NCBI RefSeq assembly: GCF_017084525.1
Contig: NZ_CP070950.1
Location: forward strand, 3,038,001 to 3,102,000
DNA: 64,000 bases
Direction of reading: 5' to 3'
Origin: Conexibacter sp. SYSU D00693
GTDB lineage: Bacteria > Actinomycetota > Thermoleophilia > Solirubrobacterales > Solirubrobacteraceae
The position numbers were made by a program, and so were the translations under genes. The notes under the pieces are model-generated. The model saw nothing but the letters and a program-made list of their open reading frames with translations. It did not search any database and was not told the origin of the DNA. Positions 1 through 64,000 of this stretch are shown here, one piece after another (within the stretch, counting starts at the first letter, position 1; every line of letters begins with the position of its first letter).

Positions 1-102
1 GACCGCTACGGCGGCGGGCGGATGGCGCTCGAGGACCCCGCGCTCCCGGGCACCTCGGCCGGCCCCTTCCCGCGGGTGGAGGGCTGGTGCTGCGCGCGCT
101 AG
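1..102 (+). CDS. C-terminal end of an unidentified protein (partial)
   Basis: An open frame enters from the left edge and runs 33 codons to a TAG at 100-102. It ends in a Trp-Cys-Cys-Ala-Arg tail. The next gene starts with GTG at 87, inside this frame, which suggests translational coupling in one transcript. Too little sequence is present to assign a family. It is reported because the frame is open to the window edge and fits the tight overlapping spacing seen elsewhere here. It could still be chance in such GC-rich DNA. Confidence 0.35.
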   Translation, partial: DRYGGGRMALEDPALPGTSAGPFPRVEGWCCAR

Positions 103-767
103 CCGGCGCGCTGGTCGCGGCGACCGCCCTCGCCGCCTGCGGGGAGGACGCGCCGCCGGCCACCGTCGCGCCGTCCGCGCCGGAGGTCGCGCCCGCGACC
201 GCGCCGGCGACCCCGGCGCTGCGGGCCGCCTGTCGCGAGGGCGCCGCGACGGTCCGCGAGCCCGTGCGGTGCCCGCTCGTGGTGCCGGCCACCGGCGCGG
301 GCTACCGGCGGCCGCGGATGTTCGACCTCGACGGCTGCACGTACCTGCTCGACCTCGAGGCCCGCGGCGTGCGGGCCCGCAACGCCCCGTTCCACGTCCT
401 GCTCGGCGGCCGCTGCCGGCCGTTCGACCTGCGCACGCGCCACGGCCGCTGGCCGGTCGCGTCCGTCCGCGACGACCTGCGCGTCGTCGGCCGCGCGCCG
501 CAACGCCCAGGCGGGGGCGGAGGCCAGCAGGTGCCGCTCACCGTCCTCGGTCGCCCGCGCGTCCTGGGCCGGCCGGCGCTGCTCGTGCGCGCGGCGCCGT
601 ACCCGGCCGGTGGGATGCACGGCGGCCATGTCCTGCTGGTGCACAACGTCGATGGCGCGGGCTACGTCGTCAGCGCCCACACCCTGCCCGAGGGCCGCAC
701 GCCGGCGACGCCCCAGCTCGTCGCGACGCTCGTCGACGTCGCCGAGCGCTCCCGGCCGCTCGACTAG
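87..767 (+). CDS. Putative secreted lipoprotein, unknown function
   Basis: A 226-residue protein. The N-terminus has a short hydrophobic stretch ending in a lipobox (Leu-Ala-Ala-Cys near residues 15-18), followed by a Pro/Ala/Thr-rich linker to about residue 45. This predicts a lipid-anchored extracytoplasmic protein. The remaining ~180 residues contain four further Cys and no motif I recognise. The GTG at 87 is chosen because it places the signal sequence correctly. The gene converges on the mce operon, and its last 4 bases overlap the last mce gene. A lipoprotein beside an mce operon could be functionally linked, since mycobacterial mce operons include lipoproteins, but it is on the opposite strand and that link is inference. 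Confidence 0.7.
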   Translation: MLRALAGALVAATALAACGEDAPPATVAPSAPEVAPATAPATPALRAACREGAATVREPVRCPLVVPATGAGYRRPRMFDLDGCTYLLDLEARGVRARNAPFHVLLGGRCRPFDLRTRHGRWPVASVRDDLRVVGRAPQRPGGGGGQQVPLTVLGRPRVLGRPALLVRAAPYPAGGMHGGHVLLVHNVDGAGYVVSAHTLPEGRTPATPQLVATLVDVAERSRPLD

Positions 768-2179
768 GGCGCCGCGGGCTTGAGCTTCGGGAAGCGGCCG
801 GTGTCGCCACCGGCGGTGTAGGGCTCCTGCTGCAGGCACGGCGGCGCGCCCGGGCCGAGGGCCGGCAGGTTCAGCGCGTTGGACGTGTGGCTGCAGTCGA
901 AGGCCTCGCGCACGCCGCGGTCCTTCTCGCGCGCCTCGTTGCCCGGTGAGGGGTACGGGTTGGCGCGGTTCGTCGCCAGGCGCTCGGGGAAGAGCGCCGT
1001 CGCCTCGTTCCACAGCGGCGTCGTGAGGCGCAGGTAGTGCGCCTCACGGCCCGAGGCGGTGGGGGCGATCGGCTCGGTCGCCGCGGCCACCGACGGCCAC
1101 GAGGCGGTGAACTGGCGGCGGTAGTCGTCGAGGAACGACGCGACCGGGCGCACGTGGCGCGACAGCGGGTCGAGGCGGTCCATCAGCGGGCCGGCGGCGC
1201 GCACGATCGACGTCGCCGCGGGCACGCCCTCCTTCGCGGCGCGGATCGCCGGGCGGATGTCGCGCGAGACCGCGCGCAGGTCGTCGCCCAGCACGGCGCT
1301 GCGCTCGAGCGTGGAGCGCAGCATCCGGCCGACCGGCCGCAGGTCCTCGAGCGGGCCGACGATGTCCTTGGAGAGGGTCTGGGCGCTGGCCGACGAGGCG
1401 CGCAGCGCCGACATGAACGACGGCAGCACCCGGACCGTCGCCCGGAGGTCGTCGGTCTGCGCGGCGGTGGTGCGCAGCACCTCGTCGCCGGCCTGGACGA
1501 GCTCCTGCGTGGCCTCGTCGCGCTCGCCGACCGTCCCGAGGACGGTGCCCGCGTCGCGCACGAGCTGGCGCACCGCGCGGCCCTGGGCGTCCATGGTCGC
1601 GAGGAGGTCGCCGCCGTCCTGGGCGAGGCCCGGCAGGTGGCCGACGGCGTCGTTGAGGTCCTGGCCCCGGCCGTCGAAGGCCTTCTCCCAGCTCTGCAGC
1701 CAGCCCTGGAGGTTGCGCCGTGACGGCGCGTCGAGGGCCTGGAGGACCTCGTCGAGCTCGACGGTCGGCTGCACCTGGCCGCGGGCGAGCGTGCCGCCCT
1801 CGGGCAGCGGCCTGGCCGACTTGTGGCCCGGGGTGAGCTCGATGTACGTCTCGCCGAGCAGCGTCTTCTGGCGCGCGACGACGCGCGTGTCGGACGGCAG
1901 GGGCGCGACGGTGCGCTGGAGCTCGAGCGTCGCCCGCGTGCGGTCGCCGTCGCGGCGGTGCTTGACGACCTTGCCGACGGGGACGCCGCTGATGCGCACG
2001 TCGGCCTGCTCGGAGAGCTGCGTGGCCTCGTCGAGCAGGACGTCGACCCGGTAGCCCTTGGGCTTGAGCGGCGAGGCGCCGCCGAAGCTCAGCCACAGGA
2101 AGAGCAGCAGCCCGAAGCAGGACAGCGCGAAGCCCACCATGGTGAGGACGCGCCCGACGGTGAACCCGGTCTTCGGCAT
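764..2179 (-). CDS. MCE family protein, sixth gene of mce operon (mceF position)
   Basis: A 471-residue protein with one N-terminal membrane helix (about residues 10-32). The MCE/MlaD beta-barrel domain follows (about 40-120), with the typical 'VRISGVPVGKV' segment. A long helical region rich in Arg/Leu/Asp extends to about residue 390. MCE proteins form hexameric tunnels that pass lipids or sterols between membrane and cell envelope, powered by a YrbE/MceG ABC system. This is the last gene of six consecutive mce genes, two bases after the fifth. It ends by overlapping the convergent lipoprotein gene by 4 bp. The helical tail should form part of the extended needle-like tunnel described for Mce1; this is inferred from family knowledge. 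Confidence 0.93.
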   Translation of the reverse strand: MPKTGFTVGRVLTMVGFALSCFGLLLFLWLSFGGASPLKPKGYRVDVLLDEATQLSEQADVRISGVPVGKVVKHRRDGDRTRATLELQRTVAPLPSDTRVVARQKTLLGETYIELTPGHKSARPLPEGGTLARGQVQPTVELDEVLQALDAPSRRNLQGWLQSWEKAFDGRGQDLNDAVGHLPGLAQDGGDLLATMDAQGRAVRQLVRDAGTVLGTVGERDEATQELVQAGDEVLRTTAAQTDDLRATVRVLPSFMSALRASSASAQTLSKDIVGPLEDLRPVGRMLRSTLERSAVLGDDLRAVSRDIRPAIRAAKEGVPAATSIVRAAGPLMDRLDPLSRHVRPVASFLDDYRRQFTASWPSVAAATEPIAPTASGREAHYLRLTTPLWNEATALFPERLATNRANPYPSPGNEAREKDRGVREAFDCSHTSNALNLPALGPGAPPCLQQEPYTAGGDTGRFPKLKPAAP

Positions 2180-2181
2180 GG

Positions 2182-3456
2182 CTACTTGGGGCAGATCCCG
2201 GCCTGGGCGGCGGGGGCGAGGAGGGGCAGGAGCAGCTGGCCGACCTGGACGTTGGAGCAGCTGAAGACGAGCTGGCCGCGCCAGCCGCCGCCGTTGGCGT
2301 CCTGGGTGGAGGTCATGGAGTTGACGTTGTGGGCGAACCAGGCGAGCCAGAAGAGGTAGCCCTCCTCCTTGCCCTCCGGGTTGTGGACCAGCTCGTTGGT
2401 CACGTAGCGCAGGACCGAGAACGCACGGTTGAGGTCCGGCGTCAGGGGCTGGAGGTTCGTGAGCGCGGTCTGCAGGTTCCCCGCCAGCGGCTGGGCCTCC
2501 CGGCTCAGGCCGCGCAGCTGGCCGAGCGCCGGCGTGCCGGTCCTGGCGAGCGGGCGCAGGTCGTCGAGCGCGCCGCGCAGCTTCTCGGCGGTCGGGGTCA
2601 GGCGCTGGAGGGCCGGGCGCAGCTCGCGGGCCAGCGGCCGCGCGGTCGCGAGTGCCGCGTTGGCCTCGTCGAGCGTGCCCGGGAGCTTGGACAGCGCCGA
2701 GCGCAGCGCCGCGTCCTGGGAGCCGAGCGCCGCGAAGGTCGTGTTGCCCTGCTCGACGAGCTTCGTGAGGTCGCCGCCCTGGTCGGCCAGGCGGTCGGAG
2801 ACGTCGGCGAGGCCGCTGACGAGCCGGCGCAGCTCGACGCGTCGCGCGGCGATCGCCTGGGTGAGCTCCTTCGTGCGGGCGAGCGCCGGCTGCGAGGTCC
2901 TCAGCAGCGAGCGGAGGTTCAGCGCCCGGTCGCCCCGCAGGCCGTCCCCGAAGCCCTGGAGCAGGCCCTTGACGTAGCCGCGCACGTCGGTGTCGAGGCC
3001 GGCGAGGACCTCGTCGACGTTCACCGAGGGCGTGGCGCGGTCGACCGGCAGGACGTCGTCCTCACCGAGGACCGGGGCGCGGGAGGTGCCCGGGTCCATG
3101 TCGATCGTCATGTCCTGCAGGCCGGTCTTGGGGCGCACGAGGACCTTGGCGTCGGCGTGCACCGCTCCGAGCTCGCGGCGCTCGATGTCCAGCCGCACGA
3201 CCGCGCGGCCGTTGCGCAGCTCGACGTTGCCGATCTCGCCGACCTGGACGCCCGCGACGGTCACGGTCTGGCCCTGGCCGGGCGTCAGCGCCTGGCCCGT
3301 GGGCAGCTCGACCTCGACGGAGTAGACGTCGTCCCACGGCCAGCGCAGGCGCTGGTTGTCGAGCACGATGCCGCCGACCGCCGCCGCGATCACGAGCAGG
3401 CCGAAGATCGCCGCGAAGGGGACGATGTAGCGCCGGATCTGGGTCCGCAGCGTCAC
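2182..3456 (-). CDS. MCE family protein, fifth gene (mceE position)
   Basis: A 424-residue MCE protein. Its membrane helix lies at about residues 12-32, and the MCE domain (about 45-125) contains 'VTVAGVQVGEI'. A long helical coiled region follows, then a short C-terminal domain with a Cys near the end. I start it at the GTG at 3456, which overlaps the upstream stop by 4 bases (GTGA). The longer open frame upstream lies inside the mceD gene and is out-of-frame shadow. In mycobacteria the gene at this position often encodes a lipoprotein, but no lipobox is visible here; the N-terminus is a plain signal anchor. It should be one subunit of the same hetero-hexameric lipid tunnel as its neighbours. 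Confidence 0.92.
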   Translation of the reverse strand: MTLRTQIRRYIVPFAAIFGLLVIAAAVGGIVLDNQRLRWPWDDVYSVEVELPTGQALTPGQGQTVTVAGVQVGEIGNVELRNGRAVVRLDIERRELGAVHADAKVLVRPKTGLQDMTIDMDPGTSRAPVLGEDDVLPVDRATPSVNVDEVLAGLDTDVRGYVKGLLQGFGDGLRGDRALNLRSLLRTSQPALARTKELTQAIAARRVELRRLVSGLADVSDRLADQGGDLTKLVEQGNTTFAALGSQDAALRSALSKLPGTLDEANAALATARPLARELRPALQRLTPTAEKLRGALDDLRPLARTGTPALGQLRGLSREAQPLAGNLQTALTNLQPLTPDLNRAFSVLRYVTNELVHNPEGKEEGYLFWLAWFAHNVNSMTSTQDANGGGWRGQLVFSCSNVQVGQLLLPLLAPAAQAGICPK

Positions 3457-4976
3457 TTCGCGGCCCTCCGGTCGGCCTGGCGGGCCTTGGCCAGCGCGCT
3501 CCTGAGCTCCTTGCGCGTGTCGAGCTTGCGCAGGCGCTTGATCGCGCCGCTCACCGCGGAGCTGCGCTCCTTGCGCGACAGGCCCAGGCGCTTCTGGGCC
3601 GGCGCGGGGGCGCTGTCCGCCCGCAGGTCCGGCAGCGCCTGCTCCTCGCACTTGGCCTCGGGCGCGAAGGGCGGCTCGGTGTTCGGCGTCCACCGCGGGC
3701 GGGCCCCGAGCAGCGGCTCGGACGTCAGGGCGTAGAGGTCGCCGATGCCCGGCAGGGCCGTGGTGACGAGGTTCTCGGCGCCGCCGGCGAGGTAGCGGAT
3801 CTGGCCGCCGTTGCCGTCGAAGTTGCCGCCGGAGGACGCCAGGCCGGCGCCCATGCTCGTCAGCTCGCGCCAGATCGGCAGGCCCGTCGAGAGCTTGCCG
3901 TCGTCGACCTGGGCGTTGAGCACCGGGACGACGCTGCGCGAGACGCAGGTGGAGATCGGCGTGACGCGGCCCAGCAGCTCGTCCAGCTGCGGGGTGACCG
4001 TCTCGAGCGAGGCGAGCGCCGGGCGCAGCCGGCGCGTCAGGGCGGGCAGCTCGGCGTCGCCCAGCAGGCCCGAGCCGGCGCGGACGAAGGGTCGCGCCTC
4101 GTCGATCGTCGACGGCGCCGCCCGCAGCGCCGGGCGCAGCGTGTCGGCGAACGTCCGCAGCGCCGGCAGCGTGGCCCGGACCTCGCGCAGCGCCGGCGTC
4201 GCGGTCGACACCGTGCGGTCCAGCGCGCGCAGGGAGGCGCCGAGGTCCTGGCGCGAGGAGCCCAGCGCCGTCACCGTGCGCGCGAAGCCGGTGACGAGGT
4301 CGGCGAGCTCGCGGTCGCGGACGGCCAGGGCACGCGAGACCTGCGCCTGGCGCTCGACGAACCGGCCGAGGTCGCCGGGCCGCGCGCCGCGCATCGCCTC
4401 GGCGGTGAGCGCGGTGCCCTGGAAGGCGCCGGTCCAGTCGCGCACGCCGGCCCGCACGGCGTCGGCGCCGCCCTCGTCCAGGGCCTTCGTGAGGCCCTCG
4501 ACGGTCGCCTTCAGGTCCTGGCGCGAGTCGCGCTGCAACGTGCTGAGGACCTCGTCGAGCTGGACGGGGATGGCCGTCTGGGTGAGCGGGACCGTCGCAC
4601 CGTCCGCGAGCTCGGGCTGACCCGGGGAGCCGGGGCGGACGTCCACGAAGAAGTTGCCCTCGAGGAAGAGCCGCGGGCGGATCTTCATCGTGGCGTCGCG
4701 GTGCAGCGGACGGCCTTCGTCCTGCATCCGCAGCGTCACCTCGGCGGTGCCGCCCGGCCCGGGCTCGACGGCCTGGACCTTGCCGACGTCGACGCCCGCG
4801 ATGCGCACCGGCGTGCCCTTCTTCACCTCGGTCGCGGCCGTGCGGAAGATCGCCTTGACCTCGTAGTGCGAGCCGAAGGGCAGCGTGAGCTTCGTGAAGC
4901 CCGCCCAGCAGACGACCGCGACGACCACGAGGGTCAGGGCGCCGGCCTTGAACGGGGAGATGCCGCGCGCCCTCAT
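3453..4976 (-). CDS. MCE family protein, fourth gene (mceD position)
   Basis: A 507-residue MCE protein starting at ATG 4976, which overlaps the previous gene's stop (ATGA). An N-terminal membrane helix (about 8-28) precedes the MCE domain, which contains 'VRIAGVDVGKV' near residue 55. A helical region follows, then a Lys/Arg-rich C-terminal tail of about 60 residues (RKER, KRLRKL, KARQADRRAAK). The basic tail is long compared with its neighbours and could contact anionic wall polymers; that is speculation. The start is set by the signal anchor, because upstream sequence in this frame is the shadow of mceC. Confidence 0.92.
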   Translation of the reverse strand: MRARGISPFKAGALTLVVVAVVCWAGFTKLTLPFGSHYEVKAIFRTAATEVKKGTPVRIAGVDVGKVQAVEPGPGGTAEVTLRMQDEGRPLHRDATMKIRPRLFLEGNFFVDVRPGSPGQPELADGATVPLTQTAIPVQLDEVLSTLQRDSRQDLKATVEGLTKALDEGGADAVRAGVRDWTGAFQGTALTAEAMRGARPGDLGRFVERQAQVSRALAVRDRELADLVTGFARTVTALGSSRQDLGASLRALDRTVSTATPALREVRATLPALRTFADTLRPALRAAPSTIDEARPFVRAGSGLLGDAELPALTRRLRPALASLETVTPQLDELLGRVTPISTCVSRSVVPVLNAQVDDGKLSTGLPIWRELTSMGAGLASSGGNFDGNGGQIRYLAGGAENLVTTALPGIGDLYALTSEPLLGARPRWTPNTEPPFAPEAKCEEQALPDLRADSAPAPAQKRLGLSRKERSSAVSGAIKRLRKLDTRKELRSALAKARQADRRAAK

Positions 4977-6352
4977 CGGCGGGCCTCCGCCGGCGGGCTC
5001 GTCGTCTCCGTGCGGCCGGGCTGGGTGCCCGGGGCCGGGCCGCCGCCCGACGCGGTGAAGTACGTCTCGTTGCCCGGCTCGCACTCGCCGCCGGCGCCCG
5101 TGTCCTCGTCGATGAGCCGGTGGTTGTTGGCCGCCGGCCGCGGGCTCTGGAGGTCCTCGGAGAGCTCGACGATCGGGATGAAGCGGAACCACGTGCCCAT
5201 CCGGTCGCCCTCGCTGACGACCGACGGGACGTTGCGGCCCCACAGCCCGAGGTAGTTGCAGCGCGTCTGCATCGGCGCGATGGTCTGCAGGGCGTGGTCG
5301 ACGTCGGCGACGACCGGCGTCAGGTTCGTCAGCGAGCGGGTCGTCGACGGCCGGGTCGCGAGCGTCCGCAGGGCGTCGAGCGTCGGCTGCAGGTCGCGCG
5401 CCAGCGGCCGCGCGTCCCGGAGGGCGGGGCCGGCCGCGCGCAGCCCGTTCGCCAGCCGCGTCGCGCTCGTCGACAGCACCCGCACGCCGGGGGCGGCGTC
5501 GCGCAGCAGGCCGGCGGCCTGGGCGAAGATCGGGCGGGCGGCGCGGAAGCCGGCGGTCGAGACGCGCGTGACCTCGGGTGCCTGGGCGAGCGTCGCGTCG
5601 ACCGCGGCGTCCTCGTCGGCGATCGCCGAGAACGTCCGGGCGCCGGCGCGCATGAGCGAGCCCAGCGGCTGGCTCACCGGGGCGAGCGCGGCGGCGGCCG
5701 ACTCGGCGCTGCGCAGGAAGCCGGGGAGGTCGGTCCGGGGAGAGCGCAGCAGCGCGGCCACCGAGCGCAGGCTGCGGCTGGTGCGCGGCAGCTCCTCGAT
5801 CGTGCGCCCCACGTCGGCCTCCCGGCCGGCCAGGCCGGTGCCGAGGTCGCGCACGACGCCCTTGAGCGCGTCGCGCGTCGGCGCGTCGAAGGCGGAGATC
5901 GCGTCGTCGAAGTCGACGACGCCGGTGCTCTGGCGCAGCCCGATCTCCCCACCTGCGGGCAGGTCCCGCGTGCTGTCGCCGGGGCGCAGCTCGACGTACT
6001 TGAGGCCGAGGTTGGAGCGCAGGCGCACCATCGCGCGGGTGTCGACGGGCAGTGGCTCGGCGGCCTTCTCGAGCGCGAGCTGCAGGCGGGCGGCCGGCGT
6101 GCCGTCCGGGCCGGGCTCCGCCTCGACCTCCGTCACGACGCCCACGCGCGAGCCGCCGATGCGCACGTCGTTGCCGGGCACGACCTGCGCGGCGTCCGGC
6201 ACCACGACGTCGATCTTGTAGGTCGGGACGAACGGCAGGCCGCTGTTGGCGTTGTAGGAGAGGAACACCGCCACCACCACGACGAGCACGGTGAGCGCCC
6301 CGACGAGGACGGGGTTGGCGACGATGGAGCTCTGCGGCCGGCGGACGCCCAT
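4973..6352 (-). CDS. MCE family protein, third gene (mceC position)
   Basis: A 459-residue MCE protein. The membrane helix is at about residues 15-33 and the MCE domain at about 45-130, with 'VRIGGSRVGVV'. A helical tunnel region follows, and a C-terminal part contains two Cys and Thr/Pro-rich residues. It starts at ATG 6352, one base before the stop of mceB (6353), so the two genes are effectively contiguous. It belongs to the same transcript as the other mce genes and should be one of six different subunits of the complex. Confidence 0.93.
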   Translation of the reverse strand: MGVRRPQSSIVANPVLVGALTVLVVVVAVFLSYNANSGLPFVPTYKIDVVVPDAAQVVPGNDVRIGGSRVGVVTEVEAEPGPDGTPAARLQLALEKAAEPLPVDTRAMVRLRSNLGLKYVELRPGDSTRDLPAGGEIGLRQSTGVVDFDDAISAFDAPTRDALKGVVRDLGTGLAGREADVGRTIEELPRTSRSLRSVAALLRSPRTDLPGFLRSAESAAAALAPVSQPLGSLMRAGARTFSAIADEDAAVDATLAQAPEVTRVSTAGFRAARPIFAQAAGLLRDAAPGVRVLSTSATRLANGLRAAGPALRDARPLARDLQPTLDALRTLATRPSTTRSLTNLTPVVADVDHALQTIAPMQTRCNYLGLWGRNVPSVVSEGDRMGTWFRFIPIVELSEDLQSPRPAANNHRLIDEDTGAGGECEPGNETYFTASGGGPAPGTQPGRTETTSPPAEARR

Positions 6353-7909
6353 CTACGGCCCCAGGAGGAGGTCGAGGAGGCGGTCCACGGCCCCGCCGGA
6401 GGGCTGCTGGCCCTGCGCGGGCTGGTCCTTCTTGCCGTCGAGCAGGCCCTTCGTGCCCTCGACGAGGTCCTTGACGGTGTCCTGGAGCGCCTTGGGCAGC
6501 TCCTGGATCGCCTTGGGCAGGTCCTGGACGGTCTTCGGGAGGTCCTTGAGCAGCCCGTCGAGCGTCCCGGGCTTCTCGGGCTCCTTGGCCGGGGCCTGCG
6601 GCGCCGGCGTCGTGACGGGCGCGGCGGGCGCCTGCTCGCGCTCGGGCGCCGACTCGCTCTTGGCCTTCGCCCTGCGCTGCCTGGCCGGCGTGGCGGAGCG
6701 TCCGCCCTCGGCGAAGTGCGCGTCGCAGCTCTTGATCGTGACGACCGCGTAGAGGTTGCAGGCGTCCACCGCCTGCAGGTACGCGGGCAGGATGTGGGAG
6801 ACGCTGTCGTAGCGGGCCGTCGCCGTCGTGGCGTAGTAGACGAAGCGCAGCAGGCCCTCGACCGCGCCGCGGTCGCGCATCGACTCGAAGAGCTCGGCGA
6901 GCTGGGCGCCGGCGGGCCGTGCGGCGGTGGCGAAGCGGGCCAGGCGGCGGACCTGCGGGGCGACCGGGCCGACGGCGCGGCGGCCCGCGCGGGCGGTCGT
7001 GCCGAGCTGGGTCAGCGTCGGCTGGACCTCCTTGGCGAACGGCCCGAGGCGGTCGACCAGGCGCTCGGCGGCGGGCGCGGCGGCGGCGAGGTCGGCGGCG
7101 ACGGAGGTGCCGTCCTCGCCCAGCGCGCGCAGCTGCGCCAGCGACGGCCGGGCCTCGTCGAGCAGCGCCGGGAGGCCGCGGACCGTCTCGCGCAGCTCGG
7201 CGGAGCGGCGGCTCGTCGCGCCGGTGGCGCGGCGCGCGTCGCGCACGAAGTCGGCGACGTCCTCGCGGCGGTCGGCCAGCACGTCGACGACGCGATCGGC
7301 GTCGCGCAGCAGTGCCTGGATCGTGCGGCGCTCGCCGTTGACCTGCGTCAGCAGCTTCTCGGTCTCGGCGAAGGCCGGGTCGGCCTCGCGGATCGTGGCG
7401 TTGAGGTCCTCGGCGCGGCCGGCCAGGCCGCCGCCCAGGGCGCTGACCAGGAGCGCGGTCTGCGTCGTGGTCGGCTCGCGCAGGGCGCCGAGCACGAGGT
7501 CGAGGTCGATCGGCGTGGTGGTCTGGTCCAGGCCCATCGTCGGGACGGCGTCGCCGCGCGCCGCCAGCGGCTTGGCGTCCGCCGTGCCGGGCGTGCACTG
7601 CACGAACTTCTCGCCGATCAGCGACTGGGGCTGGATCGTGCAGCGCGCGTCGGCCTTGAACGGGCCGAACTCCTCGTCGACGCGCATCTGGATGCGCGCG
7701 CGGCGGCCGTCGAGCGTCACGTCCTCGACCTGGCCGACCTTCGCGCCGGCGACCTTGACGTCCTGGCCCGGCACGAGGAAGCCCGCGTTGCGGAACAGGG
7801 CGTCGACGCGGTACCCCGACGCCGACTCGTCGTCGCCGGCGCCGACCGCCAGGAACGTGCCGCCGCCGGCGACGAGCGCCACGGCGCCCGTGGTGAGGAG
7901 CCGCCTCAC
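6353..7909 (-). CDS. MCE family protein with amphipathic C-terminal repeats (mceB position)
   Basis: A 518-residue MCE protein. It has a short N-terminal hydrophobic segment, an MCE domain from about residue 32 with 'VKVAGAKVGQV', and the usual long helical region. The last ~120 residues differ from its neighbours. A Pro/Ala/Glu-rich linker leads into tandem copies of a seven-residue 'DLPKxxQ'-like unit, then a hydrophobic end. Such a repeat should form amphipathic helices that could bind lipid or a partner. The start is a GTG at 7909 that overlaps the mceA stop (GTGA). It is the second gene of the operon. Confidence 0.92.
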   Translation of the reverse strand: MRRLLTTGAVALVAGGGTFLAVGAGDDESASGYRVDALFRNAGFLVPGQDVKVAGAKVGQVEDVTLDGRRARIQMRVDEEFGPFKADARCTIQPQSLIGEKFVQCTPGTADAKPLAARGDAVPTMGLDQTTTPIDLDLVLGALREPTTTQTALLVSALGGGLAGRAEDLNATIREADPAFAETEKLLTQVNGERRTIQALLRDADRVVDVLADRREDVADFVRDARRATGATSRRSAELRETVRGLPALLDEARPSLAQLRALGEDGTSVAADLAAAAPAAERLVDRLGPFAKEVQPTLTQLGTTARAGRRAVGPVAPQVRRLARFATAARPAGAQLAELFESMRDRGAVEGLLRFVYYATTATARYDSVSHILPAYLQAVDACNLYAVVTIKSCDAHFAEGGRSATPARQRRAKAKSESAPEREQAPAAPVTTPAPQAPAKEPEKPGTLDGLLKDLPKTVQDLPKAIQELPKALQDTVKDLVEGTKGLLDGKKDQPAQGQQPSGGAVDRLLDLLLGP

Positions 7910-9222
7910 GGCGCGTTCCCCGGATCGCAGGACCCGCCCTCGGGGACCTGGTTGTTGCCGACGCCCGGGATCTCGCGGTACGCGCCACCCGGGCAGCGCC
8001 GGACGTTGCCCTTGCGGGCCAGCGGCAGCGCGCCACCCAGCGCCGAGAGGCCACCGCTGAGGCTCAGGTTGTTGGCGATCGGGGCGACGCGCCCGTAGAG
8101 GCCGTTGGCGTCGTAGCTGTTGACCTGCGAGGCGCCGAAGCCGCTCACCACGCCGTGGAAGACGTCGGGCAGGTAGGGCAGCGCCTTGGAGACGATCGGC
8201 AGGACGTCGTCGACCGCCTTGGTCGTCGCGTCGAACGCCGGCAGCGCGGTGGTGCGCAGGCCGGGCATGTCCTGCAGCGTCGAGGTGAGGTCGGGCAGGA
8301 GGGCGCGGACGTCGTCGATCGCCGGGCCCGAGCGCTGCAGCAGCGGCTGGAGCTCGCGCACCAGCGCCGCGGCGCGCGGGGCGACGGGCTGCAGCTCGCG
8401 CGCGGCGGGCCGCAGCGCCGTGAAGGTCGTGCCCAGGTCGCGCAGCGTGCGCGTGCCCTCGGCGAGGGTGCCGGGGGCACGGCGCAGCACGCCGGTGAGC
8501 GCGGCGCGCTGGTCGGCGAGCTCGCGGGCGGTGCTCGCCGCGCCGCCGAGCGCGGCTTCGAGGTCGCGGTCGCGCGACGCGACCGCCCCGACGACCGAGG
8601 CGCTCTGCACGAGGAACTGCTGGAACGCGCGGCTGTCGCGGTTGACCTCACGCGCCAGGAGGTCGAGCTGGCCGAGCGCCGGGCTCAGGGCCGTCAGGCC
8701 CTTGTTGGCCTCGCCCTCCTGGCCCTCGAACACCGCGCGCTGGTTGCGCAGGAGGTCCTGCGCGGCGCTGCGCGTCTGCGTGTCGAGCGTGCTCAGCACG
8801 CTGTCGATCTCGACGACCGAGCGGCTGGCCGACGCGGGCAGCACCGCGCCGCTGTCGAGCTCCGGGTTGCTGTTGGGCCCCGGGGCGAGCTGGACGAAGC
8901 GGTTGGCGACGCTCGACAGCGACGCCACGCGGACCTCGGCGCGCGTGCCCTCGTGCAGCGGGGTGAGGTCGCCGTCGGTGATGGTGACGTCGACCTCGGC
9001 GAGGTTGTCGTCGTCGAGGCGGATCGCGTCGACCGTCCCGACCCCGACGCCGCCCACCTTGACCTCGTCGCCCTTGACGAGCTGGCTGGCGTTCTCGAAG
9101 CGCAGCTTGAGCCGGTAGTCGTCCTGGCCGCCGACGAGCACGACCACGGCGACCGCGGCGAGCACGAGCAGGGTGGCGAGGGGGACGATCCGGCGCAGCA
9201 CGGGACGAGGGCGTCCGGGCAC
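7906..9222 (-). CDS. MCE family protein, first gene of mce operon (mceA position)
   Basis: A 438-residue MCE protein. It has a signal-anchor helix (about 10-32), an MCE domain with 'VKVGGVGVGTV' near residue 60, a long helical region, and a C-terminal part with two Cys. I place the start at GTG 9222 because a GGAG ribosome-binding site lies about 6 bases upstream and the signal anchor follows directly. The longer open frame runs into the divergent regulator. It is the promoter-proximal gene of the six. The yrbEA/yrbEB permease genes that normally precede mceA are not here; the next genes upstream are a divergent TetR regulator and hemB. Confidence 0.92.
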   Translation of the reverse strand: MPGRPRPVLRRIVPLATLLVLAAVAVVVLVGGQDDYRLKLRFENASQLVKGDEVKVGGVGVGTVDAIRLDDDNLAEVDVTITDGDLTPLHEGTRAEVRVASLSSVANRFVQLAPGPNSNPELDSGAVLPASASRSVVEIDSVLSTLDTQTRSAAQDLLRNQRAVFEGQEGEANKGLTALSPALGQLDLLAREVNRDSRAFQQFLVQSASVVGAVASRDRDLEAALGGAASTARELADQRAALTGVLRRAPGTLAEGTRTLRDLGTTFTALRPAARELQPVAPRAAALVRELQPLLQRSGPAIDDVRALLPDLTSTLQDMPGLRTTALPAFDATTKAVDDVLPIVSKALPYLPDVFHGVVSGFGASQVNSYDANGLYGRVAPIANNLSLSGGLSALGGALPLARKGNVRRCPGGAYREIPGVGNNQVPEGGSCDPGNAP

Positions 9223-9248
9223 GCGCTCTCCACCGCGCACCGGACACG

Positions 9249-9287
9249 TTGTCAGACACGCTATCCCGGCGCCGCCGCGAATGACAA
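9249..9287 (-). promoter_or_regulatory. Candidate mce promoter with an inverted repeat
   Basis: On the minus strand, TTGTCA (9287-9282) and TAGCGT (9263-9258) are separated by 18 bases and resemble -35 and -10 elements; this would give a leader of about 28 nt before mceA. TTGTCA at 9249-9254 on the plus strand and TGACAA at 9282-9287 form a perfect 6-bp inverted repeat flanking the -10. This makes the region a candidate operator for the divergent TetR protein, although 27 bp between arms is wide for that family. Confidence 0.45.
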
Positions 9288-9332
9288 ACGGCAACCGGCG
9301 GACGACCCTGGCGCCCGGCGGCCGACCGCGCC

Positions 9333-9338
9333 TAGGAT
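9333..9338 (+). promoter_or_regulatory. TAGGAT -10-like hexamer of tetR
   Basis: TAGGAT ends 8 bases before the ATG at 9347. That spacing would place the transcription start at or next to the start codon, giving a leaderless mRNA. A weak GAGG also lies just before the ATG. Confidence 0.4.
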
Positions 9339-9346
9339 GCCGAGGC

Positions 9347-9973
9347 ATGCCGTCGGTGACCCGCTCACGCTCGGCCGGCCGGGAGCGCCGGGACGGCGTC
9401 GAGCGCGACGTCCTGGCGGCGGTGGAGGGGCTGCTCGCCGACGGGGCGTCGTTCACGGAGCTGGGCGTCGCGCGGATCGCCGACGCCGCCGGCATCGCCC
9501 GCTCGACGTTCTACGTCCACTTCCGCGACAAGGTCGACCTCCTCGTGCGGCTGACCGAGGCGGCGACGGAGGAGCTCTTCGCCGACGCGCGCGGCTGGGT
9601 GCGCGGCGACGAGGGCGACGGCCTGGACGGCCTGGTCGCCGCGATCCTGCGGATCGTCCGCCAGTACCGACGCCACGGCGCGCTGCTGCAGGCGCTGCAC
9701 GAGGTGGCCGCCTACGAGCCGACCGTCGCGCGGTTCTGGCGCGCGCGGATCGAGGACTTCGTCGCGGCGCTGGCCGACCAGCTGCGGGTGCGCCGGGACG
9801 CGGGCGAGACGCACGCCGACCTCGACCCCGACCTGAGCGCGCGGATCATCGCCTGGTCGGTCGAGCGCAACGTCACCGACCAGGTCACCCACCGCCCGGC
9901 CGGCGAGGACGAGGCGTTCGCCGCGGCGCTCGGGCGCCTGGTGTGGCGCACGCTCTACCGCGAGCCGGCCTAG
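9347..9973 (+). CDS. TetR/AcrR family transcriptional regulator
   Basis: A 208-residue regulator. The helix-turn-helix lies at about residues 35-60 ('ARIADAAGIARSTFYVHF'), typical of TetR DNA-binding domains. A helical ligand and dimerisation domain follows. I start it at ATG 9347, which gives the normal TetR length; an open frame extends further upstream into the mce promoter. It is divergent from the mce operon, and TetR-type regulators commonly control adjacent mce operons in response to lipids, so it is the likely mce repressor (inference). It could also regulate itself, because the 124-bp intergenic region holds both promoters. Confidence 0.85.
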   Translation: MPSVTRSRSAGRERRDGVERDVLAAVEGLLADGASFTELGVARIADAAGIARSTFYVHFRDKVDLLVRLTEAATEELFADARGWVRGDEGDGLDGLVAAILRIVRQYRRHGALLQALHEVAAYEPTVARFWRARIEDFVAALADQLRVRRDAGETHADLDPDLSARIIAWSVERNVTDQVTHRPAGEDEAFAAALGRLVWRTLYREPA

Positions 9974-9982
9974 GCCCCGCAC

Positions 9983-9988
9983 TACGCT
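9983..9988 (+). promoter_or_regulatory. TACGCT -10-like hexamer of hemB
   Basis: TACGCT ends 7 bases before the GTG start of hemB at 9996, and no ribosome-binding site is visible. This suggests a leaderless transcript for the heme-cytochrome operon. Confidence 0.45.
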
Positions 9989-9995
9989 TGAGGCC

Positions 9996-10976
9996 GTGAC
10001 CTTCCCCGCTGTCCGGATGCGTCGTCTGCGCCGCACGGGCGCGCTGCGCTCCCTGGTGCGCGAGACCCCGCTCGCGGCGTCGGACCTCCTGCTCCCGCTG
10101 TTCATCGAGCAGGGCCTCGACGGCCGCGCGCCCATCGAGGCCATGCCCGGCGTCGACCGGCTGTCGATCTCCGCCGCCGTCGAGGAGGCCGGCGAGGTCG
10201 CGGCGCTGGGCATCCCGGGCGTCCTGCTCTTCGGCATCCCGGGCCACAAGGACGCCGAGGGCTCGGGCGGCTGGGACGACGAGGGCATCGTCCAGCTCGC
10301 CACCCGCGCCATCAAGGAGGCCCACCCGGACCTCCTGGTGATCACCGACGTCTGCCTCTGCGAGTACACCGACCACGGCCACTGCGGGCTCCTGCGCCCC
10401 GACGGCCAGGTCGACAACGACGCGTCGCTCGAGCTCCTCGCCCGCACCGCCGTCTCGCAGGCGCGCGCGGGCGCCGACGCCGTCGCGCCCAGCGACATGA
10501 TGGACGGGCGGGTCGGCGTCATCCGCAAGGCGCTGGACGACGAGGGCCTCAGCGACACGCCGATCATCGCCTACTCCGCGAAGTTCGCCTCGGCCTTCTA
10601 CGGGCCCTTCCGCGACGCCGCGGACTCGACGCCCGCCTTCGGCGACCGCCGCGGGTACCAGATGGACCCCGCCAACGGCGACGAGGCGGTGCGCGAGGCG
10701 CTCCTCGACGTCCAGGAGGGGGCCGACATGCTGATGGTCAAGCCCGCGCTGCCCTACCTCGACGTGCTCTGGCGGGTCAAGCAGGAGACCAGGCTGCCGA
10801 TGGTGGCGTACAACGTCAGCGGCGAGTACGCGATGCTCAAGGCCGCTGTCGCAGCCGGCCACCTCGACGAGCGCACGGCCGTGCTCGAGACGTTGACGTC
10901 GATCCGCCGCGCCGGCGCGGACGTCGTCATCACCTACCACGCGAAGGACGCCGCCCGATGGCTTCAGCAGACGTGA
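9996..10976 (+). CDS. hemB: Delta-aminolevulinic acid dehydratase (porphobilinogen synthase)
   Basis: A 326-residue enzyme that condenses two 5-aminolevulinate molecules into porphobilinogen, the first common step of tetrapyrrole synthesis. The Cys-rich metal site 'DVCLCEYTDHGHCG' near residue 119 indicates the zinc-dependent type. The two active-site lysines are in 'AYSAKFASAFYG' and 'MVKPALPYLD'. The start is GTG 9996, preceded by a -10-like hexamer at 7 bases. Its 3' end overlaps the next gene by 19 bases, and hemL follows that, so the three form a tetrapyrrole operon that continues into the cytochrome b6c genes. Confidence 0.97.
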   Translation: MTFPAVRMRRLRRTGALRSLVRETPLAASDLLLPLFIEQGLDGRAPIEAMPGVDRLSISAAVEEAGEVAALGIPGVLLFGIPGHKDAEGSGGWDDEGIVQLATRAIKEAHPDLLVITDVCLCEYTDHGHCGLLRPDGQVDNDASLELLARTAVSQARAGADAVAPSDMMDGRVGVIRKALDDEGLSDTPIIAYSAKFASAFYGPFRDAADSTPAFGDRRGYQMDPANGDEAVREALLDVQEGADMLMVKPALPYLDVLWRVKQETRLPMVAYNVSGEYAMLKAAVAAGHLDERTAVLETLTSIRRAGADVVITYHAKDAARWLQQT

Positions 10977-12058
10977 CCAAGACCGCCGTCCCGAAGGTCC
11001 GCAGCCGCAAGGACGGCGCGGCCGTCCCGCTCGACGAGTTCGACAAGCGCCTGCTCAACACGATGCAGGGCCGCTTCCCGATCGAGGTCCGGCCCTACGC
11101 CGCCGTCGCCGAGGAGCTCGGCGCGCCGGAGGACCGGGTCATCGCCCGGGTCGGCGAGCTCGTCCAGCAGCGGATCATCCGCCAGGTCACGCCGATCTTC
11201 GACACGCGCGCCTTCGGCTACGCGTCGATGCTCGTGGCCGCCAAGGTCGACGCCGAGCACCCGTGGCGGGCGGCGAAGGTCGTCAACGAGCACCCGGGCG
11301 TCTCGCACAACTACCTGCGCAACCACGAGTTCAACATGTGGTTCACCATCGCGGTCGAGCCCGACTCGAAGCTCGGCCTCGAGGGGACGCTCGACGTCCT
11401 GCAGCGCGAGACGGGCGCCGAGTCGGTGCGCATGCTGCCGACGCTCAAGCTCTTCAAGATCCGCATGGACCTCGAGATGGAGGCGGGCACCGACGCGCTG
11501 GCCTCCGCGAGCGCCGAGGCGGTCGAGCCGGCCGAGACCGAGCCCCAGCCCTACGACGAGCACGACAAGGCGGTCGTGCGCGCCACGCAGGGCGACCTGC
11601 CGATCGAGCGCGAGCCCTACGCCAGGGCGGCGGCCGAGCTCGGCATGACCCAGGAGCAGGTCGTCGACCACCTGCGCGGGATGGTCGACCGCCGGCTGCT
11701 GCGGCGCGTGGCGGCGATCCTCTTCCACCGCCGCGCCGGGTTCAGCGCCAACGGCATGGGCGTGTGGAAGGTCCCCGAGGACCGCGTCCTCGAGCTCGGC
11801 GGCAAGATGGCCGCCTTCCGCGGGATCTCCCACTGCTACCAGCGGCCGACCTACGCCGACTGGCCCTACCAGCTCTTCACGATGGCCCACGGGCGCTCCA
11901 AGGAGGAGTGCGACGCGATCCTCGACGCCATCGAGCAGCAGCTCGGCTGCGTGGAGGCCCGGGCGACGCTCTACTCCTCCACGGAGTTCAAGAAGATCCG
12001 CCTCCTGTACTTCACCGAGGACTTCAAGCGCTGGGAGCGCGAGCACGGCGGCGTCTAG
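10958..12058 (+). CDS. Fused two-domain siroheme decarboxylase-like protein (AhbA-AhbB / NirD-L type)
   Basis: A 366-residue protein of two homologous halves (about 25-180 and 200-366). Each has an Lrp/AsnC-type winged helix-turn-helix followed by a ferredoxin-like fold. The first half carries 'SHNYLRNHEFNMWFT' near residue 115. The second carries 'SHCYQRPTYADWPYQLF' near residue 289. These are the conserved His/Tyr/Arg blocks of AhbA/AhbB and NirD/L/G/H, which decarboxylate siroheme to 12,18-didecarboxysiroheme in the alternative heme and heme d1 routes. Ordinary Lrp regulators lack these blocks. Its position between hemB and hemL supports a tetrapyrrole role. A regulatory heme-sensing role is the main alternative. 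Automated annotation would probably call it an AsnC regulator. Confidence 0.78.
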   Translation: MASADVTKTAVPKVRSRKDGAAVPLDEFDKRLLNTMQGRFPIEVRPYAAVAEELGAPEDRVIARVGELVQQRIIRQVTPIFDTRAFGYASMLVAAKVDAEHPWRAAKVVNEHPGVSHNYLRNHEFNMWFTIAVEPDSKLGLEGTLDVLQRETGAESVRMLPTLKLFKIRMDLEMEAGTDALASASAEAVEPAETEPQPYDEHDKAVVRATQGDLPIEREPYARAAAELGMTQEQVVDHLRGMVDRRLLRRVAAILFHRRAGFSANGMGVWKVPEDRVLELGGKMAAFRGISHCYQRPTYADWPYQLFTMAHGRSKEECDAILDAIEQQLGCVEARATLYSSTEFKKIRLLYFTEDFKRWEREHGGV

Positions 12059-12073
12059 CCGTCCGCCGCACCC

Positions 12074-13375
12074 ATGGCCGGGACCTCGCTGACCGACGCC
12101 CGCTCCGCCGAGCTCTACGCCCGCGCCGTCCAGCGACTGCCGGGCGGCGTCAACAGCCCCGTGCGCGCGATGAGGGCCATCGGGCGCGACCCGCTCTTCG
12201 TCGAGCGCGCCGAGGGCGCGTGGCTCTGGGACGTCGACGGCAACCGCTACGTCGACTTCATCTCCTCGTGGGGGCCGCTGATCCACGGCCACGCCCACCC
12301 CGAGGTCCTCGCCGCCGTGGCCGACGCCGCATCGCGCGGGACGACGTTCGGGGCGCCGACCGCCGCGGAGGTCGACCTCGCCGAGGAGGTCGCCCGCCGC
12401 ATCCCGTCGGTCGAGATGCTGCGGATGACCTCGAGCGGCACCGAGGCGTCGATGAGCGCCATCCGCCTCGCGCGCGCCGCGACGGGTCGCACCACGCTGC
12501 TGAAGTTCGCCGGCGCCTACCACGGCCACCTCGACGGCCTGCTGGCCGAGGCGGGCAGCGGCCTGGCCACGCAGGGCATCCCGTCCTCGCCGGGGGTGCC
12601 GGAGTCGGCCACCGCGCAGACGGTCGTCGTGCCGTGGAACGACGGCGAGGCCGTCGCCAAGGCGTGCGCCGAGCACGAGCTGGCCGCGATCCTCGCCGAG
12701 CCCTACCCGGCCAACATGGGCCTGGTCCCGCCCGTGGAGGGCTTCCTCGAGCTGCTGCGCCACCAGGCCGACGCCTGCGGCGCGCTGCTCGTCTTCGACG
12801 AGGTCATCAGCGGCTTCCGCGTCGGGCGCGGCGGCGCCCAGGAGCGCGAGGGCGTCACGCCGGACCTCACCGTCATGGGCAAGGTCATCGGCGGCGGGCT
12901 GCCGGCGGCGGCCTACGGCGGCTCCCGGGCGCTCATGGAGCGCATCGCGCCGGCCGGCGACGTCTACCAGGCGGGCACCCTGAGCGGGAACCCGCTCGCC
13001 GTCGCGGCCGGCCTCACGACGCTGCGCCTGCTCGACGACGAGGCCTACGCCCGGCTCGCGGCGACGACCGACACGCTGGTCGCCGGGCTGCGCGACGCTG
13101 CGGCGGGTGCCCGCGTGCCGGTCTCCGTCGTCTCGGTGCCCGGCCTGCTGACGGTCTTCTTCCGCGAGGAGGCGCCGCGGGACTACGCCGAGGCCCAGGC
13201 CTGCGACCACGAGGCCTACGCCGCGTGGTGCCGGGGTCTGCTGGCCCGCGGCGTCTACCCGCCGCCGTCGCAGTACGAGGCGTGGTTCCCGTCGCTGGCC
13301 CACGAGCCCGAGCACCTCGAGCTCACCCTCGACGCCGCCGCGGCCGCGTTCGCCGAGCTGTCGGCCGGCGCGTGA
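12074..13375 (+). CDS. hemL: Glutamate-1-semialdehyde 2,1-aminomutase
   Basis: A 433-residue PLP enzyme that converts glutamate-1-semialdehyde to 5-aminolevulinate in the C5 pathway, supplying the substrate of HemB encoded just upstream. It shows the N-terminal 'LPGGVNSPVRA' signature, the 'SSGTEASMSAIRLAR' cofactor phosphate region, 'FDEVISGFR', and the PLP-binding Lys in 'VMGKVIGGGLP' near residue 273. Length is normal for the family. ATG 12074 lies 15 bases after the preceding gene. Its stop overlaps the next start (GTGA). Confidence 0.97.
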   Translation: MAGTSLTDARSAELYARAVQRLPGGVNSPVRAMRAIGRDPLFVERAEGAWLWDVDGNRYVDFISSWGPLIHGHAHPEVLAAVADAASRGTTFGAPTAAEVDLAEEVARRIPSVEMLRMTSSGTEASMSAIRLARAATGRTTLLKFAGAYHGHLDGLLAEAGSGLATQGIPSSPGVPESATAQTVVVPWNDGEAVAKACAEHELAAILAEPYPANMGLVPPVEGFLELLRHQADACGALLVFDEVISGFRVGRGGAQEREGVTPDLTVMGKVIGGGLPAAAYGGSRALMERIAPAGDVYQAGTLSGNPLAVAAGLTTLRLLDDEAYARLAATTDTLVAGLRDAAAGARVPVSVVSVPGLLTVFFREEAPRDYAEAQACDHEAYAAWCRGLLARGVYPPPSQYEAWFPSLAHEPEHLELTLDAAAAAFAELSAGA

Positions 13376-13941
13376 GCGCCGCGCTCGGGGCGGTCGCCGC
13401 CGCCGTGCGGGCCGAGGGCGGCCTGCTGGCCGGCGCCCTCGTGGAGCCCCCGGCGCCGGGCGACGGCGGGCTGGGGACCCTGGCGGCCGGCGGCCCGCGC
13501 GCCGCGGGGCGTGAGGCGGAGCTGGCGGAGGTGGTCGAGGCCGTCCGCGAGGGCCACCTGCTGCACCACGGCCGGGCGCGCGTGCTGTCCCAGGACGACC
13601 CCGACCTCGCCCTGCTCGCGGGCGACCGGCTCTACGCCCTGGGCCTCGAGCGCCTGGCGGCCGCCGGGGACGTCGTCAGCGTCCGCGCGCTGGCCGACGT
13701 CATCGCCCTCGCCGCGCAGGCCGCAGCGGCCGGTGACGAGGACCTCTCCGCGGCGGTGTGGGAGGCCGGCGCGACGGAGGTCGGCTGGGGTCCCGGACCG
13801 GGCCTCGACGAGGCCAAAGAGCTGGCGCGTGCAGGGGATCCCGGTGCGGCCGCCGCCCTGCGAGCCGCGGCGCGCCACGCTCGCGAAGATCTGGCGCCGA
13901 ACCGTCCTCGGACCGGCACCCCCGGGCCGGACGGCTCCTAA
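13372..13941 (+). CDS. Unknown 189-residue alpha-helical protein of the hem-qcr operon
   Basis: It starts at GTG 13372, overlapping the hemL stop by 4 bases, and ends 74 bases before the Rieske gene. The sequence is Ala/Leu/Glu-rich, and no signal peptide or membrane helix is seen. A central segment ('DDPDLALLAGDRLYALGLE', about residues 69-87) resembles the stretch after the first Asp-rich motif of trans-polyprenyl synthases, but the catalytic DDxxD motifs are absent. It could be a degenerate helical relative of that fold or an assembly factor for the cytochrome complex. The overlap with hemL supports it being a real gene; the function is unknown. Confidence 0.65.
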   Translation: MSAALGAVAAAVRAEGGLLAGALVEPPAPGDGGLGTLAAGGPRAAGREAELAEVVEAVREGHLLHHGRARVLSQDDPDLALLAGDRLYALGLERLAAAGDVVSVRALADVIALAAQAAAAGDEDLSAAVWEAGATEVGWGPGPGLDEAKELARAGDPGAAAALRAAARHAREDLAPNRPRTGTPGPDGS

Positions 13942-14015
13942 GCTGAGCCAGCGATAAAGTCCCGCGTCCCGTCCAGCCCCTCCCGCTGGCGGCAGGACGC
14001 AGGAGCGCCCCTCAC

Positions 14016-14696
14016 GTGCCCAAGAAGCAAGCACCCAGCAAGTACACCGCCGACCGCCGCATCGCGGGCGCCTTCGAGGGCGAGACCGTCACCCGCCGGC
14101 GGTTCATGACCCTGTCGGCCCACGGCGCCGGCGCCGTCGCCGCCTCGGCCTTCCTCCTCCCGGCCCTGGGCTTCGCCCTCGGCCCGCTGTTCGAGGAGAT
14201 GGACCAGCCGTGGCAGGCCGTCGGGTCCGAGGACGAGTTCTCCGACGACACCTACGTCCCGAAGGTGTTCACCCAGTCGGCGCGCATCGGCCAGTCCGGC
14301 AAGTCGACGGTCTACATCCGCAAGCGCAACCCGGAGATCGACACCGAGAAGCTGCCCAAGGGCTTCGAGGACGAGACGTACGTCGCCATCTCGCACCGCT
14401 GCATGCACCTCGGCTGCCCGGTCCGCTACGTCCAGGCCGCCGAGCGCTTCATCTGCCCGTGCCACGGCGGCGTCTACAACTTCCGCGGCGAGGTCGACGG
14501 CGGGCCGCCCGTCCGTCCGCTGGACCGCCACTACACGCGCGTGCGCAACGGCCAGGTGGAGATCGGGCCGCGGTTCTCCGTCAACGGCCACCTCGAGCGC
14601 TTCAGCCCGCGCGACCCCGGTGAGCCGCTCGACGGCATCGGCCAGTACCTGTACCCGTCGCGGCCGTCGATCCGGAAGCTCTCCGAAGGCGAGTAG
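14016..14696 (+). CDS. qcrA: Rieske iron-sulfur subunit of menaquinol:cytochrome c reductase
   Basis: A 226-residue protein. A twin-arginine-type N-terminus ('TRRRFMTLSAHG', about 26-37) precedes one hydrophobic helix (about 38-58). The Rieske motifs 'CMHLGC' (about 129) and 'CPCHGG' (about 148) supply the two Cys and two His that bind the 2Fe-2S cluster. It passes electrons from menaquinol to the cytochrome c domain on the outer face of the membrane. The start is GTG 14016 with a GGAG box about 10 bases upstream. TatA and TatC, which would export such a protein, are encoded 4 kb downstream. It is the first of three structural genes of the complex. Confidence 0.95.
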   Translation: MPKKQAPSKYTADRRIAGAFEGETVTRRRFMTLSAHGAGAVAASAFLLPALGFALGPLFEEMDQPWQAVGSEDEFSDDTYVPKVFTQSARIGQSGKSTVYIRKRNPEIDTEKLPKGFEDETYVAISHRCMHLGCPVRYVQAAERFICPCHGGVYNFRGEVDGGPPVRPLDRHYTRVRNGQVEIGPRFSVNGHLERFSPRDPGEPLDGIGQYLYPSRPSIRKLSEGE

Positions 14697-14701
14697 GACC
14701 C

Positions 14702-15508
14702 ATGCCGAAGCTCAAGCTCCCCGCTCCCCCGCTGCCCCCGGGCGTGCCGAAGCCCAAGCCCAAGCGGCCCGGCACCCCCAAGCAGACCCCGCTCGACGTC
14801 GCCGCCGACGCCGGCGCGAGCGCCGTCGACTGGATCGACGAGCGCACCTCGCTGTCCGGCGGTCTGCGGTGGATGCTCTTCCGCAAGGTCCCGAAGGGGA
14901 CGAACTGGTTCTACACGCTGGGCTCGGCGACGATGTTCGCCTTCCTGAGCCAGGCGGTGACGGGCGTCTTCCTCGCGATGTACTACCGGCCCGACGCCGC
15001 CGGCGGGGCCTACGAGTCCATGCGCTACGTCAACGACGAGGTCTTCCTCGGCGAGTTCGTGCACGGCATGCACAAGTGGGGCTCGTCGGTGATGGTCATC
15101 CTGATCTTCCTGCACATGGCGCGCACGTTCTTCTTCGGCGCGTACAAGTACCCGCGGGAGCTCAACTGGGTCATCGGCGTGGCGCTGCTGATCCTCACGA
15201 TGGCCATGTCCTTCACGGGCTACCTGCTGCCGTTCGACCAGCGCTCCTACTGGGCGACGATCGTCGGCGTGAACATCAACGGCACGGGTCCGCTCGTCGG
15301 TCCGTACCTGTCGGACTTCCTGCGCGGCGGCCCCGAGTTCGGCGCCACCTCGCTCTCGCGCTTCTACGCGATCCACATGATGCTGATCCCGGGCGCGATC
15401 GCCGCGCTCATGGGCGCGCACCTGTACCTGGTGGCGAAGCTCGGCACGACGGCGCCGCCGTGGATCCGGGCCGAGAAGTCCGACGCCGTGCGTGAGGAGA
15501 AGGCGTAG
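14702..15508 (+). CDS. qcrB: Cytochrome b6-type subunit of menaquinol:cytochrome c reductase
   Basis: A 268-residue membrane protein. After a Pro/Lys-rich cytoplasmic extension of about 50 residues come four membrane helices. The heme ligands are paired His residues: 13 residues separate those in helix B ('HKWGSSVMVILIFLH') and 14 separate those in helix D ('HMMLIPGAIAALMGAH'). The 14-residue spacing is the b6 type rather than the mitochondrial b type. The protein stops after four helices, so the remainder of cytochrome b is on a separate gene, as in b6f and Bacillus b6c complexes. The stop overlaps the next GTG by one base (TAGTG). Confidence 0.95.
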   Translation: MPKLKLPAPPLPPGVPKPKPKRPGTPKQTPLDVAADAGASAVDWIDERTSLSGGLRWMLFRKVPKGTNWFYTLGSATMFAFLSQAVTGVFLAMYYRPDAAGGAYESMRYVNDEVFLGEFVHGMHKWGSSVMVILIFLHMARTFFFGAYKYPRELNWVIGVALLILTMAMSFTGYLLPFDQRSYWATIVGVNINGTGPLVGPYLSDFLRGGPEFGATSLSRFYAIHMMLIPGAIAALMGAHLYLVAKLGTTAPPWIRAEKSDAVREEKA

Positions 15509-16308
15509 TGAACCGCCAGGAGAAGGAGCAGTACCTCCGCGAGTACTCGATCCTCAAGGCGCAGGGGAAGCCGTTCTTCCCCTACGCCGTGGCGAAGGAC
15601 TCGGCGATGGCGTGCGTGGTGATGCTCGTCATCATCCTCATGTCGCTGATCCTCGGCGCGGAGCTGGGGCCGAAGGCCGACCCGACGACGACGACCTACT
15701 CGCCGCGTCCGGAGTGGTACTTCTTCTTCCTCTTCGAGCTCCTGAAGGTCGTCAAGGAGCCCGCGCTGACGCCGCTCGCCACCATCGGCGTGCCGACGAT
15801 CTGCATGATCCTGCTGTTCCTGCTGCCGTTCTACGACCGCAGCGCGGAGCGGCGTCCTGAGCGCCGTCCGGTCGCCACGACCGCCGGCATCCTCACCATC
15901 GGCGCCATGGCCTACCTGACGTACCTGGGTGCCTCGGCCGGCGCGCCGACGCAGATCGACCTCGAGACGCCGTCGCGCATCCAGGCGCAGGGCGCGCAGA
16001 TGGTCGCCCAGTACGAGTCGGGCAAGCAGGTCGTCGCCCAGTCGGGCTGCCTGGCGTGCCACAAGCTCGGCAAGAACGGCAACGAGGGCCCCGGCCCGGA
16101 GCTGACCGACATCGCCGACCGCCTGCCGCGTCAGGCCATCCAGCGCACGCTGATCAACCCGACGGCGCCGATGCCGTCGTTCGCCGCCCTCCAGCGCAAC
16201 TCGCCGGAGAAGTTCGCCGCCATGGTGGCTTTCCTCGGGGAGCTCAAGGAGGAGGAGGGCGACGAGTCCGAGGACGACGCGCCGGTCAACGCGCAGCGCC
16301 GTCCCTAG
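15508..16308 (+). CDS. qcrC: Subunit IV-cytochrome c fusion of menaquinol:cytochrome c reductase
   Basis: A 266-residue fusion. The N-terminal part (about 1-150) has three hydrophobic helices and the quinol-site PEWY motif ('RPEWYFFFLFELLK' near 69), equivalent to subunit IV (PetD). The C-terminal part (about 155-266) is a cytochrome c domain with a single CxxCH heme site ('GCLACHKLG' near 179) and a Met in 'APMPSF' as likely sixth ligand. The same fusion occurs in Bacillus QcrC. An acidic tail ends the protein. With the two upstream genes it forms a complete b6c complex that oxidises menaquinol. Confidence 0.94.
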   Translation: MNRQEKEQYLREYSILKAQGKPFFPYAVAKDSAMACVVMLVIILMSLILGAELGPKADPTTTTYSPRPEWYFFFLFELLKVVKEPALTPLATIGVPTICMILLFLLPFYDRSAERRPERRPVATTAGILTIGAMAYLTYLGASAGAPTQIDLETPSRIQAQGAQMVAQYESGKQVVAQSGCLACHKLGKNGNEGPGPELTDIADRLPRQAIQRTLINPTAPMPSFAALQRNSPEKFAAMVAFLGELKEEEGDESEDDAPVNAQRRP

Positions 16309-16314
16309 GACGCC

Positions 16315-17031
16315 ATGACCGCCGCCACCGCGGGCGGAGCTCCCGGCTCCGCCCCCGGCACCCTCGAGGAGCCGCAGGTCCGGGCGATGTTCGACCGCAT
16401 CGCCCGGGTCTACGACCTCATGAACTCCGTCATGACGGCCGGGCTGCACCACAGGTGGCGCAGCCGGGCGGCGGACCTCGCGGCGGTGGGCCCGGGCGAC
16501 CGGGTCCTCGACGTCGCCACCGGCACGGGCGACCTGGCGGTCGAGCTCGCCTCGCGCGTCGGCCCGACCGGCGAGGTCGTCGGCTCGGACTTCTCCGAGG
16601 GGATGCTCGACCTGGCCCGCAAGAAGGTCGGGGACATCACGTTCGAGTGGGGCAACGCGCTCGACCTCCCGTACGAGGACGCGTCGTTCGACGCCGCCAC
16701 CGTCGGCTTCGGGGCGCGCAACTTCTCCGACCTCGACCGCGGCCTCGCCGAGATGGCCCGCGTGGTGCGGCCCGGCGGCCGCGTCGTCGTCCTCGAGATC
16801 ACGACGCCCCAGCGCCCGCCGCTGTCGACCTTCTACTCGCTGTGGTTCGACCGCGTCGTGCCGCTGCTCGGCCGCTTCGACGACGCCTACACGTACCTGC
16901 CCGCGAGCGTGAAGCGCTACCCCGGCCCCGAGGGGGTCGCGGCCGCGATGGACCGCGCCGGGCTCGAGCGCATCCGCTGGGTGCTCACGGCGGGCGGGAT
17001 CATCACCCTGCACGTCGGAGAGCGGCCCTGA
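16315..17031 (+). CDS. menG: Demethylmenaquinone methyltransferase (UbiE/MenG family)
   Basis: A 238-residue SAM-dependent methyltransferase that carries out the last step of menaquinone synthesis. It has the UbiE signature near residue 25 ('MFDRIARVYDLMNSVMT'), the SAM-binding motif 'VLDVATGTGDLA' near 63, and 'GFGARNFSDLDRGLAEM' in the second signature. It follows the b6c complex by 6 bases and precedes the side-chain synthase, so the cluster makes both the oxidoreductase and its quinone substrate. An Ala/Gly/Pro-rich segment precedes the core domain. Confidence 0.94.
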   Translation: MTAATAGGAPGSAPGTLEEPQVRAMFDRIARVYDLMNSVMTAGLHHRWRSRAADLAAVGPGDRVLDVATGTGDLAVELASRVGPTGEVVGSDFSEGMLDLARKKVGDITFEWGNALDLPYEDASFDAATVGFGARNFSDLDRGLAEMARVVRPGGRVVVLEITTPQRPPLSTFYSLWFDRVVPLLGRFDDAYTYLPASVKRYPGPEGVAAAMDRAGLERIRWVLTAGGIITLHVGERP

Positions 17032-18026
17032 GCTCCGCGCCGGCCGCCGGTCCCGTCACCGCCGTCGCCCACGCGGCCGGCGACCACGTCCTGCCGCTGC
17101 TGGCGCGCGTGGAGGAGCGCCTGACGGCGATCGCCGGCGCGCACGGCGAGCCGCTGGCCACCCACGCCGGCGCGACGATCGCCGCGGGCGGCAAGCGGCT
17201 GCGGCCGCTGCTCGTGCTCGTCGCGGCGGGGGAGCCGGGGTCGGCGGAGGTCGAGGAGGCGCTCGTGCGCGCTGCGGCCGCCGTGGAGCTCGTGCACTCC
17301 GCGACGCTCGTGCACGACGACGTGCTCGACGACGCGCCGCTGCGCCGGGGGGTCCCGACGGTCTACGCCACGGCGGGCCGTGACGCGGCGACGCAGACCG
17401 GCGACCTGCTCTTCGCGCGCGCGTTCTCCGAGCTGGCGCGCGGCGAGGACGCCGAGCAGGTCCGGCTGCTCAGCGACGCCGGCTCGGCGCTGGCGCGCGG
17501 CGAGCTGGTGCAGCGCGCCGACGCGTGGGACGCGTCGATCTCGCTCGAGCGCTACCTGCACCGCTGCGACCTGAAGACCGCGCGGCTGTTCCAGGCCGCG
17601 GCGCGCCTGGGCGCCAGGTGCGCGGGCGCCGGCGGCGCGGTCGAGGAGGCGCTGGGGGACTTCGGCCGGCGCATCGGGCTGGCCTTCCAGCTGCTCGACG
17701 ACGTCCTGGACGTCTCCGGCCCGGCCGAGCGCACGGGCAAGCACCGGGGCACCGACCTCCTGGACGGCACGGTCACGCTGCCGTTCATCCTCGCGCGCGC
17801 GAGAGACCCTGAGCTGGGCGCGATCGACCCCCGGACGATCACCGAGCCGGCGCAGGCCGAGGCGGTCTGCGACCGCATCGCGGCGACCGGGGCGCTCGAC
17901 GAGGCGCGCGCGCAGGCGCTGGACCACGTCGACGGCGCGAAGGCGCTGCTCCCCGAGGGGCTCGAGGAGCGCCAGCGCGCCGCGCTCCTGCTCGTGGCGG
18001 ACGGCGTCGTCGCCCGCTACGCCTAG
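17028..18026 (+). CDS. Polyprenyl (probably heptaprenyl/nonaprenyl) diphosphate synthase
   Basis: A 332-residue trans-prenyltransferase with 'GGKRLRPLLVL' near residue 54, the first Asp-rich motif in 'LVHDDVLDD' (about 96) and the second in 'QLLDDVLDVSG' (about 222). It probably builds the menaquinone side chain, given menG immediately upstream. No ATG, GTG or TTG lies at a sensible position: the first GTG (about 17109) would remove conserved N-terminal helix. A CTG at 17028 overlaps the menG stop (CTGA) and has a GGAG box 7 bases upstream, so I propose a CTG start. Chain length cannot be read from sequence with confidence. Confidence 0.9.
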   Translation: MSSAPAAGPVTAVAHAAGDHVLPLLARVEERLTAIAGAHGEPLATHAGATIAAGGKRLRPLLVLVAAGEPGSAEVEEALVRAAAAVELVHSATLVHDDVLDDAPLRRGVPTVYATAGRDAATQTGDLLFARAFSELARGEDAEQVRLLSDAGSALARGELVQRADAWDASISLERYLHRCDLKTARLFQAAARLGARCAGAGGAVEEALGDFGRRIGLAFQLLDDVLDVSGPAERTGKHRGTDLLDGTVTLPFILARARDPELGAIDPRTITEPAQAEAVCDRIAATGALDEARAQALDHVDGAKALLPEGLEERQRAALLLVADGVVARYA

Positions 18027-18030
18027 CGAC

Positions 18031-18465
18031 CTAGAAGTCGCAGGGGAGGATGCAGTCGGCGTCGAGCGCCTTCACGAAGCGCTCGATCTCGTCCTCCATG
18101 TTGGCGTGCGCGAGGCGGCGCAGGTCCCGGACGAGCGCCTCGGTGCCCCGGTCGAGCTCCTCGTCGAAGCGCTCGACGTGGTCCTGGGAGTAGACGCCGG
18201 TGGCGGTCCACTCGCAGTTGGGGCAGCGCAGGGAGACCTCCCAGTGCGTGGCGCCGGCCTCCTCCCAGTCGGTCGGGTAGACCAGGTCGGAGTCGCAGGC
18301 GCTGCAGATGTGGAGGTCCGGCGTGGCCTCGGCCGGCATCGGGCCCGCGGCGGCGACGCCGTGGGCGCCGACGGCCTGGTCCTCGAAGTAGACGACCTCG
18401 ATCGTCTTGCCCGAGGGCAGGACGACGCGGCGGACGTAGTGGTTGGGCTCGGGCTGCGGGGTCAT
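18031..18465 (-). CDS. Small zinc-ribbon protein, unknown function
   Basis: A 144-residue cytoplasmic protein. Two CxxC pairs ('CSACDSDLVYP' near 60 and 'CPNCEWTATG' near 87) form a zinc ribbon, followed by an acidic helical C-terminal half. It converges on the polyprenyl synthase gene with only four bases between the stops, and is divergent from tatA. The N-terminus ('HYVRRVVLPSGKTIEVVYFE') looks like a small beta domain. I do not recognise a characterised family. ATG 18465 is preferred over the longer open frame, which runs backwards through tatA. Confidence 0.75.
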   Translation of the reverse strand: MTPQPEPNHYVRRVVLPSGKTIEVVYFEDQAVGAHGVAAAGPMPAEATPDLHICSACDSDLVYPTDWEEAGATHWEVSLRCPNCEWTATGVYSQDHVERFDEELDRGTEALVRDLRRLAHANMEDEIERFVKALDADCILPCDF

Positions 18466-18585
18466 GGAGGGCGAGGGGCCGAGGGCGGCTGCACCCCGGT
18501 TGTCGGCCGCCCCCGCGGGTGCCTTGAGGTCGGCTTGGTGTGAGGTCCGTATGGGCTGGACGGCTGGCCGACTGGCCCCACGCGC

Positions 18586-18591
18586 TAGCGT
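18586..18591 (+). promoter_or_regulatory. TAGCGT -10-like hexamer of tatA
   Basis: TAGCGT ends 7 bases before the tatA ATG at 18599, with no Shine-Dalgarno sequence. This fits a leaderless mRNA. Confidence 0.45.
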
Positions 18592-18598
18592 TCGGGCC

Positions 18599-18865
18599 AT
18601 GCCCGGCGGCATCGGCCCCCTCGAGCTCGCGATCGTGCTCGTCATCGTCCTGGTCGTGTTCGGCCCGAAGCGGCTGCCGCAGCTCGGGCGCCAGCTCGGC
18701 TCGGGCATGCGCGAGTTCAAGGACTCGATCACCGGCAAGTCGGGCGACGACGACGACCCGGACGCGCCACGGCTCGAGTCCCCGGCCTCCGGCAGCACCA
18801 CCACCGCCTCCTCGGCCACCGCGGAGCCGGTGCGCGAGGACGAGCCCGTCCGCCGCGACGCCTAG
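18599..18865 (+). CDS. tatA: Sec-independent translocase subunit TatA
   Basis: An 88-residue protein. One N-terminal membrane helix (about 6-21) is followed by the FGPKRLP hinge and an amphipathic helix ('LGRQLGSGMREFKDSI'), the defining TatA/B pattern. An acidic Ser/Thr-rich tail follows. TatA forms the pore of the twin-arginine translocon, which exports folded proteins such as the Rieske subunit encoded upstream. tatC follows after 27 bases. No tatB is present here, so this looks like a two-component TatA-TatC system, unless another tatA/B copy lies elsewhere. Confidence 0.94.
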   Translation: MPGGIGPLELAIVLVIVLVVFGPKRLPQLGRQLGSGMREFKDSITGKSGDDDDPDAPRLESPASGSTTTASSATAEPVREDEPVRRDA

Positions 18866-18892
18866 CCCGGCGGCCCTCGCCGCCGGACGCCG

Positions 18893-19960
18893 ATGCCCAC
18901 CCTAGGCCCGGTCGGTCACGACGACCGCCTGAGCCTCGTCGAGCACCTCGACGAGCTCCGCTCGCGGCTCATCACCTGCGTGCTCGCCTTCCTGGCGTGC
19001 TTCGCGCTGACCTACTGGCAGAACGACCGCGTCCTGGACATCGTCGGCAAGCCGCTCGAGCAGACCCAGAACCTCGACGGCGACACGAAGTCCAACGACC
19101 CCCTCGAGCAGAACGCGCGCTACCAGCTGCGCACCGGCGAGGCCTTCGGCGGGGTCGACCGGGCGCTGCGCAGCCTCGACCGGTCGCTGCAGGCGCTGCG
19201 CGAGGCCGAGGGGCTGCCGGCGGCCACGCAGACGCTGCTCACGCAGGCCGCGCGCGACGCGCGGCGGGCGGCCGACGCGGCCCGCAAGGCCGCGGCGGCG
19301 GTGCCGCAGAACCGCGAACGCCAGCCCGTCACGCTCGGCGTGGCCGAGCCGTTCGTCACGACGTTCACGGTCGCGGGCTACGCGGCGCTGCTGCTCTGCC
19401 TGCCGATCCTGCTCTTCCAGGCCTACGCGTTCGTGCTGCCGGCGTTCACGCCCGACGAGCGCAAGGTCGCGCTGCCGCTGATGCTGCTCGTGCCCGTGCT
19501 GTTCATGGGGGGCGTCGCCTTCGGCTACTTCGTGGCCCTGCCCAGAGCCGTGGAGTTCCTGCAGAACTTCAACGACGACGACTTCGACATCCTCGTCCAG
19601 GCACGGGACTACTTCCGCTTCTCGGTCGTCTTCCTCGCCGTCATCGGCCTGCTGTTCCAGATCCCGGTGGGCGTCCTGGCGGTCACGCGGCTCGGTGTCG
19701 TGTCCACGGCGACGCTGCGCAAGAACCGCGGGTACGTGCTGCTCGCGCTGGCGGTCGTCGCCGCGGTCGGCACCCCGACGCCCGATCCGGTGACGATGCT
19801 GCTCGCCCTCGCGCCGCTCGTCCTGCTCTTCGAGCTCAGCGTGCAGCTCGCGCGGATCTTCGAGCCCAAGGACGGCGGCGGCGGCCGGTGGAGCTTCGAC
19901 GACGACGAGTGGGACGACCATCCTGCTGACGTTGACGAGCGCAACGACTCGCTAGCCTGA
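18893..19960 (+). CDS. tatC: Sec-independent translocase subunit TatC with enlarged first periplasmic loop
   Basis: A 355-residue TatC; family members are usually about 240-270. The N-terminal 'SLVEHLDELRSRL' signal-binding motif is at about 14-26. Helix 1 is at about 27-43 and helix 2 begins only at about 160. The loop between them is therefore about 115 residues, against roughly 35-50 in typical TatC. The extra part is Ala/Arg/Leu-rich and predicted helical ('SLDRSLQALREAEG', 'ARDARRAADAARKAAAA'). The rest (about 145-330) has the usual 'PFVTTFTVAGYAALLLCLP' and later helices. A charged Asp-rich tail ends the protein. ATG 18893 is close to the start of the conserved motif. Confidence 0.93.
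   Translation: MPTLGPVGHDDRLSLVEHLDELRSRLITCVLAFLACFALTYWQNDRVLDIVGKPLEQTQNLDGDTKSNDPLEQNARYQLRTGEAFGGVDRALRSLDRSLQALREAEGLPAATQTLLTQAARDARRAADAARKAAAAVPQNRERQPVTLGVAEPFVTTFTVAGYAALLLCLPILLFQAYAFVLPAFTPDERKVALPLMLLVPVLFMGGVAFGYFVALPRAVEFLQNFNDDDFDILVQARDYFRFSVVFLAVIGLLFQIPVGVLAVTRLGVVSTATLRKNRGYVLLALAVVAAVGTPTPDPVTMLLALAPLVLLFELSVQLARIFEPKDGGGGRWSFDDDEWDDHPADVDERNDSLA
19932..19958 (+). promoter_or_regulatory. Candidate promoter of the TPR gene inside the tatC end
   Basis: TTGACG (19932-19937) and TAGCCT (19953-19958) are separated by 15 bases, and the hexamer ends 7 bases before the ATG at 19966. This suggests that the TPR gene has its own leaderless promoter inside the 3' end of tatC, besides read-through. 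Confidence 0.45.
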
Positions 19961-19965
19961 CGCCC

Positions 19966-20700
19966 ATGCTGTTCGATCTCCGCGGGCGCGGCCGGCGCCG
20001 CACGGTGAAGGTGGTCTACTCGGGCCTGGCGCTGCTCATGGGCGGCGGCCTCGTGCTGTTCGGCATCGGTGGCGACGTCCAGGGCGGCCTCTTCGACGCC
20101 TTCCGCGAGGACCAGCAGCAGGGCCAGGGCGACAAGGCCTTCGAGGAGCGCCTCGAGCGCACCGAGAAGCGCGCCGACACCGATCCGCGCAACGCCGCCG
20201 TCTGGGCCGAGCTCGCGCGCCTGCGCTACCAGGAGGCGGGCCTCGGCGAGAACTTCGACCAGGCCACCGGCACCTTCACCGACGACGGCCGCGACGAGCT
20301 GCGCACCGCCGTCCAGGCCTGGGAGCGCCACGTCGCCCTGGCCAAGGAGGACCCGGACTCGAACGTCGCGAACCTCATGGTCCAGGCCTACAGCGCCCTC
20401 GAGGACATGCCGAAGGCCGTCGCCTCCATGGAGATCGTCGTCGACTCCAAGAAGGAGCCGACCCCGCAGCTCCTCACCCAGCTCGCCACCCTCGCCTGGT
20501 CCGCGGGCCAGAACCGCAAGGCCGAGCTCGTCGGCGACCGCGCCCTCGACCTCGCCGACAAGGCCGACCGCGAGCTCATCAAGGGCCAGCTCGACTCCGC
20601 CAAGCAGCTCGCCCAGCAGCAGCAGGTCCAGAAGGCCCAGGAGGAGGCCGGCGTCCAAACCCGCACGGGCGCCGACGCGCTCCTGGCACCCGGCTCCTGA
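19966..20700 (+). CDS. Membrane-anchored TPR protein, unknown function
   Basis: A 244-residue protein. A basic N-terminus leads into one membrane helix (about 18-36), and the rest is soluble and helical. Tetratricopeptide-like repeats are recognisable at about 65-215 ('DPRNAAVWAELARLRYQEAG', 'DSNVANLMVQAYSALEDM', 'LLTQLATLAWSAGQNRKAE'). A Gln-rich coiled segment follows. Such proteins usually act as scaffolds. Its place directly after tatAC hints at an envelope or export role, but no direct evidence shows this. ATG 19966 has a -10-like hexamer 7 bases upstream. Confidence 0.8.
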   Translation: MLFDLRGRGRRRTVKVVYSGLALLMGGGLVLFGIGGDVQGGLFDAFREDQQQGQGDKAFEERLERTEKRADTDPRNAAVWAELARLRYQEAGLGENFDQATGTFTDDGRDELRTAVQAWERHVALAKEDPDSNVANLMVQAYSALEDMPKAVASMEIVVDSKKEPTPQLLTQLATLAWSAGQNRKAELVGDRALDLADKADRELIKGQLDSAKQLAQQQQVQKAQEEAGVQTRTGADALLAPGS

Positions 20701-20847
20701 GCCTCGGTCGTCCCGGCCGCGGCCTGGTTCGCGCGGCGGTCTGGTCGTCGGGGCGGGAGCTCGCGGGCGGCCACCGCCCTCACGCGATCCTCCCACGGCG
20801 CGTCGGTCGGGATGCTCCCGAGCGGGCCGTCAGCCACAGCGAGTGGC

Positions 20848-20853
20848 TACACT
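20848..20853 (+). promoter_or_regulatory. TACACT -10-like hexamer of tRNA-Lys
   Basis: TACACT ends 10 bases before the 5' end of the tRNA, a usual distance from -10 to a transcription start at or just before a tRNA. No clear -35 is visible. Confidence 0.4.
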
Positions 20854-20863
20854 GCCCCGTCCC

Positions 20864-20936
20864 GCCCCTGTAGCTCAACTGGCAGAGCAGCGGACTCTTA
20901 ATCCGAAGGTTCTAGGTTCGATTCCTAGCGGGGGCA
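20864..20936 (+). tRNA. tRNA-Lys (anticodon CTT)
   Basis: A 73-base cloverleaf. The acceptor stem pairs GCCCCTG (20864-20870) with CGGGGGC (20929-20935), with one G-U pair. The anticodon loop is CTCTTAA with CTT at positions 34-36, reading AAG, and the T arm contains GGTTCGATTCC. The discriminator base is A; CCA is not encoded. Confidence 0.97.
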
Positions 20937-20946
20937 TCGCCCTGGA

Positions 20947-20968
20947 GGCCCGGCACACGCCGGGCCTT
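20947..20968 (+). terminator. Hairpin terminator after tRNA-Lys
   Basis: A perfect 8-bp stem, GGCCCGGC (20947-20954) with GCCGGGCC (20959-20966), has a loop of ACAC and is followed by TT. It begins 10 bases after the tRNA. The T-tract is short, as is common in very GC-rich actinobacteria. Confidence 0.6.
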
Positions 20969-21025
20969 CCGCGTTCTCGGGCCGGTCGCGCCGCACGCGG
21001 GGGCGGCTCCGCCGCGAGCCTGGGG

Positions 21026-21048
21026 TTGACCGCCGCAGAGGCGGTCAA
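21026..21048 (-). terminator. Hairpin downstream of nhaA fusion gene
   Basis: A perfect 9-bp inverted repeat, TTGACCGCC (21026-21034) with GGCGGTCAA (21040-21048), has a 5-base loop. It lies 8 bases beyond the stop of the minus-strand nhaA fusion, a plausible factor-independent or pausing terminator. No T-run follows on the minus strand. Confidence 0.45.
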
Positions 21049-21056
21049 GTCCAGGG

Positions 21057-22931
21057 TCACCGGCCGTCCCTGGTCGGCGCTGAACCCCTGTGCGCGCCCG
21101 ACCCCTCCAGCGCCGCCTGCAGCGTGTCCGCGTCCCAGTCGCCGTCGTGGCGCACGCCGTTGATGTAGAACGTCGGCGTCCCCTCCGCGCGGCTGTCCTC
21201 TGCGCCACGCACGTTGAGGGCGATGCGCCCGGAGGCGACGTGCTCCTGGACGTCGTCGACGAAGCGGTCGAGGTCGAGGCCCAGCGCCTGGGCGTGGTCG
21301 ACCATGCGGCTGAGGTCGACCGGCTCGTCGTCGCGCAGGAGGCGGTCGTGCATCTCCCAGAACCGGCCCTGGGCGCCGGCGGCCTCGGCGGACTCCGCGG
21401 CCAGCCGGGCGCCCGGGTGGACGTCCTCGAGCGGGAGGTGGCGCCAGACGAAGCGCAGCCGGTCGCCCAGGCGCGCGCGCAGCTCGTCGACGACCTCCGC
21501 GCTGCGCCCGCAGTAGGGGCACTCGTAGTCGCCGTACTCGAGGAGCTCGAGCGGGGCGTCGGCGGGCCCGCGGACGTGGTCGAGCTCCGGGCGCACCAGG
21601 TGGGCCAGGCGCGGCGGGCCGGTCTCGGCCGGCGCCTCCCCGCGGCTGCTGAGCCGGAAGACGACGGTGGCCAGCACCGCGGCGAGGACCGAGGCGACCA
21701 GGACGCCGACCTTCGCCTCGTCGCGCAGCGCCTCGTCCTCGAAGGCGAGCTCGGCGACGAAGAGCGAGACGGTGAAGCCGATGCCCGCGAGCGCGCCGCC
21801 GCCCAGCAGCTGGCTGCGCCGGACGCCCTCGGGCAGCGGCCCGATCCCGGCCCGGACCGCGAGCGTCGTGCTGGCCACCACGCCGAGCAGCTTGCCGGCG
21901 ACCAGGCCGACGACGATGCCCCACGTGATCGCCGAGCCGGCCGCCGCCTCGAGCATCTCGCCGTCGATCGCGATCCCGGCGTTGGCCAGCGCGAAGAGGG
22001 GCACGACGACGAAGCTCGACCACGGGTGCCACAGGTCCTGGAGGCGCTCGTTGGCCGAGACGGCGTCGACCACGCCGCGGCGCGTCATCCGCGCCAGCTG
22101 CGGCGACGGGTCCAGGCGGAACAGCCGCGTGAGCCGGGCCGCGAGCTCGACGTCGGCACGGCGCGGCGGGTGCACGTCGACGAGGACCCCGACGACGACG
22201 CCGGCGAGGGTCGGGTGGATGCCGGACTCGACCATCGCGATCCACAGGGCGACGCCGACCACGACGTACGCCGGGCCGCGCCACGAGCCGACCCGGTTGA
22301 CGACCAGCACCAGCGGCGCGATCGCCACCGCCGCCACGAGCCACGCGAGCTCGACGCCCGACGAGTAGAAGACGGCGATGACGACGATCGCGCCGATGTC
22401 GTCGACGATCGCCAGCGTCAGGAGGAACACCCGCAGCGAGCTCGGCGCGGTGGGCCCGACGAGCGCGAGCAGGCCGATGACGAAGGCGATGTCCGTCGCC
22501 ATCACGATCCCCCAGCCGTCGGCCCCCGGGCCGCCGGCGTTGACGGCGAGGTAGAGGCCGGCCGGGACGAGCATCCCGCCCAGCGCCGCCAGCGCCGGGA
22601 TCAACGCCTTGTCGCGCTCGGTCAGCTCGCCCAGCGAGAGCTCGCGGCGCACCTCCATGCCCACGAGGAAGAAGAAGAAGACCATGAGCCCGTCGTTGAC
22701 CCACCAGTGCAGGTCGTGGCGCAGCTCGTAGCCGCCGAGCGCGAAGGACAGCTCGGTGTGCCAGAGGTCGACGTAGCTGTCCGACGCCGGCGAGTTGGCC
22801 CAGACGAGCGCGAGGACGGTGGCGGCGAGCAGGACGCCCGCGCTGCCTGCCTCGGTGGCGAGGAACCGCTGGACCGGGCGCTGGCGCTCACGGGCCCAAC
22901 GCGTCAGGCCGGCGGGGTGGATGGTGTGCAC
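21057..22931 (-). CDS. Na+/H+ antiporter NhaA fused to a DsbA-like thioredoxin domain
   Basis: A 624-residue fusion. Residues about 20-430 form NhaA, with about 12 membrane helices and the ion-binding Asp pair in 'LAIVDDIGAIV'. NhaA exchanges protons for sodium across the membrane. Residues about 445-624 form a DsbA/thioredoxin-fold domain with the active site CPYC ('DYECPYCGRSAE') and a cis-Pro-like 'EGTPTFYING'. Because NhaA C-termini face the cytosol, the redox domain may be cytoplasmic and sense redox state; this is inference. I choose GTG 22931 because AGGAG lies 7 bases upstream; a longer frame reaches 22985. It is monocistronic. Confidence 0.93.
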   Translation of the reverse strand: MHTIHPAGLTRWARERQRPVQRFLATEAGSAGVLLAATVLALVWANSPASDSYVDLWHTELSFALGGYELRHDLHWWVNDGLMVFFFFLVGMEVRRELSLGELTERDKALIPALAALGGMLVPAGLYLAVNAGGPGADGWGIVMATDIAFVIGLLALVGPTAPSSLRVFLLTLAIVDDIGAIVVIAVFYSSGVELAWLVAAVAIAPLVLVVNRVGSWRGPAYVVVGVALWIAMVESGIHPTLAGVVVGVLVDVHPPRRADVELAARLTRLFRLDPSPQLARMTRRGVVDAVSANERLQDLWHPWSSFVVVPLFALANAGIAIDGEMLEAAAGSAITWGIVVGLVAGKLLGVVASTTLAVRAGIGPLPEGVRRSQLLGGGALAGIGFTVSLFVAELAFEDEALRDEAKVGVLVASVLAAVLATVVFRLSSRGEAPAETGPPRLAHLVRPELDHVRGPADAPLELLEYGDYECPYCGRSAEVVDELRARLGDRLRFVWRHLPLEDVHPGARLAAESAEAAGAQGRFWEMHDRLLRDDEPVDLSRMVDHAQALGLDLDRFVDDVQEHVASGRIALNVRGAEDSRAEGTPTFYINGVRHDGDWDADTLQAALEGSGAHRGSAPTRDGR

Positions 22932-23015
22932 GGGGCGGCTCCTGGGCAGGGGTGGTCGACGCTCGCCGACCAGGCTTCCCGGCACACCGCGCCGGACGGT
23001 AGCGCACCCCGCCGC

Positions 23016-24299
23016 TCAGGCCGCGGTGGCCGCCGCGCGGGCGAGCAAGAGCTCCCGCTCCCGCGCGTTGCGCGTCAGCGACGCCGCGCGCTCGAACGCC
23101 GCCCGCGCCTCGTCGGCGCGGCCGAGCCTCTCGAGCAGGTCGCCGCGCACGCTCGGCAGCAGGTGGTACTCGCGCAGCGCGGGGTCGTCGGCGATCGCGT
23201 CGAGGACCTGGAGACCGGCGGCCGGCCCGAGCGCCATGCCGACCGCCACCGCACGGTTGAGCTCGACGACCGGCGACGGGGCGACCTGGACCAGCGCGCC
23301 GTAGAGCGCGGCGATGCGCGGCCAGTTCGTCGCCTCGGCCGTCGTCGCCTCGGCGTGGCAGGCGGCGATCGCCGCCTGCAGCGCATACGGCCCGAGGGGC
23401 TTGCCGAGCCCGCGCGCCGTCTCGAGCGCCGCGAGGCCGCGGGTGATGAGCAGGCGGTCCCAGCGCGAGCGGTCCTGGTCGAGCAGGAGGACCGGCGCGC
23501 CGTCGGGCCCCACCCGAGCCCGCGAGCGCGAGGCCTGGAGCTCCATGAGCGCGACGAGCCCGTGGACCTCCGGCTCGCCGGGCGCCACGCCGGCCAGGAG
23601 GCGCCCGAGGCGCAGCGCCTCCTGCACCAGGTCCAGGCGCATCCAGTCCTCGCCGACGGTCGCGGCGTAGCCCTCGTTGAACACGAGGTAGAGCACGCCC
23701 AGCACGCCGGCCAGGCGCTCGGGCAGCTCGTCCTTGCCCGGCACCTCGAAGGGGACCTCGGCGTCGCGCAGCGTCTTCTTGGCCCGGACGATCCGCTGCG
23801 CGACCGTCGCCTCCGGGACCAGGAACGCCCGGGCGACCTCCTCGGTCGACAGACCGCCCACGAGCCGCAGCGTCAACGCCACGCGCGCCTCCATCGACAG
23901 CAGCGGGTGACAGCAGCACAGCACGAGCGACAGGACGTCGTCGTCGACGCGGTCCTCGACGACCGCGTCGAACTCGTCGCGTTCCATGGCGAGCTGCAGC
24001 CCGAGCCCGTGTGCGAGCTCGGCGTGCTTGTCCTCGAGGCGCTTGCCCCGGCGCAGGACGTCGATCGCGCGGTGCTTGGCCGTGGCCATGAGCCACGCCC
24101 CGGGGTTGTCCGGCACGCCGTCGCGCGGCCAGCGCTCGAGGGCGACGACGAGCGCGTCGTGCGCCAGGTCCTCGGCCAGGCCGACGTCGCGGACCATGCG
24201 CGCGAGGCCGGCGATGACCCGCGCCGACTCGATCCGCCACACGGCGTCGACGGCGCGGCGGGCGTCGTCAGCGGCGGTGGCGGATCGCGGCGGGCCCAC
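23016..24299 (-). CDS. ECF42-type RNA polymerase sigma factor with C-terminal TPR-like extension
   Basis: A 427-residue sigma factor. Sigma region 2 lies at about 25-90 ('DLAHDALVVALERWPRDGVP') and region 4 at about 125-175 ('GLSTEEVARAFLVPEATVAQ'). A C-terminal extension of about 230 residues contains 'VLYLVFNEGY' and helical repeats. This layout is the ECF42 group, which has no classical anti-sigma factor and is encoded beside DGPF/YCII proteins, as here. The extension probably controls activity. The gene follows the DGPF gene by 9 bases in the same direction. Its targets are unknown, commonly including the partner operon itself. Confidence 0.92.
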   Translation of the reverse strand: MGPPRSATAADDARRAVDAVWRIESARVIAGLARMVRDVGLAEDLAHDALVVALERWPRDGVPDNPGAWLMATAKHRAIDVLRRGKRLEDKHAELAHGLGLQLAMERDEFDAVVEDRVDDDVLSLVLCCCHPLLSMEARVALTLRLVGGLSTEEVARAFLVPEATVAQRIVRAKKTLRDAEVPFEVPGKDELPERLAGVLGVLYLVFNEGYAATVGEDWMRLDLVQEALRLGRLLAGVAPGEPEVHGLVALMELQASRSRARVGPDGAPVLLLDQDRSRWDRLLITRGLAALETARGLGKPLGPYALQAAIAACHAEATTAEATNWPRIAALYGALVQVAPSPVVELNRAVAVGMALGPAAGLQVLDAIADDPALREYHLLPSVRGDLLERLGRADEARAAFERAASLTRNARERELLLARAAATAA

Positions 24300-24308
24300 G
24301 GCGGCGGC

Positions 24309-24725
24309 TCAGGCGTCGACGGTCTGGAGCGGCGGCTCGTCGGAGAGCTTCGCCGCCGCCTGGAGCTCGTCGGAGAGCTCCGCGACCTCGAAGACCTGGC
24401 GCAGCTCCAGCGCATCGCCCTCGCCCAGCGGGCAGCGCCGCGCCCACTCGACGGCCTCCTCCTTCGTGCGGGTCTGGAGGATCCAGTAGCCGCCGACGAC
24501 CTCCACGGCCTCGGCGAACGGGCCGTCCGTCACGACCTTCTCGCCGCCGCGCAGCTCGACGCGCGCGCCCTGCGAGGGCCCCTGCAGCCCGTCGAGCGCC
24601 AGCAGGACGCCGGCCTTCGTGAGCTGCTCGTTGTAGGCCTGCATCGCCTGGACGTCCTCGAGCGACGGCTCGGGCGCGCGCTCGTAGGTCGCGGGGTCGA
24701 TCTTGATGAACAGCATGAACCGCAT
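24309..24725 (-). CDS. DGPF/YCII-domain protein, partner of ECF42 sigma factor
   Basis: A 138-residue protein of the YCII superfamily. It contains the hallmark DGPF motif in 'VTDGPFAEAVEVVGGYWIL' near residue 63 and the N-terminal 'MRFMLFIKID'. Such proteins are co-encoded with ECF42 sigma factors; the biochemical role is not established. It is the first gene of the two-gene unit. Start ATG 24725 has a GAGGAG box 7 bases upstream, and a 9-bp hairpin lies just before that. Confidence 0.9.
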   Translation of the reverse strand: MRFMLFIKIDPATYERAPEPSLEDVQAMQAYNEQLTKAGVLLALDGLQGPSQGARVELRGGEKVVTDGPFAEAVEVVGGYWILQTRTKEEAVEWARRCPLGEGDALELRQVFEVAELSDELQAAAKLSDEPPLQTVDA

Positions 24726-24747
24726 GGCCGGCTCCTCGGTCTGGTGC

Positions 24748-24770
24748 GGAGGCTCCCGGGTGGAGCCTCC
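24748..24770 (-). promoter_or_regulatory. Hairpin in the leader of the DGPF/ECF42 operon
   Basis: GGAGGCTCC (24748-24756) and GGAGCCTCC (24762-24770) pair perfectly around a 5-base loop. The hairpin is 22 bases upstream of the DGPF start codon and just outside its ribosome-binding site. It could be an operator, or an RNA element modulating translation. Confidence 0.4.
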
Positions 24771-24952
24771 CTCACCACGGCGACGAACGCGGTGGTCCTC
24801 CATCGACGCGACCGCGTGGTTGGCGCGTAGACGCTCGCGTCGCGTGTCCTCCAACCGCGACGACCAGCGCAGGAACGCCTGCAGATGGCCGCCTTCCGCG
24901 ACAGCTGCCGCGCAAGGACCTCGACCATCTGTCCGAGCGTCCACGCGCCCCT

Positions 24953-24973
24953 GTTGACCGCCCGGTCACCACC
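24953..24973 (+). promoter_or_regulatory. GTTGA-CGC-CGGTC motif, copy 1
   Basis: The 21-base sequence begins GTTGACCGCCCGGTC. It matches 17 of 21 bases of a second copy at 27525-27545 upstream of the chemoreceptor. It lies about 60 bases before the start of the secreted-protein operon. TTGACC within it could be a -35 element. Confidence 0.35.
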
Positions 24974-25034
24974 CGATCCAGGGCCTGAACCGCCACGGAC
25001 GGCGGAGGCCGATCCCATGGGAGGGAATGGAGAG

Positions 25035-25574
25035 ATGCAGACCACGAAGGGCATCGCCGCACTCGCCGCCACGCTGGTCCTCGGGCCCGCGTCCGTCGCG
25101 CACGCGGTGACGAGCAGCCAGTCGATCACCGCGGACGTGGCGCCGACCCTGCAGGCGACCTTCCCGGGCGACTACGCCTGGGGCACGCTGGCCGTCGGCG
25201 CCGGCGGCAACACGTCCAGCGAGCAGACCGTCAACGTCAAGAGCAACGCGGCGTGGGGCGTGAAGGTGTCGTCCGACCTCGCCGACGGGCGCATGAAGGA
25301 GTGGACCGGCGCGGCCTACGTCAGCTCGTCGCCCAAGGTGCTGACGCACGCGCTGACCTGGCGGCTGTCGAGCCTCGGCGGCGCGGCGCAGGGCACGAGC
25401 TTCGCGGCCCTGTCGTCCACCGCCGCGGCGGTCACCACCTCGCAGGCGATCACCGGGGACAGCGGGACCGACGTCGGCGTCACCTACCGGCAGGTCGCGT
25501 CGTTCGCCGATCCCAGCGCGGGCGGCAACGACTACCGCATCGCGGTCACCTACGACGCGGCGCAGGGCTACTGA
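25035..25574 (+). CDS. Secreted beta-rich protein, paralogue A of a surface-protein operon
   Basis: A 179-residue protein with a signal peptide (about 1-24, ending near Ala-His-Ala) and a beta-strand-rich mature domain. It shares strong motifs with the next gene's product: 'SEQTVNVKSNAAWGVKVS', 'DGRMKEW', 'LTWRLSSLGG', and a C-terminal 'YRIAVTYDAAQGY' ending in an aromatic residue. The pattern of Trp-Gly and a terminal beta strand with aromatic end resembles pilin-like, spore-coat-U-like or WxL-type surface domains, but I cannot assign one. ATG 25035 has a GGAG box. It is followed after 6 bases by paralogue B. Confidence 0.75.
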   Translation: MQTTKGIAALAATLVLGPASVAHAVTSSQSITADVAPTLQATFPGDYAWGTLAVGAGGNTSSEQTVNVKSNAAWGVKVSSDLADGRMKEWTGAAYVSSSPKVLTHALTWRLSSLGGAAQGTSFAALSSTAAAVTTSQAITGDSGTDVGVTYRQVASFADPSAGGNDYRIAVTYDAAQGY

Positions 25575-25580
25575 GCGAGC

Positions 25581-26147
25581 GTGCCGCGGCGGCCCCTGAG
25601 CATCCTGGCCGCCGCGGCCGCCGCGGCCGCCGTCGCCCTGCCGGCGCTCCTCGCGCCGGCGCACGCCCACGCCGCGGGCTGCGTGCTGAACATCGGCTCC
25701 TGCCTCGTCGTCACGCCGCCGCCCGCGTCGCTCAACCTGGGCCAGGTCAACGCCGCGACGACGACGACCTCGGCCGAGCAGGTCATGCAGGTCGCGGCGG
25801 GCAACTCGTGGGGGATGCGCATCTCCGTCGACCAGGCGGGCGGCCGGATGCGCGAGCACAACGGCACCTCCTACGTCGCCAGCGGCAAGGTCATGCACCA
25901 CCCGCTGCAGTGGCGGCTGAGCTCGTTCGACGGCACCGCGCAGTCGACGTCCTTCGCCGACCTCTCGACGACGCCCGCCGTCGCGCTCACGAACCGCTCG
26001 ATCACTGGGTGTGTGCTGCTGCTCCTGCTGTGCACCGACATCCCGCTCGGCTTCAGGTTCCGCATGACGACGTCGTTCTGGGACGCCAACGCGGGCGCCA
26101 ACAACTACCGGATCCAGGTCACCTATGACACGCAGCTCGGCTTCTAG
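25581..26147 (+). CDS. Secreted beta-rich protein, paralogue B of the same operon
   Basis: A 188-residue paralogue of the preceding protein, with a signal peptide (about 1-32) and four extra Cys: two in 'GCVLNIGSC' at the mature N-terminus, and two flanking an inserted hydrophobic Leu run ('CVLLLLLC'). These probably form disulfides. Shared blocks include 'NSWGMRISVD', 'GRMREHNGTSYV', 'LQWRLSSFDG' and the terminal 'YRIQVTYDTQLGF'. The GTG start at 25581 follows the previous stop by 6 bases, and its end overlaps the next gene by 23 bases. The two secreted proteins and the membrane-anchored third probably form one surface assembly. Confidence 0.75.
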   Translation: MPRRPLSILAAAAAAAAVALPALLAPAHAHAAGCVLNIGSCLVVTPPPASLNLGQVNAATTTTSAEQVMQVAAGNSWGMRISVDQAGGRMREHNGTSYVASGKVMHHPLQWRLSSFDGTAQSTSFADLSTTPAVALTNRSITGCVLLLLLCTDIPLGFRFRMTTSFWDANAGANNYRIQVTYDTQLGF

Positions 26148-27444
26148 GCGAGCCTTCGGCGCGGCGGTCCTCGCCGGACTCCTCGGTCCCGCCGGCGCAC
26201 ACGCCGCGGGCGGCGGGTTCTGGATCACGCCCGCCCGGATCGACGCGCGCGTCGAGCGCGGGACGCTGCTGGCGCCCGTCGTGGTGGGCAACGACACGGG
26301 CCGGACGCTCGCCGTCACCGCGACCGTCCTGCTCGCCGACCAGGGACTCGACGGACTGCCGACCTGGACGCTGACGCCCGCCGCCGTGCGCGAGGGCCGG
26401 ACCGTCGCGCGGGTGAGCCCGGCGACGTTCCGCCTCGCGCCCCGACAGCAGCGCAAGGTCCGCCTGCGCGTGGTCGGCCGTGCGCCCCGGCGCGGCCGCG
26501 GCACCTACGGCGTGCTCCTGCTCTCGGCCGTCGGCGCCCGTCCGGCCACCGCGAGCCGGTCCTTCGTCTCGTCGCGCATCCGCCTCTCGGCCAACCTCCT
26601 GCTGCGCTACGGCGGGGGCGGCGCCGCCGCGGGCGGCGCCGAGGCGCTGCGCGCCGCGCAGGGTCCGGGCCGCTCGCTCGTCTTCGCCGCGCAGGTGCGC
26701 AACACGGGCGACCTGCACGGCCGGCCGCGGGCGCGCCTGCGGGTCCGTGACCGCGACGGGCGCCTCGTGGCCCGCGCGACGTTCCCGACGGGCAACGTCC
26801 TGCCGGGCGCCCGCCGCGAGCTGACGACGGCGGTGCGGCGCGTGCTGCCGGCGGGCACGTACACCGCGCGCGTGGTGGTCGACCTCGGCGCGCGGCGCAC
26901 GACGCGCGACCTGCGCCTGCGCCTCGTCGCGCCCGGGACCCTGCCGACGCCGGACCTGCGCATCGACGCCCTGCCGGTGCCCGAGGTGGCGCCCGGTGCG
27001 GCGGTGACGGCGGAGGTCGTGCTGCGCAACGCGGGCACCGCCCCGGCGGCCGTCACCGGCGAGGCGGCGCTCGGGCGGCCTGGCAGCGAGCGGCCCGACG
27101 CCCGCGTGCCGGTGACGGGCGCGCCGCTGGCGCCCGGGGGGCGGCTCACCGTCCGGCTGGCGCTGCCGCCGGTGGCGGAGGGCGACCGCCGCCTCACCGT
27201 CACGCTGCGCGACGGCGACCGGACCGTGGCCACGCGCTCGGTGACCTTCCAGGCGCGCGCCCGCGCCTCGGCGTGGACGCGCTTCCTGGACTGGGCGGCG
27301 GCCCACGTCGCCCAGGTCCTGGCGGGGCTCGGGCTCCTCCTCGTCGTCGGCACGCTGCTCGCGGTCGTCCTGGTGCGTCGCGCGCTGCGGCGTGCGCGGG
27401 CGGCGGCCGCGGCGCATCCCGAGCGGGTGCTCGAGCACGTCTGA
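26125..27444 (+). CDS. Membrane-anchored extracytoplasmic protein with chaperone-like/DUF916-like Ig domain
   Basis: A 439-residue protein. A signal peptide (about 1-27) is followed by an Ig-like domain (about 30-140) with 'ITPARIDARVERG', 'VVVGNDTGRTLAV' and 'SPATFRLAPRQQRKVRLRV'. This layout resembles PapD-like chaperones and the DUF916 proteins that partner WxL proteins in Gram-positives. Two further Ig-like segments (about 175-370) lead to one C-terminal membrane helix (about 393-413) and a basic cytoplasmic tail. Its start lies within the end of paralogue B, so the three genes are translationally coupled. It may hold or assemble the two secreted paralogues (inference). Confidence 0.75.
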   Translation: MTRSSASRRAFGAAVLAGLLGPAGAHAAGGGFWITPARIDARVERGTLLAPVVVGNDTGRTLAVTATVLLADQGLDGLPTWTLTPAAVREGRTVARVSPATFRLAPRQQRKVRLRVVGRAPRRGRGTYGVLLLSAVGARPATASRSFVSSRIRLSANLLLRYGGGGAAAGGAEALRAAQGPGRSLVFAAQVRNTGDLHGRPRARLRVRDRDGRLVARATFPTGNVLPGARRELTTAVRRVLPAGTYTARVVVDLGARRTTRDLRLRLVAPGTLPTPDLRIDALPVPEVAPGAAVTAEVVLRNAGTAPAAVTGEAALGRPGSERPDARVPVTGAPLAPGGRLTVRLALPPVAEGDRRLTVTLRDGDRTVATRSVTFQARARASAWTRFLDWAAAHVAQVLAGLGLLLVVGTLLAVVLVRRALRRARAAAAAHPERVLEHV

Positions 27445-27524
27445 CGCCCTCCGGGCTCCGGGCGGTCCCGCCCACCCTCGACGCGCGCAGCGCTTCTGCG
27501 ACCGCTTGACGCACACAGACCGCC

Positions 27525-27545
27525 GTTGAGCGCGCGGTCGCCGCC
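27525..27545 (+). promoter_or_regulatory. GTTGA-CGC-CGGTC motif, copy 2
   Basis: The 21-base sequence begins GTTGAGCGCGCGGTC, 83 bases before the chemoreceptor start. It matches 17 of 21 bases with the copy at 24953-24973. It may be a binding site or promoter element shared by the surface-protein operon and the chemoreceptor. Confidence 0.35.
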
Positions 27546-27627
27546 ATTCCTCCATCGAACGGCCGCGGGGCCGATCTCGTGACGAGACGTCACGGACGAC
27601 GTCCTCGCCACCTCACGAAGGAGTCCC

Positions 27628-29448
27628 ATGCTGCATCGCCGCATCGGGCTGCGCACCAAGCTGCTCGGCGGCTTCGGCGCGGTCCTCGCCCTCATGTCCG
27701 TCCTCAGCCTGATCGCCATCAGCAAGATGGCCGCGATCCAGGACGGCACGGAGGTCGCCAACAACCGGGTCATCCCGAGCATCGCCGCGGTCGACGACAT
27801 CACGCTCGAGGCCGAGAAGATCCGCGGCTTCGAGTACCGCCACATCTCGTCGCCCACCCCCAAGGGCAAGAAGGAGGCCGACGCGAAGATCGCGGAGGCG
27901 ACCGCGGGCCTGCGCAAGGTCATCGCGGACTACCGCAACACGGTCAGCGACCCTCGCGAGCGCCAGTTCCTGGATCGGGCGAAGGGCGACGTCGACCGGA
28001 TGCTCGCCGACGTGCCGACGATCATCGCCCTGAGCCGTGCGGGCCAGGACCTCGCAGCCGTCGAGGCGATGGCCAAGGGCCGGACGGCCTTCATGGACCA
28101 GCTGCGCAAGACGCTGGACACCTGGGCGGTCTACAACGACGAGGTCGGCGACCGCGCCTACGCCGAAGGCAAGGCGACCGCCGCCACGGCGACGAAGCTC
28201 ACCGTGGCGCTGCTGGCCGGCGCGCTGGTCATCGGCCTCGCCGTGGCGTTCCTCCTCTCGGCCGCGATCCGGCGCAACGTCGCGTCGGTCGTCGAGCGCC
28301 TGGCGTCGCTGCGCGACCACGACGTCACCGACCTCGAGGCGGGCCTGCAGGCCTTCGCCGCCGGGGACCTGACCCACGAGGTGCGCACCACGACCGTGCC
28401 GATCGAGCGCTGGAGCAACGACGAGGTCGGTGACGTCGCACAGGCGACGAACGCCATCATCGGACGCCTCGGTGAGTCCGTCGGCGCCTACGCCGAGTCG
28501 CGCCGCCAGCTCGCCGAGCTCGTCGGCGAGGTGTCCAACGCCGCGCAGTCCGTCTCCGCCGGCAGCCAGCAGATGGCCGCGACGTCGGAGCAGACCGGCC
28601 GTGCCGTCGGCGAGATCGCGCACGCCATCAGCGACGTGGCGACCGGTGCCCAGCGCCAGGTCGAGACCATCGCGGGCGTGCGGCGGTCCGCGGAGGAGGT
28701 CTCGACCGTCACCGAGGCCTCCGCGCGCTCGGCGCAGGAGACCGCTGAGGCGGCCTCCCGCGCCCGCGAGATCGCGGCGGACGGCGCCAGCGCGGTCGTC
28801 CAGGCCACCGAGGCGATGACGGCGGTGCGCGACGCCTCGGAGCGCGCCACCGGCGCCATCCGCGAGCTCGGGGCCAAGAGCGACCAGATCGGGTCGATCG
28901 TCGACACGATCACCGGCATCTCCGAGCAGACGAACCTCCTGGCGCTCAACGCGGCGATCGAGGCCGCGCGCGCCGGCGAGCAGGGCCGCGGCTTCGCGGT
29001 CGTCGCCGAGGAGGTCCGCAAGCTGGCCGAGGAGTCCCAGGCCGCCGCGCGGTCGATCGCCGAGCTGATCGCCGAGATCCAGTCGGAGACCGGGCGCGCG
29101 ATCGAGGTCGTCGAGTCGGGCTCCGGCCGGACGGCCGAGGGCGCGGCCACCGTGGAGCAGGCCCGCGAGGCGTTCGACGCCATCGGGAGCTCCGTGGAGG
29201 ACGTCACGGCCCGCGTGGCGCAGATCGCGACGGGCATCCAGCAGGTCGCGGCGAGCGCCACCGGCATGCGCGACGACGTGACCGACGTCTCGGCGATCGC
29301 CGAGGAGTCCTCCGCGTCGACCGAGCAGGTCTCGGCCTCGACGCAGGAGACCTCGGCCTCGGCCCAGGAGATCAGCGCGTCGGCCGGCGAGCTGGCCCGG
29401 ACCGCCGAGCGCCTCAGCGAGCTGGTCGGCCGCTTCACGGTCGCCTAG
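27628..29448 (+). CDS. Methyl-accepting chemotaxis protein
   Basis: A 606-residue transmembrane chemoreceptor. Helix 1 is at about 12-33, an extracytoplasmic four-helix-bundle sensor domain at about 35-190, helix 2 at about 193-213, and a HAMP-like region to about 275. A long coiled-coil signalling domain follows, with the conserved hairpin tip '[20 protein letters not shown]' near 430-450. It would control CheA kinase; no che genes are in the window. ATG 27628 has an AAGGAG box 6 bases upstream. A FlgM-like gene at 49 kb also hints at motility. A strong hairpin terminator follows. Confidence 0.95.
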
Positions 29449-29470
29449 TCGCCGCTGCGGCAGGACCGGT

Positions 29471-29500
29471 ACGGCGGGCGTCCTCCGGGGCGCCCGCCGT
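29471..29500 (+). terminator. Hairpin terminator after the chemoreceptor gene
   Basis: A perfect 10-bp stem, ACGGCGGGCG (29471-29480) with CGCCCGCCGT (29491-29500), has a 10-base loop and is followed by CGTTGT. It begins 22 bases after the chemoreceptor stop. Confidence 0.65.
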
Positions 29501-29513
29501 CGTTGTCGACCTC

Positions 29514-29519
29514 TAGGCT
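29514..29519 (+). promoter_or_regulatory. TAGGCT -10-like hexamer of class IV aminotransferase gene
   Basis: TAGGCT ends 7 bases before GTG 29527. This supports that start codon and a leaderless transcript directly after the upstream terminator. Confidence 0.45.
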
Positions 29520-29526
29520 CCGGGCG

Positions 29527-30324
29527 GTGCCGCCCACCCACGTGAGCGTCGACGGCCGCCTGGTGGAGCCCGCCGCCGCGACGGTCCCGGCCACCGACGA
29601 CGGCCTGCTGCGCGGCGACGGCGTCTTCGAGGCGCTGCGCCTCTACGGCGGGCGCCCGTTCGCGCTGGAGGACCACCTCGCGCGGATGCGCCGCAGCGCC
29701 GACGGCCTGCGGCTGGACGTCGACCTCGACGCGGTCCGCCGCGACGTGGCGACGGTCCTCGACGCGGCGGGCGCCGTCGACGCCGTGCTGCGCCTCGTGG
29801 TGACACGCGGCGGCCTGCGCCTCGCGTTCGTCGAGCCGCTGCCGGCGCACGAGCCGACGGTGGCGCTGGCCACCGTGGAGTACGCGCCGTCCCGGCTGCT
29901 GGACGCGATCAAGTCGCTGAGCTACGCCGCCAACATGCTCGCCAACCGGATCGCCGCCGAGCAGGGCGCCGGCCAGGCGCTGCTGACCACCCCGCACGGC
30001 CGCATCCTCGAGGGCCCGACGTCGTCGTTCTTCTGCGTGCTCGAGGAGGGCGGGCCGCTCGTCACCCCGCCGCTCAGCGAGCACGTGCTGGACTCCATCA
30101 CGCGCCGGCGGCTGCTCGGCCTGGTCGAGGTCCGCGAGGAGGTGCTGCGCACGACCGACCTGCCGCGGATGCGCGAGGCGTTCCTCGCCTCGACCACGCG
30201 CGAGGTCCACGCCGTGGCGCGCATCGACGACACCGAGCTGCCCGCGGCGCCCGGGCCGCGGACGACGGAGGCGGCGCGGGCCTTCCGCGCCCACGTCGAG
30301 GCCGAGCTGGGCGCGACCGCGTGA
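29527..30324 (+). CDS. Class IV aminotransferase (aminodeoxychorismate lyase / branched-chain aminotransferase type)
   Basis: A 265-residue PLP enzyme of fold type IV. It has 'DDGLLRGDGVFEALRLYGG' near residue 23, the catalytic Lys in 'AIKSLSYAANMLANR' near 128, and 'EGPTSSFFCVLE' near 163. The short length and sequence fit 4-amino-4-deoxychorismate lyase (folate p-aminobenzoate branch) as well as a branched-chain or D-amino-acid aminotransferase, and I cannot separate these. GTG 29527 is chosen from the -10 position. Its stop overlaps the wecB start (GTGA), so it is cotranscribed with a nucleotide-sugar gene. Confidence 0.85.
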   Translation: MPPTHVSVDGRLVEPAAATVPATDDGLLRGDGVFEALRLYGGRPFALEDHLARMRRSADGLRLDVDLDAVRRDVATVLDAAGAVDAVLRLVVTRGGLRLAFVEPLPAHEPTVALATVEYAPSRLLDAIKSLSYAANMLANRIAAEQGAGQALLTTPHGRILEGPTSSFFCVLEEGGPLVTPPLSEHVLDSITRRRLLGLVEVREEVLRTTDLPRMREAFLASTTREVHAVARIDDTELPAAPGPRTTEAARAFRAHVEAELGATA

Positions 30325-31394
30325 AGGTCGTCACCGTCATCGGCAACCGCCCGCAGTTCGTCAAGGCGGCGGCGGTCTCGCGGCTGCTGCGCGAGGAGCA
30401 CGACGAGCTGCTGGTCCACACCGGCCAGCACCACGACGACGAGCTCTCGACCGTCTTCGTCACCGAGCTGGGCGTGCCGCGGCCCGAGCGCGAGCTGTCG
30501 ATCCACGGCGGGTCGAACACCGAGCAGACCGCGCGGATGCTGGCGGCGCTCGGCCCCCTGGTGGCCGAGGAGCGCCCGGACGCGGTGCTCGTCTACGGCG
30601 ACACGAACTCGACGCTGGCGGGCGGCCTGGCCGCCGCGCAGGCCCACGTCCCCGTCGCGCACGTCGAGGCCGGGATGCGCTCGTTCGACCGGCGGATGCC
30701 CGAGGAGCTCAACCGCGTCCTCACCGACCACCTGAGCGACCTGCTGCTCTGCCCCGCCCCCGCCGCCGCGGAGAACCTGCGCGCCGAGCGCGTCGCCGGG
30801 GCCGTCGAGGTCGTCGGCGACGTCATGGTCGACGTCGCCCACCTCTTCCAGCCGCGCGCCCGCGAGGACGACGCGCCGCTCGAGGCCCTCGGCGTCACGC
30901 CCGGCGAGTACGTCCTCGTCACCGCGCACCGCGCCGGCAACGTCGACGACCCGGCGCGGCTGCGCCGCCTCGTCGACCTCCTGCTCGCGCTGCCGCTGCC
31001 CGCCGTCCTGCCGCTGCACCCGCGCACCGACGCGCGGCTGCGCGCCGCCGGGTGGCTCAGCGAGCTCGAGCAGGCCCCCCACGTCCGGCTGTCGCCGCCG
31101 CTGGGCTACCTCGCCTTCACCGCCCTGCTGGTCCGCGCCCGCGCGATGCTCACCGACTCGGGCGGCGTGCAGAAGGAGGCCTACCTCGCGGGCGTGCCGT
31201 GCGTGACGATGCGCGACACGACGGAGTGGACGGAGACCGTCGACGCGGGCTGGAACGTCCTCGTCGACCTCGACGCCCAGGCGGCCCTCGCCGCCCTGGA
31301 GCGCACGCCGCCGCCCGACCGTCCCGAGCTCTACGGGGACGGGCACGCGGGCGCGCGCGTCGTCAGCTCGGTCGCCCGATCCTTCGCAGGCTGA
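30321..31394 (+). CDS. wecB: UDP-N-acetylglucosamine 2-epimerase (non-hydrolysing)
   Basis: A 357-residue enzyme interconverting UDP-GlcNAc-type and UDP-ManNAc-type sugars at C2. Motifs: 'VIGNRPQFVKAAAV' (about 6), 'HTGQHHDDELS', 'VYGDTNSTLAGGLAA' and 'HVEAGMRSFDRRMPEELNR' (about 114), and the C-terminal 'TDSGGVQKEAYLAGVPCVTMRD'. The product could feed ManNAc uronate for a wall polysaccharide, together with the convergent dehydrogenase. It could equally be a WbpI-type enzyme acting on a diacetamido uronate. The last 32 bases overlap the end of the convergent dehydrogenase gene. Confidence 0.92.
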   Translation: MKVVTVIGNRPQFVKAAAVSRLLREEHDELLVHTGQHHDDELSTVFVTELGVPRPERELSIHGGSNTEQTARMLAALGPLVAEERPDAVLVYGDTNSTLAGGLAAAQAHVPVAHVEAGMRSFDRRMPEELNRVLTDHLSDLLLCPAPAAAENLRAERVAGAVEVVGDVMVDVAHLFQPRAREDDAPLEALGVTPGEYVLVTAHRAGNVDDPARLRRLVDLLLALPLPAVLPLHPRTDARLRAAGWLSELEQAPHVRLSPPLGYLAFTALLVRARAMLTDSGGVQKEAYLAGVPCVTMRDTTEWTETVDAGWNVLVDLDAQAALAALERTPPPDRPELYGDGHAGARVVSSVARSFAG

Positions 31395-32583
31395 CGCCGT
31401 CGGGCACGCGCTCGACGACCCCGCGGCCGTCGACGACGACCCGCGCGCCCGGGACGTCGAGCTCGCGGTACTCGGCGTGGTCGGCCTGCACGACGACGGC
31501 GTCGACCGGCCCGCGGTCCCACGGCTCGAAGCCCAGTGCCTCGAGCTCGTCGCCGGCGAAGAGCGGGTCGGCCGCCAGGACGCGGGCGCCGCGGCGGCGC
31601 AGCTCGTCGCGCAGCGGGAAGGCGCCGGAGAACGCGGTCTCCTTCACGCCCCCGCGGTAGGCGACGCCGAGCACGAGGACGCGACGGTCCGCGACGTCGC
31701 CCAGGAGGTCGGCGGCATAGGCGGGCATCGCCTCGTTGACCTCGCGCGCCACGCGGGGCAGGCGGATGTCCGGCCCGCCCTCGAGGAAGAAGCGCGGGTA
31801 GACCGGGATGCAGTGGCCACCGACCGCGATGCCCGGCCGGTGGATGTGGCTGAAGGGCTGCGAGTTGGCGGCGTCGATGACGCGATCCACGTCGACGCCG
31901 ATCTCGTCGGCGTGGACCGCGAGCTCGTTGGCGAAGGCGATGTTCAGGTCGCGGTAGGTCGTCTCGGCGAGCTTGGCGAGCTCGGCCGCCTCCGCCGACC
32001 CCATGCCGCGCACCTCGGCGTCCAGGAACGAGGCGTAGAGCTCGATGCCGCGCGCCTCGCTCGCGGCGTCCAGGCCGCCGACGAGCTTCGGGTAGGCGTC
32101 GAGGTCGCGCAGCACCCGGCCCGAGTAGACGCGCTCGGGGCTGAACACGACGTGGACGTCGTCGCGGCCGCCCAGGGCGGGCGCCAGGCGCCTGCGCGTC
32201 GTGCCGACCGGGACGGTCGTCTCGAGCGCGACCGTCGTGCCCGGCTGCAGGCCGGCGCGCACGTCGCGCGCGACGGCGTCGAGCACCCGCCAGTCGGGCC
32301 GCGCGTGCTCGTCGACCATGAGCGGCGGGACGAGGACGACGAGGTCCGGGGCCATGGCGACCGCCGACGTCGTGTCGGTCGTCGCGCGCAGCCGGCCGTC
32401 GCCGACCGTCTCGGCCAGCGCCTCCGCCAGCCCCGCCTCGTTGGGGAACGGGGGCTCGGCGGCGTTGACCAGGTCGACCGTGCGCTGGTCGACGTCGCAG
32501 CCCAGGACCTCGTGGCCGGCCAGGGCGATGCGTGCCGCCAGCGGCAGCCCAACCTTGCCGAGGGCGACGACGACCGCCCTCAT
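31363..32583 (-). CDS. UDP-sugar 6-dehydrogenase (WecC/WbpA type)
   Basis: A 406-residue NAD-dependent dehydrogenase that oxidises a UDP-HexNAc to the uronic acid in two steps. It has an N-terminal Rossmann motif ('VVVALGKVGLPLAARIALAG'), 'ETTVPVGTTRR', 'SPERVYSGR', 'AELAKLAETTYRDLNIAFAN', and the catalytic Cys in 'GGHCIPVYP' near 262. It is closest to UDP-ManNAc or UDP-GlcNAc dehydrogenases. The first residues 'VVVALGKVGLP' lack the usual second Gly of GxGxxG (A-L-G-K-V-G). ATG 32583 overlaps the upstream gene by 4 bases. The long upstream open frame is shadow. Confidence 0.92.
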   Translation of the reverse strand: MRAVVVALGKVGLPLAARIALAGHEVLGCDVDQRTVDLVNAAEPPFPNEAGLAEALAETVGDGRLRATTDTTSAVAMAPDLVVLVPPLMVDEHARPDWRVLDAVARDVRAGLQPGTTVALETTVPVGTTRRRLAPALGGRDDVHVVFSPERVYSGRVLRDLDAYPKLVGGLDAASEARGIELYASFLDAEVRGMGSAEAAELAKLAETTYRDLNIAFANELAVHADEIGVDVDRVIDAANSQPFSHIHRPGIAVGGHCIPVYPRFFLEGGPDIRLPRVAREVNEAMPAYAADLLGDVADRRVLVLGVAYRGGVKETAFSGAFPLRDELRRRGARVLAADPLFAGDELEALGFEPWDRGPVDAVVVQADHAEYRELDVPGARVVVDGRGVVERVPDGVSLRRIGRPS

Positions 32584-33590
32584 GGGCCGCACTGCACGGT
32601 CTCGCCGCGCTGCGCGCTGTCCAGCGCGGCCTCGGCCACCGCGACGGCCTCGAGGCCCTCCTCGAGGGTGACGACCTCGGCCTCGTCGTCGCCCATGGCG
32701 AAGGCGGCGAACGTCTCGAGCTCGACGAGCAGCGGCTCGCGGCGCTCGAGCGCGTAGTGCGTCGTGTCGCCCTCGCTCACGCCGCGGAACTGCTGGATCG
32801 GCGCCCAGTCCGTGGACGCCTCGCCGTTGGCGTGGAACGTCAGGTCGGCGGCCAGCGTGTCGGCCACGAGCATGCCGCGCTCGCCCAGCACGCGGGTGCG
32901 GCGGACCTTCGCGGGCGAGAGCCAGTCCACGGTGCACGCGAACGTCGTGCCGGAGGTCAGGCGCCCGACGGCGAGGACGAGGTCCTCGTGCTCGCGGCCT
33001 GCGCGGTGCTCGACCTCGGCCGAGACGCGCTGCACCGGGGCGCCGCCGATCCAGCGCACGATGTCGAGGTCGTGGGTCGCGAGGTCCTTGACGACGCCGA
33101 CGTCGCGGATGCGGTCCGGGAACGGGCCGACGCGCGTGGTCGTGATGGAGAAGACGTCGCCCAGCTGGCCCGCGCGCAGGCGGCGGCGCAGGTCCAGCAG
33201 CGCGGGGTTGCAGCGCTCGACGTGGCCGACCGCGCCGCGCAGCCCGGCGTCGCGCACGACGGCGATGAGCTCGCGCGCCTGCGCCCCGCTGGCCGCCAGC
33301 GGCTTCTCGACGAGGACGTGGACGCCGGCGGCGGCGAGCGCGCGCACGGCGGGCAGGTGCTCCTCGGTGGGCACGGCCACGACCGCGAAGTCCGGGCGGT
33401 CGTGCTCGAGGAGCTCGTCGAGCGTCCCGAACAGCCGCGACGGGTCGTGGACCGCGCCGTAGCGGTCGCCCGTCGGGTCCACCGCGCCGGCGAAGCGCAG
33501 GTCGGGGTGGGACTGCAGGATCCGGGCGTGGTGGCGGCCGATCATGCCGAGGCCGAGCACCGCGCCGCTCGGTCGAGCCGGGGCCGTCAC
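32580..33590 (-). CDS. Gfo/Idh/MocA-family oxidoreductase (possible WbpB/WlbA-type sugar 3-dehydrogenase)
   Basis: A 336-residue NAD(P)-dependent oxidoreductase. The N-terminal 'VLGLGMIGRHHARIL' nucleotide site, the family's 'VEKPLAAS' Lys-Pro motif near 94 and 'KDLATHDLDIVRWIGG' near 167 are visible. With the adjacent UDP-sugar dehydrogenase, acetyltransferase and epimerase, it may oxidise C3 of UDP-GlcNAcA en route to UDP-2,3-diacetamido uronate. GTG 33590 is preceded by TAGCCT at 9 bases. It shares a short divergent promoter region with the acetyltransferase. Confidence 0.88.
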   Translation of the reverse strand: MTAPARPSGAVLGLGMIGRHHARILQSHPDLRFAGAVDPTGDRYGAVHDPSRLFGTLDELLEHDRPDFAVVAVPTEEHLPAVRALAAAGVHVLVEKPLAASGAQARELIAVVRDAGLRGAVGHVERCNPALLDLRRRLRAGQLGDVFSITTTRVGPFPDRIRDVGVVKDLATHDLDIVRWIGGAPVQRVSAEVEHRAGREHEDLVLAVGRLTSGTTFACTVDWLSPAKVRRTRVLGERGMLVADTLAADLTFHANGEASTDWAPIQQFRGVSEGDTTHYALERREPLLVELETFAAFAMGDDEAEVVTLEEGLEAVAVAEAALDSAQRGETVQCGP

Positions 33591-33598
33591 GAGGGCCG

Positions 33599-33605
33599 TA
33601 GGCTA
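33599..33605. promoter_or_regulatory. Bidirectional TAGGCTA -10 core
   Basis: TAGGCT (33599-33604, plus) ends 7 bases before the acetyltransferase ATG at 33612. TAGCCT (33605-33600, minus) ends 9 bases before the oxidoreductase GTG at 33590. The two divergent genes are separated by only 21 bases, so one near-palindromic hexamer could serve both as leaderless promoters. Confidence 0.5.
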
Positions 33606-33611
33606 CCGGGC

Positions 33612-34306
33612 ATGGCGCAGGCGCCCGGACTCGTGCTGAGCCCCGAGGCCACGGTCGGCCGCGACGTCGTCTTCGGCGCGCACGTGGTCGTCCACCCCGG
33701 CGTGGAGCTCGGCGACGGCGTCGTCGTGGGCGACCACGCGGTGCTCGGCAAGCCCGTCCGGCTGGCGCCGGGCAGCGCCGTCGCGGGGCGCGAGGCCGGC
33801 GCGCTGCGCGTCGGCGCGGGAGCGGTCATCGGCGCCGGCGCGGTGCTCAACGCGGGCGCCGAGCTGGCGACGGGCGTCGTCGTCGGCGACCAGGCCTACG
33901 TGCGCGAGCGCGCGGTCGTCGGCGAGGGGTCCCTCGTCGGCCGCGGCGCGACGGTCGACTGCGACGTGACGGTCGGCGCGCGCGTGAAGCTCCAGACCAA
34001 CGTCTACATCACCGCGTTCAGCGTCGTCGAGGACGACGTCTTCGTAGGACCCTGCGCGATGACGACGAACGACGACACCATGAACCGGCTCGCTCCCGGG
34101 ACGCCGCTGCGCGGCGCGACGCTGCGCCGCGCCTGCCGGGTCGGCGGCGGCGCCGTGCTGACGCCGGGGGTGGAGGTCGGCGAGGAGGCGTTCGTCGCCG
34201 CCGGGGCGGTCGTCACGCGCGACGTGCCAGCGCGCGCGGTCGTCTGGGGCGTCCCGGCGCGCGTCGTGCGCGAGGTGCCCGACGAGCAGCTGCTGGAGCG
34301 CTGGCG

Positions 34307-34310
<4 letters not shown>
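33612..34310 (+). CDS. Left-handed beta-helix acetyltransferase (WbpD/WlbB type)
   Basis: A 232-residue hexapeptide-repeat transferase. Repeated I/V/L-G-x4 hexads run through about residues 10-215 ('VGRDVVFGAHVVVHPGVELG', 'VIGAGAVLNAGAELATG'). A break near 135-160 contains 'TTNDDTMNR', resembling the active-site loop of WbpD-type N-acetyltransferases. It probably acetylates a UDP-3-amino sugar in the same pathway as the divergent oxidoreductase. Serine or DapD-type acetyltransferases are less likely. ATG 33612 has a -10-like hexamer 7 bases upstream. Its stop overlaps the next start (GTGA). Confidence 0.87.
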
Positions 34311-37134
<2,824 letters not shown>

Positions 37135-37135
<1 letters not shown>

Positions 37136-38532
37136 TACGCGGCCCTCGCGAGGTTCATGAAGCGCGGGTACTCGCCCTGGAAGGTGAGCGGCACCTCGCC
37201 GACGGCGCCCTGGCGGTTCTTGGCGATGATCAGGTCGGCCTCGCCGGGACGGTCGGTGGTGTCCTGGTTGTAGTACTCGTCGCGGAAGATGAAGACGACC
37301 AGGTCGGCGTCCTGCTCGATCGAGCCGGACTCGCGCAGGTCGGACAGCATCGGCCGCTTGTCCGTGCGCGACTCGACGGCACGCGAGAGCTGTGACAGGG
37401 CGATGATCGGCACCTCGAGCTCGCGCGCGAGGATCTTCAGGCCACGGCTCATCTCGCCGATCTGCAGCACGCGCGAGTCCGTCCGGGCGTCGGCGCGCAT
37501 GAGCTGGAGGTAGTCGACGATGATCAGCCCGAGGCCGCCGTACTCGGCGTAGGTCGACTGGTGCAGCCGGCGCGCCTTGGCGCGGATGTCGATGAGGCCG
37601 ACGTCCGACGAGTCGTCGACGAAGAGCGGCGCGGCGGCGTAGCGCGAGGCGGTCTCGAGCACGCGCTTCCACTTGCGCTCGTCGCGCAGCCGGCCCTTGC
37701 GCAGGTCGTCGCCCTTGATCGACGCCTGCGAGGCGATGAAGCGCTGCGCGAGCTCGGCCTCCGACATCTCGAGGCTGAACAGGGCCACCGGCTTGGGCCG
37801 CTCGGGGTGCAGCGCGACGTTCTCGGCGATGTTCGTGACCAGGGCCGACTTCCCCATCGCGGGACGCGCGGCGATGATCACGAGGTTGCCGGGCTGGAAG
37901 CCGCCGGTCTTCTCGTCGAGCTCGGTGAAGCCCGACGGCGTGCCGGTCAGGTGGATGCCGTCCGTCGCGAGCTTCTGCCAGACGTCGATCTCGCGGTGCA
38001 GGACGTCGCCGACCGCGCGGAAGTCCTTCTGGCGGTCGTCGCGCGCGACCTCGAGCATCGCCTTCTCGGCGTACTCGACGATCTCCCGCGGCTCGTGCTC
38101 GTGGTTGTGGACCGACGACTGGATCTCGTAGGTCGCCTGCAGCACGCGGCGCAGCAGCGCGCGGTCGCGCACGATCGCCGCGTACCGGCGGATGTGGCCG
38201 ACGACCGGCACCGCGGCCGCCAGCGCGTCGATCTCCGGCTCGCCCCCGACGTCCTCGAGCCTGCCCGTGGCCCGCAGGTGCTCGGTGACCGTCAGGACGT
38301 CGATCGGCTCGCTGCGCCCGTAGAGGTCGAGCATCGCCTCGAACACCAGGCGATGGCGGTCGCGGTAGAAGTCCTCGGCCTTCAGGCCCTCCTCGATGAC
38401 GAACGCGTAGTGCGTCTCCTCGGACAGGAGCATCGCCCCGAGCACGCTCTGCTCCGCCTCGATCGAGTGCGGCGGCGCGACGCCCTGGACGACGTTCGAA
38501 GGGGCGTGGTCGTCGGCGGCGTAGGTCGTCAC
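37135..38532 (-). CDS. dnaB: Replicative DNA helicase DnaB
   Basis: A 465-residue hexameric helicase. An N-terminal domain (about 20-120, 'PPHSIEAEQSVLGAML') precedes the RecA-like core, with Walker A 'ARPAMGKSALVTN' near 205, Walker B 'LIIVDYLQLM' and 'LSQLSRAVESR'. No intein interrupts it. I choose GTG 38532 because TACGCT ends 9 bases upstream, matching the leaderless pattern seen at many genes here. A GTG at 38556 with a GGAGG box 4 bases upstream is the alternative and would add eight residues. Confidence 0.95.
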
Positions 38533-38541
38533 GAGCGGGCC

Positions 38542-38547
38542 AGCGTA
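38542..38547 (-). promoter_or_regulatory. TACGCT -10-like hexamer of dnaB
   Basis: On the minus strand TACGCT ends 9 bases before GTG 38532. This supports the shorter dnaB start and a leaderless transcript. Confidence 0.4.
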
Positions 38548-38871
38548 GCCGCGCACGCGCCCTCCGCGGCGCCCCGGGACGAGGGTGTTCCTGCACCTTC
38601 CGGGAAACGGTTGTCGGCCCTCTCTGGCACGAACTGATGTTCGCGCGGGAGGCGGACGGAAGGGGCGGGCGCGGCGGCGGCACGGGCCCGAACTGCGCGG
38701 CGGCGCTGGTCGTGGCGTTCCGTCCAGGCGGTGGGTGCGGTGTGGGGCGCTCGCGGTTCGGCAGTGAGGGAGGAGGAACAGCCGGCCGAGGTGGCGTCCC
38801 GTCCGGACGCGAGCGATGGACCAGACGGCGTCCGGCGCGGGCCTCGGCGTCGACCGGCGAGTCGGAGTCGG

Positions 38872-39050
38872 TGGGCGACCTCAAGTCGCCGCTCGTCGAT
38901 TCGCGCGGTCGGTCGGTCTCGCTACGCGAACCCCCGTTCGTGTCTTCAGGCGGCCGGGTACGGCGGAAGGCGGCCGCGCCGCGCCCACCAGGGCTCGGTG
39001 CTTCGATCGGGGACTTGGTTACTCGCTGGGCGACCTCGCGTCGCCGCTCG
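38872..39050 (+). repeat. Pair of 24-base hairpin-forming direct repeats
   Basis: The sequences at 38872-38895 and 39027-39050 match at 22 of 24 bases (TGGGCGACCTC.., then GTCGCCGCTCG). Each contains GGCGAC and GTCGCC arms around a 5-base loop, and the two differences fall in the loop. This suggests that the stem is what is conserved. Confidence 0.5.
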
Positions 39051-39141
39051 ACGGCGAGTTGGGGCTCGTGCCCGCATGCCGGTGGACTCCCGACTCACCG
39101 TCGCGCACCCGCAGGGCGACGCACGACGACCCCGCGAACGA

Positions 39142-39167
39142 CGAAGCGGCCCTCTCGGGCCGCTTCG
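39142..39167 (-). terminator. Hairpin terminator of the rpsF-ssb-rpsR-rplI block
   Basis: A perfect 11-bp stem, CGAAGCGGCCC (39142-39152) with GGGCCGCTTCG (39157-39167), has a TCTC loop. It lies 28 bases beyond the minus-strand rplI stop. Confidence 0.65.
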
Positions 39168-39194
39168 CACAGACATCCCGGTGTGGCGGAGCGC

Positions 39195-39644
39195 CTAGCG
39201 CTCGACGACCATCACCTTCACGTCGGCGGTGATGCCGCCCGCGACCTCGACGGTCACGACGTGCGTGCCGGTGGTCTTGATGGGCTGCTCGAGCTGGACC
39301 TTGCGGCGATCCAGGGCGACGCCGCGGGCCTCCTGGATGGCGTCGACGACGTCCTGGGCCGTGACGGAGCCGAAGAGGCGGCCGTCGTCGCCCGCCTGCT
39401 GCTCGATGGTCAGGACGGTCTTGTCGAGCTGCTCGGCGACCTCGGCGGCGCGGGCGCTGTCCTCGAGGGCCTGGCGCTCGCGGGCGACGGCGAGGCGCTG
39501 GACCTCGGCCATCGCGCCCTTCGTCGCCGGCTGGGCGAGCTTGCGCGGGATGAGGAAGTTGCGCAGGTAGCCCTTGGAGACGTCGACGACCTCGCCGCGC
39601 TGGCCGAGCTTGTCGACGTCCTGGAGGAGGATGACCGACGGCAT
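39195..39644 (-). CDS. rplI: 50S ribosomal protein L9
   Basis: A 149-residue protein, the normal length. It has the N-terminal signature 'VILLQDVDKLGQRGEVVDVS', then 'GYLRNFLIPRKLA', the long connecting helix (about 40-75) and the C-terminal 23S rRNA-binding domain ('GRLFGSVTAQDVVDAI'). It is the last gene of the block, three bases after rpsR. A hairpin terminator follows. Confidence 0.98.
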   Translation of the reverse strand: MPSVILLQDVDKLGQRGEVVDVSKGYLRNFLIPRKLAQPATKGAMAEVQRLAVARERQALEDSARAAEVAEQLDKTVLTIEQQAGDDGRLFGSVTAQDVVDAIQEARGVALDRRKVQLEQPIKTTGTHVVTVEVAGGITADVKVMVVER

Positions 39645-39647
39645 CGG

Positions 39648-39995
39648 CTAGTCGCGCTCGCGGTCGCCGCGATCGCCGCGGTCCCGGCGGCCACCGGGGC
39701 GGTCCTCGCGGGCGGGCTCGGCGACGTAGGGCAGCAGCGCCAGCTCACGGGCGCGCTTGACCGCGGTCGAGATCTGGTTCTGGTGCCGGCGGCAGGCGCC
39801 GGTGATGCGCCGCGAACGGATCTTGCCCCGCTCGGAGATGAACCGGCGCAGGGTCGAGATGTCCTTGTAGTCGACCTGCTCGACCTTGTCCTTGCAGAAC
39901 GGGCAGGGCTTGCGGCGGCCGGAGCCCATCCGCTTGTCGCGGCGCCGGCTGGGACCGCCGGTCTTGCCGCCTCGGGCGCTTCGCTGCTTGGCCAC
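39648..39995 (-). CDS. rpsR: 30S ribosomal protein S18 with Arg/Asp-rich C-terminal tail
   Basis: A 115-residue protein. The S18 core ('[20 protein letters not shown]' near 31, then '[16 protein letters not shown]') is clear. After the usual end at 'ALLPYV' there is an extra ~24-residue tail rich in Arg, Asp and Gly (repeats of 'DRG'). The start is uncertain: GTG 39995 gives a basic N-terminal extension ('[10 protein letters not shown]'), while ATG 39929 gives a 93-residue protein; neither has a clear ribosome-binding site. I prefer GTG 39995 because the extension looks like real ribosomal-protein sequence. The CxxC is one half of a possible zinc site. Confidence 0.94.
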
Positions 39996-40176
39996 TGGGA
40001 GAAGAAGTCCTTGGAGTGCTTCGAACGTGCGAACGCGCGCCGGGTGGCGCGCGAACGCACAGTGTGACACGTCAGGTGCCGAGGGGCGGTCCGGTGCCGA
40101 ACGACAGCGCTCGGTCCCCGACGACCGCGGGCGCCCGAAGGCGCCCGCGCAGAGGTCGTGGGTCGGGCGCTGTGGC

Positions 40177-40722
40177 CTAGAACGGGATGTCGTCGTCGGC
40201 GGGGCCGCCGCCGAAGGAGCCGCCGCCCTGCTGGCCGCCGCCGCCGAAGCCGCCGCCACCGCCGTTGGCGTAGCCACCGCCACCACCACCGCCGCCACCG
40301 ACCGGGGCGAAGTCGTCGGTGTTCGTCGGGACGTCGGAGCGCTGCGGGGTGAACCCGCCACCGCCGCCGCCCATCGGGGCGTCGTCGCGGCCGCCGAGGA
40401 ACTGCACGGCGTCGGCGACGATGTCCACGGCCTGGCGCTTCTGGCCCTCCTGGGTCGTGTACTCGCGCCACTCGAGGCGGCCGTCGACCGCGATCGGCCG
40501 GCCCTTCGAGAGGTAGCGCGCGCAGTTCTCGCCCTGGGCGCCCCAGACCGTCACGTCGAAGTAGTTGGGCTTGTCGACCCACTCGCCCGAGGCGTCCTTG
40601 CGGCGCGAGTTGGAGGCGATGCGCAGCGTGCACACCTGCGTGCCCGACGGCAGCGAGCGCAGCTCGGGGTCACGCGTGAGGTTGCCGGTCAGGACGACGC
40701 GGTTGATGTTGGTGCCGGCCAA
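40177..40722 (-). CDS. ssb: Single-stranded DNA-binding protein
   Basis: A 181-residue SSB. The N-terminal OB-fold (about 1-110) contains '[20 protein letters not shown]' and '[18 protein letters not shown]'. A Gly-rich linker follows, and the acidic tail 'DDDIPF' recruits replication and repair partners. The start is a rare TTG at 40722 with AAGGA 7 bases upstream. A -10-like TAGGCT lies 39 bases before the start, so ssb has its own promoter, in line with a hairpin after rpsF. Confidence 0.97.
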
Positions 40723-40761
40723 GGGAGGTTCCTTTCGGGGGCGAACTCGAAGTCTGCGGCG

Positions 40762-40767
40762 AGCCTA
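40762..40767 (-). promoter_or_regulatory. TAGGCT -10-like hexamer of ssb
   Basis: On the minus strand this hexamer lies 39 bases before TTG 40722. The predicted leader of about 33 nt contains the AAGGA ribosome-binding site. This is a leadered contrast to the leaderless genes of the window. Confidence 0.4.
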
Positions 40768-40867
40768 GAGGGCGTGCCGGAGGGATCGGCGGACAGCCCC
40801 GCAAACTGGGGGTGATTCGGCACGGAGGCGTGACGAACCCGTGCCGTGCAGGGTGGCGCAGCACGCG

Positions 40868-40892
40868 GACGGCCCGCCGGGGGCGGGCCGTC
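40868..40892 (-). terminator. Hairpin between rpsF and ssb
   Basis: A perfect 11-bp stem, GACGGCCCGCC (40868-40878) with GGCGGGCCGTC (40882-40892), has a 3-base loop. It starts 30 bases after the rpsF stop. It probably terminates or attenuates rpsF transcription before ssb. Confidence 0.55.
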
Positions 40893-40922
40893 GCAGCAGC
40901 GCTGGTGTGCGGGGCGCGGCGC

Positions 40923-41309
40923 CTAGAGGCGCTCGGCGACCGCCGGCTCGGCGGCGGACTCGTCCTCGGACGGCACGGCCGCCTCGGTGAGGTCCGGCGG
41001 GGCCGGGGTGCCCGGGGCGAGCTTCACGACGCGGAAGCGCACGACGCCGTCGGTGATGCGCAGGTAGCGGTCCAGCGCGCCCGGGACCTCCGGGCTGCCC
41101 TGGAACTGCAGCAGGTGGTACTCGGCGTCGCCCTTGTGGCGGATCTCGTAGGCCGTCTTGCGCGTGCCCCACTCGTGGGTGCCGACGACCGTCGCCCCGT
41201 TCGAGGACAGGATGCGCTCCACCTCGGAGCGGATCTTCTGGCGCTGGCCCTCCTCGGCGGCGGTGTCGAGGAGGAGGACGAGGTCGTACGTGGGAGGCGT
41301 CTTCGGCAT
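40923..41309 (-). CDS. rpsF: 30S ribosomal protein S6
   Basis: A 128-residue protein with the S6 fold ('TYDLVLLLDTAAEEGQRQKI', 'THEWGTRKTAYEIRHKGDAE', 'RYLRITDGVVRFRVVKL'). It extends about 30 residues beyond the core with an acidic Glu/Ala/Pro tail. S6 binds S18 on the small subunit, whose gene is two genes downstream. ATG 41309 is preferred to the longer frame at 41339. No strong ribosome-binding site is seen; a TACCGT hexamer lies 28 bases upstream. Confidence 0.97.
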   Translation of the reverse strand: MPKTPPTYDLVLLLDTAAEEGQRQKIRSEVERILSSNGATVVGTHEWGTRKTAYEIRHKGDAEYHLLQFQGSPEVPGALDRYLRITDGVVRFRVVKLAPGTPAPPDLTEAAVPSEDESAAEPAVAERL

Positions 41310-41387
41310 GGTGAGAGGGCCCGTCGGGCGGCCGCCCACGGTAGCAGGAGGGGGGCGAACTCCGTTCGCCGCCGACCTACATGAGGC

Positions 41388-41837
41388 ATGAGCCCCTCCG
41401 TCCTCTCCCGCATCCGCTGGGCCAACGTCCTGCGCGCCGTGGCGGCGCTGGCCGCGATCGCCGTGGTGGCCGCGTGGCCGCGGCTGCAGGAGCCCGCCCC
41501 GGCGCTGCCCGCCGCCCGGGCCCAGCCCGTGGCCACCTCGCCCGCCCCGCCCGTGCCGGAGTTCGGCCCGGAGTCGGCGGCCGTCCCCGCGCCGATCGCC
41601 ACGACTCGCGCGCCCGCGCGCGCGGGGAAGGCCAGGCGCAGGCCGCGCCGGGCGGTCCGGCGGACCGGGAGCCGGGCACGGCCCAGGCGCGCCGAGCGTC
41701 CGGCCAGGCCGGTGACCCCGGCCCCGACGAGGGTCGTCCCGCGCGCCGCTCCCGCGCCGCCCCCGCCCGTCGTGCGTGCGCCGCCGCGCCCGAGGCGGCG
41801 CCCGGCCGCCTCCGGCGAGTTCGCGCCCTTCGGCTGA
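41388..41837 (+). CDS. Membrane-anchored Pro/Arg-rich protein, unknown function
   Basis: A 149-residue protein. One N-terminal membrane helix (about 14-30) is followed by a low-complexity tail of Pro, Ala and Arg, with a strongly basic central part (about 80-100) and the end 'GEFAPFG'. The basic extracytoplasmic tail could interact with peptidoglycan or teichoic-type polymers. No domain is recognisable. The open frame has a clear signal anchor and sits between divergent rpsF and convergent otsA, so I consider it real but not certain. Confidence 0.6.
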   Translation: MSPSVLSRIRWANVLRAVAALAAIAVVAAWPRLQEPAPALPAARAQPVATSPAPPVPEFGPESAAVPAPIATTRAPARAGKARRRPRRAVRRTGSRARPRRAERPARPVTPAPTRVVPRAAPAPPPPVVRAPPRPRRRPAASGEFAPFG

Positions 41838-41844
41838 CGGAGCG

Positions 41845-43311
41845 CTACGCCTCGACCCCGGCCTTGCGCCGGATGTCCGCGAGCTGGTCGTCGATCCAGT
41901 CGCCCGGGTCGCGCGCGGTGATGATCCGCTTGAGCCCCGCCGCGCGCCGCCGGCGCTCCTGCGGCTCCATCGTCAGCGCCGCGTGGATGGAGTCCGCGAG
42001 CTCCTGCACGTCGAACGGGTTGACCGACAGGGCGAACTCGCCGAGCTCCTCGTGGGCGCCGGTGTTCTCGCTCAGGATCGAGACGCCGTCGCGCTCGTTG
42101 ACGATCGGCCCCTCCTTGGCCACGAGGTTCATGCCGTCGAACATCGCGTTGACCAGCAGGACGTCGTAGTCCTTGTAGGCCGCGACCGCCTCCTCGAGGT
42201 CGTCGCGCAGCTTGAGCTGGATCGGCATCCAGTCCGGCGTGCCGTGGCGGTGGTTGACCACCGCCACGATCGCCTCGATGCGCTCGAGGTACTCGGCGTA
42301 CTCCGGCACGTCGGTCCGCGACGGCATGAGCTGGGCGACGAACGTCACGCGCTCGGCGAACTCCGGGTGCTGCTCGAGGAAGAGGTCGAAGGCCGTGAAG
42401 CCGCGCAGGACGTTCTTGGAGAGGTCCGCGCGGTCGACGCGCAGGATCAGGTGCTCGCGGCGCCGGCGCTCGAGCTCGGCCGCGAAGTCGTCCACCCGCG
42501 ACGAGGTCGCCGTCTTCTGGATCGCCGACGCGTCGATGGGCAGCGGGTAGGCGCGGACCCACACCTCGCGGTCCTGCCAGCGCACGATCCCCCGCTCGAA
42601 GTCGACGTCCAGCCCCATGAGGTCCCGGCAGCACTGCAGGAAGTTCCACCGGTAGGACCGGGTGTGGAAGCCGATGATGTCGTTGGCCAGCAGCCCCTCG
42701 TAGAGCTCGTCGCGGATGCGGTTGGGGAGCACCCGCCACGCGTCCGGCTGGGTCCACGGGATGTGGACGAAGTGGTGCAGGACGACGTCCTCGCGCGCCT
42801 TGCGGACGAGCGCCGGCAGTGTGTAGAGGTGGTAGTCGTGGACCATCACGACGGGCTCGTCGACGCCCTCGACCTCCTCGACGACCGCCCGCGCCAGGTC
42901 CTCGTTGACGACGTTGTAGCCGAACTCGAAGGCCTCGACCTCGTGCCGGCGGACGTCCGGGGCGTTGGACAGGTCCCAGAGGTAGTGCTGGATGAACCAC
43001 AGCATCGGGTTCGCGAAGATGTTGTAGAAGCGGTCGTAGGCGTCCGGGTCGCTCTCCACGAACTTGACCTGGTACTCGCCGCCGGCAGGCGAGGTCACGG
43101 TGAACGGCCGCCCCTGCTCCTCGCGCGCCCGCTGCGCGTCGCCCTCGGTCATGGTCGAGCAGACCCACACCGCGTCGCGGTGGGAGGCCAGCCCGGTGAG
43201 CGCGGTGACGAGGCCGCCCGTCCCGCGCTTGACCCCGCCCTCCTCGTCGAAGGTCACCGGTCCCCGGTTGGAGACCAGCACGAGGGGGCGGTGCTCGGCG
43301 TCGGCGCTCAC
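41845..43311 (-). CDS. otsA: Alpha,alpha-trehalose-6-phosphate synthase (GT20)
   Basis: A 488-residue GT-B glycosyltransferase that makes trehalose-6-phosphate from UDP- or GDP-glucose and glucose-6-phosphate. Motifs: 'VSNRGPVTF' (about 13), 'GGLVTAL', 'WFIQHYLWDL', 'HDYHLYTLPALVR', 'HHFVHIPWTQPDAWRVLP', 'RVDRADLSKNVLRGF' and 'DGMNLVAKE' near 395. No phosphatase (OtsB) domain is attached and none is nearby. GTG 43311 is preceded by TAGCTT at 7 bases and TTGACG 15 bases further up. A glucosylglycerol-phosphate synthase is the main alternative. Confidence 0.92.
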   Translation of the reverse strand: MSADAEHRPLVLVSNRGPVTFDEEGGVKRGTGGLVTALTGLASHRDAVWVCSTMTEGDAQRAREEQGRPFTVTSPAGGEYQVKFVESDPDAYDRFYNIFANPMLWFIQHYLWDLSNAPDVRRHEVEAFEFGYNVVNEDLARAVVEEVEGVDEPVVMVHDYHLYTLPALVRKAREDVVLHHFVHIPWTQPDAWRVLPNRIRDELYEGLLANDIIGFHTRSYRWNFLQCCRDLMGLDVDFERGIVRWQDREVWVRAYPLPIDASAIQKTATSSRVDDFAAELERRRREHLILRVDRADLSKNVLRGFTAFDLFLEQHPEFAERVTFVAQLMPSRTDVPEYAEYLERIEAIVAVVNHRHGTPDWMPIQLKLRDDLEEAVAAYKDYDVLLVNAMFDGMNLVAKEGPIVNERDGVSILSENTGAHEELGEFALSVNPFDVQELADSIHAALTMEPQERRRRAAGLKRIITARDPGDWIDDQLADIRRKAGVEA

Positions 43312-43318
43312 GTGCCGG

Positions 43319-43345
43319 AAGCTATCCGCCGAGCGCCCGCGTCAA
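43319..43345 (-). promoter_or_regulatory. Candidate leaderless promoter of otsA
   Basis: On the minus strand TTGACG (43345-43340) and TAGCTT (43324-43319) are separated by 15 bases, and TAGCTT ends 7 bases before GTG 43311. The same TTGACG-15-TAGCNT layout occurs before the TPR gene at 19932-19958. Confidence 0.5.
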
Positions 43346-43360
43346 GCGTCGCGGCCGTGA

Positions 43361-44557
43361 TCAGCCGCCGGGGACCGAGACTGGGCGCTCGCCGAGCGTC
43401 ACCTGCACGGTGCGCTTCTGGCCGCCCCGGACGACCTCGAGCGCCACGCGCTGGCCGGGCCGGTAGCGGGCCAGGATGCGCCCGAGGTCGGAGTCGGTGC
43501 GCAGCGCCTGGTCGTCGACCCGCGTGATGACGTCGCCGCCCGGCACCCACTCGACCTCCTGGAAGCGCTCGGCGTCGTCCTCGTCGCCCGCCCGCAGGCC
43601 CGCGTCGTCGCCGGGGCCGCCGTCGACGACCTCCTGGACCCACGCCCCGCGCTGCACGCCGAGGTCGAAGTGCTCGGCCGCCTGCGGGTAGAGCCCGCGG
43701 GTCGAGACCCCGAGGTAGGCGTAGCGCACGCGGCCGCTCTCGCGCAGCTGGGAGATGGACCGGCGCACGAGGTCGACCGGGACCGCGAAGCCCACGCCGC
43801 TGCCGTCGCCCGACTGCGTGCGGATCTGCGAGTTGATCCCCAGGACCTCGCCGCGCGCGTTGAGCAGCGGGCCGCCGGAGTTGCCGGAGTTGATCGCCGC
43901 GTCGGTCTGGATCGCGCCCGTCGTCTCGAAGCCGGTGAGCGACTCGATGGAGCGGTCCGTCGCGCTCACGACGCCGACCGACAGCGAGCGCTCCTCGCCG
44001 AAGGGCGACCCGATCGCCGCGACCGGCTCGCCGACCTCGAGGTCCTCGAGCGAGCCGAACGGCAGCGGGCGCAGCCGCAGCCCGTCGGGGTCGACGCGCA
44101 GCAGCGCGACGTCCGAGAACGGGTCGACACCGACGATCCGCGCCGACACCTGGTCGCCGGTGGAGAAGCGCACGTAGACGCGCTGGGCCTTGCGCAGCCG
44201 TGCGCCCTCGCCGCTCGTGACGACGTGGGCGTTCGTGGCGACCTCCCCGGACTCCGAGACGACGAAGCCCGAGCCCAGGCCGCCGCCCCCGCCACCGCCG
44301 CCGCGCCCCAGGCCGGCCGCGATGACCGTCACGACGCCCGGTCCGTCGCGCTCGAAGATCGCCTCGGGGTCGAAGGCCTCGTCGCCGACCTCGCGCACGA
44401 CCTCCACGCGCGTCGTGCGCTGCACCGTCTGGGTGCGCGTCGCGTCGGCGCCGCTCGCGCCGTCGTCGTCGCCGCCCTTGTCGCCGCAGCCGGCGAGCGC
44501 ACCGCCGCCGAGGACCGCCGCGGCGCCGAGCGCCGCCACGAGCGCCCGGGCGCTCAC
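43361..44557 (-). CDS. HtrA/DegP-family serine protease, lipoprotein-anchored
   Basis: A 398-residue trypsin-fold protease with a C-terminal PDZ domain. An N-terminal lipobox ('GALAGCG' near 19-25) predicts a lipid anchor. The catalytic triad is His in 'ATNAHVV' (about 107), Asp in 'DPFSDVALL' (about 148) and Ser in 'NSGNSGGPLL' (about 224). The PDZ domain (about 300-390) carries an acidic insertion ('GDEDDAERFQEVEW'). Such proteases degrade misfolded envelope proteins. Its GTG start overlaps the stop of the upstream histidine kinase gene, so it is the last gene of a three-gene stress-response operon. Confidence 0.94.
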   Translation of the reverse strand: MSARALVAALGAAAVLGGGALAGCGDKGGDDDGASGADATRTQTVQRTTRVEVVREVGDEAFDPEAIFERDGPGVVTVIAAGLGRGGGGGGGGLGSGFVVSESGEVATNAHVVTSGEGARLRKAQRVYVRFSTGDQVSARIVGVDPFSDVALLRVDPDGLRLRPLPFGSLEDLEVGEPVAAIGSPFGEERSLSVGVVSATDRSIESLTGFETTGAIQTDAAINSGNSGGPLLNARGEVLGINSQIRTQSGDGSGVGFAVPVDLVRRSISQLRESGRVRYAYLGVSTRGLYPQAAEHFDLGVQRGAWVQEVVDGGPGDDAGLRAGDEDDAERFQEVEWVPGGDVITRVDDQALRTDSDLGRILARYRPGQRVALEVVRGGQKRTVQVTLGERPVSVPGG

Positions 44558-45966
44558 GCCGGCAGCTCCAGCTGGAAGGTCGTGCGGCCGGGCTGGCTCT
44601 CCACCACGAGGTGGCCGTCCATCCGCTCCGCGAGCTCATGGGCGATCGCGAGGCCCAGCCCGGAGCCCTGCGCGTCGTCGGAGGTCACGAAGGGCTCGAA
44701 GATGCGCGGCAGCATCGTGCGGGGGATGCCCGGACCGAAGTCCCCTACACCCAGGCGCGCGACGCCGCCGCGCCGCGACGCCGACACGACCATGGCCGTG
44801 CCGCGCGGGGTGTGGGTCAGGGCGTTGTCCAGCAGGATGCGCAGCACCTGCGCGACGCGGTCGGGGTCCACGACGGCCTCCACGGGGTCAGGGGGTAGGC
44901 GGACCTCGACGGTCGAGTCGTGCTGGTCCAGGACGGGGCGGAACTCCCCGGTGACAGTCTCGGCGATGAGGCGCAGGTCCGTCGGCTCGGGGCGCAGCTC
45001 GAGCGCGCCGGCCTCCAGGCGACTGAGGTCCAGGAGGTCCGCCGCGAGCTGCGTGAGGCGGTGCACGCCCTGGCGCAGCTGCTCGAGGAACTCGGCGCGG
45101 TCCTCCTCCGGGACGTCGCCGTCCTGCAGGAGCTCGACGAACCCCGCGAGCGAGAACAGCGGCGTGCGCAGCTCGTGCGAGGCGGTGGCGATGAAGCGCT
45201 TGCGCGCGCTGTCGAGCTCGGCGAGCTGCACGCGCATGTCGTCCAGCGCGCGGGCGAGCTGGGCGAGCTCGTCGTCGCCCTGCACCGGGAAGCGCTGGGA
45301 GAAGTCGCCGTGGGCGACGCGGCCGGCGACCGTCTCGAGCGCCTTGACGCGCCGCGCGATCGCGCCCGCGCCGAACCACGCGGCCAGCGCGGTGAGCAGC
45401 AGCGCGATCGCGCCGACGACCAGGATGCGGTTGCGGATGACGCCGACGTCGCCCTCGACGTCGTCCAGCGGCTCGGAGAAGACGACGACCGAGCCGAGCA
45501 CCCGCCGCCCGCTCTCGGGGTCGGTGAACGACAGCGGCAGCGCGGCCTGGCCGACGCTCCCGGTCCCGGCCGCCTCCGTCGCGGTCTCGAGCCGGCCCGA
45601 GCGCGCGGCGTCGAGGGCGACGTCGAAGCGCAGGTCGCGGATCTCGACCTGGCGCGTCGAGTCCGACTTGGGGTAGGTCTGCAGCCCCAGGTCGCCCGAG
45701 ACGACGCTCAGCACGGTGACGCGGACGTTCGCGGTGTCGGCGATGTCCTGCACGAGCGCGTCGATCTGCGGCTGGGGCGTGTTCGAGTCGATCGCGTCCT
45801 CGATGGACGGCGCGTAGGAGCGCACCTCCTCGCTGAGCGTGCGCAGCTTCTCGTCGCGCAGGGCGCTGGTCAGCGTCGGGATGACGCCGCCGAGGACGAC
45901 GAGCAGGGCCAGCAGGACGGTCGCGAGGACCAGGAGCGCCAGCCGGGTGCGCACGGACCGCAGCAC
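44554..45966 (-). CDS. Sensor histidine kinase of two-component system
   Basis: A 470-residue membrane kinase with two membrane helices (about 8-30 and 180-200) around an extracytoplasmic sensor of about 150 residues. HAMP (about 200-250) and HisKA with the phospho-accepting His in 'ATASHELRTPLFSLAGF' (about 263) follow. The ATPase domain has 'LLDNALTHTPRGT', 'VGDFGPGIP' and 'GSGLGLAIAHELAE'. It follows the response regulator by 20 bases and overlaps the HtrA protease gene, which suggests an envelope-stress circuit like MprAB or CseBC. The signal is unknown. Confidence 0.95.
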   Translation of the reverse strand: MLRSVRTRLALLVLATVLLALLVVLGGVIPTLTSALRDEKLRTLSEEVRSYAPSIEDAIDSNTPQPQIDALVQDIADTANVRVTVLSVVSGDLGLQTYPKSDSTRQVEIRDLRFDVALDAARSGRLETATEAAGTGSVGQAALPLSFTDPESGRRVLGSVVVFSEPLDDVEGDVGVIRNRILVVGAIALLLTALAAWFGAGAIARRVKALETVAGRVAHGDFSQRFPVQGDDELAQLARALDDMRVQLAELDSARKRFIATASHELRTPLFSLAGFVELLQDGDVPEEDRAEFLEQLRQGVHRLTQLAADLLDLSRLEAGALELRPEPTDLRLIAETVTGEFRPVLDQHDSTVEVRLPPDPVEAVVDPDRVAQVLRILLDNALTHTPRGTAMVVSASRRGGVARLGVGDFGPGIPRTMLPRIFEPFVTSDDAQGSGLGLAIAHELAERMDGHLVVESQPGRTTFQLELPA

Positions 45967-45986
45967 GGTCCGCGCAGCTTGCCGCC

Positions 45987-46718
45987 TCAGCGCTCGTCGC
46001 GGAACCGGTAGCCCACGCCGCGCACGGTGAAGAGGTACTCCGGCTCCTTGGCGTCGAGCTCGAGCTTCTCGCGCAGGTGGCGGATGTGGACGTCGATGGT
46101 CCGCGGGTCGCGGTAGGCGCTGTCGCCCCAGATGCGCGTGAGCAGGACGTCGCGGGTGAAGACGCGGCCGGGGTCGCGGGCCAGCGCGTCGAGGATCTCG
46201 AACTCGACGAACGTGAGCTGGACCGTCTCGCCGCGCACGCGCACGGAGCGCTTGGCCGGGTCGATCTCGAGCTCGTGGACGACGAGCGGCTTGTCGTGGT
46301 CGTCGTCGCCCTCGGGCGCGGGCGACATCCGCGCCCGGCGCAGCGCCGCCTTCACCCGGCTGCGGAACTCCCGCAGGGAGAACGGCTTGGTGATGTAGTC
46401 GTCGGCGCCGAGCTCGAGGCCGAGGACCTTGTCGATCTCCTCGGCCTTGGCGGTGAGCATGATGATCGGCACCGCCGAGCGGGCCCGCAGCCGCCGGCAG
46501 ACCTCCAGGCCGTCCATCCGGGGCATCATCACGTCGAGCACGACGAGGTCGAAGGCCTCCTCGCCGAAGCGCGCGAGCGCCTCGCGCCCGTCGGAGACCG
46601 GGACGACCTCGTAGCCGTCCTTGCGCAGGGGGTACGTCAACAGCGTCTGGATCGCGTGCTCGTCGTCGGCGAGCAGGATCCGCGGGGCATGGTCCGCCAC
46701 GGAGGACCAGAACACCAC
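45987..46718 (-). CDS. OmpR/PhoB-family response regulator
   Basis: A 243-residue regulator. The receiver domain (about 13-130) has the phospho-acceptor Asp in 'DLVVLDVMMPRMDGLEV' (about 61) and Lys in 'GADDYITKPFSLREF' (about 110). The C-terminal winged helix (about 145-240) contains 'EILDALARDPGRVFTRDVLL' and 'RTIDVHIRHLREKL'. It would be activated by the downstream kinase. The start is ambiguous: GTG 46718 is the longest and GTG 46700 would begin six residues later; no clear ribosome-binding site resolves this. It is divergent from the M28-like gene with only 23 bases between. Confidence 0.95.
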   Translation of the reverse strand: MVFWSSVADHAPRILLADDEHAIQTLLTYPLRKDGYEVVPVSDGREALARFGEEAFDLVVLDVMMPRMDGLEVCRRLRARSAVPIIMLTAKAEEIDKVLGLELGADDYITKPFSLREFRSRVKAALRRARMSPAPEGDDDHDKPLVVHELEIDPAKRSVRVRGETVQLTFVEFEILDALARDPGRVFTRDVLLTRIWGDSAYRDPRTIDVHIRHLREKLELDAKEPEYLFTVRGVGYRFRDER

Positions 46719-46726
46719 AGGGTCCG

Positions 46727-46732
46727 TAAGGT
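46727..46732 (+). promoter_or_regulatory. TAAGGT -10-like hexamer of M28-like gene
   Basis: TAAGGT ends 9 bases before GTG 46742. It lies in the 23-base gap between the divergent response-regulator and M28-like genes. Confidence 0.35.
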
Positions 46733-46741
46733 GGCGGTCAG

Positions 46742-48523
46742 GTGCTCGACCCGCGCTTGTACCGCGTCGCGCTCGTGCCCGTCCTCGTCGCCGTGCTGGT
46801 GGCGGCCTTCTCGCTGGAGAACCGCCCGCGGCCGATCGGGACGACGCTCGCGCCCGACGCCTTCCAGGGCCCCCGCGCCACGCAGACGCTGGACGACCTC
46901 GCCGAGGCGTTCCCGCAGCGCGCGCCGGGCGACGCGGCCGACGAGCAGCTCGCGCGGCGCATCGCCCGCACCCTGCGCGACGACCTCAGCGGCGCGACCG
47001 TCCGCCTCGAGCAGGACCGCGGCCGGACGGTCGACGGCCGCCGCGACCTGACGACGGTCGTGGCCACCCGGCCCGGCCGGCCCGGTCCCGGGATCGTCGT
47101 CGTCGCCCACCGCGACGCCCAGGGCCGCGGCGCGCGGGCCGAGCTCAGCGGCACCGCGGCGATGCTCGAGCTCGCGCGGGTGACCAGCGAGGCGCGGCTG
47201 CGGCGGACGATCACCTTCGTCTCGACCTCCGGCGGCAGCGCCGGCGCGGCGGGGGCGGCGCGCCTGGCCACCCGGCTGTCGCGGAGCGGCACGCAGGCGG
47301 TCCTCGTGCTCGGCGACCTCGCGGGCGAGCGCGTGCGCAAGCCCCTGGTGGTCGGCTGGTCCTCGGGCCGCGGGCAGGCGCCCCTGCAGATCCGCCGCAC
47401 GGTCGAGGCCGCGGTGCGCGCCGAGGCACGGACCGAGCCGGGCGGCCCGCGCGCCGTCACGCAGTGGGCGCGCCTCGCGCTGCCCATCACGCCCGGCGAG
47501 CAGGGCCCGCTGGTCGAGCAGGGGCTGCCCGCCGTCCTGGTCTCGGTGAGCGGCGAGCGCGGGCCGGAGGCCGACGCGCCGCTGGCCGAGGGCCGGCTGG
47601 AGACCTTCGGCCGCGCGATGCTGCGCGCGATCACCGCGCTGGACAACGCGCCCGACCTGCGCGACGCCCCGACCGCCGCGCTCGTCACCCAGCGCAAGGT
47701 CCTGCCCGCGTGGGCCGTGCGGCTGCTCGTCGGCGCGCTGCTGCTGCCCCCGCTGCTCGTCGCCGTCGACGGCCTCGCGCGCCTGCGCCGCCGGCGCGAG
47801 CCCGTCGGTCCCTACCTGCGCTGGGTCCTCCTGACCGCCGTGCCGTTCGCCGTCACCGCGCTCATGGCGCTGCTGCTCGGGCGCACCGGGCTGGCCGGAG
47901 GAGCGCCGCCCAGCGCGCCGCCCGCCACCGGCCTGGACGTCGACGGGACCGCCCTCGGGACGATGGCCGCGCTGGCGCTGGTCCTCGCCCTCGGGTTCCT
48001 CGCCCTGCGCCCGGTCCTCCTGCGCGCGGCGATGGCCAAGCCGCGCGGCGACGAGCTCGGCGCGCCCGGCGCGGCGATGGCGGTCCTGCTCGTCAGCTGC
48101 GCGGTGACGGTCGCCGTCTGGGTCGTCAACCCGCACGCCGCGGCGCTCCTCGTCCCGGCGCTGCACCTCTGGCTCTTCGTCCTGTCCCCGGGCCTGCCGC
48201 TCCGCGGCGCGCTCGGCGCCGGGCTCGTCGTGCTCTCGCTGCTGCCTGTCCTGGCCGTGTGGGCGGTCAACGCCTCGGCGCTCGGGCTCGACCTCGGCCA
48301 GACCGCGTGGCTGGCCGTCCTGCTGGTGGCCGGAGGCCAGCTGTCGGTGGCGACGTGGCTGCTGTGGAGCGTCGTCGGCGCCTGCGCGGTCTGCGCGCTG
48401 GTCGTCGCCGCGCGCCGGCCGCCGCCCGAGCCGGGCACGCCCGACGCCGTGACGGTCCGCGGTCCGCTCAGCTACGCGGGCCCCGGCTCCCTCGGCGGCA
48501 CGGACTCCGCGCTGCGCCGGTGA
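46742..48523 (+). CDS. Polytopic membrane protein with degenerate M28 peptidase-like domain
   Basis: A 593-residue protein. One N-terminal helix (about 7-24) is followed by an extracytoplasmic M28 aminopeptidase-like domain (about 45-300) and then about eight membrane helices (about 320-560). The M28 core keeps 'VVVAHRDAQGRG' (the HxD metal position, about 121). The usual DNASG stretch is 'AELSGTAAMLEL' and the SGEE motif is 'STSGGSAGAAGAARL', so the bridging Asp and catalytic Glu are missing. It is therefore probably not an active peptidase and may bind peptide or scaffold. The next gene, a sortase, overlaps its stop (GTGA). Confidence 0.8.
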   Translation: MLDPRLYRVALVPVLVAVLVAAFSLENRPRPIGTTLAPDAFQGPRATQTLDDLAEAFPQRAPGDAADEQLARRIARTLRDDLSGATVRLEQDRGRTVDGRRDLTTVVATRPGRPGPGIVVVAHRDAQGRGARAELSGTAAMLELARVTSEARLRRTITFVSTSGGSAGAAGAARLATRLSRSGTQAVLVLGDLAGERVRKPLVVGWSSGRGQAPLQIRRTVEAAVRAEARTEPGGPRAVTQWARLALPITPGEQGPLVEQGLPAVLVSVSGERGPEADAPLAEGRLETFGRAMLRAITALDNAPDLRDAPTAALVTQRKVLPAWAVRLLVGALLLPPLLVAVDGLARLRRRREPVGPYLRWVLLTAVPFAVTALMALLLGRTGLAGGAPPSAPPATGLDVDGTALGTMAALALVLALGFLALRPVLLRAAMAKPRGDELGAPGAAMAVLLVSCAVTVAVWVVNPHAAALLVPALHLWLFVLSPGLPLRGALGAGLVVLSLLPVLAVWAVNASALGLDLGQTAWLAVLLVAGGQLSVATWLLWSVVGACAVCALVVAARRPPPEPGTPDAVTVRGPLSYAGPGSLGGTDSALRR

Positions 48524-49227
48524 CGCGGCGAGAGCGCGGACGGCGGGCGCTGCGCGCCGCCTCGAGCGTCCTCATCGCCGTCGGCGTCCTGCTCGTCGCC
48601 GACGCGGCCGCGACGGTGACCTGGCAGGAGCCGGTGACGGCGCTGTCGACCGCGCTGCGCCAGGGCCAGCTCGACGACGACCTCCGGGCGCTGCGCGACG
48701 CGGGCCCGACGCCGCTGGAGCTCGAGGCCCTGCGCGGGCTCGAGGGCGCCCGCCGGCGCACGGCGTTCCTCGCCCGTGGCCTGCGCGCCCGCGTCGACGA
48801 GGGCGACGCCGTCGCGCGCCTGCGCATCCCGTCGATCGGCCTGTCGAAGGTCGTCGTGGACGGCACGGCGCCCGGCGACCTGCGCAAGGGCCCCGGCTTC
48901 TACCCGCAGCTCGGCCTGCCCGGGGCCCCGGGCACGGCGGCGATCGCCGGCCACCGCACGACCTACGGCGCGCCGTTCCGCCACCTGGACGACGTCGCCC
49001 CCGGCGACCGCATCGAGCTCGAGCTGCCCTACGGGCGCTTCACCTACCGGGTGCAGGAGCGCAAGGTCGTCGAGCCCGACGACGTCTCGGTGCTCGAGCG
49101 CCGGCCCTACGACCGGCTCGTGCTCTCGGCCTGCCACCCGCTGTTCAGCGCCGCGCAGCGGATCGTCGTCCTCGCCCGGCTCGTGCGCACCGAGCCGGCG
49201 GGTGCGGTCTCTGGACGAGCGTCCTAG
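48520..49227 (+). CDS. Sortase family transpeptidase
   Basis: A 235-residue sortase with an N-terminal membrane anchor (about 14-32), a helical linker to about 85, and the beta-barrel catalytic domain (about 90-225). Catalytic residues are His in 'AIAGHRTTYGAPF' (about 146), Cys in 'VLSACHPLFSAAQRIVVLA' (about 205) and the Arg of that same segment. The domain fits class D/E sortases, which attach surface proteins to the wall. No LPxTG-type substrate was seen in the window. The start is a GTG overlapping the upstream M28-like gene, which suggests joint action at the envelope. Confidence 0.9.
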   Translation: MTRRERGRRALRAASSVLIAVGVLLVADAAATVTWQEPVTALSTALRQGQLDDDLRALRDAGPTPLELEALRGLEGARRRTAFLARGLRARVDEGDAVARLRIPSIGLSKVVVDGTAPGDLRKGPGFYPQLGLPGAPGTAAIAGHRTTYGAPFRHLDDVAPGDRIELELPYGRFTYRVQERKVVEPDDVSVLERRPYDRLVLSACHPLFSAAQRIVVLARLVRTEPAGAVSGRAS

Positions 49228-49272
49228 CGTGGGTGCGACACGCATCGAGGAGAGCTGGGACGCTGCCGATGG

Positions 49273-49485
49273 ATGGCCCGAGGCATGAGCGTGAGCGAGC
49301 TCAAGGACATGGTCGCGCGGGGCGAGTACGTCGTGGACGTGCAGCGGGTCGCCGAGGCCCTGCTGGCGCGTACGCCGACGCCGGCGCAGCGCCGCGAGGC
49401 GCGGCTGGAGCTCGGGCTCAGCCGAGACGGTGCTCGTGCCCGGCGAGCTCCGGCCGCCGCGCGCCCCGCGCGTCGCGCAGGCTGA
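49273..49485 (+). CDS. Small FlgM-like (anti-sigma-28) protein
   Basis: A 70-residue protein. Its first half ('[20 protein letters not shown]', then 'AEALLAR') matches the FlgM core pattern of a Leu-containing helix, Gly-x-Tyr-x-Val-Asp and a Val-Ala-Glu-Ala helix. FlgM binds and holds the flagellar sigma factor until it is exported. The second half is Arg/Ala-rich and overlaps the end of the convergent thiL gene by 68 bases, so it may be poorly conserved. ATG 49285 is an alternative start with GAGG just before it. No flagellar genes are adjacent. A TAGCGT hexamer at 49225-49230 may be its promoter. Confidence 0.55.
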
Positions 49486-50380
49486 CGCCGGCGGGCTCGT
49501 CCCCGGCGGCCACCACCTCGCCGACGACGGTCACCAGGTCCCCGAGCGCCGTCGCCGCGTCCGGCGGCAGGCAGGCCAGCAGCTCGTAGTCCTCGCCCGC
49601 CGTGGCCGCCAGGACCGCCGGGTCGACGCGCAGCTGTGCGGCCACCTCCGCGACGCCGGGGGCGACGGGCAGGCGCTCGAGCGTGACGTCGAGCACGACG
49701 CCGGACGCCCGACCCACGTGGCCGGCGTCCGTGGCGACGCCGTCGGAGAGGTCGATGAGCGCCGTCGCGCCCGCGGCGGCCAGCGTCCGGCCCGCGTCCA
49801 GGCGCGGCTCGGGGCGCAGGTGCGCGCGCAGCAGCGCGTCGCGCCCCGTCGCCCGGCCCTCGAGGACCGCCAGTCCGGCGCCGGCGGCGCCCAGCGCGCC
49901 GGTCACCGCCACGACGTCGCCCGGCCGCGCGCCGTCGCGGCCGACCAGCTCCTCGGCGCTGTCCGCCCAGCCCACGACCGTCACGCCGACCACCAGCGCC
50001 GGCGCGCGGGTGACGTCGCCACCGCAGACCGTGGTCCCGGTGCGCGCGGCCAGCGCCTCCATGCCGCGGGCCAGCGCGAGGACGTCCTCACCGGAGACCT
50101 CGGGCGGGACGCCGAGCGCGACGTAGGCCTCGCCGGCCCGGGCCCCCATCGCGGCGAGGTCGCTCAGCGCCGTCGCCAGCGCGCGGTGCCCGACGTCGAA
50201 CGGCGTGCAGCGCGGGTCGGCGAGGCGGAAGTGGACGCCGTCGACCACCTGGTCGACGCTCACCGCCTGCACTCCGTCGGCGCGCACCACCGCGCAGTCG
50301 TCGCCCGACCAGCGCAGCACGCGCGGCGAGCGGTTCGTCAGGAGCTCGCGCAGCGCGTCGATCAGTGCGAGCTCGCCCAC
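49418..50380 (-). CDS. thiL: Thiamine-monophosphate kinase
   Basis: A 320-residue enzyme that phosphorylates thiamine phosphate to thiamine diphosphate. It shows 'GDDCAVV' (metal-binding, about 26), '[10 protein letters not shown]' (about 42), '[15 protein letters not shown]' (about 66), '[18 protein letters not shown]' (about 119) and '[16 protein letters not shown]' (about 208). GTG 50380 lies two bases after the stop of the penicillin-binding protein gene, so it is cotranscribed with it. The 3' end overlaps the convergent FlgM-like gene. Confidence 0.95.
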
Positions 50381-50382
50381 GC

Positions 50383-52626
50383 CTACGGCGGGGGAGCGCC
50401 GCCCGCGGCGGTGCCGCCGTCGGGCGCCGGGGGCGCGGTCGGGGCCGGCGCCTGGGTGCCGGGCGTCGGGGTCGACGGCGTGGGCGTGGGCGTCGGGGTC
50501 GACGGGGTGCTCGTGCCCTGGCCGCCAGTCCCGCCGTTGCCGCCGCCGTTGCCGTCGAGGTCCTCGTAGAGGTCGCCGGGCGCGCGGTCGTCGCGCCCGC
50601 GCTCGAGGTCCGTCGCGCCGCCCGGGTCGATCCGGTAGTCGCGGTCGGCCTTGTTGCCCTTCACGCCGGTGCGCGCGTATTTGCCGAAGAACGGCCGCGC
50701 CTTGAACGGCTCCGTGGGCTTGGGGAACTGCCCGCAGAACTTGCCGTGCGCGGTCTTCATGTAGTCGCCCCAGATCGGCGCGGCGACCTCACCGCCCGCC
50801 GAGCCCGGTCCCAGCGTGCGCTTGTCCTTCGCGTGGCCGACCCACACCGCCGTCGCCAGCCGCGGCGTGTAGCCGACGAACCACGCGTCGGTGAAGTCGT
50901 CGGTCGTGCCGGTCTTGCCCGCGGCCGGGCAGCCGATCTGCGCCTTGGTGCCCGTGCCGCCGGTGACGTTCTTCTCGAGGATCTTCGTCGCCTCGTACGT
51001 CACGCCGTCGCTGAAGGCCTTGTGGCGGCGCGCCTTGCGCGTGCGGCAGTCGAACTTCCCGCTGCCCAGCGGGAAGCAGACCTTCGTGATCGCCGTCGCC
51101 CGGTTGCGGAAGCCGCCCGAGGCGATCGTCGCGTACGCGTTGGCCATCTCGAGCGGCGAGACGCCGTGTCGCAGGCCGCCGAGCGACTCGGCCGGGTAGC
51201 CGAGGAGCTTGCTCTTGATGCCCATGTCGCGGGCGGTCTGGGCGACCTGGTCGGGCCCGACGTCCAGCGCGAGCTGCTGGTAGATCGAGTTGTCCGAGGT
51301 GAGCGTCGCCTTGACGAGGTTCGCGCGGCCGATGTAGCTGCCCGAGTACGTCTTGACGTCGATCGGCCCGTACTCCGGGTCGTTGAACTTCAGCGGCATC
51401 GACGTGTAGGACGTCGAGTTGGGGTCGACGCCGCGGCGCAGCGCCGCCATGAGCGTCATCGTCTTGAAGGTCGAGCCGGCCTGGTACTTGCCCTGGGCCG
51501 CGAGGTTGTACTCGAGGTCGCCGTAGTTGGCCGAGCTCGCCATGGCGACGATGTGGCCGTTGGCCGGGTCGACCGTGACGATCGCCGCCGACCGGTCGCG
51601 CCCCGCGACGGCCTTCGCGATCGACGCCCGCGCCGCGCGCTGCTTGCTGCGGTCGAGCGTGGTGTAGACCCGCAGGCCGCCCTGGCGCACGCGCTCGATG
51701 CCGTACTCGTCGATGAGCTGCTGGCGGACGTAGTCGAAGAAGAAGCGCTCTTCGCGGCGGGTGTAGAAGCCGCTCTGCTGGACGCCGAGGGGCCGCGAGG
51801 CCGCCTCGTTGGCCGCGGCGTGGCTGATGTAGCCCTCGTCGGCCATGCGCGAGAGGACGTCGTTGCGCCGCGCGCGGGCCCGGTCGGGGTTCTGGAACGG
51901 GTTGTAGAGCGAGGGCGCCTGCGGCAGCCCGGCCAGCAGCGCCGCCTCGTGGAGCTCGAGCTTGCCGGCCGGCTTGTTGAAGAAGACGCGCGCCGCGGCG
52001 GAGACGCCCAGCGCCTCCTGCCCGCCCACCGTCCCGTACGGGACGGAGTTGATGTACGTGGTGAGGATCCACTTCTTGCCCTGCGCCCCGGGGTGGAGGT
52101 CCTCGAGGTCCTCGGCCAGGCGCGCCTCGCGGATCTTGCGCTTGAAGCCGTCGATGCCCGAGCGCGTGTCGTCGCCGGTGTAGAGGTTGCGGACGAGCTG
52201 CATCGTCAGCGTCGAGCCGCCCTGCACGGTGTCGCCACCGGACTCGAGGTTCTTGAACGCCGCGCGGACGATGCCCTCGAAGTCGACGCCCTTGTGCTCG
52301 AAGAAGCGGCGGTCCTCGATGGAGACCGTGGCCTGCTTCATGACCTCGGGGATGGCGCTCGACGGGATCGGCGTGCGCAGGACGGGCGCCTGGATGACGC
52401 CGAGGCGGCGGCCGTCGGCGTCGAAGACGACGGAGGTCGCGCCCTTGTCGCGGGCCTTGAGCTCGGTGAGGTCCGGGCCGGAGGTCGCCACGCTGACGAT
52501 CCAGCCGACGAAGCTCAGACCGGCGATCGCGACGAGCGCCGTGACGACGCCCAGCGAGAGGAAGAGGATCCGCCCGGGGCCGCCTTGGTTGCGGCGCCGG
52601 CGGCGCTGACGCTCGCGGCGGGACAT
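50383..52626 (-). CDS. Class A penicillin-binding protein (bifunctional glycosyltransferase/transpeptidase)
   Basis: A 747-residue PBP1A-like enzyme that polymerises and cross-links peptidoglycan. A basic N-terminus and one membrane helix (about 18-40) precede the GT51 domain (about 75-255, catalytic '[20 protein letters not shown]'). The transpeptidase (about 330-620) has the active-site Ser in 'GSTFKTMTL', 'TSDNS' and 'KTGTTDDF'. A Gly/Thr/Pro-rich low-complexity tail of about 60 residues ends it. ATG 52626 is chosen over the upstream open frame because it sits just before the basic anchor. TAGAAT (52693-52688) is a strong -10 candidate. Confidence 0.96.
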
Positions 52627-52687
52627 GCTCGGTGGTCGGGCCGGCCGAGGCCCGATGAGGGCGGGCAGCGGCGGGTCCGAAGGGCGG

Positions 52688-52693
52688 ATTCTA
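52688..52693 (-). promoter_or_regulatory. TAGAAT -10 hexamer of the PBP-thiL operon
   Basis: On the minus strand TAGAAT lies 61 bases before the PBP start. It is one of the better -10 matches of the window and predicts a leader of about 55 nt. Confidence 0.4.
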
Positions 52694-52742
52694 CCCGGCG
52701 ACGGCGGGTCCTCCGCGTGGGTGCGATCGTGCACCCGCCACC

Positions 52743-53972
52743 ATGTCGGCCGTGGACCGGCGGAACGACCTGGCCGTCGCCTGGCGGGCGTTCTGGGTCT
52801 CGCGGGCGCTCGTGTGGGCGGCCGCGCTCGTGGCGATCGCCGTCTTCGGCGTCTCCTCGCAGGCCAGCGCGTACGACCCGACGGGCCTCACGGCGCCCTT
52901 CGGCGAGCCCTGGGACACGCTGCTCGCGCCGGCCGCGCGGTGGGACTCGGTGTGGTTCCTCAACATCGCGGCCGACGGCTACGACGCCCAGCGCGCGGCG
53001 TTCTTCCCGCTCTACCCGTGGCTGTCGGCGGTCGTGGGCCTGCCCCTGGCCTCGACGCTCCTCGGCGGGCTCGTCGTCTCGTGCGTCTGCGCGGTGGCGG
53101 GGCTGGCGGCGGTGCACGCGCTGGCGCGCATCGAGCTCGGCGACCTCGCGGCGCGCCACGCGACGTGGACCCTGGCGCTCTTCCCGGGCTCGATCTTCCT
53201 GAGCACCGTCTACAGCGAGGCCCTGTTCCTCGCGCTGAGCGCGGGCGCGCTGCTGGCGGCGCGGACCTCGCGCTGGGGGTGGGCCGGCGTGCTCGGGGCG
53301 CTGGCGTGCGCGACGCGCAGCGCGGGGATCGTCCTGGTCGTGGCGCTCGCCCTGCTGTGGCTCGATGCCCAGCGCGACGCCGCGACCCGCCGGCGCCCGG
53401 GGCTGCGCGAGCTCGCGCTGGGGACCGCGGTGCCGCCGCTCGGCCTCCTGGCGTTCTGCGCCTTCCTCGCGCTGGACGGCGTCGGGTTCCGGGCGTCCTT
53501 CGACGCGCAGGAGGTCTGGTTCCGCGAGTTCGCCGGGCCGTTCGTCGGGCTGTGGGACGGCCTGGTGGCGGGGTGGGACGGCGCGCGCCAGCTCCTCAGC
53601 GGCCAGCGCGAGCACGTCTACTTCCGGGAGGCGGGCGGCGACCCGTTCCTCGTCGCCGAGCGCAACCTGCGCGACACGCTGACGCTCCTGCTCTTCGTCG
53701 TCCCGGCCACCGTCGGCGTCGTGCGCCGGCTGCGCCCCGCCTACGCCGCGTACGTCGTCTGCGCCCTGGCGCTCCCGCTCTCCTACCCGGTGGGCCCGCA
53801 GCCGCTGATGTCGTTGCCGCGCTTCGCCGCGGTGCTCGTGCCGCTGTTCCTCTGGCTCGGCCTGTGGCTCGCGGCGGACACGAGGCGCCGGGCCGTCCCG
53901 GTCTACGCCGTCCTCGCGGCCGCGACCGCGACGTTCGCCGGGCAGTTCGCGACCTGGCACTTCGTGGCATGA
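52743..53972 (+). CDS. PIG-V-like mannosyltransferase family membrane protein
   Basis: A 409-residue polytopic protein with about 9-10 membrane helices. The first extracytoplasmic loop has 'ARWDSVWFLNIAADGYD' (about 60) and 'AAFFPLYPWL' (about 82). 'FPGSIFLSTVYSEALFLAL' follows near 148. These are hallmarks of PIG-V/GPI-mannosyltransferase II relatives, which use polyprenyl-phosphate mannose as donor. In actinobacteria such enzymes mannosylate lipids or proteins. The exact acceptor is unknown. It is divergent from the PBP gene, and its stop overlaps the next gene (ATGA). Confidence 0.86.
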   Translation: MSAVDRRNDLAVAWRAFWVSRALVWAAALVAIAVFGVSSQASAYDPTGLTAPFGEPWDTLLAPAARWDSVWFLNIAADGYDAQRAAFFPLYPWLSAVVGLPLASTLLGGLVVSCVCAVAGLAAVHALARIELGDLAARHATWTLALFPGSIFLSTVYSEALFLALSAGALLAARTSRWGWAGVLGALACATRSAGIVLVVALALLWLDAQRDAATRRRPGLRELALGTAVPPLGLLAFCAFLALDGVGFRASFDAQEVWFREFAGPFVGLWDGLVAGWDGARQLLSGQREHVYFREAGGDPFLVAERNLRDTLTLLLFVVPATVGVVRRLRPAYAAYVVCALALPLSYPVGPQPLMSLPRFAAVLVPLFLWLGLWLAADTRRRAVPVYAVLAAATATFAGQFATWHFVA

Positions 53973-54637
53973 GGGCCGTCCTGCTCGACGCAATGGGCAC
54001 GCTGGTGGGCCTGGAGCCGCCGGCGCCGCTGCTGCGCGCGCAGCTCGCCGCTCGCGGCGTTGACGTCTCCGAGGAGGAGGCGGCCGCCGCGCTGCGCGCC
54101 GAGATCGCCTTCTACCGCGAGTACCACGGGATGGCCCGCGACCGTGCCGGGCTCGACGACCTGCGCGACCGCTGCACGGCGGTCCTTGCGGGGGCGCTGC
54201 CGCCCGCGGCGCGCGAGCTCGGCGACCTGCGCGACGTGCTCCTGGCGAGCCTGCGCTTCGCCGCCTTCCCCGAGGTGCCGGCCGCGCTCGACGCGCTGCG
54301 CGCCGCCGGGCTGCGGCTCGTCGTGTGCTCGAACTGGGACGTCTCGCTCCACGACGTCCTGCGCGAGACGGGCCTGCGCGAGCGCCTCGACGCGGTCGTC
54401 ACCTCGGCCGAGGTGGGCGCCGCCAAGCCGGACGGGCGGACGTTCGCGGCGGCGCTGCACGCGGCCGGCTGCCGGGCCCGCGAGGCGCTGCACGTGGGCG
54501 ACGACCTCGAGGCCGACGTGCGCGGGGCGCGGGCCGCGGGGATCGCGGCGGTGCTCGTGGACCGCGCCGGCGCGGGCGCCCCGGCGGGCGTGCGGGTGGT
54601 CCGGGGCCTTGACGAGCTGCCGACGGCGGCCATCTAG
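53969..54637 (+). CDS. HAD-superfamily hydrolase
   Basis: A 222-residue HAD phosphatase-like protein. Motif I is 'VLLDAMGTLVG' (nucleophile Asp near 7; the usual second Asp is Met, as in some HDHD3/REG-2-like members). A helical cap is at about 20-90, motif II 'VVCSNWD' near 117, the motif III Lys in 'GAAKPDGRTF' and motif IV 'HVGDDLEADV'. Replacement of the second Asp of motif I makes phosphatase activity uncertain. ATG 53969 overlaps the mannosyltransferase stop. The substrate is unknown. Confidence 0.88.
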   Translation: MRAVLLDAMGTLVGLEPPAPLLRAQLAARGVDVSEEEAAAALRAEIAFYREYHGMARDRAGLDDLRDRCTAVLAGALPPAARELGDLRDVLLASLRFAAFPEVPAALDALRAAGLRLVVCSNWDVSLHDVLRETGLRERLDAVVTSAEVGAAKPDGRTFAAALHAAGCRAREALHVGDDLEADVRGARAAGIAAVLVDRAGAGAPAGVRVVRGLDELPTAAI

Positions 54638-54651
54638 CATCCGTCGGCCCC

Positions 54652-55524
54652 ATGAGCCTCGCCCCCGAGCACCCGGCGCCGCCTGAGCTGCCGGAGGTCC
54701 CCGCCGGCGTCACGCCCGGGCCCCAGGGGCCGCGCTGGCACCCGGCGACCGCGCTGGCGGGCTTCGTCGCCGCGTTCGTCACGGCGGCGATGCTCGGCTC
54801 GATCCTGCTCATCGCGTCCGGGACCGACGGCGACGAGGACGCGCCCGCGTGGGCGAACATCGCCGCCACGGTCGTCCAGGACGTCGTGCTCGTCAGCGTC
54901 GCGATCGGCTTCGCGGCGTTCGCCGCACGACCCCGGCCCTGGCAGTTCGGCCTGAACCGGGCGACGGTCGGCAAGGGCCGCCTCGTCGGCTTCGTCGTCC
55001 TGGCCTACGTCGCGTTCGTCGCGTTCACCGCGGTGTGGATCTCGATCGTCGGCGGGTCGACCGAGGACGAGCTGCCCCAGGACCTCGGCGTGGACGAGAG
55101 CACCGCGGCGGCGGTCGGCATCGGGATCCTCGTCGTGGTCTTCGCGCCGCTCGTGGAGGAGTTCTTCTTCCGCGGCTACCTGTACGGCGCGTTGCGCACC
55201 TGGCGCGGCCCGGCCGTGGGCGCCGTCGTCGTCGGCGTCCTGTTCGGCGCCGTGCACGCGGGCGGCTCGGACGTCGCCTACCTCCTGCCGCTGGCGGTCT
55301 TCGGCGGCGTGCTGTGCGTCCTGCGCGAGCGGACGGGCTCGCTGTACCCGTGCATCGTCCTGCACGCGATCAACAACAGCATCGCGTTCGGGTCCTCGAT
55401 GGACTGGGGCTGGGAGACGCCGGTCGTCCTGGTCGGGGCGCTGGCGACGATCGCCGCCGTGCTCGCGCTCGTGAAGGCGCTGGCCGGGTCCGAGCCCGCC
55501 CACGCGCCCGCGCGCGTCGGCTAG
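54652..55524 (+). CDS. CPBP-family intramembrane metalloprotease (CAAX protease-like)
   Basis: A 290-residue protein with about 7-8 membrane helices. The ABI/CPBP motifs are 'LVEEFFFRGYLYGALR' (EExxxR, about 165), 'FGAVHAGG' (about 201) and 'LHAINNSIAF' (about 239), which supply the metal-binding and catalytic residues. Family roles include prenyl-protein processing and bacteriocin immunity; the target here is unknown. A TAGCAT hexamer lies 11 bases before the ATG, suggesting a short or absent leader. Confidence 0.9.
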   Translation: MSLAPEHPAPPELPEVPAGVTPGPQGPRWHPATALAGFVAAFVTAAMLGSILLIASGTDGDEDAPAWANIAATVVQDVVLVSVAIGFAAFAARPRPWQFGLNRATVGKGRLVGFVVLAYVAFVAFTAVWISIVGGSTEDELPQDLGVDESTAAAVGIGILVVVFAPLVEEFFFRGYLYGALRTWRGPAVGAVVVGVLFGAVHAGGSDVAYLLPLAVFGGVLCVLRERTGSLYPCIVLHAINNSIAFGSSMDWGWETPVVLVGALATIAAVLALVKALAGSEPAHAPARVG

Positions 55525-55527
55525 CGT
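55522..55527 (+). promoter_or_regulatory. TAGCGT -10-like hexamer of the NTF2-like gene
   Basis: TAGCGT, beginning in the stop codon of the CPBP gene, ends 6 bases before ATG 55534. It predicts a leaderless mRNA. Confidence 0.4.
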
Positions 55528-55533
55528 CGGACC

Positions 55534-55920
55534 ATGCACGCCTTCCGCGCGGCCGTCGAGGCCCGCGACCTCGACCGGGTCGCCGAGCTCTTCCACGAGG
55601 ACGTCCTCTTCCACAGCCCGTTCGCGCACCGCCCCTTCGAGGGCAAGGACGCCGCCACGGCCGTCGTGCGCGCGGTCATGTCGGTCTTCGAGGACTTCAC
55701 CTACACCGACGAGCTCGAGGGCGACGAGGCCAGCGGGCTGGTCTTCCGGGCGAAGGTCGACGACAAGCGGCTGCAGGGCCTCGACCTCATCCGCACCGGC
55801 GACGACGGGCGCATCATCGAGTTCACCGTGATGATCCGGCCCGCCAACGCCCTGATGGCCGTGGGCCAGGCGATGGCGCCGAAGGTGGCCGAGCTGCCCA
55901 AGGCCGCGGCGGCCGGCTAG
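55534..55920 (+). CDS. SnoaL/NTF2-like small protein
   Basis: A 128-residue protein with the cone-shaped NTF2/SnoaL fold. Visible features are 'AVEARDLDRVAELFHEDVLF' at the start, 'FEGKDAATAVVRAVMSVFED' and a C-terminal 'GRIIEFTVMIRPANALMAVG'. The fold serves as ketosteroid isomerase, polyketide cyclase or a simple binding domain, so function cannot be fixed. The final segment (the 'MIRPANAL' stretch) is typical of actinobacterial members. Confidence 0.85.
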   Translation: MHAFRAAVEARDLDRVAELFHEDVLFHSPFAHRPFEGKDAATAVVRAVMSVFEDFTYTDELEGDEASGLVFRAKVDDKRLQGLDLIRTGDDGRIIEFTVMIRPANALMAVGQAMAPKVAELPKAAAAG

Positions 55921-55985
55921 ACGCGCAAGAGGCGGCTGGCCACACCTTGGGCGGGGGCGGCGCCCTCTAGGCTTCCGTCCCGCTC

Positions 55986-56957
55986 ATGCTGCGTCGTGTC
56001 GCTGTTGCCTCGCTCGGGCTGGCCCTCGTGCCCGCCGCCACCGCCACCGCCCAGGACCCGGCGGCCCAGGACCCGGCCGCGGCGCCGAAGCTCGCGCTGA
56101 GCGCCGAGAAGGTCAACGGCGCGCGCTCGACCGTCCTGGCCGGCACGCGCTTCCGCGTGCGCGGCGTGCTGACGCCCTACGTCGCGGGCCAGACCGCGAC
56201 CGTCCGCTTCTACCGGGGCGACCAGCGCATCTCGCGCCGCCAGGTGACCCTGCTGCCGTCGGCCAGCGGCAAGAGCGCGTACTTCGTCCTGGGCTTCGCG
56301 ACGAAGCAGGCCGGCCGGCTGCGCATCGAGGCCACGAAGGACCCGAGCACCGCGCTCGGCGCCGTGAAGGCCGCGCCGCGGCGCGTCACGGTGCTGGCGC
56401 TGCGCGCCCGCCCGGGCCAGCGCGGCGCCGCGGTGCGCGAGCTGCAGCGGATGCTGCGGTCCAAGGGCTACGTCATCGGCAAGCCGGGCGTCTACGACGG
56501 GCGGACGGGCCGCGCGGTGCTCGCCTTCCGCAAGGTGGTCGGCCTCCAGCGCTCGACGCTCGCGACGGCGGACGTCTTCCGCCGCCTGGCCCGCGGCCAG
56601 GGCACGTGGAAGGTCCGCTACCCGTCGCACGGCCGCCACGTCGAGGCCGACATCTCCCGGCAGGTCCTCGCGCTGATCGGCGAGGGCGGCAAGGTCGAGC
56701 GGATCTACCACACGTCCTCGGGCGCGCCGGCCACGCCGACGATCCGCGGGCAGTTCAAGGTCTACCGCAAGGACCTCGGGACGAACGCCAAGGGCATGGT
56801 CCACTCGTCGTACTTCATCCGCGGGTACGCGATCCACGGCTACGTCTCCGTGCCGAACTACAACGCGTCGCACGGCTGCCTGCGGGTGCCGGTGCCCGAC
56901 GCGATGTCGATCTTCCGCTGGGTGCGCATGGGCACCCGGGTCGACGTCTACGACTGA
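55986..56957 (+). CDS. L,D-transpeptidase with peptidoglycan-binding domain
   Basis: A 323-residue secreted protein. A signal peptide (about 1-20) is followed by a beta-rich domain of about 110 residues and a PG_binding_1 domain (about 140-200, 'GAAVRELQRMLRSKGYVIG'). The YkuD catalytic domain (about 210-323) has 'YAIHGYVSVPNYNASHGCLR', containing the active Cys and conserved His. It makes 3-3 cross-links or attaches proteins to peptidoglycan. A TAGGCT hexamer at 55968-55973 ends 12 bases before the ATG. The last 10 bases overlap the convergent GCS2 gene. Confidence 0.94.
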   Translation: MLRRVAVASLGLALVPAATATAQDPAAQDPAAAPKLALSAEKVNGARSTVLAGTRFRVRGVLTPYVAGQTATVRFYRGDQRISRRQVTLLPSASGKSAYFVLGFATKQAGRLRIEATKDPSTALGAVKAAPRRVTVLALRARPGQRGAAVRELQRMLRSKGYVIGKPGVYDGRTGRAVLAFRKVVGLQRSTLATADVFRRLARGQGTWKVRYPSHGRHVEADISRQVLALIGEGGKVERIYHTSSGAPATPTIRGQFKVYRKDLGTNAKGMVHSSYFIRGYAIHGYVSVPNYNASHGCLRVPVPDAMSIFRWVRMGTRVDVYD

Positions 56958-58042
56958 GCCCCGTCGGCGGCCGTCTCGTCGGCCAGCAGCCTGAGCAGCG
57001 CGGGCATGCCGCCGGCCGCGAACGCCGCGCGCTGGCGGTCGGCGCCGCCGCCGTCGCCCAGCAGCCGCTCGACCTCCTCCAGCGGCCCGGGGTCGGCGAG
57101 GTGGGCGCGCGCGATCGCGAGCGCGTCGCGCGCCACCTCGGGCACGGGGCGCAGCGCCCCGTCGTGGTGCAGCGTCGCCGCGAGGCCGTCGCGCGCCGCG
57201 CGGAAGCTCGACTCCATCAGCGGCGCGCGCGCCGGCCAGGAGGCGCGGTCGCTCGACGCCTCGTGGATCGCCAGGCCGTGGACGAGGGCCGCGAGCCCCG
57301 CGACGGCCCACAGCGCGCTCTGGGCGTCCATGGCGCGGACCTCCACGGTGCCGAGCTTCGGGTGCAGGCGGATGTCCTGCCAGAGGAACGTGTAGTCGGG
57401 CGCGTCGCCGGCCTCGACCACCGCGGCGGTCTCGCGCTCGAAGTCCTCGAAGTCCTCCCAGGCCCGCGGGATGTCGGCGCGCGGGTAGCCCCGGAAGAGC
57501 TGCGCGCGGGCGCTGGCCAGCCCACTGTCGCGCCCGTGCCACCACGGCGAGTTGGCGGCGAGCGCCTGGAGCAGCGGCAGCCAGCGGCGCAGGCCGTTGT
57601 GGGCGGCGACCGCCGTCGCCCGGTCGGGCATGCCGACGTGGACGTGCAGCGCCGCGGTCGGGGTGCGCACGAGCAGGCCGCGCAGCTGGCGGTGGATCTC
57701 GCGGTAGCGCTCGGCGGGATGGTGGACGACGTCGCCCCACGCGCCGTCGGGGTGGATGCCCACGCCGACGAGCGTCCCGCCCGCGTCGCGCAGGCGCCGG
57801 CGAAGGGCCGCGAGCGCGCGGACGCCCTCGGCGGCGCCGTCGACCACCGGGGAGGCGAGCTCCGCCATCGCGGCGTACGTGTCGGGCTTCAGCGTCCCCT
57901 CGCCGGCCGGCGCCGTGCCGGCGCGCTCGAGCAGCTCGACGCCGGTGTGGGCGAGCGCGAGCGTGCGCGGGTCGACGGTGATCAGCTCCTCCTCGACGCC
58001 GAGCGGGAACCCCTCACGGGCCCCGTAGCGGTCGTCGCTCAT
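56948..58042 (-). CDS. Carboxylate-amine ligase, GCS2 family (YbdK-like glutamate-cysteine ligase 2)
   Basis: A 364-residue ATP-dependent ligase. It has the N-terminal 'PLGVEEELITVDPRT', 'LKPDTYAAMAELAS', 'LHVHVGMPDRATA', 'ANSPWWHGRDSGLASAR' and 'GTVEVRAMDAQS'. Family members form gamma-glutamylcysteine or related amides. A role in a low-molecular-weight thiol or another gamma-glutamyl compound is possible but not determinable here. ATG 58042 overlaps the upstream small membrane-protein gene by 4 bases. Confidence 0.9.
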   Translation of the reverse strand: MSDDRYGAREGFPLGVEEELITVDPRTLALAHTGVELLERAGTAPAGEGTLKPDTYAAMAELASPVVDGAAEGVRALAALRRRLRDAGGTLVGVGIHPDGAWGDVVHHPAERYREIHRQLRGLLVRTPTAALHVHVGMPDRATAVAAHNGLRRWLPLLQALAANSPWWHGRDSGLASARAQLFRGYPRADIPRAWEDFEDFERETAAVVEAGDAPDYTFLWQDIRLHPKLGTVEVRAMDAQSALWAVAGLAALVHGLAIHEASSDRASWPARAPLMESSFRAARDGLAATLHHDGALRPVPEVARDALAIARAHLADPGPLEEVERLLGDGGGADRQRAAFAAGGMPALLRLLADETAADGAQS

Positions 58043-58404
58043 CCGCCGCTCCGGGCGAAGTTCGCCAGCGTGGCGAGCCCGAAGCCGTAGAGCAGCAGGG
58101 CGAGCACGGCCGGGACCGACCGGCGCACCCACTGCGAGCCGCTGCCGTCGACGATCGGCGCGAAGGGCGCGAGCAGGACGTCGTTGGCGTCGTCGACGAG
58201 CTCGCGCAGCGGCCCGTGCGCGGCCTCGCGCTCGCGCTCCTGGGCCGGCGTCGGGTCGGCCTCGCGCGAGGCGGCGCGGCCGGCGACCTCGGCCGCGGAC
58301 TGGTCGGCGGCGGCCCGTGTCTCGTCGACGGCGAAGGTCACCCACCCGACGGCGACGACGAGGCTCAGGACGACGGCGGCCAGCCGCAGGGGGCCTTCGA
58401 GCAC
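58039..58404 (-). CDS. Small two-helix membrane protein, unknown function
   Basis: A 121-residue protein with membrane helices at about 6-24 and 95-113 and a charged, Ala/Glu/Arg-rich loop between them. It starts at GTG 58404, preceded by TACCCT (58416-58411) at 6 bases, and is translationally coupled to the GCS2 ligase gene (ATGA). It is divergent from pyrE with 20 bases between. No family is recognised. Confidence 0.65.
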   Translation of the reverse strand: MLEGPLRLAAVVLSLVVAVGWVTFAVDETRAAADQSAAEVAGRAASREADPTPAQEREREAAHGPLRELVDDANDVLLAPFAPIVDGSGSQWVRRSVPAVLALLLYGFGLATLANFARSGG

Positions 58405-58409
58405 ACCGC

Positions 58410-58416
58410 TAGGGTA
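58410..58416. promoter_or_regulatory. Bidirectional TAGGGTA -10 core between pyrE and the small membrane-protein gene
   Basis: TAGGGT (58410-58415, plus) ends 9 bases before pyrE GTG 58425. TACCCT (58416-58411, minus) ends 6 bases before GTG 58404. As at 33599-33605, one hexamer could direct divergent leaderless transcripts and make them mutually exclusive. Confidence 0.5.
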
Positions 58417-58424
58417 CGGCCGCC

Positions 58425-58982
58425 GTGGACGCCCGCCAGACCCTCATCGACGAGCTTCGGACCCATGCGCTGGTGATCGGCGAGGTCACCCTCAGCTCGG
58501 GCCGGACCGCCCAGTACTACGTCGACGCCAAGCGCGCGACGCTGCGCCAGCCCGCCTTCGGCGCGCTCGGCGAGCTCGTCGCCGGCTTCGCCCGCGAGGT
58601 CGGCGCCACCGCCGTCGGCGGCCTCACCATGGGCGCCGACCCGGTCGCCTGCGCCGCCCTGGCCGCCGGCTTCGACGGCAAGGCGTTCTTCGTGCGCAAG
58701 GAGACCAAGCAGCACGGGCTCCAGCGCCGCGTCGAGGGCCCGCTGCTCGACGACGCCGACCGCTGCCTCGTCGTCGAGGACGTCGTCACCACCGGCGGTT
58801 CCACCATCCAGGCCATCGAGGCCCTGCAGGCCGACGGTCGCACCATCGTCGGCGTCGTCTCCGTCCTCGACCGCCTCGCCGGCGGCGCCGAGGCGATCCA
58901 GGAGGCGGCCGGCGCGGGCGTCCCCTACCGCCCGCTCACCACGATCGACGACGTCCACCCGGACCGGCCCGACCGCGGCTAG
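58425..58982 (+). CDS. pyrE: Orotate phosphoribosyltransferase
   Basis: A 185-residue enzyme that joins orotate and PRPP to make OMP in pyrimidine synthesis. It has 'LSSGRTAQYYVDAKRATL' near 23, 'KETKQHGLQRRVEGPL' near 89 and the PRPP-binding motif 'VVEDVVTTGGSTIQAIE' near 113. Normal length for the family. GTG 58425 follows a -10-like hexamer at 9 bases and lacks a ribosome-binding site. It stands alone, apart from other pyr genes. Confidence 0.96.
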   Translation: MDARQTLIDELRTHALVIGEVTLSSGRTAQYYVDAKRATLRQPAFGALGELVAGFAREVGATAVGGLTMGADPVACAALAAGFDGKAFFVRKETKQHGLQRRVEGPLLDDADRCLVVEDVVTTGGSTIQAIEALQADGRTIVGVVSVLDRLAGGAEAIQEAAGAGVPYRPLTTIDDVHPDRPDRG

Positions 58983-59013
58983 GCCGCGGCCGGGGAGCCG
59001 TCCCGGGGTCAGC

Positions 59014-59610
59014 TCAGCTGCAGCCGGTGCGCGTGGTGTCGACGCGGGCGCGTTCGGGCGTGTAGGCGTCGATGATCGTGACCTTGCACGGGCCGGCGGC
59101 GATGACGCACTCCCCGCCGCTGGCTGGCGACGTCGCGACACAGGAGAGACCAGAGGTGCCGAGGCCGCAGGTCGAGGTGCGCCGGTAGTAGGTGGTGCCG
59201 AAGCTCTCTGTGGTGTCAGCGCAACTGACCGGCAACGACCCGATGGCGCCCGCGCATCCGTAGGTGTCGAAGCCGACGCCGCCGCGGCCCCCGCCGTAGG
59301 AGTCGACGCAGTCCAGCTGGGCTGCTGCAGGCTCGAGGCCCAGGCGCAGCGAGCACCGGTGGGTGACGTAGTTGGCGTCGAGCGGCGAGTAGCAGGTGAG
59401 CTGCGCGCCGGGTCCACCGACGGTGCAGACGCGGGTCTCGAAGACCTCGGGGCACACCACGCGCTGGACCTCGACGACCGCGGGCGTCGCCACCGCGCCG
59501 ACCGTCCCGGTGAGGTACCGCAAGGTGTTGGTCACCGTTCCCGCGTTGGCGGCGTGCGGCGCGGCGAGGACGCCGAGCAGTGCGAGGGCGAGGACGAGGC
59601 GCTTCATCAC
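59014..59610 (-). CDS. Secreted cysteine-rich protein, unknown function
   Basis: A 198-residue protein with a clear signal peptide (about 1-23, ending Ala-Asn-Ala). The mature part is Gly/Thr/Ser-rich with 12 Cys spread evenly, enough for six disulfides, and ends in Cys-Ser. I recognise no domain. Two adjacent ATG codons (59610, 59607) follow an AGGAG box, so the start is well supported. The gene stands alone between pyrE and tRNA-Arg. An even number of Cys fits an extracellular oxidised protein. Confidence 0.75.
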   Translation of the reverse strand: MMKRLVLALALLGVLAAPHAANAGTVTNTLRYLTGTVGAVATPAVVEVQRVVCPEVFETRVCTVGGPGAQLTCYSPLDANYVTHRCSLRLGLEPAAAQLDCVDSYGGGRGGVGFDTYGCAGAIGSLPVSCADTTESFGTTYYRRTSTCGLGTSGLSCVATSPASGGECVIAAGPCKVTIIDAYTPERARVDTTRTGCS

Positions 59611-59697
59611 CGTGCTCCTGGAGACGATCGCACCACAAACCGGTCAGCTGGTGCAACGTGATCCGGTGAGCGGCGGCGCGCCCGAGCCGAGCGGAGG

Positions 59698-59771
59698 CGT
59701 CCCGGGGCGGATTCGAACCGCCGGCCTACCGCTTAGGAGGCGGTCGCTCTATCCAGCTGAGCTACCGGGAC
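59698..59771 (-). tRNA. tRNA-Arg (anticodon CCT)
   Basis: A 74-base cloverleaf on the minus strand. The acceptor stem pairs GTCCCGG (59771-59765) with CCGGGAC (59705-59699), with discriminator G. The anticodon loop is CTCCTAA with CCT at 34-36, reading AGG. The D arm and the GGTTCGAATCC T arm are normal. CCA is not encoded. Confidence 0.97.
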
Positions 59772-59849
59772 GCGCGGGGCGGATCGTAGACCCCGGGACG
59801 CCGGAGGTCGCGCGATCTCGACTGTTGGGCCCGCGTGAAGCGCGAACCG

Positions 59850-59883
59850 CTTGGTGACATGACTTGACCAAGAGGAGTACATT
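59850..59883 (+). promoter_or_regulatory. Candidate opp promoter with embedded inverted repeat
   Basis: GTGACA (59854-59859) and TACATT (59878-59883) are 18 bases apart and resemble -35/-10 elements. CTTGGT (59850-59855) and ACCAAG (59867-59872) form a perfect 6-bp inverted repeat with an 11-base spacer overlapping the -35, a plausible operator. Confidence 0.45.
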
Positions 59884-60014
59884 GCCCTGCGGTTCGACCG
59901 CCCCTGCCGTCTCGTGGAGGTGCACGGCGGGTGTGCGACAAGCCGATCCCACCTGCCATTGGGAGACGGACCCATACCGCTGGACTCCACCACCCCCCAG
60001 AGGGAGGCTCGCCG

Positions 60015-60995
60015 GTGAGCGGCGGCGCCTCCGAGGCCCTCCTCGAAGGGTCGGCCGCCGACCCGAACGAGGGCGCGCCGATCGCCGCGCGCTCGCCGCT
60101 GCAGCTGTTCTGGGGCCGCCTGCGCAAGGACAAGGTCGCCCTCACGGCGCTGTTCTTCATCGGCGTCGTGGTCGTCATCGCGATCCTCGCGCCCGTCATC
60201 AAGGACGTGGTCGGCGCGCCGGACCCCAACACGCAGAACGCGGACCTGCTCGACGACTTCGGCCAGCCCTCCGGGCCCAGCGCCGACCACTGGTTCGGCG
60301 TGGACCAGCGCGGTCGCGACGTCTTCTCGCGCGTGCTCTACGGCGCGCGGGTCTCCCTGCAGGTCGCCGTCATCGCCACCGCCATCGCCGTCTTCATCGG
60401 CGTGGTCGTCGGGATGGTCGCCGGCTACTACCGCGGCTGGGTCGACACGCTGCTCGCGCGCGTCATGGACCTCATGCTCGCGTTCCCGGTGCTCGTCCTG
60501 GCCATCGGCATCGGCGTCGCCTGCGGCGGCCGCGAGGGCTGCGACCTCGGCTTCATGACGATCGAGCCGGGGCTGAACATCGTGATCTTCGTCATCACGA
60601 TCTCGACCTGGCCCTACATGGCGCGCATCATCCGCGGCCAGGTGCTCTCGCTGCGCGAGCGCGAGTTCGTCGAGGCCGCCCGCTCGCTCGGCGCCAGCGA
60701 CATGCGGATCATCTTCCGCGAGATCCTCCCCAACCTCGTCGCGCCGATCATCGTCTACGCGACGGTCCTCGTCCCGCAGAACATCCTGTTCGAGGCGGCG
60801 CTCTCCTTCCTCGGCGTCGGCGTGGACCTCAACACGCCGAGCTGGGGCCAGATGATCTCCGACGCGGTCGACATCTTCGACATCGCGTGGTGGTTCATGA
60901 CCTTCCCCGGGCTCGCCCTGCTGTTCACCGTGCTGACGTTCAACATCGTCGGCGACGGCCTGCAGGACGCCCTCAACCCCAGGACGTCCAAGTGA
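60015..60995 (+). CDS. Oligopeptide/dipeptide ABC transporter permease (OppC/DppC type)
   Basis: A 326-residue permease. A cytoplasmic N-terminus with '[18 protein letters not shown]' precedes six membrane helices. The OppC signature '[21 protein letters not shown]' region is near 93, and the ATPase-coupling EAA motif is '[20 protein letters not shown]' near 218. GTG 60015 is chosen because GGGAGG lies about 8 bases upstream; the longer frame begins at 59931. A short Cys-containing loop ('[12 protein letters not shown]') replaces part of a periplasmic loop. It precedes the binding-protein gene, an unusual first position. Confidence 0.94.
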
Positions 60996-61062
60996 CCTCC
61001 CCGGGTTGTCCCCACCCCGATGCGCCCGCCCTCGGGCGCGTTTCCCCACGAAAGGACGACGC

Positions 61063-62838
61063 ATGACCGGGAACCGTCTTCGGTTCTTCCTCATGAGCAT
61101 GCTCGCCGTGCTCATGTTCGCCGTCGCCGCCTGCGGTGACGACGACTCCGACTCGGGCGGCAGCGCCGCCAGCGACGGCGGCAACGCGCCGACGCAGGAG
61201 GTCCCCGAGGGCCGCCAGGGCGGCAAGCTGACCGAGCTCGCCCCCTCGGGCGACGTCGACTACCTCGATCCGGGCCGGTCCTACTACCAGTTCGGCTTCC
61301 AGGTCATCGACGCGATGCACAAGAAGCTCTACCAGTTCGCCCCGGACGATCCGGAGAAGGCCAAGCCGGACCTCGCCGAGGGCGACCCGCAGATCTCGGC
61401 GGACAAGAAGACCGTCACGGTGAAGATCAAGAAGGGCGTGAAGTTCGGCCCGCCGGTCAACCGCGAGGTCACCACCGAGGACGTGAAGTACGCGTTCGAG
61501 CGCTTCTTCACGGTCAACGTCGGCGGTCAGTACACGACGTACTTCAACATGATCAAGGGCGCTCCGGACTCCAACACCAAGGAGTTCAAGGAGTTCGAGG
61601 GCATCAAGACGCCCGACCCGTACACGATCGTCTTCGAGCTCGACAAGCCGACCGGCGTCGCGTTCGCCGCGGCCCTGTCGCTGCCGATCAGCGCCCCGGT
61701 CCCGAAGGACTTCGCCAAGAAGTTCGACGAGAAGAACCCGTCGACGTACAACACGCACGTCGTCGCCACGGGCCCGTACATGATCCCGAACGACGCCGAG
61801 GGCAAGCTCACGGGCTACAGCGCCGGCAAGTCGATCAAGCTCGTCCGCAACCCCAGCTGGGACAAGGCCAAGGACTTCAAGCCGGCCTACCTGGACGAGA
61901 TCGACATCCGCACGGGCTCCTCGGACGCGAACGTCGCCGCGCAGCAGGTGCTGACCGGCAGCGGCCGCATCCTCGACACGAACCCGCCGGCGCAGATCCT
62001 GCCCCGGCTCGGGCGCCAGTACAAGGACCAGTACGTGCAGGTGCCCTCGGGCGGCTTCCGCTGGTTCCCGCTGAACCAGAAGCTCAAGCCGTTCGACGAC
62101 CTCAACGTCCGCAAGGCGGTCCTCGCCGGCTTCGACCGTGACGCGGCCCGCAAGGCGCGCGGCGGCAAGTTCACGGCCGACATCCCGACCCACTTCCTCC
62201 CGCCGGAGTTCCCCGGCTTCGAGGAGGCCGGTGGCTTCGAGACCGACCTGGACTTCCTGAAGAACCCGAAGGGCGACATGGCGGTCGCGGCCAAGTACTT
62301 CAAGGCGGCGGGCTACGCCTCCGGCAAGTACGAGGGCGACGAGGAGATCTACATGGTCACCGCCAACGCCGACCCGGGCAAGGCCCAGGCGGAGGTCGCC
62401 AAGGCGCAGCTCGAGAAGATGGGCTTCAAGGTCCGTCTGCGCGCGGTGCCCCAGGACGCGACGTACACGGAGTACTGCCAGGTCCCGGCCAAGAAGGTCC
62501 ACGTCTGTGGCGCGGCCGGCTGGTTCAAGGACTTCGCCGACCCGCAGTCCATGCTCGAGCCCACGTTCAAGGGCTCGGAGATCCGCGCCCAGGGCAACAA
62601 CAACCTCGGCCAGCTCGACGACCCCGCGGTCGACAAGGCGATGGACGAGGCTGCCGTGCTCGAGGGCGAGGCGCGCCTGAAGGCCTGGGGCGAGATCGAC
62701 AAGCAGATCACCGCCCTGGCCCCGGCCATCCCGTTCGTCTGGGACAAGACGACGCTGATCTGGTCGAAGGACGTCAACGGGGTCTCCAACCCCAACAACT
62801 CGCTCCTCGACCTGACGTTCACGTCGCTGAAGCAGTAG
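61063..62838 (+). CDS. Extracellular solute-binding protein, family 5 (peptide/nickel type), lipoprotein
   Basis: A 591-residue binding lipoprotein with a signal peptide and lipobox ('AVAACG' near 18-23), an Asp/Ser/Gly linker, and the SBP_bac_5 domain ('GGKLTELAPSGDVDYLDPG', 'VKIKKGVKFGPPVNREVTTE', 'YAFERFF'). It captures oligopeptides or a similar solute for the permeases encoded on both sides. ATG 61063 has an AAAGGA box. The coding sequence uses more Lys codons than surrounding genes, as expected for this protein type. Confidence 0.95.
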   Translation: MTGNRLRFFLMSMLAVLMFAVAACGDDDSDSGGSAASDGGNAPTQEVPEGRQGGKLTELAPSGDVDYLDPGRSYYQFGFQVIDAMHKKLYQFAPDDPEKAKPDLAEGDPQISADKKTVTVKIKKGVKFGPPVNREVTTEDVKYAFERFFTVNVGGQYTTYFNMIKGAPDSNTKEFKEFEGIKTPDPYTIVFELDKPTGVAFAAALSLPISAPVPKDFAKKFDEKNPSTYNTHVVATGPYMIPNDAEGKLTGYSAGKSIKLVRNPSWDKAKDFKPAYLDEIDIRTGSSDANVAAQQVLTGSGRILDTNPPAQILPRLGRQYKDQYVQVPSGGFRWFPLNQKLKPFDDLNVRKAVLAGFDRDAARKARGGKFTADIPTHFLPPEFPGFEEAGGFETDLDFLKNPKGDMAVAAKYFKAAGYASGKYEGDEEIYMVTANADPGKAQAEVAKAQLEKMGFKVRLRAVPQDATYTEYCQVPAKKVHVCGAAGWFKDFADPQSMLEPTFKGSEIRAQGNNNLGQLDDPAVDKAMDEAAVLEGEARLKAWGEIDKQITALAPAIPFVWDKTTLIWSKDVNGVSNPNNSLLDLTFTSLKQ

Positions 62839-62928
62839 CGACGCGCTGACCGTCACGGCCGGCTCGCGAGCCTTCGGGCACGCGGGCCGGCCGCCGGTCG
62901 CCACACCCGCCGAGAGCACGCACGCCAC

Positions 62929-63888
62929 ATGGGCGCCTACATCCTCCGCCGACTCCTCTGGACGGTCCTGCTGGTCATCCTGGTCAGCGCGATCACCTTC
63001 GTGATCTTCCGGGTCCTCCCGAGCGCCGATCCGGCTGCGCTGCGCGCCGGGCGCTCGCCGTCGCCCGACACCCTGCGGCTCATCCGCGAGCAGCTCGGGC
63101 TGGACGACCCGACCTACGTGCAGTTCTGGAACTTCCTCAAGGACCTGTTCCTGCACTTCGACCTCGGGCGCAGCTACATCAACGACGCGCCGGTCCGCCA
63201 GCAGGCCTTCGACCGCCTCGGCGCCACGCTCTTCCTCGTCCTCGGCGCAGCCTGCATCTGGTTCCTCGTCGGGGTGACGATCGGCATCGTCTCCGCCGTC
63301 TTCCGGGGCCGCATCTGGGACCGCCTCGCCATGGGCGCCGCCCTCGTGATGATCTCGGCGCCGGTCTACTGGCTGGGCCTGGTCACGCTGTACCTCTTCA
63401 GCGAGGACATCGGTCGGTTCAAGCTCCTGCCGGGCTCCGGCGCCTACCAGGACGCCGACGGGTTCTTCGACAAGATCCCCGCGCTCATCATGCCGTGGTG
63501 CGTGCTCGCGACGGCGTTCGCGGCGATCTACGCGCGGCTCATGCGCTCGGGCATGCTCGAGACGCTCTCGGAGGACTACATCCGCACCGCGCGGGCCAAG
63601 GGCCTGAGCAAGCGGCGTGTGGTGCTCAAGCACGCGACCCGGTCGGCGATCACGCCGATCATCACCGTGCTCGGCCTCGACATCGGCATCCTCTTCGGCG
63701 GTGCCATCCTCACCGAGACCGTGTTCGGCATCCCGGGGATCGGGCTCTACTCGTTCAACGCGATCGAGCGGGCCGACCTCGCGACGATCCAGGGCACGAC
63801 GCTCATCCTGGCGCTCGGGGTCGCGCTGATGAGCCTCCTCGTGGACATCATCTACGCCTTCCTCGACCCCCGCGTGAGGTACTCCTAG
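62929..63888 (+). CDS. Oligopeptide/dipeptide ABC transporter permease (OppB/DppB type)
   Basis: A 319-residue permease with an N-terminal helix ('YILRRLLWTVLLVILVSAIT'), a large periplasmic loop containing 'DDPTYVQFWNFLKDLFLHFD', and five further helices. The coupling motif is 'DYIRTARAKGLSKRRVVLKH' near 215. 'GGAILTETVFGIPGIG' near 256 is characteristic of OppB. It lies 90 bases after the binding-protein gene and 2 bases before the ATPase gene. The 90-base gap contains a GC-rich inverted repeat (GGCTCGCGAGCC). Confidence 0.95.
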   Translation: MGAYILRRLLWTVLLVILVSAITFVIFRVLPSADPAALRAGRSPSPDTLRLIREQLGLDDPTYVQFWNFLKDLFLHFDLGRSYINDAPVRQQAFDRLGATLFLVLGAACIWFLVGVTIGIVSAVFRGRIWDRLAMGAALVMISAPVYWLGLVTLYLFSEDIGRFKLLPGSGAYQDADGFFDKIPALIMPWCVLATAFAAIYARLMRSGMLETLSEDYIRTARAKGLSKRRVVLKHATRSAITPIITVLGLDIGILFGGAILTETVFGIPGIGLYSFNAIERADLATIQGTTLILALGVALMSLLVDIIYAFLDPRVRYS

Positions 63889-63890
63889 CG

Positions 63891-64000
63891 ATGGCCCAGC
63901 CGCTGCTGGAGGTCCGCGACCTCCGCGTGCACTTCGAGACCGAGGACGGCGTGGTCCAGGCGGTCGACGGCGTCTCCTACACCGTCGAGCGCGGGCGGGC
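63891..64000 (+). CDS. Oligopeptide ABC transporter ATP-binding protein (OppD type), partial
   Basis: The first 36 codons of an ABC ATPase. The N-terminal 'LLEVRDLRVHFETEDGVVQA' followed by 'VDGVSYTVERG' is typical of OppD/DppD. The Walker A motif would lie just beyond the window edge. ATG 63891 follows the OppB stop by 2 bases. The gene is cut by the window, not by mutation. Confidence 0.92.
   Translation, partial: MAQPLLEVRDLRVHFETEDGVVQAVDGVSYTVERGR

What the first reader, a model, noticed from the sequence alone, without database searches (positions are those of the whole stretch)
25035..27444. Three-gene surface module: two secreted paralogues plus a membrane-anchored chaperone-like protein
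Two ~180-residue secreted proteins share a dense set of motifs (Trp-Gly, GRM, WRLSS, terminal YRI-VTYD with aromatic end). They are coupled to a protein with a PapD/DUF916-like Ig domain and a C-terminal membrane anchor. The arrangement recalls chaperone-subunit fibre systems and WxL/DUF916 complexes, but there is no usher and no classical WxL motif. It may be an undescribed surface fibre or adhesion complex of this actinobacterial group.
Basis: partly seen in the sequence, partly recalled or inferred. Interest (0 to 1): 0.72.

Follow-up and report, generated by a model that had tools for sequence, protein, structure and literature searches.

The report
WxL-like surface module with different domain
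Three linked genes of an actinobacterium encode two small, probably secreted proteins and a membrane-anchored partner that resemble the WxL surface-attachment complex known from Firmicutes, but carry a different, apparently uncatalogued domain where the WxL domain would sit.

Summary
A (25035-25574) and B (25581-26147) are paralogues (47% over 127 aa); C (26125-27444) has Ig-like regions and a C-terminal membrane helix; the genes are tightly packed. C is a remote WxLIP (DUF916-DUF3324-TM) homologue: a profile of 12 WxLIP-type proteins of the class, with no C-type member, finds it at 1.4e-13. A and B belong to a ~145-residue domain ('S', my name) with no Pfam match over cut-off and no profile-level relation to WxL, though its last strand reads like the published distal WxL motif with Phe/Tyr for Trp. 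Neighbourhood: 16 of 19 C-type genes have an S gene on the same strand within 2.5 kb, none a WxL gene; 7 of 11 WxLIP-type genes have WxL. Seven genomes of one genus have 27-30 S matches each; in the one looked at, 23 of 24 S domains end the protein, often behind hydrolase domains. Best reading: a WxL-like surface-attachment system with S in the WxL seat and C as membrane-anchored partner. No usher or PapD_N match in the genome. Contact, wall binding and donor-strand exchange are untested.

The parts
25035..25574 (+). Gene A: small, probably secreted S-domain protein, 179 aa
   Evidence: ORF and translation; paralogue of B
25113..25568 (+). S domain of A
   Evidence: S-profile match 2.4e-37 (A is itself in that profile); AF2 model of A only pLDDT 50
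25581..26147 (+). Gene B: small, probably secreted S-domain protein, 188 aa, GTG start 6 nt after A; four Cys in two C-x6-C loops, A has no Cys
25674..26141 (+). S domain of B
   Evidence: S-profile match 1.4e-34 (B is itself in that profile)
26125..27444 (+). Gene C: WxLIP-like membrane-anchored protein, 439 aa, start overlaps the end of B by 23 nt
   Evidence: WxLIP-type profile 1.4e-13
26263..26892 (+). C: stretch aligned to the PGBD+HBD (DUF916+DUF3324) part of WxLIP-type proteins
   Evidence: profile match 1.4e-8 for this stretch (profile with L092); hhalign 97.5-97.8% over 217-227 columns
26947..27207 (+). C: third Ig-like region, CARDB match
   Evidence: Pfam PF07705 E 1.8e-5, 25.3 bits against a cut-off of 22.7, residues 275-361; AF2 block means 73-92; Z up to 13.1 to Ig-like domains of GH2 enzymes
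27319..27375 (+). C: likely transmembrane segment, residues 399-417, then a basic tail
   Evidence: mean hydropathy 2.79 over 19 residues; helix in the AF2 model

Best explanation
The module is a lineage-specific, WxL-like surface-attachment complex. C is a membrane protein whose extracellular Ig-like regions (PGBD-like, HBD-like and one more) stand in the cell wall. A and B are exported S domains that sit on the surface and are held or stabilised by C, as WxL domains are proposed to be held by WxLIP. Two small proteins per anchor recalls the commonest Firmicute cluster (two WxL, one WxLIP). In relatives the same S domain is the C-terminal attachment module of large proteins, several with enzyme domains. 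Shown here: paralogy, remote homology of C to WxLIP-type proteins, S as a shared C-terminal domain, linkage and co-occurrence of S and C. Inferred: export, physical contact, wall binding, and the role of A and B as a paired platform.
For: C: WxLIP-type profile without C-type members hits window C at 1.4e-13; none of 2000 shuffles of C reported. hhalign C family vs WxLIP-type set (with L092) 97.5% over 227 columns, best of 100 column shuffles 1.0%. S: A+B vs the six other small ones 93.6%, at most 0.5% in 60 shuffles; the six vs 13 large C-terminal copies 98.6% over 130 columns. Linkage: 16 of 19 C-type genes have an S gene, 0 a WxL gene; of 11 WxLIP-type genes 7 have WxL, 1 S, 3 neither. Co-occurrence in 146 family genomes: S in 19, C in 23, both in 17 (Fisher 2e-15, kinship not corrected). 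Position: 23 of 24 S domains in 20 G017 stretches end with the last residue, the other one residue earlier; 7 of 10 such proteins have a Pfam domain upstream. Precedent: two E. faecium WxL proteins bind their transmembrane partner in vitro (PMC5817068, passages).
Against: S has no profile-level relation to WxL (4.5% over 33 columns). Pfam PF06030 reports neither C at E<=5 nor any of 14 C-type proteins at E<=0.1, and the own genome has no PF06030 match at E<=0.01. B alone reaches only 47% against the other small ones (A alone 92%), and A+B only 27% against the large copies. 3 of 14 C-type proteins were not reported by the WxLIP-type profile at E<=10. Two of the 19 S genomes lack C at the threshold used, one of them (G795) with 30 S matches; 6 have C without S. 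L083 and L084 have no S nearby on their strand. A as single query found nothing outside the own genome. AF2 gave no trustworthy fold for A or region 1 of C.
Confidence: 0.7

Rival explanations
1. Chaperone-subunit fibre: C is a membrane-tethered PapD-like chaperone, A and B are subunits that polymerise by donor-strand exchange.
For: Ig-like regions in C; the two-region C relatives (253-265 aa) have about the size of a periplasmic chaperone (recalled); S ends in a conserved strand-like motif.
Against: No usher and no PapD_N match in the own genome at E<=1, E. coli among the ringing controls; no PapD-like chain among the 10 weak PDB sequence matches of the C family; S also ends large proteins with enzyme domains.
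Confidence: 0.1
2. S is a sorting signal rather than a wall-binding domain: C-type proteins recognise it during or after export and hand the protein to a membrane or wall polymer.
For: Extreme C-terminal position; a TIGR03118 'PEPCTERM_chp_1' family protein carries S at its end; S matches far outnumber C-type matches in one genus (27-30 against 2-4 where C was found).
Against: S also occurs alone as small proteins next to C, with little else to sort; nothing follows S in 23 of 24 cases, so no membrane segment or tail as in known sorting signals.
Confidence: 0.13
3. A and B are unrelated small beta proteins that happen to lie next to a generic Ig/CARDB membrane protein.
For: Ig-like beta proteins give many weak matches.
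Against: Linkage of 16 of 19 genes and co-occurrence in 17 genomes; shuffle controls.
Confidence: 0.04

Closest known systems
WxL / WxLIP (DUF916-DUF3324) clusters (PMC10599100, PMC9772566, PMC5817068)
   Same: Membrane-anchored protein with a stretch homologous to PGBD+HBD; small partner genes beside it, two per anchor here; partner domain at the C-terminus of large proteins in relatives; last strand like the distal WxL motif with Phe/Tyr for Trp.
   Different: S does not match the WxL profile; one W-x-L tripeptide instead of two motifs; no D-x-R-x5-W; a third Ig-like region in C; no large partner in this triplet.
WxL and WxLIP genes of the same class that pass Pfam cut-offs
   Same: Small gene beside a WxLIP-type gene on the same strand.
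   Different: They match Pfam (WxLIP_PGBD over cut-off in 11, WxL in 10 of 149 genomes); the window genes do not, and the own genome has no match to either family at the thresholds used.
Chaperone-usher pili (PapD/FimC)
   Same: Ig-like partner plus small beta proteins (recalled).
   Different: No usher and no PapD_N match in the genome; C has a C-terminal membrane helix.
PEP-CTERM and other C-terminal sorting modules
   Same: Shared C-terminal module on many different proteins.
   Different: S is a ~145-residue domain and nothing follows it; PEP-CTERM anatomy recalled.

Membership tests
WxLIP (DUF916-DUF3324-TM) | PGBD (PF06030) domain | tested here: inconclusive
   Pfam does not report it in C or in 14 C-type proteins at E<=0.1; a profile of 12 WxLIP-type proteins (9 over the PF06030 cut-off) matches C at 1.4e-13
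WxLIP (DUF916-DUF3324-TM) | HBD (PF11797) domain after the PGBD | tested here: inconclusive
   1 of 14 C-type proteins (L011), E 0.06, at the right place; stretch covered by the hhalign match of 227 columns
WxLIP (DUF916-DUF3324-TM) | C-terminal transmembrane helix | tested here: met
   Residues 399-417, hydropathy 2.79; helix in the model
WxLIP (DUF916-DUF3324-TM) | NQIDKxxxYFDLK near the N-terminus (PMC10599100) | tested here: not met
   Absent by eye from the sequence of C
WxLIP (DUF916-DUF3324-TM) | Gene cluster with WxL proteins | tested here: not met
   S genes, not WxL genes, stand beside C-type genes: 16 S and 0 WxL of 19
WxL domain (PF13731) | Match to the WxL profile | tested here: not met
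   No Pfam WxL match in A or B at E<=5; own genome none at E<=0.1; hhalign S vs WxL set 4.5%, shuffles at most 0.3%
WxL domain (PF13731) | Two Trp-x-Leu motifs | tested here: not met
   A and B hold one W-x-L each (WRL), first-Trp column WGV/WGM; 6 of 6 small relatives read WTL there, 2 of them with a second W-x-L; 13 of 13 large copies have no Trp there
WxL domain (PF13731) | Distal motif YXXX(L/I/V)TWXLXXXP (PMC5817068) | tested here: not met
   0 of 8 small, 0 of 24 G017 S domains and 0 of 13 of the class WxL set as Y...[LIV]TW.L; with W/F/Y allowed 1 of 8, 20 of 24 and 0 of 13; shuffles 1 of 12000 for the G017 set (relaxed pattern chosen after seeing the data)
WxL domain (PF13731) | Binds peptidoglycan | not testable with these tools
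   Needs an assay
Chaperone-usher pilus | Usher (PF00577) and PapD_N (PF00345) in the genome | tested here: not met
   No match at E<=1 in the own genome; E. coli among the controls that ring
Chaperone-usher pilus | Donor-strand complementation | not testable with these tools
   No complex prediction offered; model of A too weak

The most novel reading that the evidence does not exclude
S is a new C-terminal surface-attachment domain, not derived from WxL, that took over the partner seat of WxLIP-type proteins in this family and then spread as the display module of a large set of exported proteins (27-30 S matches per genome in one genus), with membrane-bound C proteins as receptors and soluble two-region C proteins as carriers.
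Probability: 0.3. Interest if true: 0.7.

Novelty: new variant of a known kind. Interest (0 to 1): 0.55.

Why it matters
It carries the WxL/WxLIP principle, reported almost entirely from Lactobacillales and Bacillales, into a family of actinobacteria, and suggests that the partner domain can change beyond profile recognition or be exchanged. It gives a first testable idea of how these bacteria may keep exported hydrolases and other proteins on their surface, and a domain that could be added to family libraries to annotate dozens of proteins per genome in one genus.

Tried and rejected
A alone found nothing outside the own genome: 1 of 101 genomes, the own one, and none of 51 pattern stretches of genome contigs; B found nothing in viral contigs (none of 17 stretches); C found no plasmid match. 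PDB sequence searches with C, S and C-family profiles gave weak matches that look unrelated. Foldseek and VIA-align on C matched Ig-like domains of GH2 enzymes and transglutaminases in regions 2-3, which says nothing on function; PapD chaperones are not among the rows shown, but region 1 was barely tested. Foldseek on A had no match at E<=0.001, as expected for a model of pLDDT 50. A first hhalign run with signal peptides gave S-WxL 27% mainly from the signal peptides and was set aside; without them 4.5%. One of 60 column shuffles of the C test gave 99% over 14 columns; on inspection it is an edge alignment of 14 columns, the next best being 0.2%, and a repeat on gap-poor columns with 100 shuffles gave at most 1.0%. 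Three weak S-profile matches in other families of the class (G136, G165, G194; 3e-5 to 6e-4) cover only the first 84-96 profile positions and were disregarded.

Full report
Observation. A and B are paralogues (47% over 127 aa) and the only two matches of A in the 4.43-Mb genome at E<=0.01.

Relatives of C. C alone found 5 other genomes among 101. Profile A2 matched 24 of 399 class genomes at E<=1e-6, own included, and 23 of 146 family genomes at E<=1e-4. Two forms appear: three regions plus membrane helix (window, L009, L010, L011, L012, L075) and two regions of 253-265 aa (L074, L078, L079, L080, two in L081, L083, L084). The own genome has one of each; the second (G000:C1:1972320-1973099) lies beside a 410-aa protein with an HtaA match and a C-terminal S domain.

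C and WxLIP. Of Pfam families only CARDB passes its cut-off in C. In a class sample, 11 of 149 genomes have a WxLIP_PGBD match over the Pfam cut-off and 10 of 149 a WxL match. From I took 12 WxLIP-type proteins (9 over the cut-off, 3 below it). Their profile matched window C at 1.4e-13 and reported 11 of 14 C-type proteins at E<=10, 9 of them at 2.9e-6 or better; L009, L012 and L083 were not reported; none of 2000 shuffles of C was. hhalign, with L092 added to the set, gave 97.5% over 227 gap-poor columns, against at most 1.0% in 100 column shuffles; one shuffle of an earlier set of 60 gave 99% over 14 columns, an edge artefact. So C is a remote WxLIP homologue with an extra Ig-like region; I do not file it as a member, because the NQIDK motif and the WxL neighbours are missing.

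The S domain. Six small proteins beside C relatives align with A and B. Without signal peptides A+B against the other six gave 93.6% (A alone 92%, B alone 47%), at most 0.5% in 60 shuffles. A profile of the eight found the domain at the end of large ORFs, 14 matches in G017 and 8 in G037. With 20 members (A7), 19 of 146 family genomes match at E<=1e-4, seven of one genus with 27-30 matches each; 27 is also the number of candidates scored, so these may be lower bounds. In a phylum sample 4 of 396 match, three of this family and one weakly elsewhere (4e-5). No member of the 20 matches a Pfam family over its cut-off (best HmuY 0.0014, one member). In 20 G017 stretches 24 S domains were found: 23 end with the last residue, one a residue earlier. 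Of 10 such proteins, 7 have a Pfam family at E<=1e-4 upstream of S: M14, M28 and M6 peptidase, ThuA twice, 3-keto-disaccharide hydrolase, LVIVD; 3 have none. An NCBIfam scan of 10 found, over cut-off, TIGR03118 in L151, CocE/NonD hydrolase in L166 (with a sub-cut-off Xaa-Pro dipeptidyl-peptidase match) and OmpL47-type domains in L163.

Linkage. In 25 of the 30 places plus L010 and L169, profile scans found 19 C-type genes (C-type profile better than WxLIP-type) and 11 WxLIP-type genes. Of the 19, 16 have an S gene on the same strand within 2.5 kb (distance between open frames) and none a WxL gene; the others are L082 (contig ends at the gene), L083 (nearest S 3.4 kb off, other strand) and L084 (none). 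L009, L075 and L080 have two S genes, as the window has. Of the 11, 7 have WxL, 1 (L076) S and 3 (L085, L086, L089) neither; L085 and L086 have a small, signal-bearing ORF there that neither profile sees. L025, below the WxLIP_PGBD cut-off, has an S-like gene upstream (1.3e-5). Window, L009-L012, L074, L075 and L079 contributed to the S profile and are not independent of it; L076, L077, L078, L080, L081 and L169 did not. In the family both S and C occur in 17 genomes, S alone in 2, C alone in 6; kinship is not corrected, and some C-only genomes hold WxLIP-type genes with WxL (L088).

S and WxL. Profiles do not join them: 4.5% over 33 columns at the last strand, shuffles at most 0.3%. D-x-R-x5-W is in 10 of 13 of the WxL set and 0 of 21 S proteins (a laxer form covers the other three; it was not run on S). 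On the other side, 6 of 6 small relatives read W-T-L at the first-Trp column (13 of 13 large copies have no Trp), and the published distal motif Y-x3-[LIV]-T-W-x-L (PMC5817068, passages) is met with Phe/Tyr for Trp by 20 of 24 G017 S domains, 9 of 13 large and 1 of 8 small ones (7 of 8 by a loose form; A and B read Y-x3-V-T-Y), against 1 of 12000 shuffles for the G017 set; the class WxL set scores 0 of 13. I set this relaxed pattern after seeing the ends. A diverged WxL is thus quite possible; only structures will tell.

Literature. PMC10599100 (abstract, passages, first part of the results): WxLIP is DUF916-DUF3324-TM; 98 of 179 clusters have one WxLIP and two WxL; AlphaFold2 puts a strand of DUF916 into WxL; WxL almost entirely in Lactobacillales and Bacillales. 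PMC9772566 (passages): two motifs, Asp/Arg before the first Trp. PMC5817068 (passages): non-covalent peptidoglycan binding; two E. faecium WxL proteins bind their transmembrane partner in vitro. Searches: WxL + Solirubrobacter, 0 papers; WxL + PEP-CTERM + sorting, 0; WxL + donor strand, 1, listing only; Solirubrobacter + surface protein + C-terminal domain, 1, listing only; WxL domain with Actinobacteria or Thermoleophilia, 15 of 562 listed, none of these 15 with WxL; WxL domain with Actinobacteria or cell wall anchoring, 15 of 54 listed, 4 with both first terms, of which I saw passages of one. In what I saw this system is not described; the library is open-licence only, so that is weak evidence.

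Mechanism. C anchors in the membrane, its PGBD-like region binds S in the wall, A and B form a paired surface platform, and elsewhere S brings other proteins to the same place. Contact and wall binding are inferred. The family name Solirubrobacteraceae rests on the title of L093, whose contig length equals that of G025:C1, a genome of the window's family.

Noticed in passing
L009:6991-8652 and L010:5193-6677: Two C homologues carry, after the membrane helix, a ComEA-like helix-hairpin-helix domain (HHH_3 9e-20 in L009; L010 by alignment): an extracellular Ig protein with a likely cytoplasmic DNA-binding-type domain.
   Followed up: partly
G000:C1:1972320-1975231 (L074:6339-10042): Second S/C cluster of the own genome: two-region C protein, a 469-aa 'LWACHGP' protein without NCBIfam match, and a 410-aa protein with HtaA (4.2e-5) and C-terminal S. 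(L/M)WACHGP proteins also lie beside two-region C genes in L077, L079, L080 and L081.
   Followed up: partly
25680-26033 (B): B has two loops GCVLNIGSC and GCVLLLLLC, each C-x6-C; A has no Cys. Possibly disulphide-closed loops.
   Followed up: no
21057-22985: One ORF reads as an NhaA antiporter fused to a DsbA/thioredoxin-like C-terminal part (by eye).
   Followed up: no
L085:7613-8077 and L086:6319-6792: Small proteins with an AWTL/NWTL motif before WxLIP-type genes that match neither the S nor the WxL profile: perhaps a third partner type.
   Followed up: partly
764-9495: Row of - strand genes that look like Mce/MlaD-type transporter proteins (by eye).
   Followed up: no
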